Source: Parvibaculum sp. (GTDB lineage: Bacteria > Pseudomonadota > Alphaproteobacteria > Parvibaculales > Parvibaculaceae). Taken from it: 64,000 nt of DNA. Shown one piece after another: positions 1 through 64,000 of the stretch. Positions within the stretch are counted from its first letter, which is position 1, and each line of letters opens with the position of its first letter. The translations under genes and the position numbers were made by a program. The stretch is taken from contig JAUSMV010000030.1 in NCBI GenBank assembly GCA_030645235.1, forward strand, positions 1,484,988 to 1,548,987, in the 5' to 3' direction. Below the pieces are notes generated by a model. It had not been told where the DNA came from, made no database searches, and saw only the letters and a list, made by a program, of their open reading frames with translations.

Positions 1-982
1 CACGGGATTTCTTGATGTCGATAGTCCAAGCTTCATCCAAGCTGTTAGGGAAATCGATCTGAACCCTAGCGAGCTTGGTGGCTTCACCCTTCGGCACAAG
101 CCGGAACCAGTCGCCCCAAGCCATGAGCCGACCGTTACGATAGATGTAAGCCCCCTGATTGGAGATAAAATCGCTGCGGTCTTGGTAGAAATCATATTCC
201 GATGCGGATAGACGGCTGTGATGTGGAAGGATGTAGGGCTGCATCACCACTGCCTCGTCACCGACCCAGACAGTCTCTTCCGGGAGCATCTGGGTAGCAA
301 AATTCTTACGGCAGAAAGGATCGAAGGCCATCACGGCATGTCCGTTGATCCGAATTGAGATTTTCTTCCGACCCTTAATCTCCCCAGACAGGAAGCGGTG
401 AAAAACCAACGAGAGGTGGCGTTCGACAAAACTCAGCTTCTCGTTGACGATCTCATCGCGTTTCTGGCCGGTCTCACCCTCGGAGAGCCGATCAAGGTCG
501 CGCCAGATAACGATTGTGCCGGTTTCTCCGAAAGTGTCGACGAATGGCTGGTCCGCAATTTCGTTCGACTCAAGAACAGAGACATACCAGTCGTCCAGCA
601 GTGCCAAATTCCATTCCGCTCCACATCGACTTCCATTCTGACTGCTAATGACGGTTAGTCGACGGCAATGAGAGAAAGAGGCCGTTTTCAGGCCGAGACC
701 GAATCGACCTAAGTCATTAAGGCTACGTTTCTTCCGAGGGTCGGTCGAACCGTGACGCATAGCGGCAATCACTTCGCCTTCGTTCATACCGTGTCCGTTG
801 TCGGCGATCACGAGAGTCGGAGCACCCCGACTGACATCACAGAATATCTGTATGTCAGTCGCATCAGCGGAAATGCTGTTGTCGATCAAGTCGGCGATGG
901 CGGTTTCGAGCGAATAGCCGAGATCTCGCAGGGACGCAGTGAGGCTTGCCGCACTGGGCGGTAGATAATGGGGCCGTGCCAT
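1..982 (-). CDS. MutL/MORC-like GHKL ATPase, partial (R-M associated)
   Basis: The reading frame starts at an ATG on the minus strand (980-982) and stays open to the left edge, so about 327 residues are visible and the C-terminus is missing. The ATP-binding fold is of GHKL type: an N-box DLIDNSISADA at residues 31-41, DNGHGM at 61-66 and a glycine-rich lid GLGLKTASFS at 95-104. The last visible residues (FPNSLDEAWTIDIKKS) fit the continuation typical of HATPase_c_3 proteins linked to cytosine methyltransferases. Its start overlaps the methyltransferase stop as TGATG, which implies translational coupling. In known MutL-like/MORC-like restriction cassettes such ATPases sit beside a Dcm methylase, and often beside Z1-domain and nuclease genes; those would lie beyond position 1. 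A role in defence is inferred from this context. Confidence 0.85.
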   Translation of the reverse strand, partial: MARPHYLPPSAASLTASLRDLGYSLETAIADLIDNSISADATDIQIFCDVSRGAPTLVIADNGHGMNEGEVIAAMRHGSTDPRKKRSLNDLGRFGLGLKTASFSHCRRLTVISSQNGSRCGAEWNLALLDDWYVSVLESNEIADQPFVDTFGETGTIVIWRDLDRLSEGETGQKRDEIVNEKLSFVERHLSLVFHRFLSGEIKGRKKISIRINGHAVMAFDPFCRKNFATQMLPEETVWVGDEAVVMQPYILPHHSRLSASEYDFYQDRSDFISNQGAYIYRNGRLMAWGDWFRLVPKGEATKLARVQIDFPNSLDEAWTIDIKKSR

Positions 983-2604
983 CACCTGCCATCCCGAATA
1001 GAGTCGAGAACCTCTGCCACTATCTCAGCGATCTGCCTCGCGAGTTGGGGTGGAACGGCATTTCCAACTTGGTGATACTGCGCCGTGCGTGGTCCCGCAA
1101 AAAAATAATTATCCGGAAAAGTTTGTAAACGCGCCGCCTCGCGGACGGTAAGGCTTCTGCATTGCGCCGGATCATAATGAATGAAGTAGTGACCATCCTT
1201 TGAAATATGTGACGTGATTGTCGTCGACACACGATCCGGCAATTGAACACGAAAGCGATCCGAGAACATTTTGCCAATACGTCCTTTCTCAACGTTCTGA
1301 TGATCAGGCAGAAGGCTTTCCGGGAAATCGACCAGTTTGGGACTCCGCCTAGTCACCTCAGCAAAAGTCGCAGCATAGAAATAGCGACGCAGGTCAGATG
1401 CCATATGACCACGCGTTTCATGTGCTGTAAGGACTGATAGCCGTGCATCATAAAGGGAGCGAAGCACTTCATGATTTGGTTGCCGCATCTTGTAGTGTTT
1501 AGACGAACTAAATCGTGGCGAGCATAGTTCGTCGAGCTTATCGACGGTAAGCTCCTGCGCTACCTGACCCGCATAAATTGCACCATTTAGCTGGCGTCGA
1601 ATACTCATGCTGGAGATTTTCTTGATGGCATCCAGCCAAGCGTCTCGACTATCGGCCTCTTTTGAAAGGCCACTGCGTATTGCCGGGAGGGAGCTGATCG
1701 TGTCACGAACAGTCGGAGCAGCCATACTTCTGAGTGTGGCGGGTCGAACCTTCAAATCGCTGCGAATTCCCACAATAAACATTCTGTGTCGAGCCTGAGG
1801 GATGCCATGAGCCTCCGCACGCACCAGAAAGAGCCGGGGATCGGCTTCACGGTCGACCATTTCCTCTTCGGTGAGAGAATAAAGTCTATAAGTGAGACCG
1901 GTCGGCGCGTTAGGAATGGCAGACGCAGGTTGTTGCAGGTCGCGCACAATGCGATTGATGGTGGACTTGCCCTTGATAGTAGCTGACAGCAGCCCCTTCA
2001 CGTTTTCCATGACGAAGATCGGCGGCCGGTGATCTGCAATGATACGGAGATACTCGAGGTAGAGAGTGTGTCTTTCATCCTGCTCGAATTTGGGGTCACC
2101 CTTTTTTCGCGCTCGACCGACCAGCGAGTAGGCTTGGCAGGGTGGGCCCCCAACAAGCGCCCAACGCTTACTCCCGGCTAGTCGTTTCCGGACGAGCTGT
2201 CGCACCTCAGCATGGGAATCCGCGCCAAGCGAAATCTGTAAAGCGCTTAGCTTAGCTTCAGCATGAGCTGCGGGGTGACGCTCAAACAGTTCGGCCTGCG
2301 TAATTCGTTCCGCCAAGAAATCGTAGTAATCGTCTGGAACTTCCCCATTAGGGAAATGGTGGAAGAAATGCCTGAGCAGCAAGGTTTGGTGCGAGAAAGC
2401 ATCCCGCTCGATCGAAACCGCACTGCGGAAACGATGGCATCGTTTATCATCTAGCACAGACGCGAAGCCTTCTCCCAAACCGCCAGGACCGGCAAAGAGA
2501 TCAATTACCGGATACGCATCGTGTCGACCCGAGCCGTTTAATTGTGTTTGTTGCGTTTCGCTAGGATACGTCTTCGACCTTCGCAGCGCCCCCCTCTTAA
2601 GCAT
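982..2604 (-). CDS. DNA (cytosine-5-)-methyltransferase
   Basis: This 540-residue protein transfers a methyl group from S-adenosylmethionine to C5 of cytosine in DNA. Motif I (DLFAGPGGLGEGF) is at residues 35-47, the catalytic PCQ loop (GGPPCQAYS, nucleophile Cys156) at 152-160, motif VI ENV at 200-202 and motif VIII (QARHRMFIVG) at 270-279. Motifs IX and X (REAARLQTFPD, HQVGNAVPP) lie near the C-terminus, as in complete C5 methylases. The length is above the roughly 400 residues of minimal enzymes, partly through an insertion after motif I. The recognition sequence cannot be read from the protein. The gene overlaps the GHKL ATPase start by one base. Codon use and flanking DNA look more AT-rich than in the rest of the window, which suggests an acquired cassette. 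Confidence 0.95.
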   Translation of the reverse strand: MLKRGALRRSKTYPSETQQTQLNGSGRHDAYPVIDLFAGPGGLGEGFASVLDDKRCHRFRSAVSIERDAFSHQTLLLRHFFHHFPNGEVPDDYYDFLAERITQAELFERHPAAHAEAKLSALQISLGADSHAEVRQLVRKRLAGSKRWALVGGPPCQAYSLVGRARKKGDPKFEQDERHTLYLEYLRIIADHRPPIFVMENVKGLLSATIKGKSTINRIVRDLQQPASAIPNAPTGLTYRLYSLTEEEMVDREADPRLFLVRAEAHGIPQARHRMFIVGIRSDLKVRPATLRSMAAPTVRDTISSLPAIRSGLSKEADSRDAWLDAIKKISSMSIRRQLNGAIYAGQVAQELTVDKLDELCSPRFSSSKHYKMRQPNHEVLRSLYDARLSVLTAHETRGHMASDLRRYFYAATFAEVTRRSPKLVDFPESLLPDHQNVEKGRIGKMFSDRFRVQLPDRVSTTITSHISKDGHYFIHYDPAQCRSLTVREAARLQTFPDNYFFAGPRTAQYHQVGNAVPPQLARQIAEIVAEVLDSIRDGR

Positions 2605-3033
2605 ACCCGGCTACACCTCTTGACCCGTCAAACGTTCGCGGCGCACTGCTCATCCTCTGCCACCGAGCCCTAAAGTAGCTGGAGCCCTTCAACACTTATT
2701 ACAACGACGACCGGATGGTCGCGTTTCACGGCCCACACGGCTTCGTGTCACGCAATCAAGGGGCCGCCCGAAACTATTTTTTTAGCGTCGCTCGCCTACA
2801 TAATTGTCGTCGTGGAACTGTTGTAGATTAGAAGGCGACCAAAAATAGCCGTTCCTGTGCGGACGCAAAGAAAAATCGGCGAATATCGAAATCACTCGCC
2901 CTTTATATAGTCAGTGTATCAATCTTCTGAACATGCTCAATAACTCCCCATGGGAGGGTTCCAATAAACAGTCAACATCGTGTTACGTCGACATTGACAG
3001 CACAAGGCGATTTTCTGCAGCAAAATAGTATGA
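2605..3033. other. Non-coding stretch upstream of the methyltransferase
   Basis: I see no convincing gene on either strand here. The composition is more AT-rich than the flanking core genome (runs such as the T7 at about 2778), consistent with an island border. The promoter for the minus-strand methyltransferase cassette must lie here, but no -10/-35 pair stands out. Confidence 0.5.
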
Positions 3034-3150
3034 AATCGTGGTGTCGAGTGGTTCCCGCCTCAGGCTATAGTTACCACAGCACCCGACGCGGCTCGGCTCC
3101 TCACGCTCCTTGAAGCGGAAGGCGTGAAGGTCAAGATTTTCGCTGAATAG
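3034..3150 (+). pseudogene. Possible 3' remnant of a plus-strand gene
   Basis: A 38-codon open stretch after a TGA (3031-3033) ends at TAG (3148-3150). It reads like a genuine protein C-terminus (PDAARLLTLLEAEGVKVKIF) with amphipathic helix character and GC-rich codon use like the core genome. There is no start codon or ribosome binding site. It lies between the AT-rich restriction cassette and tRNA-Arg, so it may be the tail of a gene truncated when the cassette arrived. I do not recognise the family. Confidence 0.3.
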
Positions 3151-3243
3151 CCAAGGGTTTAGGATGCCATCGGCTCCGTGTTGTCAGGCCACCAGCTTTC
3201 GACTAGGTTGCGGCCTGTCGGGCGGCCTCAGACCCCCGACCCG

Positions 3244-3320
<77 letters not shown>

Positions 3321-3392
3321 AATTTTCTGTCACGTTTTTGGCTGTGCGCCTCTCTCGTCCGGCGATAGATGCAAGCGGGACACAGCGCGGGT

Positions 3393-3432
3393 ACGTCATC
3401 CCACTGTCATCAAACTTCAGCTTAAACGTCAT
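3393..3432 (+). promoter_or_regulatory. Pho box array upstream of porin gene
   Basis: Four heptamers occur at exact 11-bp spacing: ACGTCAT (3393), CTGTCAT (3404), CTTCAGC (3415) and ACGTCAT (3426). PhoB binds direct CTGTCAT-type heptamers at 11-bp intervals, and the second heptamer is the exact consensus. The array ends about 110 bp before the porin ATG. PhoB control under phosphate limitation is inferred; a -10 is not clear (weak candidate near 3443). Confidence 0.7.
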
Positions 3433-3542
3433 TTTGCTCTGTTATTCCGCTTTGCAGGGGGTGCAAGGGACCGGGGTTTTTTCCGGTTCAGAAGGCCGCG
3501 CTGGCAAGCACCGGAACCAAATGACAAAGATGGAGACGTCTG

Positions 3543-4982
3543 ATGACGTTGAGAAAAATTCTGCTCGCAAGCACGGCTCTGGGAGCTGCTGCCCTGCTCG
3601 CAAGCCCGGCTTTTGCCGGTTCGGCGGCCGCCTCTCAGGGCGAGATTGATGCGCTGAAGGCTCAGGTTGAAGCCCTGACGCAGCGCCTTGATGACATTGC
3701 CATTCAGTCCGGCAATGACATCAAAGAAATCAAAGAAAAACAGGACGCCGTTCAGATCGACTTCAAAGACGGCAAGCCCACATTCCGCACAGGTGACGGC
3801 CTCTTCACCATGTCGATCCGTGGCCGCGCTCACCTTGACAGCGCTGCTTACAATCTCGACGCCTCGGACACAGCCAAGCTTGCAACGCTCGGCTCATCAA
3901 CCACAGGCCTCAACTCCGGCTTCAACTTCCGCCGCGCAGAACTCGGTGCCGAAGGCACATTCATGCGCGACTGGGGTTACAAGATGAACTTCCAGTGGGG
4001 CGATAGCGGCAACGAAAAAGCCAGCACGATCAAAGACCTTTATGTGTCCTATAACGGCATCAAAGGCGTTTCGATCATGGCCGGTGCCATCCAGACATTC
4101 ATGACGCTGGACGACTCGACCTCATCCAATGACATCACTTTCATTGAACGTGCGTCGGCCGCCAACCTCGCCACAAGCCTTGGTGCCGGTGACGGCCGCA
4201 TGTCCTTCGGTGCACGCGGCAATACCGAAAACTTCTACGGCTCGCTGTTCTACACTGCTGAAACAGTCGGCCAGGCCAATACGTCAAACGAAGGTTCAAA
4301 CGTCGTTGCCCGTACAGCCTATCGCATTAAGCCGATGGAAAAATCAAACATCCATCTCGGTCTTTCCGGCACCTATGCAATGGACCCTGCTGCAAACGGC
4401 GGCACGGCCGGTCAAGTTCGTTTCCGTGATCGTCCGGAACTGCGCGTTGATCCCTCACGTATCATTGACACAGGCGCGATCGCTGCTGACAGCGCCTATG
4501 TCGTCGGACCCGAACTTGCCGGTAATATCGGACCGGTCAAACTGCAGGGCGAATACTACTACTACAGCATCGACCGTACGTCGGCCACGCTGCCTGATCC
4601 CGATTTCAATTCATGGTATCTGCAAGCTTCCTGGACGCTCACCGGCGAAGAATACAAATACTCAATGGAAGAAGCCGCTTACAAAGGCGTGAAGCCCTCA
4701 AGCCCCTTCACGCTCGGCGGTGGTCTTGGTGCGTGGGAACTTGCCGCGCGCTACAGCCAGACCGACATGAACTTCAACGAAACGTCGGTATCGGCAGCCG
4801 GTGGCATTGCCGGTGGCGAGCAGGACATCATCACGGTGGGTCTCAACTGGTACCCGATCAACAACGTGCGCATGATGTTTGAATATCTCGACGTCAGCGT
4901 TGACAAGCGCGCGACGGGCGGTGCGGCGGTACAGAGCATCGACTACGATGCGATTGCCACACGCCTGCAATTCGCCTTCTAA
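3543..4982 (+). CDS. Phosphate-selective porin (OprO/OprP family)
   Basis: This 479-residue outer-membrane beta-barrel protein probably admits phosphate or polyphosphate to the periplasm. A signal peptide ends at ASPAFA (about residue 26). It is followed by a short coiled-coil segment (EIDALKAQVEALTQRLDD) typical of Porin_O_P trimers, then a barrel-like region rich in alternating Gly/Tyr/Phe strands that ends in the terminal aromatic LQFAF. GGAGACGTCTG precedes the ATG. The upstream Pho array and the converging pstSCAB operon support phosphate as the substrate, though polyphosphate-type and general porins of this family look alike. A strong terminator follows. Confidence 0.85.
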   Translation: MTLRKILLASTALGAAALLASPAFAGSAAASQGEIDALKAQVEALTQRLDDIAIQSGNDIKEIKEKQDAVQIDFKDGKPTFRTGDGLFTMSIRGRAHLDSAAYNLDASDTAKLATLGSSTTGLNSGFNFRRAELGAEGTFMRDWGYKMNFQWGDSGNEKASTIKDLYVSYNGIKGVSIMAGAIQTFMTLDDSTSSNDITFIERASAANLATSLGAGDGRMSFGARGNTENFYGSLFYTAETVGQANTSNEGSNVVARTAYRIKPMEKSNIHLGLSGTYAMDPAANGGTAGQVRFRDRPELRVDPSRIIDTGAIAADSAYVVGPELAGNIGPVKLQGEYYYYSIDRTSATLPDPDFNSWYLQASWTLTGEEYKYSMEEAAYKGVKPSSPFTLGGGLGAWELAARYSQTDMNFNETSVSAAGGIAGGEQDIITVGLNWYPINNVRMMFEYLDVSVDKRATGGAAVQSIDYDAIATRLQFAF

Positions 4983-5018
4983 GCTGATCTGATCCTCGCA
5001 GATCCTCGTCAGGCAGGA

Positions 5019-5047
5019 CCCCCGATGCGCAAGCATCGGGGGTTTTT
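5019..5047 (+). terminator. Rho-independent terminator of porin gene
   Basis: CCCCCGATGC pairs with GCATCGGGGG around a GCAA loop and is followed by TTTTT. Confidence 0.93.
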
Positions 5048-5243
5048 GTTGCTCAACAGAAGCTCGTGTCTCTTAGAAATTCTTGCAAGAGATCGAGTGT
5101 TTCCATGCAGAGATTGCGTGTCAGTTCGATGAGTTCATTGCGCCAAGGCGCAAAGGCCAATCCTCAGGTGGGGATAGGGGCCTAGGGTGATGCAAAATTA
5201 AGTTGTCCCCGGGGGATCGGGAGAAAAAGCGCACAAAAGAAAT

Positions 5244-5268
5244 CCCCGCTGTTGAGGGAACAGCGGGG
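5244..5268 (-). terminator. Terminator of the pst operon
   Basis: A perfect 10-bp stem CCCCGCTGTT/AACAGCGGGG with a 5-nt loop is followed on the minus strand by ATTTCTTTT. It lies about 100 bp beyond the pstB stop, past the dispersed repeat. Confidence 0.75.
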
Positions 5269-5274
5269 CGGTAG

Positions 5275-5345
5275 AAAGAAAAGTAAGTAAGACCCTCACC
5301 CTCGCTCACTTCGTTCGCTCCACCCTCTCCCAGAGGGAGAGGGGG
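5275..5345. repeat. Dispersed intergenic palindromic repeat, copy 1
   Basis: The element contains AAGTAAGTAAGACCCTCACCC followed by CCCTCTCCC-aga-GGGAGAGGG (5323-5343). A second copy with the same head and a related palindrome is at 17270-17366. Such CCCTCACCC/CTCTCCC elements are widespread between genes in alphaproteobacteria. It lies just after the pstB stop, and its hairpin could stabilise the mRNA end. Confidence 0.65.
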
Positions 5346-5365
5346 AGGTGAGCGGGAGAGGCTTA

Positions 5366-6211
<846 letters not shown>

Positions 6212-6236
6212 GAATTTAATCCTTCAGAATAAACAC

Positions 6237-7991
6237 TCAGAATTTGTCACCGGCGAAGCGACGCTTCAGCCGGTTGCGGACAATGATTGAAACCGTGTTG
6301 AGCACGAGAACAAGCGCCAGAAGAACGAGCGCGGTCACGAAAACCATCGAGCGGCCCGCTTCGGAATTGCGCGACTGGAAGCCCACGTCATAGATGTGGA
6401 AGCCGAGATGCATGAAGGAGCGTTCGAGATGGACGAAGGGGAAGATCGCGTCGATGGGCAGTTCCGGCGCAAGCTTCACCACGCCGACGATCATCAGCGG
6501 AGCCACTTCGCCGGCACCGCGCGCCATCGCAAGAATGAGACCCGTCATGATACCCGGCATCGCGCGGGGCAGGACGATCCAGCGGATGGTCTGCCATTTG
6601 GAGGCGCCGCAAGCCAGCGAGCCTTCACGCATGGAACGCGGCACGGAGGCGAGCGCCTCTTCGGTGGCCACGATAACCACAGGCACGGTGAGGAGCGCCA
6701 AAGTCAGCGCCGCCCAGAGAAGACCGCCTGTGCCGAAAGTCGGTGCCGGTAAATGCTCAGGATAGAACATCGCGTCAATGGAACCGCCGAGCACATAGGC
6801 AAAGAAGCCGAGACCGAAGACGCCATAGACAATCGAGGGGACGCCCGCGAGATTGTTGACGCAGATGCGCACCAGCGAAACGATGCGGCCCTGGCGTGCA
6901 TATTCGCGCAGATAAAGTGCCGCCATGATGCCGAAGGGCGCGACGAGAAGCGCCATCACCACTGTCATCACAAAGGTGCCGAAAATCGCAGGCCAGACGC
7001 CGCCTTCGGTATTGGCCTCGCGCGGTTCGGCTGAGAGAAATTCCCACCAACGCTCAAGATAGATCTGCACCTTCGCGGCAAGGGACAGATCATTGGCGAA
7101 ATAGTAGAGAACGAAATTGGCGAGCGGAAAATCGCGCGCGTCACCACCGATATCGGCGACTTTGACGGTAACGGATTGCTCGGCGGCACGCGCAGCAAGC
7201 ACTTGCGCGGACAGCTTGTCAAATTCTTTGGTCAGTCTTACGGTTTCAGATGCGGCATGTTCCTGCGCCGCAATCATTTCGGGTGAATCCGTGCCGTATT
7301 TAATTTCGGCGCGGCGGATCGACAGGCGCAACTCATTGATCTCGTGATTGATGTCGCCGACGGGACCTTTTTCAATCGCGATGCGGGCTTCGCGCAAAGC
7401 CCGCGTGCGCTCATGCGCGGCATTGAGCGCGTCCAGCGTGGGGCGGTTTGACACCTGCCCGTCAGCATCCATCGAAATGAGCGTGCCGATAAAGACGCCC
7501 CATTCCTGACGCTCAACCAGCATCAGGTCTTTGGGTGTGGCAACAGATTTCACCTCATAGGCAGAAACCCATTCGAAATCATTGCCGTAAAAGTCATAAT
7601 TGCCGATGCGGTAAAGGGTGCGATCAGCGAAACCGCCATTGTCGATAATGGCATCACGTACGGAAGGTTCCAGAGCTGCGAGAATCTCGGCACCGGGGTG
7701 ATAGCTTTCGGTGCGCAAAGGCTCGCCTGCGATGGTGCGGCCTGACACCGTGGTCACGATTTCGAGGGGTTTCGGCCAAAAGGCTGTGAAACCGTTCCAG
7801 AAAATCAGCGCCAGAAAGCCTGAAATCATCAACAGGCCGAAAGCGAGCGAGCCGCCCATGGCCCAGACCATCGGTTCGCCGCGCGCGGTGAGATCACTGC
7901 CCTTGGTGCGCGCCATTGAAAAGCGCGAGGCCGGCGCTTTGTCTTTTGCACCATCCATATATTCGTCACTCGTCTGTGCCATATCGACCAT
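6237..7991 (-). CDS. pstA: Phosphate ABC transporter permease PstA, long form
   Basis: Inner-membrane permease of 584 residues, about twice the classical PstA. After TM1 (about residues 45-68) a periplasmic insertion of about 250 residues contains a charged, coiled-coil-like stretch (roughly 190-265). The conserved C-terminal permease core follows, with several membrane helices and the ATPase-coupling loop EALASVPRSMREGSLACGASKW. This is the DUF3333-type N-terminal extension known in many proteobacterial PstA proteins. It starts 12 bp after the pstC stop. The role of the insertion is unknown; interaction with the similarly enlarged PstC is a reasonable guess. Confidence 0.92.
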   Translation of the reverse strand: MVDMAQTSDEYMDGAKDKAPASRFSMARTKGSDLTARGEPMVWAMGGSLAFGLLMISGFLALIFWNGFTAFWPKPLEIVTTVSGRTIAGEPLRTESYHPGAEILAALEPSVRDAIIDNGGFADRTLYRIGNYDFYGNDFEWVSAYEVKSVATPKDLMLVERQEWGVFIGTLISMDADGQVSNRPTLDALNAAHERTRALREARIAIEKGPVGDINHEINELRLSIRRAEIKYGTDSPEMIAAQEHAASETVRLTKEFDKLSAQVLAARAAEQSVTVKVADIGGDARDFPLANFVLYYFANDLSLAAKVQIYLERWWEFLSAEPREANTEGGVWPAIFGTFVMTVVMALLVAPFGIMAALYLREYARQGRIVSLVRICVNNLAGVPSIVYGVFGLGFFAYVLGGSIDAMFYPEHLPAPTFGTGGLLWAALTLALLTVPVVIVATEEALASVPRSMREGSLACGASKWQTIRWIVLPRAMPGIMTGLILAMARGAGEVAPLMIVGVVKLAPELPIDAIFPFVHLERSFMHLGFHIYDVGFQSRNSEAGRSMVFVTALVLLALVLVLNTVSIIVRNRLKRRFAGDKF

Positions 7992-8003
7992 ATTACTTCT
8001 GAC

Positions 8004-10649
8004 TCACAATTGGGCGGCGCGTTTGCGGAAGCGTTGACGCACGACTTCAGCAAGCGTGTTCAAAACAAAGGTCATGACGAAGAGCACCAGACCGCAGAGA
8101 AAGAGCGTGCGGTAGAGGCTGGAATCCTTCACAGCTTCGGGCAGCTCAACATTGATATTGGCGGAGAGCGCGCGCAGACCATTGAAGAGCGACCAGTCCA
8201 GGATCGGCGTATTGCCGGTCGCCATGACCACGATCATCGTCTCACCCACCGCACGGCCAAGGCCGATCATGATGGCGGAAAAAATACCAGACCCAGCGGT
8301 CGGGAGGATCACCCAGGCGGCTGTCTGCCAGCGTGTGGCCCCACAGCCAAGCGAGGCGGAACGCAAATGTTCAGGCACCGCGCCCAGCGCATCTTCAGCA
8401 ATCGAATAGATGATCGGGATGACCGCGAAGGCCATGCCGAAGGAGGCGATCAGCGTGTTGCGCTGAATATAGGTATCGACAAGACCACCGCGGGCATCAA
8501 AGCCTGCGCCGCCGAGCAGATAGCTTGCGAGCGCTGCCAGCGCGAGGGCCGCAATTGTAAAGGCGATCCAACGGACCAGTTCATAGGCACCGGCGATGTG
8601 ATAGGGCTTGCTGCGCAGTCGGTCGCGCCAGGCCGAGCCGAGCATACGTCCCCCCAGGCTGAAGGTGATGAGAAATGTCACCGGCAGAATGAGAAGGAAG
8701 ATAAAGGGCGCGGCCGAGCCTGAACCTGATGTCCAGGCTTTGAAATCACCACCGAAGAAACCATATTCCAAAACGGGTCCGACCTTCATCGCCACCCAGA
8801 TCGCAAAAGCCACGCCGAAAAAGAAAGCGACGAGCTTGGGGATGCCATCAAGGCGCAAGGCAATGGGCTGGGGCAGCAATTGCCAGAGGAAGGCAAGACC
8901 TATCAGCGTCAGCGGCACAACGCCGAAGGCGAGCACAATGGCGGCGATCCAGTTTTCGACAATGGGCGAGAGGACAAGCGCCACAACAAAGCCGATGACA
9001 ACGGAAGGGAGCGAGGCCATCAGCTCCATCACGGGTTTCACCACAGCCCGCACACGGAAATGCATGAACTCAGCCGTGTAAATGGCGGCGAGAAGCGCAA
9101 TCGGCACGGCAAAGAGCAGTGAATAAATCGCGCCCTTGATGGTGCCGAAAATAAGCGGCACGAGCGAGAGTTTGGGTTCGGCGCTGTCTGTGCCCGAGGT
9201 GGACTGCCATGTGTAGCCGGGTTCGGGATAGCCCTCGTACCAGACTTTACCGAAGAGGGTTTTGATCGTTGTTTCGGGGTGCGGCACATCGAACGACCAG
9301 AGGCGGACATCGCCCTTCTCGCCGATCGCGATCACGGCATTGTCGCGCGGGGCGAGAATGAGGGCGCTGACGGGTGAGTTCTTTTCACCCCCCGCACTAT
9401 CGGGAAAGGTGAGGACACGGCGGGTGCTCGTCGCGTGATAGAGCGCAACGGTGCCTGCCTGATCGGCCCCGATGAAGAGCCGCGTGCGCTGGCTCACATT
9501 GAGATGAGTGATGGGCGCGGGCTGCGCGCCAAAATCATGAATGGCGGTGAAGACCTTGCCGTCGCTTGTGTCTTTGGACGTGCGGTCGATAAGGCTCCAG
9601 ATTTTGAGCGAGGCGTCTGCGCCCGCAACGATCAGCGAATTTTCGCCGTTGAGATAGGTGACAGCGCTGGGCACAACACCGGCGGGCAGGACGCGCACGG
9701 TTTCGGCCAAACGGGGCGCTGTGGGATTGCGCGTGTCGAAGCGATGGAGGAGACCGTCTTTGCTGACCACAATCAGGCGGTCGCCCTGCGTGTTCAAAAG
9801 CACTTTTGAAATCGCGCTGACATCGAGGCCGGTCGGGACTTCCGTGTTGACAATCTCGGTCGCTGTCTCGCCGGTCATCATATCGACATGGGAGAAAGCC
9901 GCTGAAAGGCGCGCTGTGCCCTGCGCATCAACAGAGGCAAAAATTTTGGTCGGGCGTTCGCTGGTGCCGCCGATGCGGTAGTCGAGAAAGCGGATGGGGG
10001 TGCCTGCGGGTGCCACCTGCACCAGCGTATCAAGCGCGAGTGAAGGCGCGAGGCGACGAACCTGCTTGCCTGCCACCTCAAGATAAACGGCCGTGCCGTC
10101 GGTGCGATCACCGCCCGGCAAAGTGGTGAGACCCTGCGGCAGAGATTTCGGCGCAACGAGGCGGCTTTCAATGGCGAGGCTGCCAAGGCGCACTGTGCCG
10201 TCCTCAAAGCCATAGGCGATATCGTCGCCCTGCAATGTGCGGGCAAAGGCAGAGGGCTGGCTGCCTGCAAAATCAAATTGCATATCGGCGATGCGCTTGC
10301 CGCTCGGCGCGTGAAAGGCGGTGAGATGACCGCCGCTCGCCAGCTCAAGACCGAGGGATGCATATTCATCCAATGAGGTCGAAATGACGGGCGCACCGGA
10401 CTGGTCAATCGTGTAGCGATGCGGCGCACTGGCAGAGCCGGTGCCGAAGAGAGGCATGGCCACCCAGATCAGAAACATCATGATGGCAAAGACGGTGGCG
10501 ATGACAAAAAGACCGCCCACCGAAATAACGCGACCGGCGAGCCGGTCCATAAGAACAACAGAGGTTTTTGTTTTCTTGTCGCGGGTGTAGATCACCGAAC
10601 GGCGCGGGCCTTTTGAATCAGGTCCATTTTCTGCTGTCACATCAGTCAT
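8004..10649 (-). CDS. pstC: Phosphate ABC transporter permease PstC, long form
   Basis: A permease of 881 residues against about 300 for the classical PstC. One N-terminal membrane helix (about 37-60) precedes a periplasmic region of about 420 residues. This contains repeated beta-rich segments that resemble propeller blades (for example GDRLIVVSKDGLLHRFD, NSLIVAGADASLKIWS, AVIAIGEKGDVRLWS). The permease core follows, with coupling loop EDALGAVPEHLRSASLGCGATRW. An ATG at 10647-10649 is preferred; a GTG nine bases upstream is also possible. It lies between pstS, with a terminator-like hairpin in between, and pstA. Confidence 0.9.
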   Translation of the reverse strand: MTDVTAENGPDSKGPRRSVIYTRDKKTKTSVVLMDRLAGRVISVGGLFVIATVFAIMMFLIWVAMPLFGTGSASAPHRYTIDQSGAPVISTSLDEYASLGLELASGGHLTAFHAPSGKRIADMQFDFAGSQPSAFARTLQGDDIAYGFEDGTVRLGSLAIESRLVAPKSLPQGLTTLPGGDRTDGTAVYLEVAGKQVRRLAPSLALDTLVQVAPAGTPIRFLDYRIGGTSERPTKIFASVDAQGTARLSAAFSHVDMMTGETATEIVNTEVPTGLDVSAISKVLLNTQGDRLIVVSKDGLLHRFDTRNPTAPRLAETVRVLPAGVVPSAVTYLNGENSLIVAGADASLKIWSLIDRTSKDTSDGKVFTAIHDFGAQPAPITHLNVSQRTRLFIGADQAGTVALYHATSTRRVLTFPDSAGGEKNSPVSALILAPRDNAVIAIGEKGDVRLWSFDVPHPETTIKTLFGKVWYEGYPEPGYTWQSTSGTDSAEPKLSLVPLIFGTIKGAIYSLLFAVPIALLAAIYTAEFMHFRVRAVVKPVMELMASLPSVVIGFVVALVLSPIVENWIAAIVLAFGVVPLTLIGLAFLWQLLPQPIALRLDGIPKLVAFFFGVAFAIWVAMKVGPVLEYGFFGGDFKAWTSGSGSAAPFIFLLILPVTFLITFSLGGRMLGSAWRDRLRSKPYHIAGAYELVRWIAFTIAALALAALASYLLGGAGFDARGGLVDTYIQRNTLIASFGMAFAVIPIIYSIAEDALGAVPEHLRSASLGCGATRWQTAAWVILPTAGSGIFSAIMIGLGRAVGETMIVVMATGNTPILDWSLFNGLRALSANINVELPEAVKDSSLYRTLFLCGLVLFVMTFVLNTLAEVVRQRFRKRAAQL

Positions 10650-10690
10650 TCTGGCCACTACGTCAGATCAATAAACAAACGGGAAAGAAA

Positions 10691-10720
10691 AACCGGCGAA
10701 ACAAGATTGTTCCGCCGGTT
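10691..10720 (-). terminator. Terminator-like hairpin between pstS and pstC
   Basis: On the minus strand AACCGGCGGAACAA pairs with TTGTTTCGCCGGTT (one mismatch, tiny loop), followed by TTTCTTT. It lies just after the pstS stop. It should reduce read-through and so give more PstS than membrane components, a common arrangement for binding-protein genes. Confidence 0.8.
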
Positions 10721-10729
10721 CCACCAGAT

Positions 10730-11710
10730 TTACTTCAGGCCAAGCTTGGAGAGTTCCTGCTGGGCAAAAACGTAAGGCATGGGGAAGTAACCATCCTTGG
10801 CCGTATCGGCCTGACCGTCTTTCGAGAGCAGGAAGCGGAAGAATTCACCACGCAGCGGATCAAGAGCGGCGGAGGGGTTCTTGTTCACATAGATGTAGAG
10901 GAAGCGCGTGATCGGATAGGTGCCTGTATAGGCATTGTCCTGCGTGGCTTCGTGGCACTGACCATCACGACCGGCGATGGCAACTGCTTTCACGTCGGCT
11001 GTCTTGTAGCCGATGCCTGAATAACCGATGGCGAACTTGTCAGCGGCGACGCCCTGCACAACGGCAGAGGAACCGGGCTGTTCTTTGACATTGTCGCTAT
11101 AGTCGCCGTTCACCATGGTGACTTCTTTGAAATAGCCATAGGTGCCCGACGCTGAGTTGCGGCCGAAAAGCGAAACAGGCTTTGACGCCCATTCGCCGGT
11201 GAGGCCCAAGTCGCCCCATGTTTTGATGGCAGGCGAACCCGACAGGCGGCTCTTGGAGAAGATGCCGTCAACCTGTGTCAGCGAGAGGCAGGTGAGCGGA
11301 TTGTCCTTGTGGACGAAAACGGCGAGCGTATCGACGGCAACGCGAACTTCGGTCGGCTTGTAGCCGTATTTCTGTTCGAAGCTGTCTTTCTCGGCGCCTT
11401 TCATCGGACGCGACATCGGGCCCATCTGCGATGTGCCGGCGATCAGGGCGGGCGGGGCTGTGGACGAGCCCTTGCCTTCGACTTCGATTTTCACGCTCGG
11501 ATATTTGGCGCGGAAACCTTCCGACCAAAGCGTCATCAGATTGTTCAGCGTGTCCGAGCCGATGGACTTCAGGGAGCCGGAGACGCCCTGTGTCTGCTGA
11601 TAAGGCTGGTAGCGGCTATCGAGATCGATAGCCAGGGCGCTGGTCGCGGTGAGGCTCACTGTCGCGAGGCTCACGGCAAGTGCGCCGAGGATGGATTTGA
11701 TGGGCTTCAT
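10730..11710 (-). CDS. pstS: Periplasmic phosphate-binding protein PstS
   Basis: The substrate-binding protein that delivers phosphate to PstCAB, 326 residues from the ATG at 11708-11710. This start places a normal signal peptide (MKPIKSILGALAVSL...ATSALA) at the N-terminus; an upstream in-frame start would add nine residues. Typical PstS features are IGSDTLNNLMTLW near the N-terminus, GKGSSTAPPALIAG, SRPMKGAE, and RNSASGTYGYFKE in the middle. It is the first gene of pstSCAB and lies about 130 bp downstream of a Pho box. Confidence 0.95.
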   Translation of the reverse strand: MKPIKSILGALAVSLATVSLTATSALAIDLDSRYQPYQQTQGVSGSLKSIGSDTLNNLMTLWSEGFRAKYPSVKIEVEGKGSSTAPPALIAGTSQMGPMSRPMKGAEKDSFEQKYGYKPTEVRVAVDTLAVFVHKDNPLTCLSLTQVDGIFSKSRLSGSPAIKTWGDLGLTGEWASKPVSLFGRNSASGTYGYFKEVTMVNGDYSDNVKEQPGSSAVVQGVAADKFAIGYSGIGYKTADVKAVAIAGRDGQCHEATQDNAYTGTYPITRFLYIYVNKNPSAALDPLRGEFFRFLLSKDGQADTAKDGYFPMPYVFAQQELSKLGLK

Positions 11711-11840
11711 GAGGAATTTAACCTTCAATGGTTGCAATTAAGCTTGTTGCAAAAGGCATGCAGCAAAAGGCGGGGCGAAGCGGTCAGCCCGCCTCAGGGC
11801 CATTCCTAATTTCGACCGGTGAAGATCAAGCAACGGTTTT

Positions 11841-11858
11841 GTGACGTGCGTGTGACAG
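11841..11858 (-). promoter_or_regulatory. Pho box upstream of pstS
   Basis: On the minus strand CTGTCAC (11858-11852) and ACGTCAC (11847-11841) are separated by ACGC, the 7+4+7 layout of a PhoB box. It lies about 130 bp before the pstS ATG. Confidence 0.72.
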
Positions 11859-11883
11859 TGTGATTCTGTGCAAAAAAGACACG

Positions 11884-11911
11884 AAAAAGGGAGAGCCTGT
11901 GAGGCTCTCCC
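11884..11911 (-). terminator. Terminator of the globin/membrane-protein operon
   Basis: GGGAGAGCC pairs with GGCTCTCCC across a 5-nt loop (11889-11911), with five A residues at 11884-11888 giving a T-run on the minus strand. It isolates the NsrR-type operon from the pstS promoter just downstream. Confidence 0.88.
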
Positions 11912-11944
11912 TTGATAGGTCGCGTATCACCTGCGGGGCGGATA

Positions 11945-12397
11945 TCAGAGATAGGGTGCGCGGATAATCGCGAAAATGACGGCCATGCAACTCATAAGGA
12001 ATGCCAGTCCAAAAGGCACAATGGCGATCTGGATGAGTGCGCTCCAGCCCGAGACGGGGCCCGTCAGGGTGTCAAAATCGCCGTTCAGAAATTCTTCCAG
12101 TGTTCCTTGTGATGCATCCGGCGCGCGCGGCGGGGTCCGGCGGGCATTAAAGCTGTCGGCGGTGCGTTTCATCAGCCAGGGCGTGCCGAAAAAGGCGGCG
12201 AGAAAGACCATGTCAACGGTCAGCATGAAGGCCCCTTCGGCCTCGCCGCCGAAAGCCAGCCAAAAGGCCGCGAAGAGCCAGACCCAGGCAATGGCTGTCA
12301 CCGCATAGACGCGGGGGTGAAGGTCGGTTGTGACGGCGACATTGCCCCGATGAGCGCGTGCGTATCCGGCTTGCGGGCTTTCGACGTGCATATTCAT
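11945..12397 (-). CDS. Predicted three-helix membrane protein next to truncated haemoglobin
   Basis: A protein of 150 residues with three hydrophobic segments (roughly VYAVTAIAWVWLFAAFWLAF, FMLTVDMVFLAAFF, and IQIAIVPFGLAFLMSCMAVIFA near the C-terminus) and a cytosolic-looking Arg/Pro-rich loop between the second and third. The ATG at 12395-12397 is preceded by GGAGACTGAG and starts one base after the haemoglobin stop, so the two are almost certainly co-translated. I do not recognise the family. The context (NsrR operator, group III haemoglobin) suggests a membrane function in nitrosative stress or respiration, but that is inference. Confidence 0.75.
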   Translation of the reverse strand: MNMHVESPQAGYARAHRGNVAVTTDLHPRVYAVTAIAWVWLFAAFWLAFGGEAEGAFMLTVDMVFLAAFFGTPWLMKRTADSFNARRTPPRAPDASQGTLEEFLNGDFDTLTGPVSGWSALIQIAIVPFGLAFLMSCMAVIFAIIRAPYL

Positions 12398-12398
12398 C

Positions 12399-12872
12399 TC
12401 AGTCTCCTTCTTTCTTTGCGGCTTTCTTTGCGGCTTTCTTTGCGGCCTGAACGGATGCTGCGGGATTGAAGAACATGCCGAGTTTGAGGCTGTCGGCGAT
12501 GCGGCGGGCTTTTTCCAGAAAAGCGGCGGCGGTTTCGGGGGTGCAATTTCTTCGGGTGGCGGCTTCAAACAAAACGAGCCAACGGTCGAAATGATCGGGC
12601 CGGACCTGCTTCAGGCGCATATGCGCCACCATCGGCGCGCCCTTGTAGCGGCCCGACATCAGCATCACAGATGACCAGAAGGCGAACATCTTTTGCAGAT
12701 GCGGTTCCCAGTCTTCGCCGATCACGCGGGCAAATATCGGCCCCAGCATTTCATCGGCCCTGACATGCCCGTAAAAATCCCGCACCAGACGCTCGATTTC
12801 TGCTTCGTCTGTCAAAGGCGGCGGCAAAGGCCTTCTGCCGGAAACAGCGGTCTCATTTTCGATGGTCATCAT
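12399..12872 (-). CDS. Group III truncated haemoglobin
   Basis: A single-domain haem protein of 157 residues. The pattern fits group III truncated globins: IERLVRDFYGHVRADEMLGPIF, the DWEPHLQKMFAFWSSV helix, YKGAPMVAHMRL with the probable proximal His region, and HFDRWLVLF followed by ARRIADSLK. The tail is Ala/Lys-rich (KKAAKKAAKK). Family members are implicated in nitric oxide or oxygen chemistry. The gene is transcribed away from nsrR across a shared palindromic operator and is followed after one base by a membrane-protein gene. Two adjacent ATGs are possible starts. Confidence 0.9.
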   Translation of the reverse strand: MMTIENETAVSGRRPLPPPLTDEAEIERLVRDFYGHVRADEMLGPIFARVIGEDWEPHLQKMFAFWSSVMLMSGRYKGAPMVAHMRLKQVRPDHFDRWLVLFEAATRRNCTPETAAAFLEKARRIADSLKLGMFFNPAASVQAAKKAAKKAAKKEGD

Positions 12873-12883
12873 GAAACCTGTAT

Positions 12884-12906
12884 AAGAAGTATTTCATATG
12901 CTTCTT
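12884..12906. promoter_or_regulatory. NsrR-type operator between globin gene and nsrR
   Basis: A 23-bp imperfect palindrome has half-sites AAGAAGTATTT and ATATGCTTCTT around a central C, and the outer bases extend the symmetry (TATAAGAAG...CTTCTTATA, 12881-12909). It matches the AAGNTGCATTT-type half-site of NsrR. It lies 12 bp from the globin start and about 100 bp from nsrR, so it could repress the globin operon and perhaps autoregulate. Confidence 0.82.
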
Positions 12907-13009
12907 ATATAAGTTGCAAAATCCCCAAAAAGCAATATCCTGAATACCTGTTTAACTGCGGCAAAATATCCAGACCTGATACAGATCAACCGAGGCCGGA
13001 GGCCCGATC

Positions 13010-13450
13010 ATGCGGCTTACGCTCTACACAGACTATGCTTTGCGGGTGCTGATGTTTCTGGCGCTCAAAGACGAAAAGCTCTCAACCATTCAGGACATTG
13101 CCGCGACCTATGATATTTCGAGCAACCATCTGATGAAGCTCGTTACGGAGCTTGGTCATGCCGGACTGATTGAGACCGTGCGCGGGCGCAACGGCGGCTT
13201 GCGGCTTGCTATGGCGCCTGAAGATATCAATATCGGCGCGCTGGTCAGGCGCACCGAAGATGACGGACAGCATGTGGAATGTTTCGATGCGGCAACCAAC
13301 CAGTGCCGCATCACCGCGTCCTGCAAATTGCGCCACAAGCTGCGTGAGGCGCTTGACGCTTATTATGCCGTGCTTGACGAGGTGACGCTCGCCGATCTGG
13401 TGGTGCGGCCCCAACCGCTGCGACGGTTGCTGGCAATCGGGGCGGACTAG
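13010..13450 (+). CDS. nsrR: Rrf2-family nitric oxide-sensing repressor NsrR
   Basis: A 146-residue Rrf2 regulator. The N-terminal winged helix starts MRLTLYTDYALRVLMFLAL, with recognition region ISSNHLMKLVTELGHAGLIETVRGRNGGLRL. Three cysteines in the pattern ECFD...NQC...ASC (residues about 92-106) match the Fe-S ligands of NsrR. In the family NO damages the cluster and releases DNA. A palindromic operator sits between it and the divergent truncated haemoglobin gene, a classic NsrR target type. Its last four bases overlap the convergent MFS gene. Confidence 0.92.
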   Translation: MRLTLYTDYALRVLMFLALKDEKLSTIQDIAATYDISSNHLMKLVTELGHAGLIETVRGRNGGLRLAMAPEDINIGALVRRTEDDGQHVECFDAATNQCRITASCKLRHKLREALDAYYAVLDEVTLADLVVRPQPLRRLLAIGAD

Positions 13451-14778
13451 CCGGCGAGGCTCAGCACACGGGCGCGCTCGATATCGGCTTTGAGGGTGCC
13501 GGCCGCCAGATAGAAATGCACGGCCGACCAGATCCAGACAACCGAGATGGTGAGAAGCGCGTAACGCAGCGATTCCGCCTCATAAGCGGGCGCATAAAGG
13601 TCGCTGAGGATGCCTGCCAATTGCGGCCCCAGACCCATGCCGATGAGGTTCAGGATCAGGAACAGGATGGCAGAGGCTTGCGCCCGCATCCGCAGCGTCA
13701 CAAGCGCCTGTGTCATGGCGAGCGCGGGGGCGATATAGGCCGCGCCTGCAAAGGCCGGGATAATGAACAGCATGAGCGCGGTGTATTTGTCGAAAGACAG
13801 GTACATGGCAATCGAGAAGGGAAAGCAGAGCGCCATGATGATGGTGACGACCCAGAGGTTCCAGCGGATGTCGCGCTTGCCGTAATGGTCGGCCAGCCAG
13901 CCGGTGAAGAACGTGCCCGCACCGCCTGCAAAGCCGATGATGAGGGCGAGCCATGTGCCGATTTCGCCGCTTTCCATGGCGAAGGACCGGTTGAGAAATC
14001 CCGGCAGCCAGATGACACCGGCATAGCCGCCGATGGCGGCAAGGGCTGTGGCAAAAGACAGATGGCGGAACGATTTTTGTGTCCAGAGATGGGCAAAGAC
14101 CGCGCGCACTTTGATGGCGGCGCCTTCAACGACGATGCCGTCGGCATGACCGCGGGTCGGCTCTTTGATGGTGAAGCGCACAAGAACCGCAAGGAGAAGG
14201 CCCGGTGCGCCGACCATCATGAAGGCCACGCGCCAGCCATACCATTGGGCGACCCAGCCGCCGACGAGAAAACCGATGAGAATGCCCAGATTGATGCCGA
14301 GCGAATAAAAGCCCATGGCAGAGGCACGCTTTTCCGGCGGGAACATGTCGGCGATCATGGAATGCGACGAGGGGCCCGTGCCTGCCTCACCGACACCGAC
14401 GCCGATGCGGGCCAAGGCAAGCTGCGTGAAGCTGCCGACATAGCCGCAAACGACCGTCATGGTGGAAAAGAGCGCGAGCGCCCAGGTGATGATGTTGCGC
14501 CGGTTGGAGCGGTCGGCCCAAATGGCAATCGGTACGCCCAATGTCGCGTAGAAAATCGCAAAGGCGATGCCGCCGAGAAAACCAAGCTGCGTGTCCGACA
14601 GGGCCAGTTCGACCTTGATATAGGGCATCAGGATCGAGAGGACCTGACGGTCCACATAGTTCGCCGTGTAAACAAGCATCAGCATGAAAAGCGCGTAGTT
14701 GCGGTAGGCGTTGGAAAATTCGCCCACATGTGCGCCTGAGGCCGGAGCAGCCTGTACGCTGCTCACCTGATCGGTCAT
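13447..14778 (-). CDS. MFS transporter (spinster-like)
   Basis: A 12-helix major facilitator of 443 residues. The ATG at 14776-14778 is chosen because GGGGAGGA precedes it and the protein then begins just before the first helix; longer upstream frames lack family character. The region after TM1 (YVDRQVLSILMPYIKVEL) and the TM2-3 loop (GVPIAIWADRSNRRNII), followed by GVGVGEAGTGPSSHSMIADMFPPEKRA, are typical of bacterial spinster-like/ACS-type MFS proteins. The substrate is unknown. It is convergent with nsrR and divergent from the alkA-type gene. Confidence 0.88.
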   Translation of the reverse strand: MTDQVSSVQAAPASGAHVGEFSNAYRNYALFMLMLVYTANYVDRQVLSILMPYIKVELALSDTQLGFLGGIAFAIFYATLGVPIAIWADRSNRRNIITWALALFSTMTVVCGYVGSFTQLALARIGVGVGEAGTGPSSHSMIADMFPPEKRASAMGFYSLGINLGILIGFLVGGWVAQWYGWRVAFMMVGAPGLLLAVLVRFTIKEPTRGHADGIVVEGAAIKVRAVFAHLWTQKSFRHLSFATALAAIGGYAGVIWLPGFLNRSFAMESGEIGTWLALIIGFAGGAGTFFTGWLADHYGKRDIRWNLWVVTIIMALCFPFSIAMYLSFDKYTALMLFIIPAFAGAAYIAPALAMTQALVTLRMRAQASAILFLILNLIGMGLGPQLAGILSDLYAPAYEAESLRYALLTISVVWIWSAVHFYLAAGTLKADIERARVLSLAG

Positions 14779-14960
14779 TAAAATATCCTCCCCGTATTCC
14801 CTGACGGGCGCGGCACGCTTCTCCCCGAAGCGGGCCTGCCCGTTTTGTCGAAAGCCTAACAGCGGCGGGGACATAAGCAAGGGTGCGGGGCTGATAATCT
14901 GGCCCATGGCCATGTCCGTTTTTGGCGAGTCTTTTGCGGGCAGCATGGCAAGATGTGGTC

Positions 14961-16451
14961 ATGACAAACGTGCCGGACCCAGACCAGTGCTACCGCGCCT
15001 TTCAGGCCAAGGACGCCCGTTTCGACGGTCGCGTCTTTGTCTGCGTCACGTCCACGGGCATCTATTGCCGTCCTGTCTGCCCTGCCCGCGTGCCCAAAAA
15101 GGCAAACTGCATTTTTGTCAGTAGTGCAGCAGCCGCCGAAGCGCGGGGCTTCCGCTCGTGCCTCCGGTGCCGCCCGGAAACCGCGCCCGGCACGCCCGCC
15201 TGGTCGGGCACGGAGGCGAGCGTGGCGCGGGCGCTCAGGCTGATCGAGGAAGGGGCGCTGGATGAAGACGGCGTTGAGGCGCTGGCGGCGCGTGTGGGGC
15301 TTGGCGAGCGGCAATTGCGGCGGTTGTTCCTTGAGCATATCGGCGCGACGCCGCAGGTGGTGGCGGGGAACAGACGGCTCCTTGCGGCCAAGCAATTGAT
15401 CAGCGAGACCGACTTGGCAATGGCCGATATTGCCTTTGCGGCGGGGTTCCAGTCGCTTCGCCGGTTCAATGATGCGGTGCGCGCGAGCTATGGCGTGGCA
15501 CCCAGCGCGCTCAGACGCGGACGCGCGCGCCTCACGCCCAATGATCCCATTACGCTCAGGCTCGGACTGCGGCCGCCGTTCAACTGGGCGCAGATGCTTG
15601 CCTATCTGCAATTCCGCGCGATGCCCGGTGTTGAGGAAATTTCCGCCGACACGTACAGGCGCAGCTTTCAACTGGGTGAGACACGCGGGCGGCTGACGGT
15701 ACGGGCGGGCACGAAACCCAATACGCTTGATGTCGCGATCCTGATTGATGAAGCGGGGCGGACAAATTTTTCCGCCCCCATCCGTCAGATCGCAGCGCGC
15801 ACGCGACGCATTTTTGATGCGGACGCTGACCCTGCCGCCGTTGCCGCCGCGCTCGGCCATGATGCGCTGCTGGGGCCGCGTCTCGCACAAGCCGGCGGCA
15901 TACGCGTGCCGGGTGCCTTTGACGGATTTGAGCTTGGCGTGCGTGCGATTATCGGCCAGCAGGTCTCGGTGAAGGGGGCGACGACCATGGCGGGCCGCGT
16001 TGTCGCGCGCTGCGGCGAGGCGCTGACAAATGCGGATGGTGCGATCACGCATTATTTTCCGCGCGCGCATGTGCTGGCGGACGCCAATCTCGACGGGTTG
16101 GGGCTCACCGGCGGGCGGATCAAAACGCTGAAGGGTTTTGCCCGTGCGGTGGCGGACGGCGCGGTCACGTTCAGCCCTGCCGCAAGTCTCGATGAAAAAG
16201 TCGAAGAGCTTTGCGCGGTGGCAGGAATTGGTCCGTGGACGGCGCATTATATTGCGCTGCGCGCGGTCGGTGAGCCTGATGCTTTTCCCGCATCTGACTT
16301 AGGTTTGCGCAAGGCCGCAGGCAATGGTGAACCTATATCGACGAAGGAAATGGAAGCGCTGGCCGAAAAATGGCGGCCATGGCGGGGCTATGCGGCACTG
16401 CTTCTCTGGATGGTGCCGGATATTGATGATTTGCCCGTTGCAGCAGAATAG
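14961..16451 (+). CDS. alkA: Ada metal-binding/AraC/AlkA fusion: DNA-3-methyladenine glycosylase II
   Basis: A 496-residue three-part alkylation repair protein. Residues 1-80 form the Ada zinc domain with Cys36, Cys40, Cys67 and Cys70 (YCRPVCP, SCLRCRP); in Ada the first of these is the phosphotriester methyl acceptor. Residues about 88-185 are an AraC-type helix-turn-helix (MADIAFAAGFQSLRRFNDAVRA). The remainder is an AlkA N-domain plus HhH-GPD glycosylase with GIGPWTAHYIALRAVG and the catalytic Asp in FPASDLGLRKA. It probably both senses methylation damage and excises alkylated bases. The ATG at 14961 keeps the Ada fold complete; a start 39 bases upstream is possible. ogt follows after 9 bp. 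Confidence 0.92.
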   Translation: MTNVPDPDQCYRAFQAKDARFDGRVFVCVTSTGIYCRPVCPARVPKKANCIFVSSAAAAEARGFRSCLRCRPETAPGTPAWSGTEASVARALRLIEEGALDEDGVEALAARVGLGERQLRRLFLEHIGATPQVVAGNRRLLAAKQLISETDLAMADIAFAAGFQSLRRFNDAVRASYGVAPSALRRGRARLTPNDPITLRLGLRPPFNWAQMLAYLQFRAMPGVEEISADTYRRSFQLGETRGRLTVRAGTKPNTLDVAILIDEAGRTNFSAPIRQIAARTRRIFDADADPAAVAAALGHDALLGPRLAQAGGIRVPGAFDGFELGVRAIIGQQVSVKGATTMAGRVVARCGEALTNADGAITHYFPRAHVLADANLDGLGLTGGRIKTLKGFARAVADGAVTFSPAASLDEKVEELCAVAGIGPWTAHYIALRAVGEPDAFPASDLGLRKAAGNGEPISTKEMEALAEKWRPWRGYAALLLWMVPDIDDLPVAAE

Positions 16452-16460
16452 GAATTTGAA

Positions 16461-16976
16461 ATGGCAAAGATTAAATCAAAAGAACTGAGTGTCACGCATC
16501 TGAAAACACCTATCGGCGTGTTGCAGGTGGCGGCCAGCGAAGACGGGCTGGTCGCTGTCGTGTTTCCGAGCGAGACAAAGCGCTCCTATGACAAGGCCAA
16601 GGGACCGGCGAAAGCGCAGGCACATCTCAACGCGGCGGTTGATGCTTTGAATGATTATTTCAAAGGCGCGCGCAAAGATTTTTCCGATCTGACGCTTGCG
16701 CCTGTCGGCACTGATTTTCAGATGAGTGTCTGGAAGGCGCTGCTCAAAATCCCGTTCGGCCAGACAAAATCCTATGGCGATATAGCGCGCGCGATCAAAA
16801 ACCCCAAAGGGGTGCGCGCTGTGGGGCTGGCGAACGGCAAGAATCCCATTCCGGTCATCGTGCCCTGCCACCGCGTCATCGGCAGCAACGGGACGCTGAC
16901 GGGCTTTGGCGGCGGGTTGCCGACAAAGAAGTGGCTGTTGGCGCATGAGGGCGTTGAAACCCCTGCCCTGCTTTAG
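16461..16976 (+). CDS. ogt: Methylated-DNA-[protein]-cysteine S-methyltransferase
   Basis: A suicide repair protein of 171 residues that moves a methyl group from O6-methylguanine to its own cysteine. The active site IPVIVPCHRVIGSNG is intact, and the helix-turn-helix part KALLKIPFGQTKSYGDIARAI precedes it. The tail LTGFGGGLPTKKWLLAHEG is typical. It forms an operon with the upstream Ada/AlkA fusion. Together the two genes carry the Ada N-terminal sensor, AlkA and Ogt activities, in a different split from E. coli Ada. Confidence 0.95.
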   Translation: MAKIKSKELSVTHLKTPIGVLQVAASEDGLVAVVFPSETKRSYDKAKGPAKAQAHLNAAVDALNDYFKGARKDFSDLTLAPVGTDFQMSVWKALLKIPFGQTKSYGDIARAIKNPKGVRAVGLANGKNPIPVIVPCHRVIGSNGTLTGFGGGLPTKKWLLAHEGVETPALL

Positions 16977-17066
16977 CCCCATTCTCCAGACAATATGCTT
17001 TTGAGTTTGGAAAATAGTGCACCGCCTCACGGGGCCGCGCACAGTGAAACGAGAAGGATGCGTGTA

Positions 17067-17249
17067 ATGCTAGGTCAGGGATATAACGGTTTTTTAGGCC
17101 TTATTATTCTGGTCCTCGACATCTATGCGATCATCAAGATCGTGCAGAGTTCTGCCGAACCGATCTGGAAAGCCATCTGGGTTGTGATTGTGCTGTTCCT
17201 GCCGGTGCTCGGCCTGCTGCTCTGGTGGTTTTTGGGACCGAAGAGCTAG
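17067..17249 (+). CDS. Small PLDc_N-like membrane protein
   Basis: A 60-residue protein made almost wholly of two membrane helices (FLGLIILVLDIYAIIKIV and AIWVVIVLFLPVLGLLLWWFLG). The LPVLGLLLWWFLGP ending is the hallmark of PLDc_N-type small proteins, which resemble the membrane anchor of cardiolipin synthases. The ATG at 17067 follows GAGAAGG by 9 bases; an ATG nine bases upstream is possible. It follows ogt by about 90 bp and may be expressed alone. No function is known. Confidence 0.75.
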   Translation: MLGQGYNGFLGLIILVLDIYAIIKIVQSSAEPIWKAIWVVIVLFLPVLGLLLWWFLGPKS

Positions 17250-17269
17250 TTTCTTTTCGCGTCGTAGCG

Positions 17270-17366
17270 AAGAAGAAGTAAGGAAGACCCTCACCCGTCA
17301 GCGGGAAATTAGTCCACCGGACTAATTTCTGAGCCGCTTCCGCCTCTCCCGCAAGCGGGAGAGGAC
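17270..17366. repeat. Dispersed intergenic palindromic repeat, copy 2
   Basis: The head AAGTAAGGAAGACCCTCACCC resembles copy 1 at 5275. Two palindromes follow: AAATTAGTCC/GGACTAATTT around ACC, and CTCTCCCGC/GCGGGAGAG around AA. It lies between the convergent small membrane protein gene and bioD and abuts the bioD stop, so it may serve as a bidirectional transcript end. Confidence 0.7.
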
Positions 17367-18029
17367 TTAGAGGAACAATCCGGCTAAGTCTGCTTCGCCG
17401 TTGCGCGGGACGGCGATGATGGGTGTTGCGCCGACAAAGCGCGACATGACGTCGATGGTTTCGTCGAGCGTCACGGGGTTTTCCAGACTTTCGCTGACGA
17501 CAATGGCGCGGGGCGCGAGATCATTGCGCGCCATCACGTCGAGCGTGGTCAGTGTGTGGCTGATCGTGCCGAGATAGGAGCCCACCACCAAGAGCGGTGC
17601 GAAGTCAGGGCCGTTCAGAGCTTTCATCCAATCCAATACTGTGTGCGTTGTGTTCAACGGCACGATGAGGCCGCCGACGCCTTCGATGACGAGCGGGTCA
17701 TGGAGGTGCATGCGTGCTTTGCAGTGATTGATGAGTTCATTGAAATCAATCTCGACGCCGACGCGGGCGGCGGCCATGTCGGGCGACAAAGCAGGCTCAA
17801 AAACCCAGCGCGAGACAAGATCGATATTGTCGGTGATGACCTCTTCGCCAAGGGCGGCAAGGAGGGCTGCCGGATCGCTTAGCGGAAATGTATTTTCATC
17901 GACGCCGCTGACGATGGGCTTCAAGGCCTGCACGGGCAGGCCTTTTGCGCGAAGCTGGCGGATGAGCATGGCACTGACATAGGTTTTGCCGATGTCGGTG
18001 CCCGACGACGTTACAAAAATCGTGGTCAT
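17367..18029 (-). CDS. bioD: Dethiobiotin synthetase BioD
   Basis: An ATP-dependent carboxylase of 220 residues that closes the ureido ring of dethiobiotin. The P-loop TSSGTDIGKTYVSAML is at the N-terminus, LKPIVSGV holds the substrate-binding lysine, and EGVGGLIVPL is the conserved central motif. The ATG at 18027-18029 places the P-loop at the normal position. It lies one base after the bioF stop, so bioF and bioD are co-translated. Confidence 0.95.
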   Translation of the reverse strand: MTTIFVTSSGTDIGKTYVSAMLIRQLRAKGLPVQALKPIVSGVDENTFPLSDPAALLAALGEEVITDNIDLVSRWVFEPALSPDMAAARVGVEIDFNELINHCKARMHLHDPLVIEGVGGLIVPLNTTHTVLDWMKALNGPDFAPLLVVGSYLGTISHTLTTLDVMARNDLAPRAIVVSESLENPVTLDETIDVMSRFVGATPIIAVPRNGEADLAGLFL

Positions 18030-18030
18030 G

Positions 18031-19200
18031 TTACTCAGCCGCTTTGCGGGGGAGGATTTTGTCGCGCACGAGCGCCGCAAGCCGCGCGATATCAGTGGCT
18101 TTGTGCTGCGCTGTAAACGTAAAGCGCAGGCGCGCGGTGCCAGCGGGCACGGTCGGCGGGCGGATCGCCGTGACCAAAAACCCTTCGGCTTCCAAAAGCG
18201 CCGATGCTTTCAATGTCAGATCGGCGTCACCGAGGATCAACGGCACGATGGGGCTGGTCGCCAATGGCAGATTAAGCGCACGGGTGAAGCTCTGCGCCTG
18301 TTCAACGGGACGGCGCGCGAAGGCGGGGTCCGCTTCGATCACATCGAGTGCTGCAATGGCGGCAGCGACAGCGGCGGGTGTGAGACCTGTTGAATAGATC
18401 AATGTACGGGCGCGGGTGCGGATGAAATCGCACACCGCTTTTGAGGCGCAGAGATAACCACCGTAAGAGCCGATGGCTTTCGAGAGTGTGCCCATTTGCA
18501 GCGGCACGTTTGCTTTTGTATCGCCCATGAAGCTTGAGCCGCGACCTTCACCGACCACGCCGATACCATGGGCATCATCTGTCATCAGCCATGCGTCGTA
18601 TTTTTCGGCAAGCGCCGCCAATTCGGCGACGGGTGCCAAGTCGCCGTCCATGCTGAACACACCATCGGTGACGATCAGGCAATTCTTTGCCGAGGCGCGA
18701 TGGGCTTTCAAAATTTCTTCGACATGAGCGAGATCGTTGTGACGAAAAATATGCGCGGTGGCGTCGGAGAGTTTCGTGCCCATCAACAGACAGGAATGCG
18801 ACAACTCGTCCGCCAGGATCAAATCATTGGGGCCGATGAGCGAGGGGATGATGCCGAGATTGGCGAGATAGCCGGAGCCGAAGATGACGCAGTCTTCGGC
18901 TTGCTTGAGTTTCGCCAGACGCGCTTCGAGCACGGTGAACAAAGGATGATTGCCGGTGACGAGGCGTGAAGCGCCCGAGCCTGTGCCATAACGCGTGGTC
19001 GCGGCATTGGCGGCGGCGATCACATCGGGGTGATGCGAGAGATTGAGATAATCATTGCAGCAGAAGGAAATCAGCGTGCGGCCATTGCGGCGGACTTCGA
19101 CATCGGAGAAGCGATCTGTCTCGACCAAGCGACGGCGCAAGGACTGCGCCTCAAGCGCGTCGAGTTTTTGGCTGACGAATTGATCGAGCGAGCGGCTCAT
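18031..19200 (-). CDS. bioF: 8-Amino-7-oxononanoate synthase BioF
   Basis: A PLP enzyme of 389 residues that condenses pimeloyl thioester with alanine. Seen here: CCNDYLNLSHHPDV, GTGSGASRLVTGNHPLF, the Asp pair in TDDAHGIGVVGEGRG, and the PLP lysine in GTLSKAIGSYGGY. Its start overlaps the stop of the upstream oxidoreductase gene by four bases (ATGA), and bioD follows after one base, so all three are probably one transcript. Confidence 0.95.
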   Translation of the reverse strand: MSRSLDQFVSQKLDALEAQSLRRRLVETDRFSDVEVRRNGRTLISFCCNDYLNLSHHPDVIAAANAATTRYGTGSGASRLVTGNHPLFTVLEARLAKLKQAEDCVIFGSGYLANLGIIPSLIGPNDLILADELSHSCLLMGTKLSDATAHIFRHNDLAHVEEILKAHRASAKNCLIVTDGVFSMDGDLAPVAELAALAEKYDAWLMTDDAHGIGVVGEGRGSSFMGDTKANVPLQMGTLSKAIGSYGGYLCASKAVCDFIRTRARTLIYSTGLTPAAVAAAIAALDVIEADPAFARRPVEQAQSFTRALNLPLATSPIVPLILGDADLTLKASALLEAEGFLVTAIRPPTVPAGTARLRFTFTAQHKATDIARLAALVRDKILPRKAAE

Positions 19201-20177
19201 TGATTTACCGAGATCACGGGTTTGCCGATCATGCGGCGTTCGAGCAGACGTTGCAGCACATCGCCTGATTGTTCGAGCGGGAAGCTCGCTGTCGGTTCAG
19301 GATGAATTTTGCCAGCGATCACCCAATCGGTGAGCTGGCTCAGGAGAGGTCCGTTGACGCGCGGATTGGCGCGGATCTCACCGCCCCAATCGACGCCGAC
19401 GAGAGAGGCGCGTTTCAACAGCGCGAGATTGAGCGGGAGTTTCGGAATCTCACCATTGGCAAAGCCGACAACGAGATGACGCCCCCCCGGCGCAAGGCAG
19501 CGGAAGGCGGTTTCGGAATAGGCGCCACCAACGGGATCGTAAACGACATTGACGCCGCGCTTTTCGACGAGGCCGTCCAAAACTTTGCGCCATTCGGGGT
19601 CGTTATAGTCCACCACCATGTCGGCGCCATGCGCGAGGGCCGCTGCGCGCTTTTCAATTGTGGAAGCGGCGGCAATGACGCGCGCGCCCATGGCCTTGGC
19701 AACGTCAATTGCCGCCATGCCGACACCACCAGCGGCACCGAGCACGAGGACAGTTTCACCGGCCTGCAATTTGCCGCAGGTCTGCAACCCATAAAGCGCT
19801 GTGCAATAAGAGACCAGAAAACCGGCGGCGGCTTCGGCGCTCATTTCGTCAGGCACGGATGTGCAGACGGCGGCGGGGAGCACAATTTTTTCAGCCAGTG
19901 CGCCGCGCGGCGACAGCGCCATGACGCGGGTGCCGATAAGGTCTGACGAGACGCCCTCGCCGACGGCTTCAATGAGGCCTGCGACTTCGGAGCCCGGCAC
20001 GAAGGGGAGCGGCAGTTTCACCTGATAGGTGCCGCGCACGAACAGCGCATCGACATAGCCAAGGCCCGCAGCCTCGACGGCAAGGAGCACTTCGCCCTCG
20101 CCCGGCACGGGTTCGGGGAGGTTTTCAATCGCGAGGCCTGACGGCTCTCCGTAAGTGACGCAGCGTATCGCCCGCAT
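19197..20177 (-). CDS. NADPH:quinone oxidoreductase-like zinc-independent MDR protein
   Basis: A medium-chain dehydrogenase/reductase of 326 residues. It has the GroES-like N-domain (VEAAGLGYVDALFVRGTY, FVPGSEVAGLIEAVGEGV) and a Rossmann motif VLVLGAAGGVGMAAIDVAKAMGA. The structural zinc cysteines are absent, as in quinone reductases. It overlaps bioF by four bases, so it is the first gene of a bioF-bioD transcript. No biotin-specific role is known for this family, and the link may be only co-regulation. It is divergent from bioB. Confidence 0.9.
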   Translation of the reverse strand: MRAIRCVTYGEPSGLAIENLPEPVPGEGEVLLAVEAAGLGYVDALFVRGTYQVKLPLPFVPGSEVAGLIEAVGEGVSSDLIGTRVMALSPRGALAEKIVLPAAVCTSVPDEMSAEAAAGFLVSYCTALYGLQTCGKLQAGETVLVLGAAGGVGMAAIDVAKAMGARVIAAASTIEKRAAALAHGADMVVDYNDPEWRKVLDGLVEKRGVNVVYDPVGGAYSETAFRCLAPGGRHLVVGFANGEIPKLPLNLALLKRASLVGVDWGGEIRANPRVNGPLLSQLTDWVIAGKIHPEPTASFPLEQSGDVLQRLLERRMIGKPVISVNQ

Positions 20178-20304
20178 GGTCTTAACCTTTGGCAGCTATT
20201 GAGTTTTCGGGCGGCAGCCTAGCCTGCCTTGCATTGCGAGGAAAGCTGCCTATGCTTCGGAAAATCCGGTTCCACCCCAGCGCATTTCAGGGGAATAGCA
20301 GTCC

Positions 20305-21366
20305 ATGACGATCCAGACCCGCATCGAAGACCAGCCCAAAGCCCCCAAGCCGCAGCAGGTGGCCGCCCGCACAAATCCCGATGAGGTTCGTCACGACTGG
20401 ACCAAGGACGAATTGCAGGCGCTGTGGGACCTGCCCTTCAATGACCTCATGTTTGAAGCGCAGCTGGTGCATCGCCGCTGGTTCAAGGCGCATGAAGTGC
20501 AGATGTCCACGTTGCTCTCGATCAAGACAGGCGGCTGCCCCGAAGATTGCGGCTATTGCGCGCAAAGCTCGAAATTCGATACGGGGCTTAAAGCCTCCAA
20601 GCTCATGGAAGTTGAAAAAGTGATCGCGGAAGCGCGCAAGGCGAAAGACGCCGGTGCGACACGCTATTGCATGGGTGCCGCATGGCGCGAACCCAAAGAC
20701 CGCGACATGGACATGGTCTGCGCCATGGTCGAGGGCATCAAAGATATGGGCATGGAAACCTGCATGACACTTGGCATGTTGTCGGGCCAGCAGGTGCACC
20801 GCCTCGCGCAGTCGGGTCTCGATTATTACAATCACAATGTCGATACGTCGGAAGAGTATTATCCCAATGTCATCACAACGCGCACGTTTCAGGACCGGCT
20901 CGATACGCTGGAACGCGTGCGCAATGCCGGCATCAATGTCTGCTCCGGCGGCATTGTCGGCATGGGCGAAAGCCAGTCGGATCGTCTCGGCATGCTGATG
21001 GCTCTCGCGAACCTGCCTGAGCATCCGCAAAGCGTGCCGATCAATATGCTGATGCCAATGGAAGGCACGCCGCTCGGCATGTCTGAGAAAGTTGATCCCA
21101 TCGACTTCGTGCGGATGATTGCGGTTGCCCGCATCATCATGCCGATGTCGGTTGTGCGTCTTGCCGCTGGTCGCGAGCTTATGTCGGACGAGCAGCAGGC
21201 CTTGTGCTTTATGGCCGGAGCGAACTCCATTTTTGTCGGTGAGAAATTGCTCACCGCCAAAAACCCTGAAGCGGATAAGGATCAGGTGTTGTTCAAGAAG
21301 CTCGGCATTCAATCCATGCCTGCGCATAGTTGCCCGTCGGAAAAAGACGTGTCAGCCCGCGCCTGA
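20305..21366 (+). CDS. bioB: Biotin synthase BioB
   Basis: A radical SAM enzyme of 353 residues that inserts sulfur into dethiobiotin. The cluster motif CPEDCGYC (Cys78, Cys82, Cys85) binds the 4Fe-4S cluster. [31 protein letters not shown] and the C-terminal [13 protein letters not shown] are family signatures that include ligands of the 2Fe-2S region. It stands alone on the plus strand, divergent from the oxidoreductase-bioF-bioD transcript. I searched the 127-bp divergent gap by eye for a BioR-type TTATNNATAA palindrome and found none. Confidence 0.97.
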
Positions 21367-21373
21367 TGAGTTT

Positions 21374-21718
21374 TTAGCCCATCGCCAGACCGGCATTGAG
21401 TTCGGCGCGCCAGTGAGCAAGCCGCTCCTTCAGTTTTGATTGAACGAGATAAGGCGTCATGTCCTCCTCTTCGAAACGCTCGATCACTTCATAGACCATG
21501 TTTTCTTGACCGTGTGTGTTCCACGCGGCCTGCATGTCTTTGATGCGGTGATTGCCCATGCCGAGCTGAAACCAGATGCCGTTTTGCTGGGCGTCCAAGT
21601 TGCGGCTCGGACCCAACCATCGCTCATTGGTCACGATGCAGCGCACGGCGAAAATGCCGGGTGTTACTTTTTTCTCTTTGTAGTCGCGTACAATCTGGCG
21701 CTTTTTATCTTTTTCCAT
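21374..21718 (-). CDS. GIY-YIG nuclease family protein
   Basis: A small protein of 114 residues. The motif GIFAVRCIVTNERWLGPSRN matches the short GIY-YIG-like proteins in which the Tyr positions have diverged, followed by NGIWFQLGMGNH, MQAAWNTHG and a C-terminal LKERLAHWRAELNAG helix. Nuclease activity is therefore uncertain. It follows the next gene with a one-base gap (TGA-A-ATG), so the pair is co-translated. It is convergent with bioB. Confidence 0.72.
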   Translation of the reverse strand: MEKDKKRQIVRDYKEKKVTPGIFAVRCIVTNERWLGPSRNLDAQQNGIWFQLGMGNHRIKDMQAAWNTHGQENMVYEVIERFEEEDMTPYLVQSKLKERLAHWRAELNAGLAMG

Positions 21719-21719
21719 T

Positions 21720-22310
21720 TCAGTCTCGCTTCGGCAATGTGCGGCGCGGAGGCAGCGGCGGCACGATGCGCGTGAGTTTTTGGTTCAAACGATAATGCGC
21801 GGCGGCGTCGAGCGGTTGCGACCAATCGCGGCCGATCGCTTCCCAGTCGGGATCGGACACATCGAGCCCCAAACTTTTCAATAGCCCGCCGGGCACAACA
21901 ACGAATTGAGCGCGGAAGGGAAAGAGGAAACGGTCTTTGCCTTTCAACGCCGCTTTCGCTTCGTCGTAAGTGGCAAACCAGGCGTTGAGATAAAAGCTCG
22001 TTTGCACGGGAAATAAGCGCGTCGTGTCGAAGGCGGGAAGTTCGATGTGAACCTCCGCTTTCAGATGCGACCAATCGCGAAAGCCCATTTCGCGCGCGAT
22101 GACGTTCAAGGCATGCTTGCGCTGCACGCGCGCCTTGTCGGCGAGCAATGTGTTGGCGTTGTCGTCGGGCCATAAAATGGCGAGACGATGCGCAGCACCA
22201 AAGGCGCGGCGTTTGTCCTCGCTCTGAAAATCTTTGAGCAAGCGGGACGCTCTAATTTTATATTCGTCGAGCGCGGGGATGATGGATGTGGAATTGGGGT
22301 CCGTTCGCAC
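21720..22310 (-). CDS. Conserved hypothetical protein paired with the GIY-YIG gene
   Basis: A soluble protein of 196 residues with no signal peptide or membrane helix. A GTG at 22308-22310 is chosen because GAGGAG precedes it by a normal spacing; a TTG 45 bases upstream lacks one. An N-terminal helical part (ALDEYKIRASRLLKDFQ, KHALNVIAREMGFRDWSHLK) resembles a small domain found in many hypothetical proteins of alphaproteobacteria. The C-terminus is basic and proline-rich. I do not recognise a function. Confidence 0.7.
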   Translation of the reverse strand: MRTDPNSTSIIPALDEYKIRASRLLKDFQSEDKRRAFGAAHRLAILWPDDNANTLLADKARVQRKHALNVIAREMGFRDWSHLKAEVHIELPAFDTTRLFPVQTSFYLNAWFATYDEAKAALKGKDRFLFPFRAQFVVVPGGLLKSLGLDVSDPDWEAIGRDWSQPLDAAAHYRLNQKLTRIVPPLPPRRTLPKRD

Positions 22311-22534
22311 GGTTTTCTCCTCAGGTCTGAAAACCACTGGTCCGAACAGCGGCAAACATGAGAGGGCGATGCGAACTAAAGAGGCGTCGTCTCAATCATC
22401 AGCGAAGGTGAGTTCCTCTTTTTCGGACGATTGGCACCCTTCGCGGCACCAGCGCGCTGTTTAGCTCATAAAAGGAATTTTGCCAAGCGGGGCGAAATCC
22501 GCCTAAATGCGCGGGCTCACAAAGGACAGACCGC

Positions 22535-23827
22535 ATGCAAATTCCCCCGCTGAACCCCGCCATTAAAAACGCGCCCGCGTGGCTGCTTGAAGGGTCCAAG
22601 CATTTGTGGATGCCTTACACGCAGATGCAGACCGTGCCGATGGCACTGCCTGTCGTTGCGACCAATGGTGTTCGCCTGACGCTCAATGACGGGCGCGAAT
22701 TGGTGGACGGCACATCATCATGGTGGACGGCGGCGCATGGCTATAATCATCCGCATATTCGCGAGGCGGTGGCCAAGCAGCTTGAGCGCATGCCGCATGT
22801 GATGCTGGGCGGGATTGCGCATGAGCAGGTGCTGCGGCTTGCGACGCGTCTCGCAAAACTTTTGCCCGGTGATTTGGGGCATACGTTCTTTTCAGAGAGC
22901 GGGTCTGTCTCTGTTGAAATCGCGATGAAGATGGCGGTGCAATACTGGATCAACAAGGGCGCGAAGGGGCGCACACGCTTTGTTGCCTTTCGCGGCGGCT
23001 ATCACGGCGACACGCTGGCCACCATGTCGGTTTGTGATCCCGATGAAGGGATGCATGCGCTGTTTAAAGGCGCCATTGCTGAACAACTCATCTGCGATCT
23101 GCCGACGACGCCTGAAAAGGTTGAGGCGTTTGATGCGTTCCTGAAAGCACACAAACACGAAGTCGCCGCTGTCATCACCGAGCCTTTGGTGCAGGGCGCG
23201 GGCGGGATGCACTTCCATGATGTGGAAACGCTGCGGGCTTTGCGCGAGGCGTGTGACCGCCATGATGTGCTGCTGATCCTTGATGAAATTTTTGTCGGCT
23301 TCGGGCGCACAGGGTCAATGTTTGCCTGCGACGCAGCGGGGATCGTGCCTGACATTGTGACGCTGTCGAAGGCACTCACCGGCGGCACGATGGCACTCGC
23401 CGCCACTGTCGCACGGGCGCATGTGTTTGAAGCGTTTCTGGGTGAGAGTGCGTCGCGCGCGCTGATGCATGGTCCGACCTATACAGGCAATGCGCTGGCT
23501 TGCGCGGCGGCGAACGCGTCGCTTGATTTGTTTGAGCGCGAGCCGCGCCTGGAACAGGTGGCGGCGATTGCCAAACAACTCACGAAAGAATTGGAACCTG
23601 CCCGCGCGATGAAGGGCGTCGTTGACGTGCGCGTCAAGGGTGCCATCGGTGTCATCGAGCTTGAAAGCATCCGCGATGCTGACGAGATGAAGCGGCGCTT
23701 TGTCGAGATGGGGGTATTCCTGCGGCCGTTCGGACGCATCGTCTATACGACGCCGCCTCTGGTCATTGAGGCGACTGATCTGACGCGCCTGACCGATGCC
23801 ATGATCGTTGCCGTGGGGGAGAACTGA
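22535..23827 (+). CDS. bioA: Adenosylmethionine-8-amino-7-oxononanoate aminotransferase BioA
   Basis: A PLP transaminase of 430 residues that makes 7,8-diaminopelargonate with S-adenosylmethionine as amino donor. Seen here: LWMPYTQM near the N-terminus, DGTSSWWTAAHGYNHP, FRGGYHGDTLATMSV, LILDEIFVGFGRTG and the PLP lysine in DIVTLSKALTGGT, then HGPTYTGNALACAAA. It is separated from bioB by the minus-strand GIY-YIG pair. Confidence 0.96.
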   Translation: MQIPPLNPAIKNAPAWLLEGSKHLWMPYTQMQTVPMALPVVATNGVRLTLNDGRELVDGTSSWWTAAHGYNHPHIREAVAKQLERMPHVMLGGIAHEQVLRLATRLAKLLPGDLGHTFFSESGSVSVEIAMKMAVQYWINKGAKGRTRFVAFRGGYHGDTLATMSVCDPDEGMHALFKGAIAEQLICDLPTTPEKVEAFDAFLKAHKHEVAAVITEPLVQGAGGMHFHDVETLRALREACDRHDVLLILDEIFVGFGRTGSMFACDAAGIVPDIVTLSKALTGGTMALAATVARAHVFEAFLGESASRALMHGPTYTGNALACAAANASLDLFEREPRLEQVAAIAKQLTKELEPARAMKGVVDVRVKGAIGVIELESIRDADEMKRRFVEMGVFLRPFGRIVYTTPPLVIEATDLTRLTDAMIVAVGEN

Positions 23828-23887
23828 GATTTTGCCTCTCTTTTAATCAGAGGTGTGTGACTCTGCGGCCACTCTCCCTAGCGGTTG

Positions 23888-23896
23888 TTATCCACA
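23888..23896 (+). promoter_or_regulatory. Single perfect DnaA box upstream of orphan parA
   Basis: TTATCCACA matches the consensus DnaA box exactly. It lies in the 265-bp gap between bioA and the ParA-like gene, about 200 bp before the parA start. A single 9-mer can arise by chance, so function is uncertain. Confidence 0.4.
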
Positions 23897-24092
23897 CCCT
23901 ATCCTAAATGTTGAGACAAATGGGAGCAGACACTAGTCTCACATCAGTCTCCGGGGGGAGCTGATTCGCGCGGGTCACGCGCTGTCCAAAACTTCCGCGA
24001 AACTCACCAACCAAAGAGGCGTAGGGCGCGCCTTGCGGAATGTTTTATTCAATCCGACCAATCGCCCGCTTAAAGACTGGGAAGCTCACCAC

Positions 24093-24770
24093 ATGCATGT
24101 CATCGCGTTTGCGTCACAAAAAGGCGGTTCGGGCAAAACAACTTTGGCCGGTCATATTGCGGTTGAAGCCGAGCGCGTCGGCGCGGGGCCTGTCGCCCTT
24201 GTCGATACCGACCCGCAAGGCTCGCTGTCGCAATGGTGGAACGCGCGCGAAGCCGAACGGCCCTTTTTCGTCAAAGCCTCTATCGAGGGTCTGAAAAATG
24301 ACCTCGCACGTCTCAAAGACGGCGGCGTGCGCCTCGTCATTATCGACACACCGCCCGCGATCACGGCGACGATCGGCCATGTGATCGGATTATCCGACCT
24401 TGTCGTCATCCCAACGCGGCCAAGCCCCCACGATCTCCGCGCGGCCGGCGCCACGGTGCGCCTCTGCGAAGAGGTCGGAAAACCCTTGATTTTTGCCGTA
24501 AACGGGGCCTCCCCCCGCGCCCGCATCACAACAGAAGCCGTGATCGCGCTGTCGCATCACGGCCCGGTCGCACCCTCCATCGTGCACCAGCGAATCGACT
24601 TTGCGTCCTCCATGATTGACGGGCGCACGGTTATGGAAATCGCGTCCCAGACCAAATCGCCCGAAGAAATCGGTGAATTGTGGAGCTTTCTGTCAGATCG
24701 CCTAATGGGACGGGAGACATCGCCGTTGGCGTCAGCTAATTTCAGAACGTCGCTCCGCGGTGCCGCCTGA
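24093..24770 (+). CDS. ParA-family ATPase (orphan)
   Basis: A deviant Walker A ATPase of 225 residues: FASQKGGSGKTTLAGHIA at the N-terminus, DTDPQGSLSQWW, and IIDTPPA as Walker B. The ATG at 24093 puts the P-loop at residue 10, normal for short ParA proteins; in-frame codons further upstream have no clear start signal. No parB follows. Instead a SPOR-domain membrane protein starts 22 bp downstream. Orphan ParA proteins often position cellular cargo or division components; that role here is inference. Confidence 0.88.
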   Translation: MHVIAFASQKGGSGKTTLAGHIAVEAERVGAGPVALVDTDPQGSLSQWWNAREAERPFFVKASIEGLKNDLARLKDGGVRLVIIDTPPAITATIGHVIGLSDLVVIPTRPSPHDLRAAGATVRLCEEVGKPLIFAVNGASPRARITTEAVIALSHHGPVAPSIVHQRIDFASSMIDGRTVMEIASQTKSPEEIGELWSFLSDRLMGRETSPLASANFRTSLRGAA

Positions 24771-24792
24771 GCGCGATCTGGAAAGATAGCCT

Positions 24793-25707
24793 ATGTCTAA
24801 AAAGCCTGCTTCGTTGACCAGTGACCTGCTTGCGCGCAAGGGGGAAGCCGAGCCGTCAACCATTGATCCCGCCGCGCGCATGACCCTGTCGGCGGGGCCA
24901 GGCTATGACGATCATAATGGCGGCGAATACGGCAGCGGACGACGCGAGCCGCGTCTTGATGATGAGCCTGACTATCGGGACGAGCCGGTGCCCGAAATGC
25001 TGAACCGCCGTCCAATGCCGCCTGAACCTGAAATCATCTATACGGCGGAAGAAACCCATGGCGGCGGCAGCAGCGCCCGCCTCGCCATTATCGCCGTGCT
25101 GGGCCTTGTCATTGTCGGCGGTATTTTCCTCGGTATGTCGGGTCAGGAGAAAAACAGCGTTGCGCCGGTTGCGAGTGTGGCCCCGGTGGCGACAGAGGGC
25201 ACAACGCCCGACACGGCAAGCGTGACGCCTGCACCGGAAACGACCGCGCCTGTCGCCATGAGGCCAGGGTCGCCTGAAGCAGTGACGACAACGCCCGTCC
25301 CGTCCGGCAACGCGCCGCTCAACATTGCTCCCAATGCGACTGCACCCGTTGCCCCTCTGACCGAAGTACCCGTAAGCGAAGCGCCGGTTGTCGAAGCGGC
25401 ACCCGTTGCTGAAACACCTGTCATTGCAGCGCCTGTCGCGCCTAAAGCACAATCAGGCGGGCCTTATGTCGTGCAGCTTCTGGCCCTTCAGGATGAGGGC
25501 GCTGCCAAAGCCGCGTGGAAAAAAGTCTCCAAGAAATATTCAAACATTCTCGGCGGGCACGCGCTCGATATTGAGGAAGCAGACCTCGGGGCCAAAGGCA
25601 CATGGTACCGTGTTCGCGCGGCGGGCTTTCAGAGCAAGTCGGCAGCGGTGAGCGCCTGCGCCAAGCTCAAAGCCGCAGGCCAGGACTGCATGGCGAAGAA
25701 GCGCTGA
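24793..25707 (+). CDS. SPOR-domain membrane protein
   Basis: A single-pass protein of 304 residues. An acidic cytoplasmic part (about 1-95) precedes one membrane helix (ARLAIIAVLGLVIVGGIFLGM). A periplasmic Pro/Ala/Thr/Val-rich linker of about 110 residues follows, and then a C-terminal SPOR domain (YVVQLLALQDEGAAKAAWKKV ... WYRVRAAGFQSKSAAVSACAKL). SPOR domains bind denuded peptidoglycan at division sites. Co-transcription with an orphan ParA suggests a joint envelope or division role, but that is not shown by the sequence. Confidence 0.88.
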   Translation: MSKKPASLTSDLLARKGEAEPSTIDPAARMTLSAGPGYDDHNGGEYGSGRREPRLDDEPDYRDEPVPEMLNRRPMPPEPEIIYTAEETHGGGSSARLAIIAVLGLVIVGGIFLGMSGQEKNSVAPVASVAPVATEGTTPDTASVTPAPETTAPVAMRPGSPEAVTTTPVPSGNAPLNIAPNATAPVAPLTEVPVSEAPVVEAAPVAETPVIAAPVAPKAQSGGPYVVQLLALQDEGAAKAAWKKVSKKYSNILGGHALDIEEADLGAKGTWYRVRAAGFQSKSAAVSACAKLKAAGQDCMAKKR

Positions 25708-25731
25708 TTTCTATTTTGATTTTGGACTTAA

Positions 25732-25756
25732 ACGGCGGAGGAAACACCTCCGCCGT
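25732..25756. terminator. Hairpin after the SPOR gene
   Basis: ACGGCGGAGG pairs perfectly with CCTCCGCCGT around AAACA. There is no T-run on the plus side, so it may be a weak terminator or an mRNA-stabilising hairpin between the SPOR and HAD genes. Confidence 0.5.
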
Positions 25757-25774
25757 AAACCTATCGGGGTTGAT

Positions 25775-26416
25775 ATGATTGAAGCTGTGATCTGGGATTT
25801 CGGCGGCGTGCTGACATCAAGCCCGTTTGAGGCTTTTGCGCGCTATGAGCGCGAGCGCGGCCTGCCCATTGATTTCATTCGCGGTATCAACGCGACAAAC
25901 CCCGACACAAATGCCTGGGCTTTGTTTGAGCGCTCGGAAGTGACGCTTGATCAGTTTGATGAAATCTTTGCCGAGGAAGCCAAGGCCAAAGGCCATGAGG
26001 TGCGTGGCCGCGCGGTTGTTGAGCTTCTATCAGGCGACATCCGCCCCGCCGTGGTCAATGCCCTTAAAATCTGCAAGACCCGCGTCAAGGTCGGCTGCAT
26101 CACCAATAACGTGCCTGCAGGCCATGGGGCCGGCATGGCGCGCTCGTCCGAGAAGGCTGCCGAAGTCGCCGCCGTCATGGCGTTGTTTGATCATGTGATC
26201 GAAAGCTCGAAACTCGGCATCCGCAAACCCGATCCGCGCATCTACGAGTTGGCCTGTCAGACACTCAACGTGAACCCCAAATCTTGCGTCTATCTCGACG
26301 ATCTCGGCATTAACCTGAAACCGGCCAAGGCGCTCGGCATGACTACAATCAAAGTGGGCGATCCGGTGATCGCGTTGAAAGAGCTTGAGGCTGCCGTCGG
26401 GTTTCCGCTCGCTTAA
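25775..26416 (+). CDS. HAD-family hydrolase (ACAD10/epoxide hydrolase N-domain-like)
   Basis: A haloacid dehalogenase-type phosphatase of 213 residues. Motif I is VIWDFGGVLTSS, where DFGG replaces the DxD of typical phosphatases, so the general-acid Asp is missing as in the ACAD10/soluble epoxide hydrolase N-terminal group. Motif II is GCITNNV, motif III lies in SSKLGIRKPDPRIY, and motif IV is VYLDDLGINLKPA. The substrate is unknown. It lies upstream of a cytochrome P450 gene. Confidence 0.82.
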   Translation: MIEAVIWDFGGVLTSSPFEAFARYERERGLPIDFIRGINATNPDTNAWALFERSEVTLDQFDEIFAEEAKAKGHEVRGRAVVELLSGDIRPAVVNALKICKTRVKVGCITNNVPAGHGAGMARSSEKAAEVAAVMALFDHVIESSKLGIRKPDPRIYELACQTLNVNPKSCVYLDDLGINLKPAKALGMTTIKVGDPVIALKELEAAVGFPLA

Positions 26417-26496
26417 TCTCACGCACACAAGCATTGCTTGAGCGCGCGCGCCCTTCGGGCCTATCCTTCCGCTTAAGGGACATGCGGGAGGATAAA

Positions 26497-27771
26497 ATGC
26501 TCAGACCAAAGGCAGAAAAACTGTCACTCGACGGCGGACCAGATCTCAAAGACCCGGACCTTTATATGCGCAATGAACATCAGGAAGTGTTCAAAGCGTT
26601 GCGCGCGACGAGCCCCGTCTATTGGAATCCCGAGGCCGACGCCGCAGGCTTCTGGGCGATCACGCGCTATGATGATGTCGAAGCCATTTCCAAAAATCCG
26701 GCGCTTTTTTCATCCGCCAAAGAAAATGGCGGACACCGCATTTTCAACGAAAATGAAATCGACGAGAACAACACAGAAGCGAGCATGATCTCGCTTGATC
26801 CACCGACACATGCCGCCTACCGGCGCATGGTGACGCCGGGCTTTGTGCCCAAACGCATTACAGGCATGGAAGACCGCATCCGCGCCCGCGTGATACGCCT
26901 GCTTGATCGTCTTGAGACACGCGGTGCCAATGGCAATGAAGTTGAGTTTGTTGATGCAGTTGCCGCAGCACTCCCCATTGAAGTGCTGGCCGAACTTTTC
27001 GGCGTGCCCGACAGCGACGGACCGAAGCTTTTTGAATGGTCGAATGCCACTGTCGGCGAAGACGATCCGGAACTGCGCGTCTCAGACGACTATATGCGCC
27101 AATGCATTATCGAAATGGCAACTTATGCCGCCGGTCTCTGGCAGGCACGTGTTGAGACGCCCGGCGAGGATCTGATCTCGATGCTCGCCCATTCAAAAAT
27201 TCCCAATGCCAGTGGCGTTGCCGAGCCGATGAGCTTTGCGACTTATATCGGTACGTTTATTTTGCTGGTCGTCGCGGGCAATGAAACAACACGCAATTCG
27301 ATTTCAGGCGGGCTGCTGGCCTTGAGCGAAAATGAAGACGAGCGCAAAAAATTACTCAGTGATCCTTCGCTCATTCCCAGTGCCGTTCAGGAAATTATCC
27401 GCTGGGTCAGCCCCGTACTGCATATGCGCCGGACCGCAACGGCTGACACGGAACTCGGCGGCCAGAAGATCGCCAAGGGTGACAAGGTGGTGATGTGGTA
27501 TGCGTCGGCCAATCGCGACGAGACGAAATGGAAAGACCCTTTCACATTCGACGTCACGCGCTATACGGACACGCATGCGGCCACGCAGCTTGGCTTTGGT
27601 GTGGGGCAGCATTTCTGCCTCGGCTCACGACTCGCTGAATTGCAGCTCCGCATTCTCTTTGAAGAATTGCTGAAGCGCTTTCCCGATATTCATGTCTCGG
27701 GTCCGGTGCGCCGTCTGCGCTCGAACTTTATTGCGGGCATCAAAGAAATGCCGGTGAAGCTCACACGCTAA
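26497..27771 (+). CDS. Cytochrome P450
   Basis: A soluble class I-type bacterial P450 of 424 residues. The I-helix motif is VVAGNETTRNSISGG, the ExxR motif is EIIRW, and the haem loop is FGVGQHFCLGSRLA with the axial Cys. The ATG at 26497 follows GCGGGAGGATAAA; a longer frame upstream has no such site. No ferredoxin or reductase gene is adjacent, so electron partners must be encoded elsewhere. The substrate cannot be assigned from the sequence. Confidence 0.94.
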   Translation: MLRPKAEKLSLDGGPDLKDPDLYMRNEHQEVFKALRATSPVYWNPEADAAGFWAITRYDDVEAISKNPALFSSAKENGGHRIFNENEIDENNTEASMISLDPPTHAAYRRMVTPGFVPKRITGMEDRIRARVIRLLDRLETRGANGNEVEFVDAVAAALPIEVLAELFGVPDSDGPKLFEWSNATVGEDDPELRVSDDYMRQCIIEMATYAAGLWQARVETPGEDLISMLAHSKIPNASGVAEPMSFATYIGTFILLVVAGNETTRNSISGGLLALSENEDERKKLLSDPSLIPSAVQEIIRWVSPVLHMRRTATADTELGGQKIAKGDKVVMWYASANRDETKWKDPFTFDVTRYTDTHAATQLGFGVGQHFCLGSRLAELQLRILFEELLKRFPDIHVSGPVRRLRSNFIAGIKEMPVKLTR

Positions 27772-27786
27772 GTGTCACATACAAAA

Positions 27787-27820
27787 GAGCCCGCAACCGT
27801 TTCCGGTTGCGGGCTTTTCT
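27787..27820. terminator. Bidirectional terminator between P450 and TerB-like genes
   Basis: AGCCCGCAACCG pairs with CGGTTGCGGGCT around TTTC. A T-rich run follows on the plus strand and AAAAG precedes it, so it can act for both convergent genes. Confidence 0.9.
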
Positions 27821-27837
27821 TTAGCGGTAAGTCGGGC

Positions 27838-28281
27838 TTAATTGGCGGCGGCGCGCGCGGCGGCCGTTCCTGCCGCATCCAGTCCGATTTCCTTGGCGAG
27901 GCGTTCGATCATCGCCACTTCGACACGGGCAAGCTGACCATCGGCAAGTGCCACTTTCCAAAGCATGGTCACAACATCCTGACGCTCTTTGTCTGAAAAA
28001 TGTTCCGCAATCGTGCGTGTGAAAATGCTTTCCCCATAGGGCAGGCGCTGGCGCTGCTCGGCGACATCGACCAAGGTCTTGGCCTCGTCAGCGGACAATG
28101 AAAATTGCTCCGACACGATGCGGCTGATGGCCTTGTGTTCCTGATCGTCAAAATTACTGTCGCGGCGGGCAGCTTCGACCATCAGGGCGGCAGCAGCCAG
28201 TTGTTTAACATTGGTTGAAACGGGGGCCGCACCGGCACCGCTCGTTTTTACTTTCAGAGCCGAAACGATTTTTTCCAGCAT
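27838..28281 (-). CDS. TerB-family protein
   Basis: A helical cytoplasmic protein of 147 residues. The C-terminal 110 residues fit the TerB/DjlA N-terminal fold: AALMVEAARRDSNFDDQEHKAISRIV, then a second half-repeat VVTMLWKVALADGQLARVEVAMIERLA with the metal-binding-type acidic pattern. It starts MLEKIVSALK. A TTG nine bases upstream is possible but its spacing to the GGAG site is poor. It stands alone, so a tellurite phenotype should not be assumed. Confidence 0.82.
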   Translation of the reverse strand: MLEKIVSALKVKTSGAGAAPVSTNVKQLAAAALMVEAARRDSNFDDQEHKAISRIVSEQFSLSADEAKTLVDVAEQRQRLPYGESIFTRTIAEHFSDKERQDVVTMLWKVALADGQLARVEVAMIERLAKEIGLDAAGTAAARAAAN

Positions 28282-28403
28282 GTGACTCAAGCTCCTCTAT
28301 CAGCGCAGGCCCGGTCTTGCCGGGGGCGCTTACCAGCCTCAATAAGACCCCCACAAGATAGGCCTGATTTGGCAATGTGCAATGGACTTATGGGTGAATT
28401 CAA

Positions 28404-28431
28404 CCGGCGCGGGGGACTGCCCCCGCGCCGG
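28404..28431 (-). terminator. Strong hairpin after the RND exporter gene
   Basis: A 12-bp perfect GC stem CCGGCGCGGGGG/CCCCCGCGCCGG has loop ACTG, located 8 bp past the exporter stop. The minus-strand continuation TTGAATTC is only weakly T-rich. Confidence 0.6.
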
Positions 28432-28438
28432 CCAAAGC

Positions 28439-30793
28439 CTAGTGCGACATCAGATTGGACCGGCGCTTCACAGGCGCTTTGCGCGGCAAGAGAATGTCGA
28501 GAATGACGGCAAGGGCGGGCAGAACTGTGACCGCCATGACCATGTTGACCATGAACATAAAGGTCAGCAGCAATCCCATATCGGCCTGGAATTTCAACGC
28601 CGAGAAGGCCCAGGTGGACACACCAATGGCGAGCGTGATGGCGGTGAAGAACGTCGCCATGCCCGTTTCTTCCAAAGCGAGCTGGAAGCACTCGGTGATG
28701 TTCTTACCTTCGGCCAGATGGAACTGGATGCGGTTGTAAATGTAGAAGGCGTAGTCAACGCCGATACCGACGGCGAGCACCATCACAGGCAGTGTCGCGA
28801 TGGTGAGACCGATCTGCAGCACTTCCATGAACCAATAGCCAAAGAAGGTGGCAAAGGTCAGCGGCAGACAGCAGGCAATGACCGCGCGCCAGTCACGATA
28901 GGTGAGTGTGACAAGTGCGATGATCACGACATAGACCCAGAGCATCATCGGCAACTCGCCTTCCGTGATCTCTTCATTCACGGCGGCCTGTACGCCCATA
29001 TTGCCCGACGCCAGACGGATATTGACGTCCGCCATTTTGTTGGCTTCGCGCCAGTCTTTCACCGCCTGGATCACGGGTGTGATCGTGGTGGCTTTGGCAT
29101 CGGTCAGGAAGATCTGCACCGGCAGAATGGTGCAGGCCTGGTTCATCAGAGCGGCACTACCGGGCACGGTCGCGACGGCTTGCGCCAGCGCGTCCTTGTT
29201 GCGCGGAATGTCATTCCATTTCAGGTTGCCTTCGTTCCAACCGGCAGATGATCCTTTGACGGCGAAGGGCAGCGAGATGACAAGCGCGACACCCGGCTGG
29301 TTTTCCATGTACCAGGAAAAGCGGTTGAGGAATTCCAGCGTCGGATAGTCAACACAAGCATCAGGCTTCGTTTCGACAACGACGGTGAGCTGGTTGAGGC
29401 CGAGCGAATATTTCTGAGCAATATCGCGGCTATCAACATTGTAGCGCGCTTCCGCGCGCAATTCCGGCGCACCGGCATGAAGCGCGCCGACGGTGCGGAA
29501 GCTCGAAATATAAACCGCATAGGCAAAGAACGAGGTCGCGACCACGAGCGTTACAACTGCAGCTTTGGGCTCTGCCACCTTGCCCAGGAAGCGCATGATC
29601 TTGAGGCGACCTTCGCGGGATTTAGCAACGCGGGCAGCAAAGCCTTCGTCAAATTTCATGTAAGACACAACAAGCGGCAACATGATGAGATTGGTGATGA
29701 TCTTGAGCGCCACACCGATGGAGGCGGTGATCGCAAGTTCACGGATCATGCCGACCGGAATGAGATAGAGCGTACCGAAACCCACAAGCGCCGTGATAAG
29801 CGCCATGGTGCCCGGCACAAGAAGGCCGGAGAAGCTTGCACGTGCCGCCTGATCGCTGGTGGCACCTGCACTGAGTTCGGCGGTGACAAGATTGATCTGC
29901 TGTACGCCATGGCTCACACCGATGGCAAAGACGAGGAAGGGCACGAGCACGGCCAGCGGATCAAGCCCGTAGCCGAGCAAATTCAGCAATGCGAATTGCC
30001 AGACCACCGATGTGAGCGATGAAAAGAGCGTGGCGAAGGTCAGCAAGACCGAGCGCGAATAGAGATAGACCGACAAAGCCGTCAGCAGGAAGGCAATGAA
30101 GAAGAAGACAAGCACACCATTGGCACCGTCGGCAATATCGCCTGTTGATTTTGCAAAGCCGATGATGCGGACGGTGAAGTCATCACTCTCATATTTTTGA
30201 CGGATTTGTTTTTCGAGTTTGGCTGCGAGATCAAAATAATTGAGCGCCTGACCCGTCGAAGGGTCAAAATCCTGCAACTCAGCTGAGACCATCGCCGAGG
30301 TGAAATCATTGGAGACGAGACGACCGACAAAGCCGCCGCGGATGACATTGCTTTCGATTTTCTTCAGGGCCTGCGGCGTCATCGTATCGGCGGTCACTTT
30401 GCCGGAGATCACGTCTTCGGCGCTGATACCGTCTTCAGTGATTTCGCGGTAGCGCGTATTCGGTGTCCAGAGCGATGTCACCGTGGGGCGCGAGACCCCG
30501 GGCAAAAAGAACACTTCGTCAGTTAGCTCTTTATATTTTTTGAAAAATTCTTTGGTCCAGATACTGCCGGTCTTGGGCTCCAGCACGACAATGATGCGGT
30601 TCGAACCAAAAAGTTGATCGCGATATTGCTGGAAGGTTTTGACGTATTCGTGGCCGATCGGCAGCTGCTTATCAAAACCTGCCGTCATGTGCAGGTTGAA
30701 AGCGAAATAGAGACCGACAATAGTCACGGCCGCCAGTGTCGCCAAAATGACCGGACGCAATCCAAAGACAACATTCTCAAGAAACTTAATCAT
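28439..30793 (-). CDS. RND/MMPL-family exporter
   Basis: A 784-residue inner-membrane transporter with the duplicated RND architecture. TM1 is at about residues 15-34, a large periplasmic loop follows, and a helix bundle covers roughly 225-385 (VLVFFFIAFLLTALSVYLYSR, VLVPFLVFAIGVSHGVQQI). A second periplasmic loop precedes a second bundle near the C-terminus (VMVLAVGIGVDYAFYIYNRI). It resembles the MMPL/SSD branch (COG1033) that moves lipids or hydrophobic compounds rather than drug-type AcrB. The ATG at 30793 follows GGGAGCAGG. No outer-membrane or fusion protein is adjacent. The substrate is unknown. Confidence 0.88.
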   Translation of the reverse strand: MIKFLENVVFGLRPVILATLAAVTIVGLYFAFNLHMTAGFDKQLPIGHEYVKTFQQYRDQLFGSNRIIVVLEPKTGSIWTKEFFKKYKELTDEVFFLPGVSRPTVTSLWTPNTRYREITEDGISAEDVISGKVTADTMTPQALKKIESNVIRGGFVGRLVSNDFTSAMVSAELQDFDPSTGQALNYFDLAAKLEKQIRQKYESDDFTVRIIGFAKSTGDIADGANGVLVFFFIAFLLTALSVYLYSRSVLLTFATLFSSLTSVVWQFALLNLLGYGLDPLAVLVPFLVFAIGVSHGVQQINLVTAELSAGATSDQAARASFSGLLVPGTMALITALVGFGTLYLIPVGMIRELAITASIGVALKIITNLIMLPLVVSYMKFDEGFAARVAKSREGRLKIMRFLGKVAEPKAAVVTLVVATSFFAYAVYISSFRTVGALHAGAPELRAEARYNVDSRDIAQKYSLGLNQLTVVVETKPDACVDYPTLEFLNRFSWYMENQPGVALVISLPFAVKGSSAGWNEGNLKWNDIPRNKDALAQAVATVPGSAALMNQACTILPVQIFLTDAKATTITPVIQAVKDWREANKMADVNIRLASGNMGVQAAVNEEITEGELPMMLWVYVVIIALVTLTYRDWRAVIACCLPLTFATFFGYWFMEVLQIGLTIATLPVMVLAVGIGVDYAFYIYNRIQFHLAEGKNITECFQLALEETGMATFFTAITLAIGVSTWAFSALKFQADMGLLLTFMFMVNMVMAVTVLPALAVILDILLPRKAPVKRRSNLMSH

Positions 30794-31176
30794 CGACACC
30801 TGCTCCCACGCGCTGCCGCGGATTTCACGCGACAGGCTCATTCGATTTCCAACACGTTTCTACCGGTCGCCGGATCGCCTATGCAGGCGGCCAGCCACCA
30901 GCTCACTTCAGCCGGATCTCGGAGGTGTCTGACAGCAGTGCTGAGGCGCGCGCAGATCGCGTGTCGCCTTGCGCCCTGTCAGGAATTCCCTCCCCTTCAA
31001 TGCCGCTCTTTTTTACAGCCACACCCGGTCCCCACCGGATGCAGCCAAAGCGTTCATCGCCCTCTGCTTTGAGCGATAGCATAAATTTGACGGGCTGTAA
31101 CGGGGCCGCGTTTAAATTCAACAACTTACAATTGTGAAACTAACGCCATGCCTGCATTTTCATGCAAAACCCGCGT
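30794..31176. other. Gene-free stretch between divergent exporter and diiron genes
   Basis: I see no supported gene. It must hold the exporter promoter on the minus strand. Its right part (31085-31140) is AT-rich. Confidence 0.5.
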
Positions 31177-31200
31177 AAAAGTGACGGGAACGTCACTTTT
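31177..31200. promoter_or_regulatory. Perfect palindromic operator candidate upstream of the diiron gene
   Basis: AAAAGTGACG and CGTCACTTTT form a perfect 10-bp inverted repeat around GGAA, ending 3 bp before a -35 element. Size and symmetry suit a dimeric regulator such as a TetR, GntR or CRP-type protein. The regulator is not identifiable here. Confidence 0.65.
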
Positions 31201-31203
31201 GCC

Positions 31204-31232
31204 TTGACCTTGGTCACACTTGCTTATGTAAT
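31204..31232 (+). promoter_or_regulatory. Sigma-70-type promoter of the diiron gene
   Basis: TTGACC (31204-31209), 17-bp spacer, TGTAAT (31227-31232). A 5' leader of about 105 nt would precede the ATG at 31345. Confidence 0.65.
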
Positions 31233-31344
31233 TGTCAGTAAGAATTGGGTCATCCCCCGTTGGGGGCGTGCGCGTTGGCGGGCGTCTCCGGTGAATTCAA
31301 CGGCCCTACCTGCATTTTCAATAAATCTCTGGGAGAAAAACCTG

Positions 31345-32478
31345 ATGAGCGACGTTCGCCAGATTACTAAAGACGAAGCCTATGACGCCGTCGCGCCTGA
31401 CGATTTTCCGGCGATGATGAATGTGGACCGCTACAGCGCGCGCTCCACCGCTTTCGACAAAATCATCTCAGCGACGCATGACCATTTCTGGGACCCGCTC
31501 GACAAGAAGTACATTGATTATTCGGAAGCCTTCGACATCGAAAACGAATTCATCCTGCCGGAAGAGTTCATCATCGAACTTAGCCTGCCGAGCTTCAAGT
31601 CTCTGACGCAGAAGCAGCGCGTGCGCTTTGCCAATGAAAGCGCGCGTTGGATGCTCTCCTCGATCCTGCACGGCGAACAAGGTGCGCTGAACCTCTCGTC
31701 CAGCCTCTGCCATGTGCTGCGCGATCCGGGCGCACAGGAATATGCGGCCAACCAGACACGCGAAGAAGCCCGTCACGTCACAGGCTTTGCCAAATATATT
31801 CAGGCACGGTGGGGCAAGCCCCTTCCCGTCGGCAAGACACTCGGCGACCTCCTCACCGACATTGTCGGCGCGCGCGAAGTCTATAAAAAGATCGTCGGCA
31901 TGCAGATGCTCGTTGAAGGCCTCGCCATGGGCGCTTTCGCGACCTTCTATGCCAATGCGCGCGATCCGCTGCTCGTCAAACTTATGCAGCTCGTGATGAC
32001 GGACGAAGCCTTCCATCACAAGTTCGGCAAAATCTGGGCCGACCGCACGATCCCCAAACTCGACAAGGAAGAACAGGACATCATCGAAGACTGGGCGGCC
32101 TCGTGCTTCCAGACATTGCTGTTCAACCTCGTGAACCCTGAGCAGAAGCAGATTCTCTACAAAGAGTTCGGTATCGACTGGCAGACGGTCACCAATGAAA
32201 TGATCGAAGCCGTCACCGACGACAAGCGCCGCGAAGACATGAAGGAAGCCACCAACATCTTCCGCGTGCTCATCAAGACGCTCCTGAAAGCCGGCATCAT
32301 CACCGAACGCACAAAGGCCTTCTACTCGACCTATGTGGACATGGACGAGCTGAAACAGGAAGGCGACCGCATGGTCGGTGACGACATTGCCGAGGACGGC
32401 ATCCGTTATCTCCAGAAAATCAATTTCGGTGCCAATGTCGATGCGTTGAAGAACATTTCGATCAACGCTGCCGAGTAA
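31345..32478 (+). CDS. Ferritin-like diiron-carboxylate protein
   Basis: A soluble 377-residue, mostly helical protein. Four-helix diiron ligands can be read in order: E in LHGEQGAL, the ExxH of REEARHVTGF, E in MLVEGLAMGAF and the ExxH of TDEAFHHKF. This is the two-Glu plus two-ExxH set of ribonucleotide reductase R2/ferritin-like oxygenases. The ATG at 31345 follows GGGAGAAAAACCTG; 61 upstream in-frame codons overlap the promoter and are not protein-like. It is monocistronic, with a strong promoter, an operator-like palindrome and a strong terminator. The substrate (hydroxylase, N-oxygenase or ferroxidase-like) is unknown. Confidence 0.82.
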   Translation: MSDVRQITKDEAYDAVAPDDFPAMMNVDRYSARSTAFDKIISATHDHFWDPLDKKYIDYSEAFDIENEFILPEEFIIELSLPSFKSLTQKQRVRFANESARWMLSSILHGEQGALNLSSSLCHVLRDPGAQEYAANQTREEARHVTGFAKYIQARWGKPLPVGKTLGDLLTDIVGAREVYKKIVGMQMLVEGLAMGAFATFYANARDPLLVKLMQLVMTDEAFHHKFGKIWADRTIPKLDKEEQDIIEDWAASCFQTLLFNLVNPEQKQILYKEFGIDWQTVTNEMIEAVTDDKRREDMKEATNIFRVLIKTLLKAGIITERTKAFYSTYVDMDELKQEGDRMVGDDIAEDGIRYLQKINFGANVDALKNISINAAE

Positions 32479-32515
32479 GACTTTTCTACTCCTCCTCGGA
32501 GTACTGCACTTGAAG

Positions 32516-32545
32516 GGCGACCCGATAACGGGTCGCCTTTTTCTT
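32516..32545 (+). terminator. Terminator of the diiron gene
   Basis: GGCGACCCG pairs with CGGGTCGCC around ATAA, followed by a long T-rich run. Confidence 0.94.
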
Positions 32546-32604
32546 TTTTATTTTATCCGGCGGGCCGTTCGACGGATCGGGCAAATCCCGTTAGGCTCGC
32601 CTTT

Positions 32605-33549
32605 ATGTTTGATCCTGCAACCCTTGATGCACTCTATAAAGACATCGCGCCCGCCAGCGCTGATCTGCCCGCGCCTGCACATTGGGTCCTTGCGGGCGAA
32701 GGCCTGTGGGGGAGCGTTTATGATCTGTCCGACGGCACGATGCTCAAAGTCGTGCGCCGTCATGGCGGGCTCGGCAACGGCGAAACATTGCATCACCGCG
32801 AAGTTCAGGCCCTTACATTGCTCAATGGCCTGACAACCGATTATGTGCGCGTACCGAAACTTGTCGGGGCGGCCCCTTTCACCAACAGCTATCTGGGGTC
32901 CGCGCCACCGCTTGCCGGTTGGGTGCGAATGGAAGGCTTACAAGGCCGGCGCCTCAGCACCGACAGCGTCCTTTCAAGCCCCGCACGCTCACGCGATTTG
33001 CTCGGTGAACGCATCGGCGCGGCGATTGCTGATTTCAATCTCGCCGCCACGCGGCTTGCCGAAGCGGCCGGGAGCAAACTCGCCGACACAATCACACGCA
33101 GCCTGATACTTGCGCGCAACCAACTGGGCAGCGCTGAAATGCACCGCGCTTGCGACGCGATTGCCAAAGCGTGGCTGGATTTATGCGCGCAAGGTCCGCT
33201 CGTCTTTGTACATGGCGACCTCAACCCTTCTAACATCATCGACAATGGAGCCGACCAGCCTTTGGGTCTTGTTGATTTTGCCGAGAGCGGCTGGAGCCTT
33301 GCAGAGACAGAGTTCCGTCACTTTGAACCATTGGGCGCGATGCGTGACAGTGCCTTTCGCGGTTATACGGCGCGCAGCGGCAACCCGCCCGATCTCAAGG
33401 CCTATTATCTCGCGTCTGCCGCCGACGCGCTGATGGTGATTGCACTCAGAGGCAACGCGGGCCATCCGCGCGACCAGATGCGCCGCACGGGATTGCTACG
33501 TCATTGCCTGCATGAGGCCGGTCTCACAGAGACCATGTCAGAGCCATGA
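32605..33549 (+). CDS. APH-like phosphotransferase
   Basis: An aminoglycoside phosphotransferase/choline kinase-like fold of 314 residues. LAGEGLWGSVYDLSDGTMLKVVRR forms the nucleotide-binding lobe, VFVHGDLNPSNII is the catalytic loop with its Asp, and LVDFAESG is the metal-binding motif. The real substrate is probably not an antibiotic. The stop overlaps the mmcB start by four bases (ATGA), so the two are coupled. Confidence 0.86.
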   Translation: MFDPATLDALYKDIAPASADLPAPAHWVLAGEGLWGSVYDLSDGTMLKVVRRHGGLGNGETLHHREVQALTLLNGLTTDYVRVPKLVGAAPFTNSYLGSAPPLAGWVRMEGLQGRRLSTDSVLSSPARSRDLLGERIGAAIADFNLAATRLAEAAGSKLADTITRSLILARNQLGSAEMHRACDAIAKAWLDLCAQGPLVFVHGDLNPSNIIDNGADQPLGLVDFAESGWSLAETEFRHFEPLGAMRDSAFRGYTARSGNPPDLKAYYLASAADALMVIALRGNAGHPRDQMRRTGLLRHCLHEAGLTETMSEP

Positions 33550-34034
33550 GCCCGGCACCGCACATACCTGACGATGAACCCGAAGACAGTTTTCGTCTGT
33601 TTGACGGACGCCAATCGCCGACGGCGGCCGCCGTGCAGCGCGGTTGCGCGCGGCTTTTGGCGCAGATGAATTTTACGCCGGTCACGGAGCTGACACTCAT
33701 CACGGGCCGTCGCGCCGACATGATCGCGCTCGGTTCCAAAGGCGATATCATCATCATCGAAATTAAATCAAGCATTGCCGACTATATGGCGGATCAAAAA
33801 TGGGAAGGGTATCTCGATTTTTGCGACCGCTTTTTCTTCGCGGTGCCTGCTGAGTTTCCGCCTGACCTCCTGCCCGATGACGTCGGCTATATCGTCGCTG
33901 ACAGGTTCGGCGCGGAAATTCTGCGCGAAGGATCGCACGACACGCGGCTTCCGCCCGCGCGCCGCAAGGCGCTGACGCTCCTCATCGCGCGTGTTGCGGC
34001 AAGGCGTATCATGCGGTTTCTCGATCCGGAATAA
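33546..34034 (+). CDS. mmcB: MmcB-type DNA repair protein
   Basis: A 162-residue PD-(D/E)xK nuclease-like protein of the DUF1052/MmcB family. ELTLITGRRADMIALGSKGDIIIIEIKSS contains the D...ExK core, followed by ADYMADQKWEGYLDFCDRFFFAVP and DVGYIVADRFGAEILRE. In Caulobacter the protein is linked to mitomycin C resistance. It is translationally coupled to the upstream phosphotransferase and convergent with regA. Confidence 0.9.
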   Translation: MSPAPHIPDDEPEDSFRLFDGRQSPTAAAVQRGCARLLAQMNFTPVTELTLITGRRADMIALGSKGDIIIIEIKSSIADYMADQKWEGYLDFCDRFFFAVPAEFPPDLLPDDVGYIVADRFGAEILREGSHDTRLPPARRKALTLLIARVAARRIMRFLDPE

Positions 34035-34050
34035 AGCTGTTTGCGCGTCT

Positions 34051-34617
34051 TTACTTCGGTGCGCGTTTGGCCAGGATGCGCTGCAATGTGCGGCGATGCA
34101 TATTGAGGCGACGCGCGGTCTCGGAGACGTTTCTGTCGCAGAGTTCATAAACGCGCTGGATATGCTCCCAACGCACGCGGTCGGCCGACATTGGATTTTC
34201 CGGCGGATCGGCCTTGTCGCCTTCTTTGGCGAGCAACGCTGCTTCAATGGCGTCGGCGTCGGATGGTTTGGCGAGATAATCGACCGCCCCGAGTTTCACC
34301 GCCGCCACAGCGGTTGCGATATTGCCATAGCCTGTCAACACGACGATGCGCGCTTCGGGACGGCTTTCCTGCACCGCAGCGACGACATCAAGACCATTGC
34401 CGTCTTCAAGCCGCAGATCGACGACGGCGAAGGCCGGCTTTTTGGCACGCGCCATGTCTTTACCGTCTTTGACCGTATTGGCCACCGTCACCTCGAAGCC
34501 GCGCGTTTCCATGGCGCGGGCAAGACGCGTGAGGAAAGGGGCATCGTCATCGACGAGCAGCAATGTCCTGTCGGTAGGAATGAAGGGCTTTGCTGCGTCC
34601 TCAACTTTGTCGGTCAT
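34051..34617 (-). CDS. regA: Redox response regulator RegA/PrrA/ActR
   Basis: A 188-residue response regulator. The receiver domain has the acidic pocket LLVDDDAPF, phospho-acceptor Asp67 in VVDLRLEDGNGLD, the Thr of VLTGYGN and the Lys of YLAKPSDAD. The Pro-rich hinge is short, and the C-terminal Fis-like helix-turn-helix ETARRLNMHRRTLQRILAKRAP is the conserved RegA DNA-binding tail. The ATG at 34617 is favoured; a GTG nine bases upstream is possible. Partner kinase regB starts from the same strand with its 3' end 120 bp upstream. Known family targets are respiration, carbon and nitrogen fixation genes. Confidence 0.94.
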   Translation of the reverse strand: MTDKVEDAAKPFIPTDRTLLLVDDDAPFLTRLARAMETRGFEVTVANTVKDGKDMARAKKPAFAVVDLRLEDGNGLDVVAAVQESRPEARIVVLTGYGNIATAVAAVKLGAVDYLAKPSDADAIEAALLAKEGDKADPPENPMSADRVRWEHIQRVYELCDRNVSETARRLNMHRRTLQRILAKRAPK

Positions 34618-34739
34618 TTTTTGCACTTAAGTTGGAGGTTCTGGGGCTTAGAGGCTTTCGGGGTCGGAGTTTAAATCGAAAGCGGAATGAAGGCCAATAT
34701 ATAGAAATCCTTGATGAACAGTTGGCTAATAACGTTCAT

Positions 34740-36149
34740 TCACGCCTTTAACGGAAACGGGCTGTCGGCTTCAATGGCCTCGCGCGGCCAGGTGACGGTG
34801 ACTTGCGCCCCTGCCTTGCCGTCCTGACGATTAGCAATCTCCACTTTGGCTTTGGTGCGTTCAAGGAGTGTCTTGGCGATGAAAAAACCAAGGCCCATAC
34901 CTTCATGCTCCCCTTCGGTGTCGGTATCGGCGCCAGTGCCGCGTGCCAGAGAACGGGGCCGTGTCGTCACATAGGGCTCACCAAGCTTTTCGATCACGTC
35001 CGGCGCAAAACCCGGACCATCATCGATGATCGAGAGCATAATTTTACCCGACGTATAGACGACAATCAGCGCCACCTCGCTCTTAGCAAAGTCCGCCGCA
35101 TTTTCGATGAAGTTTCCTAAGCCATAAAGTATTTCAGGACGCCGCCAAATTTCTGGCTCAACTGCATCCTGCTCTCCGGCCAAAATCGAAACCGAAAAAT
35201 GTACATCAAGATCGCGATGCGGGTTGATGACTTCATCAAGCAGCACATGAAGGGGCAAGCGCGAATAAAGCGCATCCTCGCCCTTGGGTTCGCGTGACAG
35301 ACGGCCTAGAATTTCTTTGCAGCGTTCAGCCTGGCTCGCCAGCAACACGAGATCTTCCTGCATTTCTTCCGGCGTGAGACCACCGCGCAAAAGCTCTTTG
35401 GCGACTAAGGCGATGGTGCCGAGCGGTGTGCCAAGTTCGTGAGCGGCGGCGGCGGCAAGACCATCTAATGCGGAGAGACGTTGCGCGCGGGCGAGCACAA
35501 ACTGCGTCGCTGACAAAGCCGCCGACATGCGTTTTGATTCTTGCGAAATCCGCCACGCATAGGCGGCCATGAAACCAAGACCCAGTGAGATCGCCACCCA
35601 ATTGCCGACGAGATAGAGATCCGGCACGACGAAATGCTCGTCCGGCTTCCATGGCAGCGGCATATGAAAAAAAGCAAGCGACGTCACATAAATAAGTGAG
35701 AGAATCAGAAGCGCGATGGTGGAGCGCAGAGACAATGTTGTCGCTGAAATTGTTACCGGTGCCATAAACAAAAGCGCGAAGGGATTTTGCAATCCGCCGG
35801 TGAGAAACAACAAGACGGCAAGCTGCGCCAAGTCGATAGCAAAATAAACCGCTGCTTGCCAATCAGGCAGGCGAATTGTCTTTCGATAGCGCAATGTCAG
35901 AAAAATATTGAGGCCAGCGGAGGCAAGGATCGCGAGCAGGCAAAGACCAAGCGGGAGCGGAAATTCGAGCCAGAAGGTGACAAGCAGAACGGCAACGAGC
36001 TGACCGACAATAGCGAGCCAACGCAACAACACCAGTGTTTGCAGCCGCACGCGACCACTTTCCACCTGCCCCAGCCGCATTTCAGGACTGAGCAGGCGAC
36101 GGCGCACCCAACGCATGCCGCCTGCATCATTGTCTTCAACAACGGTCAT
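34740..36149 (-). CDS. regB: Redox sensor histidine kinase RegB/PrrB/ActS
   Basis: A 469-residue membrane kinase. Six hydrophobic segments occupy about residues 40-200. The ubiquinone-binding signature GGLQNPF is at 118-124. The phospho-acceptor is His237 in AAAAHELGTPLGTI, and the redox-active cysteine of the family is present as Cys277 (SQAERCKEIL). The ATPase domain follows with N-box NFIENAADFA, DDGPGFAP and GMGLGFFIAKTLLERT. All known sensor residues are therefore intact. regA lies downstream on the same strand. Confidence 0.94.
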   Translation of the reverse strand: MTVVEDNDAGGMRWVRRRLLSPEMRLGQVESGRVRLQTLVLLRWLAIVGQLVAVLLVTFWLEFPLPLGLCLLAILASAGLNIFLTLRYRKTIRLPDWQAAVYFAIDLAQLAVLLFLTGGLQNPFALLFMAPVTISATTLSLRSTIALLILSLIYVTSLAFFHMPLPWKPDEHFVVPDLYLVGNWVAISLGLGFMAAYAWRISQESKRMSAALSATQFVLARAQRLSALDGLAAAAAHELGTPLGTIALVAKELLRGGLTPEEMQEDLVLLASQAERCKEILGRLSREPKGEDALYSRLPLHVLLDEVINPHRDLDVHFSVSILAGEQDAVEPEIWRRPEILYGLGNFIENAADFAKSEVALIVVYTSGKIMLSIIDDGPGFAPDVIEKLGEPYVTTRPRSLARGTGADTDTEGEHEGMGLGFFIAKTLLERTKAKVEIANRQDGKAGAQVTVTWPREAIEADSPFPLKA

Positions 36150-36247
36150 ACTTCCCTCTCCCTCACCTCTCGCAGGTATGAGTGTAGCGCGGATCGGGCC
36201 TCTGTCAGGACTTTAGATTTTGCCTAAGCGGAATTTAGCGATAGCGG

Positions 36248-37465
36248 TCAGAGATTGGACGGCCAACCTCTGAGGGTGCGCGTCTCGCCAATGGCCATGA
36301 TCCAGACATCACTGTCAGCATAGCCCTGCTCGGCACCGGCCTTCAAAAACCGCGCAGGCGGCTCGAAGGGTGGCTCGACAGTGAGAAGTACCGTGCCCCA
36401 ATGCATACCGACAACGCGTGACGCTCTGAGATCAAGCGCCATTTGCACCGCTTCTTCCGGATTGGCGTGGCTCGCCTTCATCATGGCACGCGGCTCATAA
36501 GCGCCGATGCCGAGAAGCGCTGTATCAAAGGGTCCGTATTGCTCGCCGATTTCTTTGAACACCGGACCATAGCCACTGTCGCCGCCGAAAAAAAGTTTGT
36601 GGTGATCGCTGGTGAAACTATAGCCCGCCCAAAGCGTGCGGTTTGTATCAAAGCCCGAGCGGCGCGACCAATGGACGACCGGCAGCGCCATGATAGTGAC
36701 ACCGTTGACTTCATGGGTCTCATGCCAGTCAAGCTCGATGACATTGGTAAAACCACGCTCGCGAAAGAATCCACCAAGCTTCAGCGGCACGATGACGGTC
36801 ATATCCGTTTTATGCGTGAGCTTCGCCAGCGCTTTTTCATCCAGGTGATCATAGTGATTGTGGCTGACGACCAGCACGTCAATATGCGGCAGAGCCGACA
36901 TGGGTACACCGCATTTGACGAAGCGTTTGGGTCCGAAATTTTTGGGACCCGCATTGGCGGTCAGATAAGGGTCCGTCAGAATGTTCAATCCGTTCATTCG
37001 GATGAGAAAGGCGGCATGACCGAGCCATGTCAGAAAATCATCCGTATCCTGCACATGTTCCTTAAGTGAACGCGTCGCGACGTCACGCGGCAAGACATGA
37101 CCGTCCGGTATATCGACCTTTCGTGAGCCGCGTTTCAGCATTTCCAGAAAGAAGGGACCAGCATGTTTCATGCGGCCCAATGAACGACGCGGGCTCCCTC
37201 GCGGATTGCGGAAGGTGCCGTCCGACATGTGATGCCAGGGCTTGCCACCCTGATCGTCAAAGGCGGTACCTGCCATGAGGCGATGATCGTCATGGGGCAC
37301 ATCATGCGCCTCAGGTCCGTCAGCGCCGACAACTTTGGCGCTGGCGCTATGAAGCCTGTTCTTGAGCTTGGATGATTTGATGCGCGCTTTCAGGCGCGCC
37401 GTTCTGCCGTCCGGCTTTTCGCCGCCGAGAATGAGATCGTCCGTTGGATTATCCGGTATTGCCAT
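36248..37465 (-). CDS. MBL-fold metallo-hydrolase (NAPE-PLD/UlaG-like)
   Basis: A 405-residue metallo-beta-lactamase-fold enzyme. The metal motif is VVSHNHYDHLD, preceded by DDFLTWLGHAAFLIRMNG and NILTDPYLT; further ligands lie at LPVVHWSRRS and FGGDSGYGP. This layout matches the N-acyl-phosphatidylethanolamine phospholipase D-like group. About 95 basic and polar residues precede the catalytic domain. No signal peptide is evident. The substrate is unknown. Confidence 0.84.
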   Translation of the reverse strand: MAIPDNPTDDLILGGEKPDGRTARLKARIKSSKLKNRLHSASAKVVGADGPEAHDVPHDDHRLMAGTAFDDQGGKPWHHMSDGTFRNPRGSPRRSLGRMKHAGPFFLEMLKRGSRKVDIPDGHVLPRDVATRSLKEHVQDTDDFLTWLGHAAFLIRMNGLNILTDPYLTANAGPKNFGPKRFVKCGVPMSALPHIDVLVVSHNHYDHLDEKALAKLTHKTDMTVIVPLKLGGFFRERGFTNVIELDWHETHEVNGVTIMALPVVHWSRRSGFDTNRTLWAGYSFTSDHHKLFFGGDSGYGPVFKEIGEQYGPFDTALLGIGAYEPRAMMKASHANPEEAVQMALDLRASRVVGMHWGTVLLTVEPPFEPPARFLKAGAEQGYADSDVWIMAIGETRTLRGWPSNL

Positions 37466-37538
37466 GGCCTAACGAATATAGGCAGGCGCAGAGCAATCGA
37501 AAAGGGGTCTCTTGCCACAAGGCATTAGTGATAAGTGC

Positions 37539-38168
37539 TCAGGCACCTGCATCACGCAACATTTGCGCAATTTCATCAAAATTGCGCTCCTCCGCCTCAT
37601 CAAGAGCCGTACGTCCGGTAATGTCCGTATCGGTTAAATCAACATTATGCGCGAGCAATTGCTGAACAATAGCGGCACGTCGCCCGCGTACCGCGATGAA
37701 GAGCGGGCTGTCGCCATTATCAGCAATGAGATCGGGGTTTGCTTTGGCATCAAGCAAAATAGCGGTGATCATCGCATTGCCCGATTGCGCGGCGGCTGAC
37801 AACGCTGTGCGGCCATCACGCGCCTTGCGATTGGGGTTAGCCCCCTGCTCCAGCAGAAACCGCACAGCGTCGGCTTGATTATTGGCCGCCGCCACAATGA
37901 TCGCAGGGACATATTCAACGCCGCCATCGTCCACGGGGATGCCACGCATCAGCGCATTGCGTATGCCCGCGATATTGCCAGTCCTCGCGGCTTCAACCAG
38001 CGAGTTATCAGGCAGTCTCATATTCTGACCAGGGAAAATTTCGTCGCCGAGTGCCCATACGGGCCCGGTACCGCCCCAAACCAGCATGAATGTCAGCGCC
38101 ACGGCAGACATCATCGCCTTTAAGCGCACTGCGCCTGCTTCTTTTGCCCGTGTCACTTGGTCACTCAT
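37539..38168 (-). CDS. Secreted ankyrin-repeat protein
   Basis: About 209 residues. After a hydrophobic segment (MMSAVALTFMLVWGGTGPVWALG) that acts as a signal sequence or anchor, there are four ankyrin-type repeats: NSLVEAARTGNIAGIRNALMRG, EYVPAIIVAAANNQADAVRFLLEQGAN, DGRTALSAAAQSG and NGDSPLFIAVRGRRAAIVQQLLAHN. They imply a protein-binding role in the periplasm. It is divergent from the SCO gene; the partner is unknown. Confidence 0.82.
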   Translation of the reverse strand: MSDQVTRAKEAGAVRLKAMMSAVALTFMLVWGGTGPVWALGDEIFPGQNMRLPDNSLVEAARTGNIAGIRNALMRGIPVDDGGVEYVPAIIVAAANNQADAVRFLLEQGANPNRKARDGRTALSAAAQSGNAMITAILLDAKANPDLIADNGDSPLFIAVRGRRAAIVQQLLAHNVDLTDTDITGRTALDEAEERNFDEIAQMLRDAGA

Positions 38169-38275
38169 CACTCGCCCTTTAGTCTAGTATTCTGTCTTGG
38201 TACGCCACGCCGCATCTTGCAGGATGTTATCCTATAGAACTCTTGTGGCAAAAAATTGCCCGAAACGAGGACATG

Positions 38276-38902
38276 ATGACACGCTACAACCCGCTGATCC
38301 TTGCCGCCGCTCTTGTGATTGCACTGATTGCCGGTGTCCTTTTGTGGCGGGCGGGCTCTGAACCGGTGACGGCAGGGTCTTCAGGCGAGGCAAGCAGCAG
38401 CGCGCAAGGTACGGGCATCGCCACGATCGGCGGACCTTTCACACTCACGGATGAGACCGGCCACGAGGTTACCGACGCTGATTTTACCGGCAAGTATATG
38501 CTGATCTATTTCGGTTTTACCTCCTGCCCCGATGTCTGTCCGACCGAGCTTCAGGCCATGACAACCGCCATCGATGCGCTGGGCGCGGCAGGCGACAATA
38601 TCCAGCCGGTCCTGGTTTCGGTTGATCCCGAACGCGACACGCCCGAAGTCCTTGCGCCTTACGTCAAGCAATTCAGCCCGCGCCTTAAAGGTCTCACCGG
38701 CACGCCCGACCAATTGGCCGCCGTCGCAAAGGAATACAAAGTCTTTTACGAGAAAGTCAAAGACGAGACGTCGAGCGATGACTACACGATGGACCATTCC
38801 TCCGTCGTCTATCTCATGGGTCCCGACGGCAAGTTTTTGACGTTTTTCGGCCCCGGCACAACGCCTGACAAAATGGCCGAAAAGATCAAAAGCCTGATGT
38901 GA
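38276..38902 (+). CDS. SCO1/SenC/PrrC-family copper chaperone
   Basis: A 208-residue membrane-anchored thioredoxin-fold protein. An N-terminal anchor helix (LILAAALVIALIAGVLLW) precedes the domain. The copper and redox site is FTSCPDVCPTEL (CxxxC), and the third ligand is the His of TMDHSSVVYL. In the family it loads copper into cytochrome c oxidase CuA. In Rhodobacter the homologue (PrrC/SenC) lies within the reg cluster; here it is about 2 kb from regB. The second of two adjacent ATGs has the better spacing to CGAGG. Confidence 0.92.
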   Translation: MTRYNPLILAAALVIALIAGVLLWRAGSEPVTAGSSGEASSSAQGTGIATIGGPFTLTDETGHEVTDADFTGKYMLIYFGFTSCPDVCPTELQAMTTAIDALGAAGDNIQPVLVSVDPERDTPEVLAPYVKQFSPRLKGLTGTPDQLAAVAKEYKVFYEKVKDETSSDDYTMDHSSVVYLMGPDGKFLTFFGPGTTPDKMAEKIKSLM

Positions 38903-38923
38903 GGTGCGAAAACGCGTCGCGCT

Positions 38924-38951
38924 TGACGGACGGACGCGTCGCCTCTAGTTT
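38924..38951 (+). promoter_or_regulatory. Promoter of the leu leader transcript
   Basis: TTGACG (38924-38929), 16-bp spacer, TAGTTT (38946-38951). The expected start falls at about the A of the leader ATG (38958), which would make the leader ORF leaderless. No Shine-Dalgarno sequence is present before that ATG. Confidence 0.5.
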
Positions 38952-38957
38952 CGTCTT

Positions 38958-39050
38958 ATGGATCATCAGACTGCATATGCCGCGCCGCGCGCCGCTCTGC
39001 TAAAGCTCAAACTGGCCCTTGGGCTAGAGCTTACGCTTCTTCGTGCCTGA
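38958..39050 (+). CDS. leuL: Leucine-rich leader peptide of leuA (attenuator)
   Basis: A 30-codon ORF encodes a peptide in which nine of residues 14-28 are leucine (LLKLKLALGLELTLL), using CTG, CTA, CTC and CTT. It ends about 265 bp upstream of leuA. Such a run is the hallmark of ribosome-mediated attenuation by charged tRNA-Leu. A hairpin CTTCGT/ACGAAG overlaps its end (about 39038-39055). A downstream attenuator is not certain: the best candidate is GGGCATG pairing with CATGGCCC before the T-run at 39183. Confidence 0.8.
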   Translation: MDHQTAYAAPRAALLKLKLALGLELTLLRA

Positions 39051-39315
39051 ACGAAGCCCCTGATCCGCTACCCTCTTCCTTTTCTCGTCCTTGACCGAAG
39101 CCCCGAAAACCCTCTATGGGCATGAGGCGCACACGTCCGAAATGACCTTAAAATGACCGCAAACTTCAACATGGCCCCGACCTTTTTGCTGACCCACTTC
39201 GGGATCAGCGGGCGACTTAAACCCGACTGCCGGACCTTGCGCCCGTGGCAGTCCGGCCGTCGCGTGTTTGGACAACACGTCTCCGCCACATATTTTTGAA
39301 ATTCTGGAGACCATC

Positions 39316-41004
39316 ATGTTGAAGACACCCTCAAGCAAATACCGTGCGTTCCCGCCCATCAATCTGCCGGACCGCCAATGGCCCAATAAAGTGCTGACCG
39401 CGCCGCCGATCTGGATGAGCACCGATCTGCGCGACGGCAACCAGTCGCTGTTTGAACCCATGAATGCGGACCGCAAGCTGCGCATGTGGGATCTGCTCAT
39501 CAAAATCGGCTTCAAAGAAATCGAAGCGGGATTCCCGTCCGCCTCGCAAACCGACTTTGATTTCATCCGCAAGCTCATCGAAGAGGATCGTATCCCGAAC
39601 GGTGTGCGCCTTGAGGTGCTGACGCAGGCGCGCGATGAACTCATCAAACGCACGATGGAGAGCCTCGTCGGTGCCAAAAGCGCCATCGTGCACCTCTATA
39701 ATGCGACCGCGCCCAATTTCCGCGAGACCGTTTTCGGCCTCGGCAAGCAGGGCGTCAAATCCATCGCAACGGAAAGCGCGAAGCTCATCAAAGAAATCGC
39801 GGCGACACAACCCAAAACCGAGTGGCGCTTTCAGTACAGCCCTGAAGTGTTCTCGGGCACCGAACTCGACTTTGCCAAGGAAGTCGTTGATGCGGTCAGT
39901 GAAATCTGGGACGCGCGGCCTGACAATAAGATGATCGTCAATCTGCCCGCGACGGTGGAAATGGCTTCGCCCAATGTCTATGCCGATCAGATCGAATGGA
40001 TGCACCGGAACCTCAAACGCCGCGACGGCATCATCCTGTCGCTGCATCCCCATAATGACCGCGGCACCGCCGTGGCCGCCGCCGAGCTTGGCTTCATGGC
40101 CGGTGCGGACCGCATTGAAGGCTGCCTGCTGTCAAACGGCGAGCGCACGGGCAATGTTGATCTCGTGACGCTGGCGCTCAATCTCTATTCGCAGGGCGTG
40201 GACCCCGGTCTCGACTTCTCGCAGATCAATGAGATGGCACGCACGGTTGAATATTGCACGCAACTGCCCACCCATCCGCGCCACCCCTATGTGGGCGATC
40301 TCGTGTTCACGGCTTTTTCAGGCTCGCATCAGGACGCGATCAAGAAGGGTCTCGCCGCACGCAAAGAGGGCGACATCTGGGAAGTGCCTTATCTGCCGCT
40401 TGATCCCGCTGATTTGGGCCGGACCTATGAAAGCATCATCCGCGTCAACAGCCAGTCAGGCAAAGGGGGGATTTCCTATCTTCTCGAAGCCGAATACGGG
40501 CTCGTGTTGCCGCGCCGGCTCCAGGTCGAGTTCTCGTCTGCTGTTCAGAAGGTAACAGATGACACAGGCAAAGAAGTCTCGGCTGCCGACATCTGGTCGA
40601 TCTTCGAGGCGGAATATCTCAAATCCGTGACGCCGCTCGAATATGTCGGCCACACGCTCTTTGATGAAGCGGGCAAGCAGGGCGTGAAGCTCCGCATACG
40701 GCGCTTTGGCAAAGATGAGGAACTGACAGGTCTCGGCAATGGTCCCATTGACGCTTTTATGAAGGCGCTCAATGTGCCCGTGCAGGTCCGCCATTATGAC
40801 GAACATTCGCTCGGTTCCGGCGCAGACGCACGCGCCGTCGCCTTTGTCGAGGTGGCTGAAACCGGTCAGGCCGGCGACGTCTATGGTGTCGGCATTGATC
40901 CCAATATCATCACGGCCTCCTTCAAGGCTGTGATCAGTGCGGCCAACCGTGCAGCACGGCGCCATTCATCCGCCGAGCAGCAGACGCTTTACAAGGGCGC
41001 GTAA
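39316..41004 (+). CDS. leuA: 2-Isopropylmalate synthase LeuA (long form)
   Basis: The first committed enzyme of leucine synthesis, 562 residues. This is the yeast/actinobacterial-like long class ([17 protein letters not shown] at the N-terminus). [13 protein letters not shown] carries the metal-binding Asp, [19 protein letters not shown] the His pair and [15 protein letters not shown] the substrate loop. A C-terminal regulatory domain (about 430-560) probably gives leucine feedback inhibition. The ATG at 39316 follows CTGGAGACC; an in-frame ATG 48 bases upstream lacks such a site. A Leu-rich leader peptide precedes it. Confidence 0.95.
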
Positions 41005-41031
41005 CCACCGGTTGCAAACCAACCCTCACAA

Positions 41032-41066
41032 GGGCCGGAGCGGGAAACCTCTCCGGCCCTTATTTT
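41032..41066 (+). terminator. Terminator of leuA
   Basis: GGGCCGGAG pairs with CTCCGGCCC around a 10-nt loop, followed by TTATTTT. Confidence 0.92.
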
Positions 41067-41325
41067 ACAGGCATCGGATCGTTTGGGGGATCGCTTGGTG
41101 TCGTCCGAGACACAGATCAAATATTCTTCATCCCCACCCTTCAACACCCCCTTTGCGCGCCCCAAATCGTGTCATGCTTCACGCGTGATTCGAGCCTCTG
41201 ACCGGAAGGGCCGAACCTTTCTGAAAGTCTTGAAACGCGACAATATCGGGGCGGCATGTTTGCTAGGCATGCTTCGCCGGTGCTGATGGTGATGTGCAGA
41301 TTTCTCGTCCGGAAAGTTCGCTCCC

Positions 41326-42168
41326 ATGCCCAAACAGGCCCCCCTTCCCAAACAGGCAAAGCTGCTCAAAGCTAAGCTCTCCGCCAAAAAGCACGCCCAT
41401 TTGCATATTGATTATCTGGACATTGACGGCCGCAAGGTACCGGTGACGGCGCTGCATAATCCGCGTGCGCGCCGCATCATCGTGCGCGTCGATCTCGCCG
41501 CCGGTTCGGTGCAGGTAACGTCGCCCACGAAACGTGCCATGGGGCAGGCGCTCGCCTTTGCCCGTGAGCAGAGCCAGTGGATTGCCGAGCGGCTTGAGCA
41601 TGTGCCCGCACCTGTGCCTTTCATCGCCGGTGCGCATATTCCTTACCGGGGCCGCGAGCATCTGATCCGCCATGTCTCGCGCCAAATGGCAGCGGCGGCG
41701 GGCCAAGGTCCGGTCTGGCGGCGCGGCTCTTCGGAGACGGGTGGTATGCCTGAAATTTGTGTCTCGGGTGACCCAAGCTTTGTTGAGCGCCGCATCACCG
41801 ACTGGCTTAAAGGCAAGGCGCGCGAAGAATTGAACGAACGCGCACTTGCCTATGCTGATGATTTTGACGTGCGGCCCGCGCGCATCACCATGCGTGATCA
41901 GACAAGCCGCTGGGGCTCCTGCTCGCCTTCGCGCGCGTTGTCATTTTCGTGGCGTCTCATCATGTCGCCGCCGCATGTGCTCGATTATGTCGCCGCCCAT
42001 GAAGTCGCGCATCTGCGCCATATGAACCATGGCCGTCACTTTTGGGCGCTCGTCGGCAAGGCTCTGCCTAATTACGAAAGCGCCAAACGCTGGCTCGAAA
42101 TTAACGGGCCGGGCTTACACCGCTATGGCGCAAATCCCTTTGGCGGCATGGATGATGAGGCAGACTGA
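41326..42168 (+). CDS. YgjP-like M48-type metallopeptidase (DUF45)
   Basis: A 280-residue protein of the YgjP/WLM-type metallopeptidase family. The zinc site is VAAHEVAHLRHMNHGRHFW (HExxH plus downstream His), preceded by the family motif RITMRDQTSRWGSCSPSRALSFSWRLI. The N-terminus is basic (LPKQAKLLKAKLSAKK). It is cytoplasmic by the absence of any signal. The biological substrate is unknown. It is convergent with the PBP1A gene, whose stop lies 4 bp away. Confidence 0.88.
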   Translation: MPKQAPLPKQAKLLKAKLSAKKHAHLHIDYLDIDGRKVPVTALHNPRARRIIVRVDLAAGSVQVTSPTKRAMGQALAFAREQSQWIAERLEHVPAPVPFIAGAHIPYRGREHLIRHVSRQMAAAAGQGPVWRRGSSETGGMPEICVSGDPSFVERRITDWLKGKAREELNERALAYADDFDVRPARITMRDQTSRWGSCSPSRALSFSWRLIMSPPHVLDYVAAHEVAHLRHMNHGRHFWALVGKALPNYESAKRWLEINGPGLHRYGANPFGGMDDEAD

Positions 42169-42171
42169 ACT

Positions 42172-44733
42172 TCAGCGGGCCGGATCGTGACGGGGGCGCA
42201 AGCCATCATTGCCTGACTGCGGTCCAGTGCCAAAAAGGCGCTCAAAGAATCCCGGCTCTTCCCATTGGCGTTTAGCGTCGGCTGCGGGTTCAGCGTCGTT
42301 CGTCACCCAGTCGCCCGTGTCGGGACCGGCTATGGCCACAGGGGCGGCTCCATCGAAGGGGAACTGACCGGGCAGGTTTGAAACCGCCACATTCGTCTGT
42401 GTACGTTCCATAAACTGATGCCAGATCTTGGCAGGCAGTCCGCCGCCTGTCACCTTCTTCATCGGCGCGCGGTTGTCATTACCGACCCATACGCCCACGA
42501 CAATATCGGCGCTATAACCGATGAACCAGGCATCGCGGAAATCCTGGCTTGTGCCGGTCTTACCTGCGGTCGGGCGCCCCTCAAGCGCGGCGTTGCGACC
42601 CGTACCACTCACCATCACTTCCCGCATCATATGGTTCATTTCACCCATGACGTCTTCGCTCATCACACGGCCAAGGCCTGACCCCTGCCGCCGATAGACT
42701 TCATTGCCGTCTTTCGTATGCACATCTTCAATATTATGCGGGATGACACCGTAACCGCCATTGGCGAAAGTCGCGTAAGCCGCTGTCAGTTCCAGCAGAT
42801 TGACATCGCAGGTGCCGAGCGCGAGCGACAGATTGGCGGGCAGCGATTCCTGAATGCCAAGGCGTTGCGCAGTGCGTATGACATTGCGAATGCCGATCTC
42901 TTGCGCAACCTGCACCGAAATTGTGTTGATCGATTCTGCCAGTGCTCGCGTCAGTGTCATCGAGCCGCTATAGCGATCTGTATAGTTCGACGGTGACCAT
43001 GTGCCATAGGTAACAGGCCGGTCAATACGTTTGGTGTCCGGCGTCATGCCATATTCCATTGCCGTCAAATAAACGAAGGGTTTGAACGCCGAGCCAGGCT
43101 GGCGTTGCGCCTGCACTGCGCGGTTGAACTGGCTTTGACCGTATGAGCGACCACCGACCATGGCACGCACTGCACCGTCGGGCGTCATGGCGACAACAGC
43201 GGCTTGCGTCACATTGAGTTGCGCGCCTTCTGTCTTCAGCAATTCAGCGACCACGTCTTCAGCTGCTTTTTGCATCGCCGGATCAATCGTTGTGCGCACG
43301 ATAAGATCTGAATTCTGCTCACCCGTATAAGCGGGTAAAACGTCAGCAACCCAATCGACGAAATAGTTGATAGAACCTGATGCCGAATAGCCTTCAAGCG
43401 AGGCCGGATGAGTGAGTGCGTATTTCTCGTCGGCCTGCGTGATGAAGCCTGCGCGCAGCATATTGTCGAGGACGATAGCAGCACGTGCGCGGGCACGGTC
43501 GATATTGTTGGTCGGGGAATAATGCGACGGCGCCTTTAAAAGTCCCGCCAGCATTGCCGCTTCCGACAGGGTAAGATCACGCGCGGGTTTTTTGAAGAAC
43601 CGTTCCGACGCGCCTTCAACGCCATATGCGCCACCGCCAAAATAAACGCGGTTCAAATAGAGCGTCAGAATCTGATCCTTGGAATAACGCGCCTCAAGCC
43701 AGACAGCGAGCAGCATTTCCTGAATCTTGCGGCTCAAGGTGCGGTCGGATGTGAGGAACACATTTTTGGCAAGCTGCTGCGTGAGCGTCGAGCCGCCCTG
43801 CACGATGTAGCCTGCCTTGAAATTCTGATAGGCGGCGCGCGCGAGGCCCACAGGGTCCACACCAAAATGCCAATAGAAACGCTGGTCTTCCGTCGCGATC
43901 ACGGCTTGCGATACATGCGCGGGCAGGTCGGACGCCATCACCATGCCACCGCGTAAATCACCGCGATGGCTCAGCGTCTCGCCGTCATCGGCCAGGATTG
44001 AAAGCGAGGGCGCATGTGCTGCGTTCCACAGACCCGATGTATCCGGCAATGACATCGCATAATAGAAAAGCAGGCAGCCAATCCCGATAGCAAACCAAAG
44101 AACGATTACCGTTGTCCAATAGGCAATGCCGTTAAAGAACCCGCCTGATTTTTTTGGTGCCGTGCGACGTGTCTTTTCGCGGGCGCCACCATCACGATAG
44201 TTTGTATAGCCACCACCATAGCTGCGTTGACGCGGCGCTTCCGCCTTTATCGCCTCGCGTTCCGGCTTACTTTTAGCGCGCGCCTTGTCTTTGGCTTTGG
44301 GTTCAATACGCTTGTTCGGCGTTCCGGCCGGATCACGACGCGTGCGTTTGGGCTCCTGTCTTGCCTGTTCTTTTTTTCTGGCGCGGGCTTCTTCGCGCTC
44401 GCGGGCTTCATCATCTTCAAGCGATGACATAGGCGCACGCATCGACGCATCGGCGCGTAGCACCATGCCCTTGGTGGTGAGCTTTGCTCCGGAGCCTTGG
44501 GCAGACGAGCCGCTTGATGATTTTCGTTTGGCCGGACGTTTGCTGCCCGTGACCCGCGTGAGCCATGAGGCAGGCGGCTGATCGGGCGTGAGGCGCGGCT
44601 CAATCGCCTCCTCGTTAACACCCACTCCGATGCGCACTGGTCCGAGCCCGTTGACGCGGCGCGTCATCGCGTCGCGCGAGGACCGATTTGGTCCGCGCCC
44701 GCCACCCGCGCTTCTGTCTCGGGAGGATGCCAT
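42172..44733 (-). CDS. Penicillin-binding protein 1A-type (glycosyltransferase/transpeptidase)
   Basis: A bifunctional class A PBP of 853 residues. The start ATG at 44733 is preferred; an in-frame start 87 bases upstream is less protein-like. A cytoplasmic N-terminal extension of about 200 residues is basic, with many KARAKSKPERE-type segments. It is followed by one membrane helix (AYWTTVIVLWFAIGIGCLLFYY). The GT51 domain shows ATEDQRFYWHFGVD and GGSTLTQQLAKN; the transpeptidase shows the catalytic Ser of RQPGSAFKPF, SIN and KTGTSQDFRDAWF. It extends and cross-links peptidoglycan. Confidence 0.93.
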   Translation of the reverse strand: MASSRDRSAGGGRGPNRSSRDAMTRRVNGLGPVRIGVGVNEEAIEPRLTPDQPPASWLTRVTGSKRPAKRKSSSGSSAQGSGAKLTTKGMVLRADASMRAPMSSLEDDEAREREEARARKKEQARQEPKRTRRDPAGTPNKRIEPKAKDKARAKSKPEREAIKAEAPRQRSYGGGYTNYRDGGAREKTRRTAPKKSGGFFNGIAYWTTVIVLWFAIGIGCLLFYYAMSLPDTSGLWNAAHAPSLSILADDGETLSHRGDLRGGMVMASDLPAHVSQAVIATEDQRFYWHFGVDPVGLARAAYQNFKAGYIVQGGSTLTQQLAKNVFLTSDRTLSRKIQEMLLAVWLEARYSKDQILTLYLNRVYFGGGAYGVEGASERFFKKPARDLTLSEAAMLAGLLKAPSHYSPTNNIDRARARAAIVLDNMLRAGFITQADEKYALTHPASLEGYSASGSINYFVDWVADVLPAYTGEQNSDLIVRTTIDPAMQKAAEDVVAELLKTEGAQLNVTQAAVVAMTPDGAVRAMVGGRSYGQSQFNRAVQAQRQPGSAFKPFVYLTAMEYGMTPDTKRIDRPVTYGTWSPSNYTDRYSGSMTLTRALAESINTISVQVAQEIGIRNVIRTAQRLGIQESLPANLSLALGTCDVNLLELTAAYATFANGGYGVIPHNIEDVHTKDGNEVYRRQGSGLGRVMSEDVMGEMNHMMREVMVSGTGRNAALEGRPTAGKTGTSQDFRDAWFIGYSADIVVGVWVGNDNRAPMKKVTGGGLPAKIWHQFMERTQTNVAVSNLPGQFPFDGAAPVAIAGPDTGDWVTNDAEPAADAKRQWEEPGFFERLFGTGPQSGNDGLRPRHDPAR

Positions 44734-45090
44734 GTCTCTCTCAGCCGTTCCTGTCGTGCCGTGTCGCTCGAATTTTTGGGGACAAAATCCTTGTATTTCA
44801 ATGGCTTTGCGAATGTTCACAATGCCTCAGCCGACCTTCCGTAAGCCCGCTTGCCCCAACTCCGCACGCTAATCAGACATAGTTAATAAAGTTTAAAACG
44901 CGCGCCGCCACTCAGGTAACAGGGTAATTAACGGGCCTAAATTTATGCACTGCATCATTTCTACACTTGGTTGGAGAAATTCCCTAAATCGGGCCTTTCA
45001 CTCTCGGCTGAGATGCCGTCGCGCAACCCGTCTGATCTCTCCCGAGAAGGGATGATTTCCCCGAAGGCGTCAAAGCCACATAAGAATAAA
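44734..45090. other. Gap upstream of the PBP1A gene
   Basis: No gene is supported. An AT-rich patch at about 44878-44900 (TTAATAAAGTTTAAA) may be part of the PBP promoter. It resembles but does not match a TTAA-N7-TTAA CtrA site, because the spacing to the second TTAA is six. Confidence 0.4.
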
Positions 45091-45116
45091 GGGGGAAGGA
45101 CTTTGATCCTTCCCCC
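45081..45116 (-). terminator. Terminator of the EF-hand gene
   Basis: GGGGGAAGGA pairs with TCCTTCCCCC (45091-45116), with TTTATTCTTA following on the minus strand. Confidence 0.9.
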
Positions 45117-45135
45117 CTCATCCTGTGCAATCAGA

Positions 45136-45912
45136 TCAAGCGCTGAAGCTTATGCTGGATGCACTATTCTTGGCCTGATCGGCCGCGCCGGACATCATCC
45201 GGGTGACATATGCCGAAATCTGTTTGGCGAAATCGGCATTGCTATCACCTGTTGTCTCCTCTGAGTCAGACGCCTGACCGAGAATTTCCGCCAGGGTCGA
45301 AGCCGAGCTCGTCTCGTCATCGTCGGACGAGAGTTCAGCCAGAACATCAGCCATCGAGCTTGTGCCCGATGCGGCATCGCCCGATGAAGATGGCGGTGGC
45401 GGCGGCGGACCATCGGGACGATGGGTTTCACCGAATGCCGCCAGTTCATCCTCAGTGACTTCACCGTCTTCATCCGAGTCGATTTGGCCGAAAATCTCGG
45501 CGGACTTGTCAGAGGACGCGCCTTTCGGCCCCGCGGCTGAAAATTCTTCAAGGCTCAAGCTACCGTTGCCGTCTGCATCCGATTTGGACAGCAGATCGCT
45601 CATCGGGTTGCCGCCGCTCTGTTTCTCTTGCAAAGCGATGAGCGAGGACTGGTTTTCATTGCTGAGTTTTTTGAAGAAAGATCCCAGCTCACTTTCGCTG
45701 GCCTTGCCATCGCCATCCGCGTCGATGGATTTGAAAAGCTTTTCAGTCCGTGCCTGATCGGCAGAACTTATCTGCCCGGAATTTTTTTCCGGGCCGGCGG
45801 CAGAAAATTCGTCAATGGACAGTGACCCATCGGCGTCCTTATCGGCCTTCTGAAGCATTGACTGCTGCAACTGCTGCATAGCAGACGCGGCAGAATAACT
45901 GGAGATTTGCAT
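45136..45912 (-). CDS. EF-hand calcium-binding protein
   Basis: A 258-residue acidic protein from the ATG at 45910-45912 (GAGG upstream). It contains four canonical EF-hand loops: DKDADGSLSIDEF, DADGDGKASESEL, DADGNGSLSLEEF and DSDEDGEVTEDEL. The first and third are followed by the same phrase SAAGP, so the protein arose by duplication of a two-hand unit. A Pro-rich spacer (PPPPPPSSS) and a Ser/Asp/Glu-rich C-terminus follow. No signal peptide is visible. It is divergent from a TetR regulator across 137 bp, so that regulator may control it. Function is unknown. Confidence 0.85.
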   Translation of the reverse strand: MQISSYSAASAMQQLQQSMLQKADKDADGSLSIDEFSAAGPEKNSGQISSADQARTEKLFKSIDADGDGKASESELGSFFKKLSNENQSSLIALQEKQSGGNPMSDLLSKSDADGNGSLSLEEFSAAGPKGASSDKSAEIFGQIDSDEDGEVTEDELAAFGETHRPDGPPPPPPSSSGDAASGTSSMADVLAELSSDDDETSSASTLAEILGQASDSEETTGDSNADFAKQISAYVTRMMSGAADQAKNSASSISFSA

Positions 45913-46049
45913 CTTTAACCTCATTTCACGTGATGAACCGCCGCACAATTGTTGCGACGGAGTTTCGGCGCTCAGCCGTAAACCAATAGGGGAATGTGCA
46001 AAGCCTGCGCAGGCATGTTTCAAACGTGCGTTCGATAAGGGGTTGATTT

Positions 46050-49207
<3,158 letters not shown>

Positions 49208-49795
49208 TTATTTCATCTCGTCGGATGAGTTGATGATCTTACCGGCAACGCCGTAAGCGATGGCTTCCTGCGCGCTCAGCCAATGATCGCGATGCGTGTC
49301 GGCGACAATCTTTTCGTAAGTCTGGCCGGTGGCTTCGGCAAAAATACGGTTGAGGCGTTCACGCATCTTCAGCACTTCTTTGGCCTGAATATCGATTTCA
49401 CTCGCCGAGCCGCCAATGCCGCCGCGCGGTTCATGGAGCAGGAAGCGCGTATTGGGCAGGCAGTAGCGATCTTCCTTGGCCGCTGTCACATAGATGAGCG
49501 CGCCCGCTGACGCGACCCAGCCTGTGCCAAGCACACGGATGCGCGGTTTCACGAATTTTGCAACGTCATGGATCATATCACCGCTTTCGACGTGACCGCC
49601 GGGCGATGAAATGATGAGCGTGATCGGTTCATCATTTTCAGCCGCCATCGCGAGCAGGCGTTCGGTGACGCCACGCGCGAGACGGTCATTTATCTCGCCT
49701 GTGATGAGAATGGTGCGCGACTTGAACAGGCTCGCTTCAACCATCGGGTTGTAATCGATCTTCGGCAATTTTACTTCTTCGTTTTCGTTCCGCAT
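49208..49795 (-). CDS. ClpP-family serine protease, paralogue between recF and gyrB
   Basis: A ClpP-like peptidase of 195 residues with an intact triad: Ser in GWVASAGALIY, His in FLLHEPRGG and Asp in VADTHRDHWLS. The oxyanion-site SPGGHVESGDM is present. The GWVASAGA context differs from the usual GQAASMGA, so it is probably a secondary ClpP rather than the main clpP, which is normally next to clpX. It starts 3 bp after the recF stop, so it is likely co-translated with recF. No Clp ATPase is adjacent. Confidence 0.88.
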   Translation of the reverse strand: MRNENEEVKLPKIDYNPMVEASLFKSRTILITGEINDRLARGVTERLLAMAAENDEPITLIISSPGGHVESGDMIHDVAKFVKPRIRVLGTGWVASAGALIYVTAAKEDRYCLPNTRFLLHEPRGGIGGSASEIDIQAKEVLKMRERLNRIFAEATGQTYEKIVADTHRDHWLSAQEAIAYGVAGKIINSSDEMK

Positions 49796-49798
49796 TTT

Positions 49799-51019
49799 TT
49801 ATTCCTGATCTGTTGGTCCCACCGCGCCGTCGGCGATGCGAAAGGTTTGCGCACGACCACCCAGACCATCAAAGAGAGATGGTTCTGTGCCGGTCATAAA
49901 GGCCTGTAGCTTGAGGCCGAGAATTTCATCAAACAGCGCATGGCGCCGCTCTTCGTCAAGATGGGCCGCGATTTCATCCAGCAGCACCAGCGGTGGCGTA
50001 CCGCGCGCCGCAAGCAAACGCGCATTCGCAAGCATGATGCCGATGAGCAGCGCCTTTTGCTCGCCCGTCGAACAGGCCCGCGCCTCACGGTCTTTGGCAA
50101 TGTGGCGCACAGTGAGGTCGCTCCTGTGCGGCCCGCTGAGTGTGCGGCCCGCGCCCGCGTCTCGTGCACGTGTTGCAGCAAGACGGCTTTTGAACTGGTC
50201 CTCAACATCAACAGCCGCCGCGCCCGCACCAAGATCTGCTTCCAGCTCGCCTTCAAGACCCAGATCCGCGCGCGGGAAATGCGCATCGTGACCTGCCTCA
50301 ATTGCTGCGCGCATGCGCCCCAGTGCTTCAACGCGTGCTGCTGCCACCGCAACACCATGTGTGGCCATCTGATCTTCAAGCGCCGCAAGCCAGCTCACAT
50401 CGCGCACATCATCACTGAGCAGACGGTTACGCTCGCGCATCGCCTTATCATAAGCATTGACGCGTGTGCCATGGGCCGGATCAAAGCCCATGACGAGCCG
50501 GTCAAAAAATCGTCGCCGCTCCGAGGCGCCTTCAACAAACAAACGGTCCATCGCGGGCGTCAGCCAGACAACACGGCAGAGCGAGGCGAGCACGCCCGCA
50601 CTTGACGCCTGCTCACCGTCGATCTTGACGAGCCGTGTGCGCGCTTTGGCATTGTCACCCGCGGGCAGGCCTGTACCGATCCGGGTCTCGCCAAGGTTCG
50701 TTTCCAGAGTCGCAGCCACCGCCCACCCGCCATCGCCCGTATCACGCGCGACTTCGGCAAAAGGTACACCGCGCATACCGCGTCCCGGTGACAGAAGCGA
50801 AACCGCTTCCAGTAAATTGGTTTTGCCCGCGCCATTGTCGCCAACGAAAACAACAGGCCGCCCGTCAAGCGCCAGTTCAGCGCGCGCATAAGAGCGGAAG
50901 TTCGTAACGACCAAACGCGACAGGCTCACATCAGGACGCAAAAACGCGGCCCCTCTCGCCGGAGAGGCAGAGCCTTCTGCTCCAACCGTCATTTTCAGAA
51001 CATCACCCATACGGGCCAA
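49799..51019 (-). CDS. recF: DNA replication and repair protein RecF
   Basis: An SMC-like ATPase of about 406 residues that helps load RecA at gaps. RLVVTNFRSYARAEL is the conserved opening, GDNGAGKTNLLEAVSLLSPGRG the Walker A region, and VLLDEIAAHLDEERR the Walker B region; the signature lies near CSTGEQKALLIGIML. The start is uncertain: a TTG at 51019 has GAAGG at good spacing, and ATGs at 51010 and 50992 are alternatives. It lies about 30 bp after dnaN. Confidence 0.95.
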   Translation of the reverse strand: MARMGDVLKMTVGAEGSASPARGAAFLRPDVSLSRLVVTNFRSYARAELALDGRPVVFVGDNGAGKTNLLEAVSLLSPGRGMRGVPFAEVARDTGDGGWAVAATLETNLGETRIGTGLPAGDNAKARTRLVKIDGEQASSAGVLASLCRVVWLTPAMDRLFVEGASERRRFFDRLVMGFDPAHGTRVNAYDKAMRERNRLLSDDVRDVSWLAALEDQMATHGVAVAAARVEALGRMRAAIEAGHDAHFPRADLGLEGELEADLGAGAAAVDVEDQFKSRLAATRARDAGAGRTLSGPHRSDLTVRHIAKDREARACSTGEQKALLIGIMLANARLLAARGTPPLVLLDEIAAHLDEERRHALFDEILGLKLQAFMTGTEPSLFDGLGGRAQTFRIADGAVGPTDQE

Positions 51020-51048
51020 TCTGTTTGCCTTCAGAACTGCGTCAGCGC

Positions 51049-52167
51049 CTATACGCGCATCGGCATCAAAACGTAAATCGCCTTGTCATCGTCGGCGTCA
51101 CGCACCAGCGTCGGCGAGCCGCTATCGGCCAAAGCAAATGTCGCCTCCGCCCCATCAAGCTGGCCTGTGATGTCGAGGAGATAACGCGCATTGAAACCGA
51201 TTTCGATGGGCGCGGCGCTGTAAGAGACCGACAGTTCTTCCGTCGCGCTGCCGCTGTCAGGGTTTGTCACCGACAGCGTGAGCTTGCCCTCATCGAGATT
51301 GAGCTTCACGGCACGGGATTTTTCCGTCGAAATTGTCGAGACGCGATCCACCGCTTCGGCAAAACGCTTGCCATCGACCTGCAACACTTTGTCATTGTCA
51401 GCGGGGATGACGCGGCCATAGTCGGGGAAGGTGCCGTCGATGAGTTTTGAGGTCAGAACCACACCGCCAAATTCAAAGCGGATTTTGGTGTCGGATACAC
51501 CAACCGAGATCGAGCCTGCATCACCTTCAAGAAGCTTCTGCAATTCAACGACCGTCTTGCGCGGCACGATGACACCCGGCATGCCTTTGGCACCTTCGGG
51601 CAGATCATGATCAACCTGCGCGAGGCGATGACCGTCGGTGGCGACCGCACGCAGCGCCTTCACCTTGCCGCTCTCAACCGCATGGAGATAGATACCATTG
51701 AGATAGTAGCGGGTTTCTTCCGTCGAGATGGCAAAGCGCGTCTTGTCGATCAGGCGGCGCATGGCCTCGGCGGGCAGATCAAAATGATGCGGCAACTGGC
51801 CTGCAGCCATCGCGGGAAAATCTTCCTGCGGCAGGACCTGAAGCGCAAAACGCGAGCGACCTGACGTGAGCTGCAAGCGGCCTTCGTCGGGGCCGGTGGA
51901 GAGTTCCACCTGCGCGCCATCAGGCAATTTGCGGACAATGTCGTAAAGCGTGTGGGCCGAGGCTGTGGTGCCACCGGGCTGGGCTACATCCGCGTCAATG
52001 GCTTCGACCACCTCGATGTCGAGATCGGTCGCCGTGAGGCTCAACTGGCCGTTGGCCGCGCGGAGAAGCACATTGGAAAGAATGGGAATGGTGTTGCGGC
52101 GCTCGACAACTGATTGCACATGATTGAGAGACTTGAGGAGTGCGCCTCGTTCGATCGTGATCTTCAT
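51049..52167 (-). CDS. dnaN: DNA polymerase III beta sliding clamp
   Basis: The 372-residue processivity clamp. It starts MKITIERGALLKSLNHVQSVVERRNTIPILSNVLL at the ATG 52165-52167. The three clamp folds, LIDGTFPDYGRVIP and the C-terminal YVLMPMRV are all present, as in standard DnaN. It lies about 450 bp downstream of dnaA on the same strand, with recF following, the conserved replication-gene order. Confidence 0.97.
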   Translation of the reverse strand: MKITIERGALLKSLNHVQSVVERRNTIPILSNVLLRAANGQLSLTATDLDIEVVEAIDADVAQPGGTTASAHTLYDIVRKLPDGAQVELSTGPDEGRLQLTSGRSRFALQVLPQEDFPAMAAGQLPHHFDLPAEAMRRLIDKTRFAISTEETRYYLNGIYLHAVESGKVKALRAVATDGHRLAQVDHDLPEGAKGMPGVIVPRKTVVELQKLLEGDAGSISVGVSDTKIRFEFGGVVLTSKLIDGTFPDYGRVIPADNDKVLQVDGKRFAEAVDRVSTISTEKSRAVKLNLDEGKLTLSVTNPDSGSATEELSVSYSAAPIEIGFNARYLLDITGQLDGAEATFALADSGSPTLVRDADDDKAIYVLMPMRV

Positions 52168-52618
52168 GCTCTCTCTAAAGTCCCCCGTTTGGACATCCGT
52201 TCCGGTTGAAGCGTGAGGCTTCAACCCCGTTGCAGTCTGCAGGCCGGCGACCGGCACAAGCCTGAGCGCGACCCTCTTCTGATTCCCCTTAATGATCGGT
52301 GAGTTTGGCCGCTCGCCATGAGGCGTCCGTGCCTGTCTCAAGCCGCCTCACACAGGAGGGCGGAAATGACCGGTGCGCGCTTGCGAAAATACCCCTTCTC
52401 AAGCCCGTTCCCGAACGACCCGACGCAAGCCGGATTCCCGCAGAAAATCTTGAAAAAGACTATAGCAGATCGCTCATGCGATGCACGTTTTTCAGCATGG
52501 AAAATAGGGGTCGGACAAGGCCGGATTCAGGGCTATTTTTGACCCTGAATCCAAGACCTTCCGGAGACCGGAATGCGGCTAGAGCTAGTTCGCCCGCCCT
52601 TCAATTAAGCGGGGCAAA
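52168..52618. other. dnaA-dnaN intergenic region with two hairpins
   Basis: No gene is seen. Two perfect inverted repeats stand out: GGATTCAGGG/CCCTGAATCC at 52523-52552 (10-nt loop) and GGTTGAAGC/GCTTCAACC at 52204-52226 (5-nt loop). The former may end or protect the dnaA mRNA; the latter lies in the dnaN leader. Neither is followed by a T-run. No DnaA box was found. Confidence 0.55.
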
Positions 52619-54340
52619 TCAATTTGCCCCGGCGCCGCCTTCGAGCATGCGTTTCAGCAAATCCACGTCCTCATCCATGCCGCTATCGGCCTGACGCAGT
52701 TCATCAATCTTGCGGACCGCGTGAATGACGGTCGTATGGTCACGACCACCGAATTTGCGCCCGATTTCGGGCAGGGAGCGCGTTGTGAGCTGTTTTGACA
52801 GCCACATGGCCACCTGACGGGGGCGGGCAACGGCACGCGCCCGGCGGGCCGACAGCATGTCAGCAAGGCGCACGTTGTAATACTCGGCCACACGGCGCTG
52901 AATTTCTTCGATTGTGACCTTGCGGTCATTACAACGCAGAAGATCGCGCAGCACGTCCTGGCTCATATCGAGCGTAATGGGACGACCCACCAGCGAGGCA
53001 TAGGCCACCACGCGCTTCAGGGCACCTTCCAACTCACGCACATTGGAGACAATACGTTGGGCCAGAAATTCGAGCACACCTGCAGGCATGTGGATCGGGC
53101 CATTGCGGCCGAGCATTTCTTCAGCCTTGGACTGAAGGATGCCGAGACGCAGCTCATAATCGGTCGGATGAATATCGGCGGCAAGACCCCAACCAAGGCG
53201 CGAGCGGATGCGCTCTTCAATGCCCTCAAGATCGGAAGGCGAGCGGTCAGCCGAAATAATGACCTGACGGTTGTGGTCAATCAACGCGTTGAATGTGTGG
53301 AAGAATTCTTCCTGCGTTGACTCTTTGCCGGAGATAAACTGCACATCGTCGATCATCAAAACATCAACCGTGCGGAACTGCTGCTTAAAGGCCATCGTAT
53401 CTTTGAAACGCAGCGCGCGCACAAACTGATACATGAATTTTTCAGCCGAGAGATAGAGCACTTTGCGCTCCGGCTGACGGCGACGGATTTCCCAGGCAAT
53501 GGCATGCATCAGATGCGTCTTGCCAAGACCGACACCGCCATAAAGGAAAAGCGGATTGAACGTGACGTCGGTGGCTTCCGACACGCGGCGCGCGGCGGCA
53601 TGCGCCAACTCGTTCGACTTGCCGACGATGAAATTTTCAAACGTGAAGCGCGGATCAAGCGGCGCACCGACGCCTGCATCTTCAAAACCTGCCGGCACGC
53701 TTTCGCGGGCGTTCGCCATGAAGCCTGCTGATTTGGGCGAAAGGCTTGCGGCATTCGGCACGGAGGCCGCGAGCGGACGCATCTGCCCGTTACGCTCAGG
53801 GCCCGTGCGCTCGTGATCCGTGCGCTCGGCACGGTTCTCGGATTTTTGCTCAGCGCGAAGTCCCGACGAGGCTGACTTCGCCGCGGCGTTTTGCACGCCC
53901 TGCGAAACATGGGCCTGTACCAGAATTTCAACGCGGGTCAGGCTTGCGTCTTCTTCGTTCCACAATGTCGTCAGACGTTCGGCGTAATGCGACTGCAACC
54001 AGTTGCGGATAAAGCGCGTCGGCACGGCCAAAATAACACGGCCATCGCCAAGCCCGATCAACTCGATCTGCTTGAACCAGCTGTTGAATGTCGCCTCGCC
54101 CAATTCGGCCAGCAAACGCGCACGTACACGCTGCCACTGCGCACTCAAGCCGGGCACTGCATTATTGGAAGACGAATTATTCGCGGCGCCATTGGACTCA
54201 TTGCGCTCAGACGGGCGCTCGGATGAGCGCTCAGACGCTCGCTCCGCCGCACGGCCTGCCAGCGCACGCGATGTCAGATCACGCTCTGCGCCACGCGCCG
54301 CTTCACGCGCTGCCTCATTAGAAAAGTCGATCTTTGGCAT
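52619..54340 (-). CDS. dnaA: Chromosomal replication initiator DnaA
   Basis: A 573-residue initiator when read from the ATG at 54338-54340, chosen because GGAG lies 5 bases upstream; three longer in-frame starts lack this. Residues 1-60 are an unusual Arg/Glu/Ser-rich extension with a repeated SER pattern. Domain I follows (SAQWQRVRARLLAELGEATFNSWF), then a long charged linker. The AAA+ domain has GGVGLGKTHLMHAI and VLMIDDVQFI, and domain IV carries the DnaA signature GGRDHTTVIHAVRKI. It is the first gene of dnaA-dnaN-recF-clpP-gyrB. Confidence 0.96.
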   Translation of the reverse strand: MPKIDFSNEAAREAARGAERDLTSRALAGRAAERASERSSERPSERNESNGAANNSSSNNAVPGLSAQWQRVRARLLAELGEATFNSWFKQIELIGLGDGRVILAVPTRFIRNWLQSHYAERLTTLWNEEDASLTRVEILVQAHVSQGVQNAAAKSASSGLRAEQKSENRAERTDHERTGPERNGQMRPLAASVPNAASLSPKSAGFMANARESVPAGFEDAGVGAPLDPRFTFENFIVGKSNELAHAAARRVSEATDVTFNPLFLYGGVGLGKTHLMHAIAWEIRRRQPERKVLYLSAEKFMYQFVRALRFKDTMAFKQQFRTVDVLMIDDVQFISGKESTQEEFFHTFNALIDHNRQVIISADRSPSDLEGIEERIRSRLGWGLAADIHPTDYELRLGILQSKAEEMLGRNGPIHMPAGVLEFLAQRIVSNVRELEGALKRVVAYASLVGRPITLDMSQDVLRDLLRCNDRKVTIEEIQRRVAEYYNVRLADMLSARRARAVARPRQVAMWLSKQLTTRSLPEIGRKFGGRDHTTVIHAVRKIDELRQADSGMDEDVDLLKRMLEGGAGAN

Positions 54341-54660
54341 TCCATCTCCAGCCGAAGGGAGCACATCCCCTTTGGCGCGAAAGCCGGATTTGGCGATCGA
54401 ACCCATTTTGTCTTCGTTCACAGCCTCTAACCCCTTTATAGACCCCGGCCCCCACACCGGGATTAAAGGATCAATGCACACCGCATCGATGCATCAACCC
54501 TTAGCCCCTTTTGCAACTCACGCGCCTATAGCGTCCCTCCCGACAGATGAAATCCGCATACCATCTGTCACCGCCATATCCGTTACTCTTGATTGTATTT
54601 TTCGCCCTGCCCTCATGCATGTCCCCCGTGAACACGCCGCATACCGCATCAAAACTCTTC
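54341..54660. other. dnaA upstream region
   Basis: It is 320 bp long and holds no supported gene. In-frame upstream codons of dnaA extend to 54481 but are not conserved-looking. The dnaA promoter must lie here. No consensus DnaA box was found. Confidence 0.4.
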
Positions 54661-55149
54661 CTACGATTGTATCCAGGGAAGGCCGGATGCCTTCCAACCG
54701 CTGCTGTGGCCGCGCTGGCGTGTCTCATCAAGATCGCCTTCAAAACCACCGACAATATTATAGGCCGCACTAAAGCCGAGTGCCGTCAGCGCCTTCGCTG
54801 CTGAACGTGAACGCGCACCGGAGCGGCACAAAAATAAAACAGGCGCGGCTTTCGCACCGCCGCCCACAACCTCGTTCAGCACAGATGCAACTTCGCTCGC
54901 AAAATTTTCATTCACATTCATCGCTGGAAAACTCGCCCACTCAACAAGCACAGGCTCTTTGTTCAGGCTGCCGAGATCGGCAACGCCCACAAAGGACCAC
55001 TCAGCGCGGGTGCGCACATCAACGAGAACAGCTTTGGGATTTTCAGATAGAACCCGCCAGGCTTCGGCAACAGATACATCACCGGCATAGTCAGCAGAGG
55101 CTGCGCCTGAAGTCGCGGGCAAAATTTTATCGCTGGCATCACCCGGCAT
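54661..55149 (-). CDS. Rhodanese-like domain protein
   Basis: A single-domain sulfurtransferase of 162 residues. Seen here: VSVAEAWRVLSENPKAVLVDVRTRAEW, then the active loop FLCRSGARSRSAAKAL with the persulfide-forming Cys, and YNIVGGFEGDLD. The ATG at 55149 follows GAAGGGG; a start 66 bases upstream is possible. It is the gene upstream of dnaA on the same strand. The sulfur acceptor is unknown. Confidence 0.9.
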   Translation of the reverse strand: MPGDASDKILPATSGAASADYAGDVSVAEAWRVLSENPKAVLVDVRTRAEWSFVGVADLGSLNKEPVLVEWASFPAMNVNENFASEVASVLNEVVGGGAKAAPVLFLCRSGARSRSAAKALTALGFSAAYNIVGGFEGDLDETRQRGHSSGWKASGLPWIQS

Positions 55150-55730
55150 CCTTTGCACCCCTTCTGTCCGCGCCGCATTCGGAGCGCACTTCTCCTGCAC
55201 GGTTCTCATTTCCATTCAGCCACAGACCACCAAAACGCCAGAGACAAGATTGCTCTTACTGAAAAACCACTTCTCGCGGTCTCTGCAGCCTGCAGATGGT
55301 TACTGGATGGGTACTTTTGGCCGATCAATAAGACATTCTCGAATACTGTATTTGGTGTGTGATTACTTAAAAAACACAGTATTCGTTGGCCTCAATCTCG
55401 TGATTAAACATACCGGCTGGACCCTGTGGACGCAAGCGGAAGAATCGTCTTCGTCGAAAAAACTTCATGTTCGAGGCGTCTTTGCGACACCAAAAATACC
55501 GCAGACGAAAAGTGAAAATACATGTGCATCGCAATGCTGAGTGAAGGCATCGCGCTAAGTGTCGCTAATGCTTGATGTTTGTTCTTCTCTGCACTGCACA
55601 TGTGATTATCGCATGGCAGCAGACATGAAATGACTTTGTAAAATTTTAGATAGTGCAAAATTTTTTTGCGCCGATCTTTTCCCAATTCCCGTCACATGAT
55701 GTCATTTATGTCGCGCGTTTGTCGCACGCA
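55150..55730. other. AT-richer intergenic region between rhodanese and rpsT
   Basis: About 580 bp without a supported gene, noticeably richer in A/T than its surroundings (for example 55630-55670). It contains the inverted repeat at 55340-55385. No perfect DnaA box is visible, so origin function is not supported, although the position next to dnaA and rpsT makes it worth testing. Confidence 0.5.
55340..55385. repeat. Inverted repeat in the rhodanese-rpsT gap
   Basis: CGAATACTGT (55340-55349) and ACAGTATTCG (55376-55385) are perfect 10-bp arms around an AT-rich 26-bp centre. It could be an operator or a structural element. Confidence 0.6.
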
Positions 55731-55763
55731 TAAAAAACCCGCGGGCAAAAAATGCACGCGGGC
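55731..55763 (-). terminator. Terminator of rpsT
   Basis: On the minus strand CCCGCG pairs with CGCGGG with an inner TGC/GCA step (55738-55762), followed by TTTTTT (55732-55737). Confidence 0.88.
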
Positions 55764-55852
55764 TTGAACTCTTTTGATTTCATCAGCGTTGGTATCGGGT
55801 GACGCTCGTTACGCTTTGCGATTAAGCGCGCGAACTACGCCGCCAGCGAAGT

Positions 55853-56119
55853 TTAGGCTGTGAGCACTTTCACACGAGCCGAGAGGCGCGAAATTTTGCG
55901 CGAGGCGGTGTTCTTATGAGCAACGCCCTTCTGAGCGGCGCGCATGATCTCCGGCTCAGCGGCCTTCAATGCTGTCGTCGCATCGGCCTTGTTGCCGGAT
56001 GCGATTGCTTCTTCAACTTTGCGGATGAAGCTGCGCATGCGCGAGCGACGATCCTTGTTGACCGCGGTGCGGGCTTCGATCTTGCGGATCGCTTTTTTCG
56101 CGGACTGTGTATTCGCCAT
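55853..56119 (-). CDS. rpsT: 30S ribosomal protein S20
   Basis: An 88-residue basic ribosomal protein that binds 16S r[42 protein letters not shown], and [17 protein letters not shown] at the end. The ATG at 56117-56119 is the family start; upstream codons in the same frame are leader. A strong promoter and a terminator-like leader hairpin lie upstream, and its own terminator follows. Confidence 0.97.
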
Positions 56120-56240
56120 TGTCTTAGACCTTGTGCCTTCGAAGTCCCGTGACTTCGACGTTTTGTCTTGCGGGCCGTGCCCCGCGAAAATTCTAAATCC
56201 GCGCCCGGGAGACCTACTGGAAAACCCGAATTGCGGCCTC

Positions 56241-56269
56241 AAAAAAGCGGCCCCACAGAGAGAGGGGCC
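56241..56269 (-). promoter_or_regulatory. Terminator-like hairpin in the rpsT leader (attenuator candidate)
   Basis: On the minus strand GGCCCC (56269-56264) pairs with GGGGCC (56254-56249) across 9 nt, and GC then TTTTTT (56246-56241) follows. It sits about 15-43 nt downstream of the predicted rpsT transcription start and 120 nt before the ATG. Placement after the promoter suggests attenuation of rpsT. Confidence 0.55.
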
Positions 56270-56289
56270 ATGCCGACTTTGAGGCGCGC

Positions 56290-56318
56290 GTTATACGTGG
56301 GTCCCAAGCGCCCGTCAA
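56290..56318 (-). promoter_or_regulatory. Sigma-70-type promoter of rpsT
   Basis: TTGACG (56318-56313), 17-bp spacer, TATAAC (56295-56290), a near-consensus strong promoter about 170 bp before the rpsT ATG. Confidence 0.8.
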
Positions 56319-56348
56319 CCGACTCTCGCCGCCCCAAAAGTCGCATCC

Positions 56349-56372
56349 AAAAGGGCAGATTTCAGCCCTTTT
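56349..56372 (-). terminator. Terminator of the enoyl-CoA hydratase gene
   Basis: AAAAGGGC pairs with GCCCTTTT around 8 nt, just past the hydratase stop and upstream of the rpsT promoter. Confidence 0.65.
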
Positions 56373-56384
56373 CAGGGGGCTCTC

Positions 56385-57161
56385 TCAGCGGTTTGTGAAC
56401 TTCGCGGGCCGCTTTTCGACAAAGGCGGTCATGCCTTCCTTTTTATCGTCAGTAGCAAACATCGAATGGAAGAGCCGCCGTTCAAAGCGCACGCCTTCCG
56501 ACAGCGTCGTCTCATAGGCGCGGTTGACGCTTTCCTTGGTCATCATGGCGATGGGGAGCGACTTCTGCGCAATCGTCTCGGCGATCTTCAGTGCCTCGGT
56601 CAGCAAATCCGCCACCGGCACCACGCGGCTCACCAAGCCTGAGCGTTCGGCTTCCGTCGCATCCATCATCCGGCCCGTCAGGCACATATCCATTGCCTTG
56701 GACTTGCCGACAAAGCGCGTCAGCCTTTGCGTGCCGCCCGCGCCCGGCATCACGCCGAGGTTGATTTCCGGCTGGCCGAATTTTGCATTGTCGGCACAGA
56801 TGATCATGTCGCACATCATCGCGAGTTCGCAGCCTCCCCCCAGCGCATAGCCGGCGACCGCCGCGATGGTGGGCTTGCGCGCGCGCGTCGTGCGCTCCCA
56901 GTTTGAGGTGATGAAATCCTCACGATAGACATCCATATAGGATTTGGGCTGCATCTCTTTAATGTCGGCGCCCGCCGCAAACGCTTTTTGCGATCCCGTC
57001 AGCACGATGCAATGGATCGCGTCATCGGCTTCAAACGCATCAATCGCCAGCGTCAGCTCATCCATCAGTCCCTTGTTGAGCGCGTTGAGCGCATCGGGCC
57101 GGTTCAGCGTGACAAGACCGACAGCGCCTTTTGTTTCAACGAGGATGTTTTGATAGGCCAT
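56385..57161 (-). CDS. Enoyl-CoA hydratase/crotonase-family protein
   Basis: A 258-residue crotonase-fold enzyme. The oxyanion-hole segments are [11 protein letters not shown] and [14 protein letters not shown]. The catalytic Glu pair is present: one in CELAMM and one in [19 protein letters not shown]. This is the set needed for short-chain enoyl-CoA hydratase in beta-oxidation. A crotonase gene next to rpsT and mutM is a conserved alphaproteobacterial arrangement. Confidence 0.93.
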
Positions 57162-57220
57162 GACGCACTCTCTTTAATTCTAATTTTTTTCAGAATAGTT
57201 TTAATTCGGTTCACCAAACC

Positions 57221-57676
57221 TTAGTTCGGCTCAAAAGAAAAACGCACCTGCGTCTTGCCGCCGGGCATCGGCACAAACTCGATCTCAAGGCGCTCGCTCT
57301 CGCGGTCAAAGACCAGAAGGTCGCCGATCAGTTCAAGCTTCTTATGCCGGACCCAGCCTAATTGCGGCAATGTGTTTTCATAAAAGCGCCGCGCTGTTCC
57401 CAGACTCACGCGGCCCTCGGCAATCGTGCGCACGATGCGCCCATTGGGCTTGTCAAACACCATGCCGCCTTCGCCGGTCTCGTGCAGTCCGTCCATCAGC
57501 GGCATGTCTTCCACTGCGTCCAGATATTTTTGCTGAGCCATCGCGGGGCTAAAGAGAGCTGCGAAACCAAAAGGCAACGCACCCAAGCCCAGCAGCAAAG
57601 CCACACCAAAAACCCGGCCAATCATGCGCGTCAACTTTCTATCCCCGCCCACCGACTTTAAACCCTGCCCCATCAT
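57221..57676 (-). CDS. Secreted hypothetical protein downstream of mutM
   Basis: About 151 residues. A signal-type segment ([30 protein letters not shown]) is followed by a small alpha/beta domain with [25 protein letters not shown] and a C-terminal strand pair [20 protein letters not shown]. The ATG at 57676 overlaps the mutM stop as ATGA, so it is coupled to mutM. It resembles small periplasmic proteins of alphaproteobacteria with no assigned role. Confidence 0.8.
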
Positions 57677-58557
57677 TTCTGACATTTGGGGCAGAAGAAA
57701 GTCGAACGCCCGCTCTGCGCGATGCGCTTCACCCTAGCGCCGCATTTGGGCTTTGAACAGGTCTCCCCCTCACGGTCATAGACCTGAAAACGATGCTGGA
57801 AATAACCAAGCTCGCCGTCGGCCTGCGCATAGTCGCGCAAAGTCGAGCCGCCCGCCTCAATGGCTTCGGATAATACGTCGCGGATTGTTGCGGTGAGCCG
57901 TTCGAGCCTTGCGGGCGTCAGGCTCGCCGCCGCACGTTCCGGCCCGATGCCGGAGCGAAAGAGCGCCTCGCAGACATATATATTGCCAAGCCCCGCCACG
58001 GTGCTCTGGTCGAGCAGCGCCGATTTCACCGGCGTCTTGCGGGTTTTAAAGTTTTCAATGAGGGTTGCTGCCGAAAACGCGTTGCCCAAAGGTTCCGGTC
58101 CGAGCTTGGCCAGATGCTTATTCTCATCAAGCGCACCTTCGCCCACCAGATCCATGAAGCCAAAGCGACGATGATCGCAATAGACAATGCGCGTCCCGTC
58201 CGCCATGTCCCACATAATATGATCATGCTTGCCCTCGCCCGCATCCGGCGCTCCGTCAGGCACTGCGTAGTGAAAGAGCCCCGGACGTTTAGGAGACTTC
58301 AAAGGCGGGTGAATGGTGAAGCGGCCCGACATGCCGAGATGCACGATCAGCACCTCGCCGCCTTCTATATGTATCAGGATATATTTTGCCCGCCGCGTCA
58401 GGCGCAGCACCTTGCGGCCCTCGAGCCGCTCGGCCAGCCGGTCTGGGAACGGATAGCGCAGACCCGCCCGGCGCTGCGTCACGCGCGCAATGCGTTTGCC
58501 TTCGAGCACGGGGGCCAAGCCACGGCGGACAGTTTCGACTTCGGGCAGTTCGGGCAT
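57673..58557 (-). CDS. mutM: Formamidopyrimidine-DNA glycosylase (Fpg)
   Basis: A 294-residue base-excision enzyme for 8-oxoguanine. The N-terminal [13 protein letters not shown] supplies the catalytic Pro2 and Glu residues. The helix-two-turn-helix lies around [24 protein letters not shown], and a zinc finger ends the protein ([12 protein letters not shown] ... TFFCPKCQK). It is divergent from ubiE across about 80 bp. Confidence 0.97.
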
Positions 58558-58637
58558 ATTGTCGCCATATCCTTCGCGCGGGGCTCATCGGGGCGCTGAA
58601 AGTAGCGCCCTTCCTTCCCTTCCGCTATGGTCCGGCG

Positions 58638-59444
58638 ATGACGAGCGAGACGCAAATGAAACGAGAAAACCCTCCAATGCCCGATAAGGCCGCAGAGGAC
58701 ACAACCCATTTCGGTTTCAAGACGGTTGCGACAGGCGACAAGGCCAGGCTCGTCCATAATGTCTTTGAACAGGTCGCCTCGCGCTACGATCTGATGAACG
58801 ATCTGATGTCGGGCGGCGTCCATCGCGCCTGGAAGCTCGCGCTCATCGACTGGCTCAATCCGCCGCGTTCCGCGCGGCCTTACGCCCATATCGATGTGGC
58901 AGGCGGCACGGGCGACATTGCTTTCCGCCTTCTCGACCGCGCCGGTCCCAATACCCATGTCACCGTCTGCGACATCAACCGGCACATGCTCGGTGTCGGC
59001 AAGACACGCGCCGAGGCCCAGCAATATGAAGGGCAAGTGGAATTCGTCTGCGGCGATGCGCAATCGCTCCCCTTTCCCGACCGCAAATTTGACAGCTACA
59101 CGATTGCCTTCGGCATCCGCAATGTGACGCATATCGAACAGGCTTTGTCAGACGCTTACCGCGTGCTGAAACCCGGCGGGCGTTTCATGTGTCTTGAATT
59201 TTCACAAGTCGCCGTTCCCGGTCTCGATGCGCTTTATGATCGCTTCTCTTTTGATGCGATCCCGAAAATCGGCGCATGGGTCACAGGCGATGGCGAGCCC
59301 TATCAATATCTTGTTGAATCGATCCGCCGCTTTCCGCCGCAGGAAAAATTCAAGAGCATGATCGAGGCCGCAGGCTTTGCCCGCGTCTCCTATCGCAACC
59401 TGACCGGCGGCGTCGCGGCCATTCATTCCGGCTGGCGGTTGTAA
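58638..59444 (+). CDS. ubiE: Ubiquinone/menaquinone methyltransferase UbiE
   Basis: A SAM-dependent C-methyltransferase of 268 residues. Seen here: [42 protein letters not shown] motif [29 protein letters not shown], and [26 protein letters not shown]; the C-terminal motif is [18 protein letters not shown]. The start is not certain: the ATG at 58638 gives the normal length plus a short tail, and ATGs at 58656 and 58677 are possible. ubiB follows after 6 bp. Confidence 0.94.
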
Positions 59445-59450
59445 ACACAG

Positions 59451-61055
59451 ATGGCGGGTCCGCTCTCCCATATCACGCGCCTCGTCAGGGCCGGCCGCGC
59501 GCTTGCCCGCCACGATGCGCTGTTCCCGCTGGAACTCCGCGGCGAGTTACCGCCTGCGCTTCTGATGCTTTTATCACTCGGCAAAATTCAAATGCCGTGG
59601 GAAAGCAAAGTGTCTGACAGCGATCTCGCGCCGCCGCAGCGCCTCGCCAATGCGCTTGCCGAACTCGGGCCCTCTTACATCAAGCTCGGACAATTCCTCG
59701 CAACGCGCCCTGATATTGTCGGCGACGAGCTCGCGCAGGGCATGCGGCAATTGCAGGACAACCTGCCGCCCTTCCCGACACATGAAGCGCGCGCCATTGT
59801 TGAGCTTGAACTCAACCGCCCGCTCGATTTTCTGTTTTCGTCTTTCAGCGATGCGGTGGCGGCCGCCTCCATCGCGCAGGTCCATCGTGCGACGACTGTG
59901 CCTGATGTCAATGATCCCGAGCCGCGCGACGTTGCCGTCAAAGTGTTGCGCCCCAATGTCGAAGCGCGTTTCCGCAATGACCTCGATAGTTTCTTTTTTG
60001 TCGCGCGCACTGTCGAGCGCTACTCCGAAACCTCGCGCCGCTTGAAGCCTGTCGAGATCGTGCAGACACTCGCCGATAGCGTGGCGATGGAAATGGATTT
60101 CCGGCTTGAAGCCGCCGCCATGTCCGAGATGGGCGAGAACATCGCGCGCGACAAAGGCTTCCGCGTGCCGAAGGTCGATTGGGACCGCACCGCCCATCAT
60201 GTGCTGACCCTTGAATGGGTCGATGGCATTGCCGCGTCTGACCGCGACGCACTGGTCGCCGCCGGTCACGACATGAAGGCGCTCGGCACCCGCGTCATTC
60301 AATCGTTTCTCACCCATGCGCTGCGCGACGGGTTCTTCCATGCCGACATGCATCAGGGAAATCTTTTCGTTGATCCCGACGGCACATTGGTTGCCGTCGA
60401 TTTCGGCATCATGGGACGGCTCGATGCCCATCAACGCCGCATGATGGCGGAAATTCTCTATGGCTTTGTGAAACGCGACTATCGCCGCGTCGCCGAGATG
60501 CATTTTCTCGCGGGCTATGTGCCGCCCAATAAAAGCGTCGATGCCTTTGCGCAGGCGCTCCGCTCGGTGGGCGAGCCGATTTTCGGGCGCACCGCGCGCG
60601 ATGTCTCGATGGGCCGCTTGCTCGCTCAACTGTTCCAGGTCACCGAACAGTTTGAGATGAAGACGCGGCCCGAACTGATCCTCTTGCAAAAGACCATGGT
60701 GGTCATCGAAGGCGTCGCCCGCCATTTCGACCCCGACCACAATATTTGGGAAAGCGCCGAACCCGTATTGAAAGAATGGATGACCACCCAGCTTGCGCCG
60801 GAAGCACGGCTCGGCGATGTCGCCGAAGGGGCCGCCCAGCTTGGCCGCCTCGCGGGCAACCTCCCCGACTTCCTTGCCCGCGCCGAGCGCACGGCGCGGC
60901 TGCTGTCCGATAGCGTTGACGAGCAGGGGTTGAAGCTCCACCCGTCCTCGACCGAGGCTTTGGCGCGGGCGCAGGGCAACCGCTCATGGGCAAGCCCCGC
61001 CCTTTGGGCCATTATCGGGGCCTTCGTGGCGGTTTTGGCCATAAAGCTCCTCTAA
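59451..61055 (+). CDS. ubiB: Ubiquinone biosynthesis kinase-like protein UbiB
   Basis: A 534-residue ABC1/ADCK-family protein. The signature KxGQ motif is in GPSYIKLGQFLATRPDIVG, the A-rich loop is AAASIAQVHRA, the catalytic region is FFHADMHQGNLFVDPDG and the metal motif is VAVDFGIMGRL. A C-terminal hydrophobic helix (ALWAIIGAFVAVLAIKLL) anchors it in the inner membrane. It follows ubiE closely and works in ubiquinone synthesis. Confidence 0.96.
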   Translation: MAGPLSHITRLVRAGRALARHDALFPLELRGELPPALLMLLSLGKIQMPWESKVSDSDLAPPQRLANALAELGPSYIKLGQFLATRPDIVGDELAQGMRQLQDNLPPFPTHEARAIVELELNRPLDFLFSSFSDAVAAASIAQVHRATTVPDVNDPEPRDVAVKVLRPNVEARFRNDLDSFFFVARTVERYSETSRRLKPVEIVQTLADSVAMEMDFRLEAAAMSEMGENIARDKGFRVPKVDWDRTAHHVLTLEWVDGIAASDRDALVAAGHDMKALGTRVIQSFLTHALRDGFFHADMHQGNLFVDPDGTLVAVDFGIMGRLDAHQRRMMAEILYGFVKRDYRRVAEMHFLAGYVPPNKSVDAFAQALRSVGEPIFGRTARDVSMGRLLAQLFQVTEQFEMKTRPELILLQKTMVVIEGVARHFDPDHNIWESAEPVLKEWMTTQLAPEARLGDVAEGAAQLGRLAGNLPDFLARAERTARLLSDSVDEQGLKLHPSSTEALARAQGNRSWASPALWAIIGAFVAVLAIKLL

Positions 61056-61160
61056 ACCTCCCATTTTCACTCTCTTAAACAGATAAAATAATTGATCTCC
61101 ACATTTGGCGCGTGAAACCCTATATTCTCCCCTCACGATAAGCCCAACGGAGACCCCATC

Positions 61161-62402
61161 TTGGCCGACGCGCTCCAAAACCGCCGCATCCTGCTCATCA
61201 TCTCAGGTGGCATCGCCGCCTATAAGAGCCTTGAGCTGATCCGCCGCCTGCGCGATCACGGGGCGTCGGTCCGCGCGGTGCTGACCGAGGCCGGTTCCAA
61301 ATTTGTGACGCCGCTGACACTCGCGACGCTGACCGGCGACAAGGTCTATACCGACCTCTTCGACCTCACAGATACTGCCGCCATCGGCCATATCGAACTG
61401 TCGCGCGATGCGGACCTTGTCGTTGTCGCGCCCGCCAGCGCCGACATTCTCGCCAAAATGTCAGCCGGTCTCGGCGGCGATCTTGCCACCACCTTGCTTC
61501 TGGCCACCGACAAGCCCGTCCTTGTCGCGCCCGCGATGAATGTGCGCATGTGGACCCACCGTGCGACCCAACGCAATGTCGAGCAGCTCATGGCCGACGG
61601 TATTCACTTTGTCGGTCCCAATGACGGCGACATGGCCTGCGGCGAGTTTGGCCCGGGCCGCATGGCGGAGCCTGCCGAAATTCTCGCCGCCATCACCCAG
61701 CATTTTTCTGAGAACGAATTTTCGGGCGCAAAGCCTTTGGCCGGTGTCCATGTCCTCGTCACCTCCGGCCCGACCCATGAGCCGATCGATCCCGTGCGCT
61801 ATCTTGCGAACCGCTCGTCGGGCAAACAGGGTCACGCGATTGCGACCGCCCTTGCCCGTATGGGAGCTAATGTCACGCTCGTCTCCGGCCCGACCAACTT
61901 AACCGCGCCCGCTGGTGTGACGCTGAAACGTGTCGAGACCGCGCGCGACATGCTTGCCGCCTGCCAGGCGGCTCTGCCCGCGCAGGTCGTCATCTGCGCC
62001 GCCGCCGTTGCCGATTGGCGCGTCGATGTGGACGCCACGCAGAAAATCAAAAAGGAAGCAGGGGCCGCCACGCCCTCGCTCACCCTTGTTGAAAATCCCG
62101 ACATTCTCGCGACGATTTCAAAACTCAAAACCAATCGCCCCGATCTCGTGATCGGCTTTGCCGCTGAAACCGAAAAGGTCATCGAGCACGCGATTGCCAA
62201 ACGCTTGCGCAAAGGCTGCGACTGGATTGTCGCCAACGACGTGTCACCCGAAACCGGCGTCATGGGCGGCGACCTGAACACGGTTCATCTCATTTCCGCT
62301 GACGGACAGGAAGACTGGCCGCTGCTGCCCAAACAGGCGGTCGCCGAACGTCTCGCCCGCAGCGTCCTCACCTATATCCAAAACAAGAAGTCCAAAGCAT
62401 GA
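61161..62402 (+). CDS. coaBC: Phosphopantothenoylcysteine decarboxylase/synthase CoaBC
   Basis: The bifunctional coenzyme A enzyme, 413 residues. The N-terminal flavoprotein half ([20 protein letters not shown], the His of [16 protein letters not shown], and [11 protein letters not shown]) decarboxylates, and the C-terminal half ([27 protein letters not shown]) ligates cysteine. It begins with a TTG codon at 61161, preceded by ACGGAG at normal spacing; no ATG is in range. Its last bases overlap the dut start (ATGA). Confidence 0.96.
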
Positions 62403-62866
62403 GTGCAGATATTTCCATCGCCGTGCAGCGTCTCCCTCACGGGGCTGATTTGCCGCTGCCGCGTTACGAGACCGACGGTGCCGCAGGCATGGATCTCGTC
62501 GCTGCCATCGCCGCTGATGAACCTCTCGTGCTCGCATCCGGCGCGCGCACGCTTGTGCCCACAGGCCTTGCGATTGCTCTGCCGCGCGGCTTTGAAGCGC
62601 AGGTCCGTCCGCGCTCAGGTCTCGCTGCCAAAAATGGTGTCACGGTTTTGAACTCGCCCGGCACAGTCGATAGCGACTATCGCGGCGAGGTCAAAGTCAT
62701 CCTCATCAATCACGGGCCGGAGGCTTTCACCATCACGCGCGGCACACGCATCGCGCAAATGGTCATCGCACCGGTCACGCGCGGCATCTTCCGCGAAGTC
62801 GCTTCACTTGACGAAACAGCGCGCGGCGCTGGCGGTTTTGGTTCGACCGGCACAGGAGGCCAATAG
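62399..62866 (+). CDS. dut: dUTP diphosphatase
   Basis: The trimeric dUTPase, 155 residues, which removes dUTP and supplies dUMP. Conserved motifs in order: [43 protein letters not shown] and the C-terminal P-loop-like GAGGFGSTG. It starts inside the coaBC stop, so the two are coupled. The Rrf2 gene follows after 3 bp. Confidence 0.97.
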
Positions 62867-62869
62867 TTC

Positions 62870-63319
62870 ATGCTTCGCCTTTCCAAGAAAACTTGGCTCG
62901 CGCTTGAAGCGGTTGTGGACGTTGCGATCAACGCGCGGCCCGATCCTGTGCAGTCCAAAGAAATCACCAAGCGTCAGGGCATCCCGCAACGCTATCTCGA
63001 ACAAGTGATGCAGCAGCTCGTTCATGCGGGCATCCTCAAAGGCGTGCGCGGACCGCGCGGCGGTTATCGTCTGGCGCGCGAACGCCGCCGCATTTCAGTC
63101 GGTGAAGTTGTGCGCGTCGTCGGTGCGATGGAATCGGCTGATGATCCTGTTACAAGCGGGCCCTCCGATCTGGGCGAGCGCGTCATTGCGCCGCTCTGGC
63201 AGGAAGTGCAGACCGAGTTGATGGAACGTCTTGAAAAAATCACTGTCGATGATCTCTGCCGCCGTGCCGAAAGCGCCGGCGTTGACAATGGTGTCCCCAC
63301 CCCCGACTTCACCATTTGA
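62870..63319 (+). CDS. Rrf2-family regulator without Fe-S cysteines (CymR-like)
   Basis: A 149-residue winged-helix protein: LSKKTWLALEAVVDVAIN, GIPQRYLEQVMQQLVHAGILKGVRGPRGGYRLARERR. The loop where IscR and NsrR carry three cysteines has none (SADDPVTSGPSDLGERVIAPLW); the only Cys is in DDLCRRAE. This is the arrangement of CymR, which senses cysteine metabolism through CysK in Bacillus. It lies 34 bp before cysK and close after dut, so control of cysK is a natural inference. Confidence 0.87.
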   Translation: MLRLSKKTWLALEAVVDVAINARPDPVQSKEITKRQGIPQRYLEQVMQQLVHAGILKGVRGPRGGYRLARERRRISVGEVVRVVGAMESADDPVTSGPSDLGERVIAPLWQEVQTELMERLEKITVDDLCRRAESAGVDNGVPTPDFTI

Positions 63320-63353
63320 GTTTTGAACATTTTTTCCGACACAGGAGAACAAG

Positions 63354-64000
63354 ATGTCTGACAAAAAACCAGGTCGCGGTCGTATCTATGACAATATCAC
63401 GCAGACCATCGGCGACACGCCGCTGGTGCGCCTGAACCGCATGGCGAAAGAAGCCGGTGCGGTTGCTGACATTCTCCTGAAGCTCGAATTTTTCAATCCC
63501 ATGTCGAGCGTCAAGGACCGTATCGGCGTCGCGATGATCGATGCGCTCGAACGCGAAGGCAAGCTTCTGCCTGACACAGTTCTCATTGAACCCACATCCG
63601 GCAATACAGGCATTGCGCTCGCTTTCGTCGCTGCCGCGCGCGGCTACAAGCTCGTCCTCTGCATGCCGGAAAGCATGTCGCTTGAACGGCGCAAGATGAT
63701 TGCGATCCTCGGCGCACAGATCGAACTCACGCCGGCCGAAAAAGGTATGAAGGGCGCCATCGCACGCGCCGAAGAATTGCTGTCGGTCTATCCCAACTCC
63801 GTCATGGTGCGTCAGTTTGATAATCCGGCCAATCCCGACATTCACAAGCGCACGACAGCAGAAGAAATCTGGAACGACACCAATGGCGCGGTGGACGCCG
63901 TCATTTCCGGCGTCGGCACAGGCGGCACGTTTACAGGCGTCGGCTCATTGAAGGTACGCAAGCCTTCCCTGCAAATGATCGCGGTCGAGCCCGAAGACAG
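63354..64000 (+). CDS. cysK: Cysteine synthase A, partial
   Basis: The first 215 residues of a PLP enzyme making cysteine from O-acetylserine and sulfide; the C-terminus is beyond the window. Seen here: [19 protein letters not shown]-binding Lys54 in [28 protein letters not shown] and [12 protein letters not shown]. The ATG at 63354 follows AGGAGAACAAG. The Rrf2 gene lies immediately upstream. Confidence 0.95.

Follow-up and report, generated by a model that had tools for sequence, protein, structure and literature searches.

The leuA leader in the window

The window analyzed here, a stretch of 64,000 nucleotides from Parvibaculum sp., carries leuA at 39316..41004 on the forward strand, as it does all leader features described below. 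The gene encodes a long-form 2-isopropylmalate synthase (562 amino acids), which scored over the cut-offs of both PRK03739 and TIGR00970. Its leader starts with a predicted promoter at 38923..38951, composed of the -35 element TTGACG (38923-38928), a 17-nt spacer and the -10 element TAGTTT (38946-38951). The ATG of the first leader ORF (ORF1) follows 6 nt downstream of the -10 element, and transcription is therefore predicted to start approximately at the A of this ATG (38958). Searching the 3.83-Mb genome with the exact pattern TTGAC-N18-TANNNT-N6-ATG resulted in a single match, located at the leuA leader, and the backwards control gave none. A stricter mechanical promoter scan did not list the leader promoter; TAGTTT matches TATAAT at three of six positions and the threshold of the scan was four.

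ORF1 (38958..39050, with the stop codon TGA at 39048-39050) is predicted to encode a leaderless leucine leader peptide of 30 codons with the sequence MDHQTAYAAPRAALLKLKLALGLELTLLRA. Nine leucines fall within 15 residues, and the leucine codons are CTT (four), CTG (two), CTA (two) and CTC (one). No Shine-Dalgarno (SD) sequence was found in front of ORF1 in the window. Among 959 ORFs of at least 20 amino acids in all six frames of the window, two reach nine leucines per 15 residues; the other one lies at 12317-12469 (..LSLLLSLRLSLRLSLRPERMLRD). Comparison with NCBIfam returned two dehydrogenase models for ORF1, both far under their cut-offs (E-values of 0.042 and 0.15), and no match for the second leader ORF (ORF2), which comprises 48 codons at 39153..39299. 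Together with a conserved RNA at 39225-39289, ORF2 occupies part of the 265 nt that separate the ORF1 stop codon from the leuA ATG at 39316.

Leucine ORFs with a leaderless arrangement precede leuA in many genomes

To prepare the comparison, we collected 105 leuA upstream regions of Alphaproteobacteria, of which 28 came from a search of the order and 77 from a set of 80 fetched regions (73 of 80 matches of the same class and seven further members of the window's family). Three entries (L002-L004) were left out because they repeat the records of L090, L099 and L107, and three more (L131, L170 and L181) because they had too little upstream sequence. The leuA considered here was present in 84 of the 289 genomes of the class. 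The genus itself was represented by 27 genomes, 22 of them with a usable leuA upstream region; L108, L109 and fragments of G019, G020 and G031:C60 lacked a usable leuA start, and G025 gave no match. In addition, we used the 77 loci nearest to the window outside the genus among the matches listed, which by their titles are mostly from Beta- and Gammaproteobacteria.

An ORF was counted as a predicted leaderless leucine ORF when it had 8–45 codons with at least three leucines and a promoter 5–9 nt before its ATG. Such an ORF was found in all 22 usable Parvibaculum loci (0–1 of 22 after shuffling) and in 49 of the 83 other alphaproteobacterial loci (0–2 in shuffles, none on the reverse strand). 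It was likewise present in 32 of the 77 listed non-genus loci, again with 0–2 in shuffles and none on the reverse strand. Shuffles here and below preserved the dinucleotide composition. In the genus, the end of the -10 element lies 5–9 nt ahead of the ATG in 22 of 22 loci, and 21 of the loci have an ORF that reaches six leucines per 15 residues. No SD match of three or more bases is seen at 15 of these 21. When ORFs were instead chosen by leucine content alone and then paired with their best promoter, the -10 element preceded the ATG by 6–7 nt in 12 of 14 Parvibaculum, four of seven other alphaproteobacterial and 21 of 27 beta- and gammaproteobacterial loci. The denominators are the loci with a promoter of at least eight matches; 38 beta- and gammaproteobacterial loci had an ORF of this kind. 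A like test detected no leaderless leader ORF before the trpE (G000:C58) and acetolactate synthase (G000:C55) genes of the genome to which the window belongs.

The first-pass annotation had described ORF1 as a 30-codon ORF with nine leucines in 15 residues, no SD sequence and a start 6 nt after TAGTTT, all of which we confirmed, and its proposal of a probably leaderless leucine leader peptide ahead of leuA is supported by the recurrence of this arrangement. The distance of about 265 nt between the ORF1 stop and leuA proved exact. Its view that this distance is longer than a simple attenuator needs is supported by the presence of ORF2 and a structured RNA in the span, neither of which it had noticed.

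Parvibaculum leaders are of two kinds. In the short kind (16 loci) 105–136 nt lie between the ORF1 stop and leuA, and in the long kind (six loci: L087, which is the window, L088, L089, L090, L091 and L112) 222–276 nt. The long element is thus absent from 16 of the 22 loci.

A second leader ORF carries the CGACTTA motif

ORF2 of the window reads in frame through the heptanucleotide CGACTTA at 39213..39219, which we call copy B, as Arg-CGA, Leu-CUU and a following A. Of the 105 alphaproteobacterial loci, 66 contain CGACTTA no more than 450 nt from leuA, compared with 0–6 in random copies drawn from a first-order Markov model, and is missing from the other 39; related genomes in these counts are not independent. 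In 31 loci, which represent 15 families, the motif is found twice, in two tandem ORFs. ORF1 of Parvibaculum does not contain it, and none of the 77 listed nearest non-genus loci, mostly beta- and gammaproteobacterial, has it within 450 nt. A longer pattern based on copy A, CTNCGACTTANCNNCCCGG, matched 10 times in 278 genomes, in every case no more than 400 nt upstream of leuA and on the leuA strand.

As the test for leaderless ORFs ignores CGACTTA, the ORFs it defines by their promoter allow a motif-independent view of codon choice. In the 44 of these ORFs with an Arg-Leu pair, arginine is encoded by CGA in 42 and leucine by CUU in 41; an A follows the pair in 36. Within the window, CGA accounts for 4.5% of the arginine codons of the genes.

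We then asked in which frame the motif is translated, using the 31 two-copy loci and the six long Parvibaculum loci (n = 37). An ATG that is open to the motif was found in frame in 33 loci and in the other two frames in three and seven; with GTG also allowed, the numbers are 37, 6 and 15. Counted by eye, the distances from the ORF2 ATG to the motif differ by multiples of three among the long-type loci. The end of ORF1, measured from the start of its motif, is equally regular, at 24 nt in 24 of the 31 two-copy loci, 12 nt in six and 27 nt in one. At its other end, the ORF2 stop codon overlaps the leuA start in four of the six long-type loci, and ORF2 of the window ends 16 nt before leuA. Both copies are followed by predicted hairpins, with a mean z of -1.95 after copy A (n = 31; 26 below -1) and -1.84 after copy B (n = 37; 27 below -1), and the sequence between the copies has a mean z of +0.52 (n = 30; none below -1).

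A conserved ORF2 peptide past the motif was considered for Parvibaculum and rejected. In the six differing pairs among eight compared, we counted 0–3 synonymous and 5–9 nonsynonymous codons. Third positions are not favored and the changes are mostly nonsynonymous, so this part of ORF2 is kept as RNA.

A predicted hairpin around the ORF1 stop codon precedes a C-rich stretch

The ORF1 stop codon of the window lies in a predicted hairpin, HP1, at 39035..39057 (z of -2.87; two of 200 shuffles equally stable). Each of the 22 genus loci has a predicted stem at the ORF1 stop, which belongs to the type CUGCGC/GCGCAG in 20 loci; in L101 the hairpin is longer. In the window the stem has been rebuilt with different bases, either GCUUC-UUC/GAA-GAAGC or CUUCGU/ACGAAG, so that the stem is kept while the peptide end shifts from LLCA, as in most Parvibaculum, to LLRA, as in the window and L101. 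The LLCA end is explained by the RNA hairpin that spans the stop codon, and we see no sign that the ORF1 peptide is selected or conserved beyond the bases that the hairpin imposes.

Directly after HP1, at 39057..39116, the leader has a C-rich, G-poor stretch with 27 C and 7 G in 60 nt, which resembles a Rho loading site. Its composition corresponds to the 99.97th percentile of the window when both strands are considered.

A conserved structured RNA lies before leuA

The RNA at 39225-39289 is common to the long-type Parvibaculum leaders and Betaproteobacteria. Stem 1 (39225..39261) pairs 39225-39235 with 39251-39261, with one mismatch in the window, and its loop (39236-39250) holds the sequence GUGGC. 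It is followed by HP3 (39263..39279; CGUGUU-UGGAC-AACACG), which pairs in six of six long-type loci. Two further interactions are predicted. In the sequestor (39279..39311), GUCUCC at 39279-39284 would pair with the leuA SD sequence GGAGAC at 39306-39311. A possible helix 2 (39245..39289), either a pseudoknot or a loop-loop contact, would join GUGG at 39245-39248 with CCAC at 39286-39289.

Across the six long-type loci, 98.4% of cells are paired when stem 1 (10 pairs counted), HP3 and the SD helix are taken together. Two of the stem 1 pairs are changed on both sides, and as many were found in 13 of 500 shuffles. We aligned 23 of 24 betaproteobacterial rows (L068 was omitted as a near copy of L065) with three of the six long-type Parvibaculum rows. 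Seven of the 11 stem 1 pairs are changed on both sides in this alignment, and 97.1% of all cells pair, compared with 27–59% in slid versions. The stem 1 covariation score (26 rows, 25 distinct) was reached by none of 500 shuffles. Helix 2 pairs in all 25 distinct rows; it hardly varies and shows no covariation, and its invariance is partly built in, as the betaproteobacterial rows were picked by a pattern requiring GTGG and GCCA. All 21 betaproteobacterial rows found by peptide alone lie within those picked by pattern. Scored locus by locus, the duplex energy of helix 2 was hardly above chance, with p ≤ 0.05 in two of 21 betaproteobacterial, none of six Parvibaculum and seven of 46 alphaproteobacterial rows (47 were given, 46 scored).

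The region 39213-39318 folds with a z of -2.73, and its minimum-energy form extends stem 1 at the expense of HP3. The leuA SD is predicted to be mostly paired in six of six long-type loci and in every state modeled, with an unpaired fraction of 0.02–0.24 in the free RNA and 0.00–0.30 with upstream ribosomes in place (highest in L112). Four of the six long-type loci fall in the lowest 10% of shuffles for SD accessibility. We did not find support for SD sequestration as a general output outside the long-type loci, as the same holds for one of 16 short-type Parvibaculum loci and 11 of the 66 other loci of the set.

Searches against Rfam 15 gave no match inside the leuA leader, neither for the window (37500-41000, E up to 5) nor for sets of 15 and nine loci (E up to 1); the few weak matches lay elsewhere. 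A model built from the RNA was searched against 398 genomes of the phylum and had a single match in each of four, always directly before leuA; these are the window's own genome, which is a training row, and three others. The filters of this search were strict, and it may miss weaker relatives.

Bases resembling CUUGCGCC hold their register in many Parvibaculum loci, and the series CUUGCGCC..GUGGC..GCCAC persists without stem 1 in some short leaders of the genus (L099, L100 and others), which look as if they were decayed versions of the long element. Past the ORF2 motif of L128/L136 and L113/L114, the loop and downstream sequences that could pair differ by family (GGCGGCCC/GGGCCGC and GGGAC/GUCCC; p of 0.03–0.15). 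The differing letters hint at a varying pseudoknot in some Alphaproteobacteria.

Betaproteobacteria have a related leader, and Parvibaculum leuA was probably acquired

Among the 77 listed loci, 21 (Betaproteobacteria) have a second ORF ending in ..GC[RQL].., and 11 of these also pass the test for a leaderless ORF1. Over the 12 codons before the end of the second ORF, CTA makes up 62 of 102 leucine codons. This end lies in RNA nearly identical to that of the window, as the comparison of GGTTGCCGGACCTAGCGTCCCGTGGCAGTCCGGCAGCC..GCCAC (L080) with GACTGCCGGACCTTGCGCCCGTGGCAGTCCGGCCGTC..GCCAC (window) illustrates. In most betaproteobacterial rows the ORF2 stop codon UAG is inside the stem 1 loop, after the CTA-rich codons.

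The nearest named genome by LeuA identity among the matches listed is an alphaproteobacterium, Parvibaculum sedimenti (81%). In a midpoint-rooted tree of 64 LeuA proteins, five Parvibaculum rows share a branch with 16 rows of Beta- and Gammaproteobacteria (support 100/99), and six rows from other genera of the same family group with 12 other Alphaproteobacteria (100/99). Four other alphaproteobacterial rows are also on the betaproteobacterial side. The grouping of the Parvibaculum proteins suggests that their leuA was most likely acquired, probably by horizontal transfer from a beta- or gammaproteobacterial relative. Since the structured RNA is shared with Betaproteobacteria, the leader probably came together with the gene. 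ORF2 of Parvibaculum carries CGACTTA, which none of the 77 listed loci has within 450 nt, and this points either to subsequent adaptation to the host or to an exchange with the resident leader.

A proposed two-step leucine sensor

Sequence comparison shows the arrangement of the leader, its conservation, stem 1 and the complementarity of the leuA SD to a conserved GUCUCC; we infer the leucine response and the mechanism. The reading we favor, and to which we give an even chance, is that the leuA leader forms a two-step leucine sensor read by ribosomes. A ribosome loaded at the 5′ ATG would gauge leucyl-tRNA on ORF1, and the outcome would set whether the transcript passes the C-rich stretch, probably in a Rho-dependent manner. 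A second ribosome would then gauge leucyl-tRNA when it reaches CUU in ORF2. If leucine is plentiful, this ribosome would pass CUU and stem 1 would fold behind it; the GUGGC in the loop of stem 1 could then contact the GCCAC that lies in the sequestor loop, and leuA translation would be held down. Without leucine, a ribosome stalled at CUU would cover the 5′ arm, keeping this brake weaker. As the predicted SD pairing persists with a ribosome set at CUU, the proposed switch would need the hypothetical contact between the loops. Also weighing against this reading are the two alternative pairings that were tried and found no support (see below), the lack of covariation in helix 2, an SD sequestration that is not general, the mostly nonsynonymous changes of ORF2 past the motif, and the loci without the long element (16 of 22 in the genus) or without CGACTTA (39 of 105). 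The opposite may also hold, with translation of ORF2 exposing the SD through coupling; a model with coupling only has the weakness that stalling at CUU would have an effect of the wrong sign.

Our estimate is slightly lower, a little short of even, that the scheme extends to Alpha- and Betaproteobacteria, in which leuA would be preceded by tandem leucine leaders acting as sensors in series, the first leaderless and the second with its end inside an RNA that is structured and probably pseudoknotted. The rare-codon motif CGA-CUU-A would mark both leaders in Alphaproteobacteria and also the second ORF of the acquired Parvibaculum leuA. If this is true, its occurrence in the acquired ORF2 would mean selection by the decoding machinery of the host.

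Other explanations of the leader

We regard it as unlikely, yet worth serious attention, that ORF1 is the sole sensor and acts through Rho, with ORF2 and the RNA merely tuning basal translation. In the presence of leucine, the ribosome would leave at the ORF1 stop and Rho would load on the C-rich stretch, whereas the transcription complex would escape when the ribosome stalls. This agrees with the extreme composition of the stretch in the window, with the excess of C over G after HP1 in 22 of 22 Parvibaculum loci (mean C minus G of 11.8 per 60 nt) and with the lack of a clear intrinsic terminator. Several other alphaproteobacterial groups, however, show little or no excess of C (-7 to 20 in the 31 two-copy loci), and the wide retention of ORF2 and CGACUUA would be left unexplained.

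We consider it improbable that a protein or a small molecule binds the RNA at 39225-39289 and that the ORFs are secondary. The strong conservation of the loop bases (CUUGCGCCCGUGGCA) between Parvibaculum and Betaproteobacteria would suit a bound RNA, but the loop of most betaproteobacterial rows, with the ORF2 stop UAG after CTA-rich codons, fits an element read by ribosomes better.

We rate a little lower still classical attenuation of the trp/leu type, in which ORF1 would act through a mutually exclusive antiterminator and intrinsic terminator. A leucine-rich ORF1 with its stop codon within a hairpin speaks for such an attenuator, and a looser test flagged one weak site in the window, CATATTTT at 39289-39296, 9 nt behind HP3, as well as GTGTTTCT behind stem 1 in L089-L091. 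More convincing terminators are present in a few relatives, L143 and L126. In L143 (G139), a strong hairpin followed by TTCTTTGC lies about 39 nt before leuA. Against this, the stricter scan detected no terminator-like site between ORF1 and leuA in the window, and the looser test showed no enrichment of such sites (52 of 105 loci compared with 56–63 after shuffling); a trp-type attenuator is therefore not supported. The first-pass annotation had proposed folding the leader RNA to look for competing hairpins. Neither of the two candidate alternative pairings that we tried is supported, although other pairings may exist. A common complement of CGACUUA, pairing alternately with copy A and copy B, reached p ≤ 0.05 in two of 31 loci for copy A and one of 31 for copy B, with a mean z of about 0, and a pairing between the HP1 3′ arm and a copy further downstream did so in none of 22. 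Control by Rho or at translation is likelier than a trp-type attenuator.

Very improbable is a released leader RNA or peptide acting in trans, as the first-pass annotation had proposed by analogy with rhizobial trpL: the analogy of the leaderless leader (PMC7298713) is its sole support, and against it stand the lack of a clear terminator to release the RNA (none in the stricter scan, no enrichment of sites in the looser test) and an ORF1 peptide that is not conserved beyond the part imposed by the hairpin.

Relation to known leaders

The leader of the enteric leu operon works by classical attenuation. It resembles the leader described here in having a leucine-rich ORF before leuA, but here we found no antiterminator/terminator pair and no SD before ORF1, and the leader has a second ORF and a covarying stem. 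The 2004 survey of proteobacterial attenuators by Vitreschak and colleagues may list some leuA leaders. Leader peptides are textbook regulators, and we know of no case of two acting in series at one gene. Among the open-access literature matches listed, a scope that leaves subscription papers mostly outside, there was no account of this leader. What appears new is the combination of a leaderless first leader with a second leader that ends in a covarying RNA outside the Rfam families, which suggests a new variant of leader-peptide control.

In the portion of the literature covered, the closest match in kind is the actinobacterial LEU element, for which protein binding has been suggested (PMC1262725). 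Both are leuA leaders with an upstream ORF of leucine codons, both involve the leuA SD and neither has a clear terminator (PMC1262725). Unlike the LEU element as outlined there, the leader described here has two ORFs, the first predicted to be leaderless (PMC1262725). A pseudoknot is predicted in the LEU element (PMC1262725), and here stem 1 covaries while helix 2 is nearly invariant with an energy close to chance. The base stem of the LEU element is formed by leucine codons with the SD (PMC1262725), whereas here the predicted SD partner is GUCUCC at 39279-39284. The LEU element is reported to lack conserved loop bases (PMC1262725), and here they are conserved.

The leaderless trpL of Sinorhizobium likewise has its leader ORF at the 5′ end of the transcript, a position that is predicted here (PMC7298713, PMC10117765). 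The leuA leader differs in its amino acid, leucine rather than tryptophan, in its second ORF and in having no clear intrinsic terminator, so that no released sRNA would be expected. The alphaproteobacterial odc1 and uORFC-8-2, the latter before cysS, are similar in placing an upstream ORF inside a structured leader RNA but concern other genes, and leuA is mentioned 0 times in the text of that paper as available (PMC8632094). For Caulobacter ilvBN, attenuation with a Rho-independent terminator is described (PMC4117421).

The leuA leader could serve as a natural system that combines leaderless initiation, codon choice and RNA folding, and small ORFs before leuA would be added to the annotation of many genomes. 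The codon choice itself differs between the groups, with CGA-CUU in Alphaproteobacteria and CUA in Betaproteobacteria.
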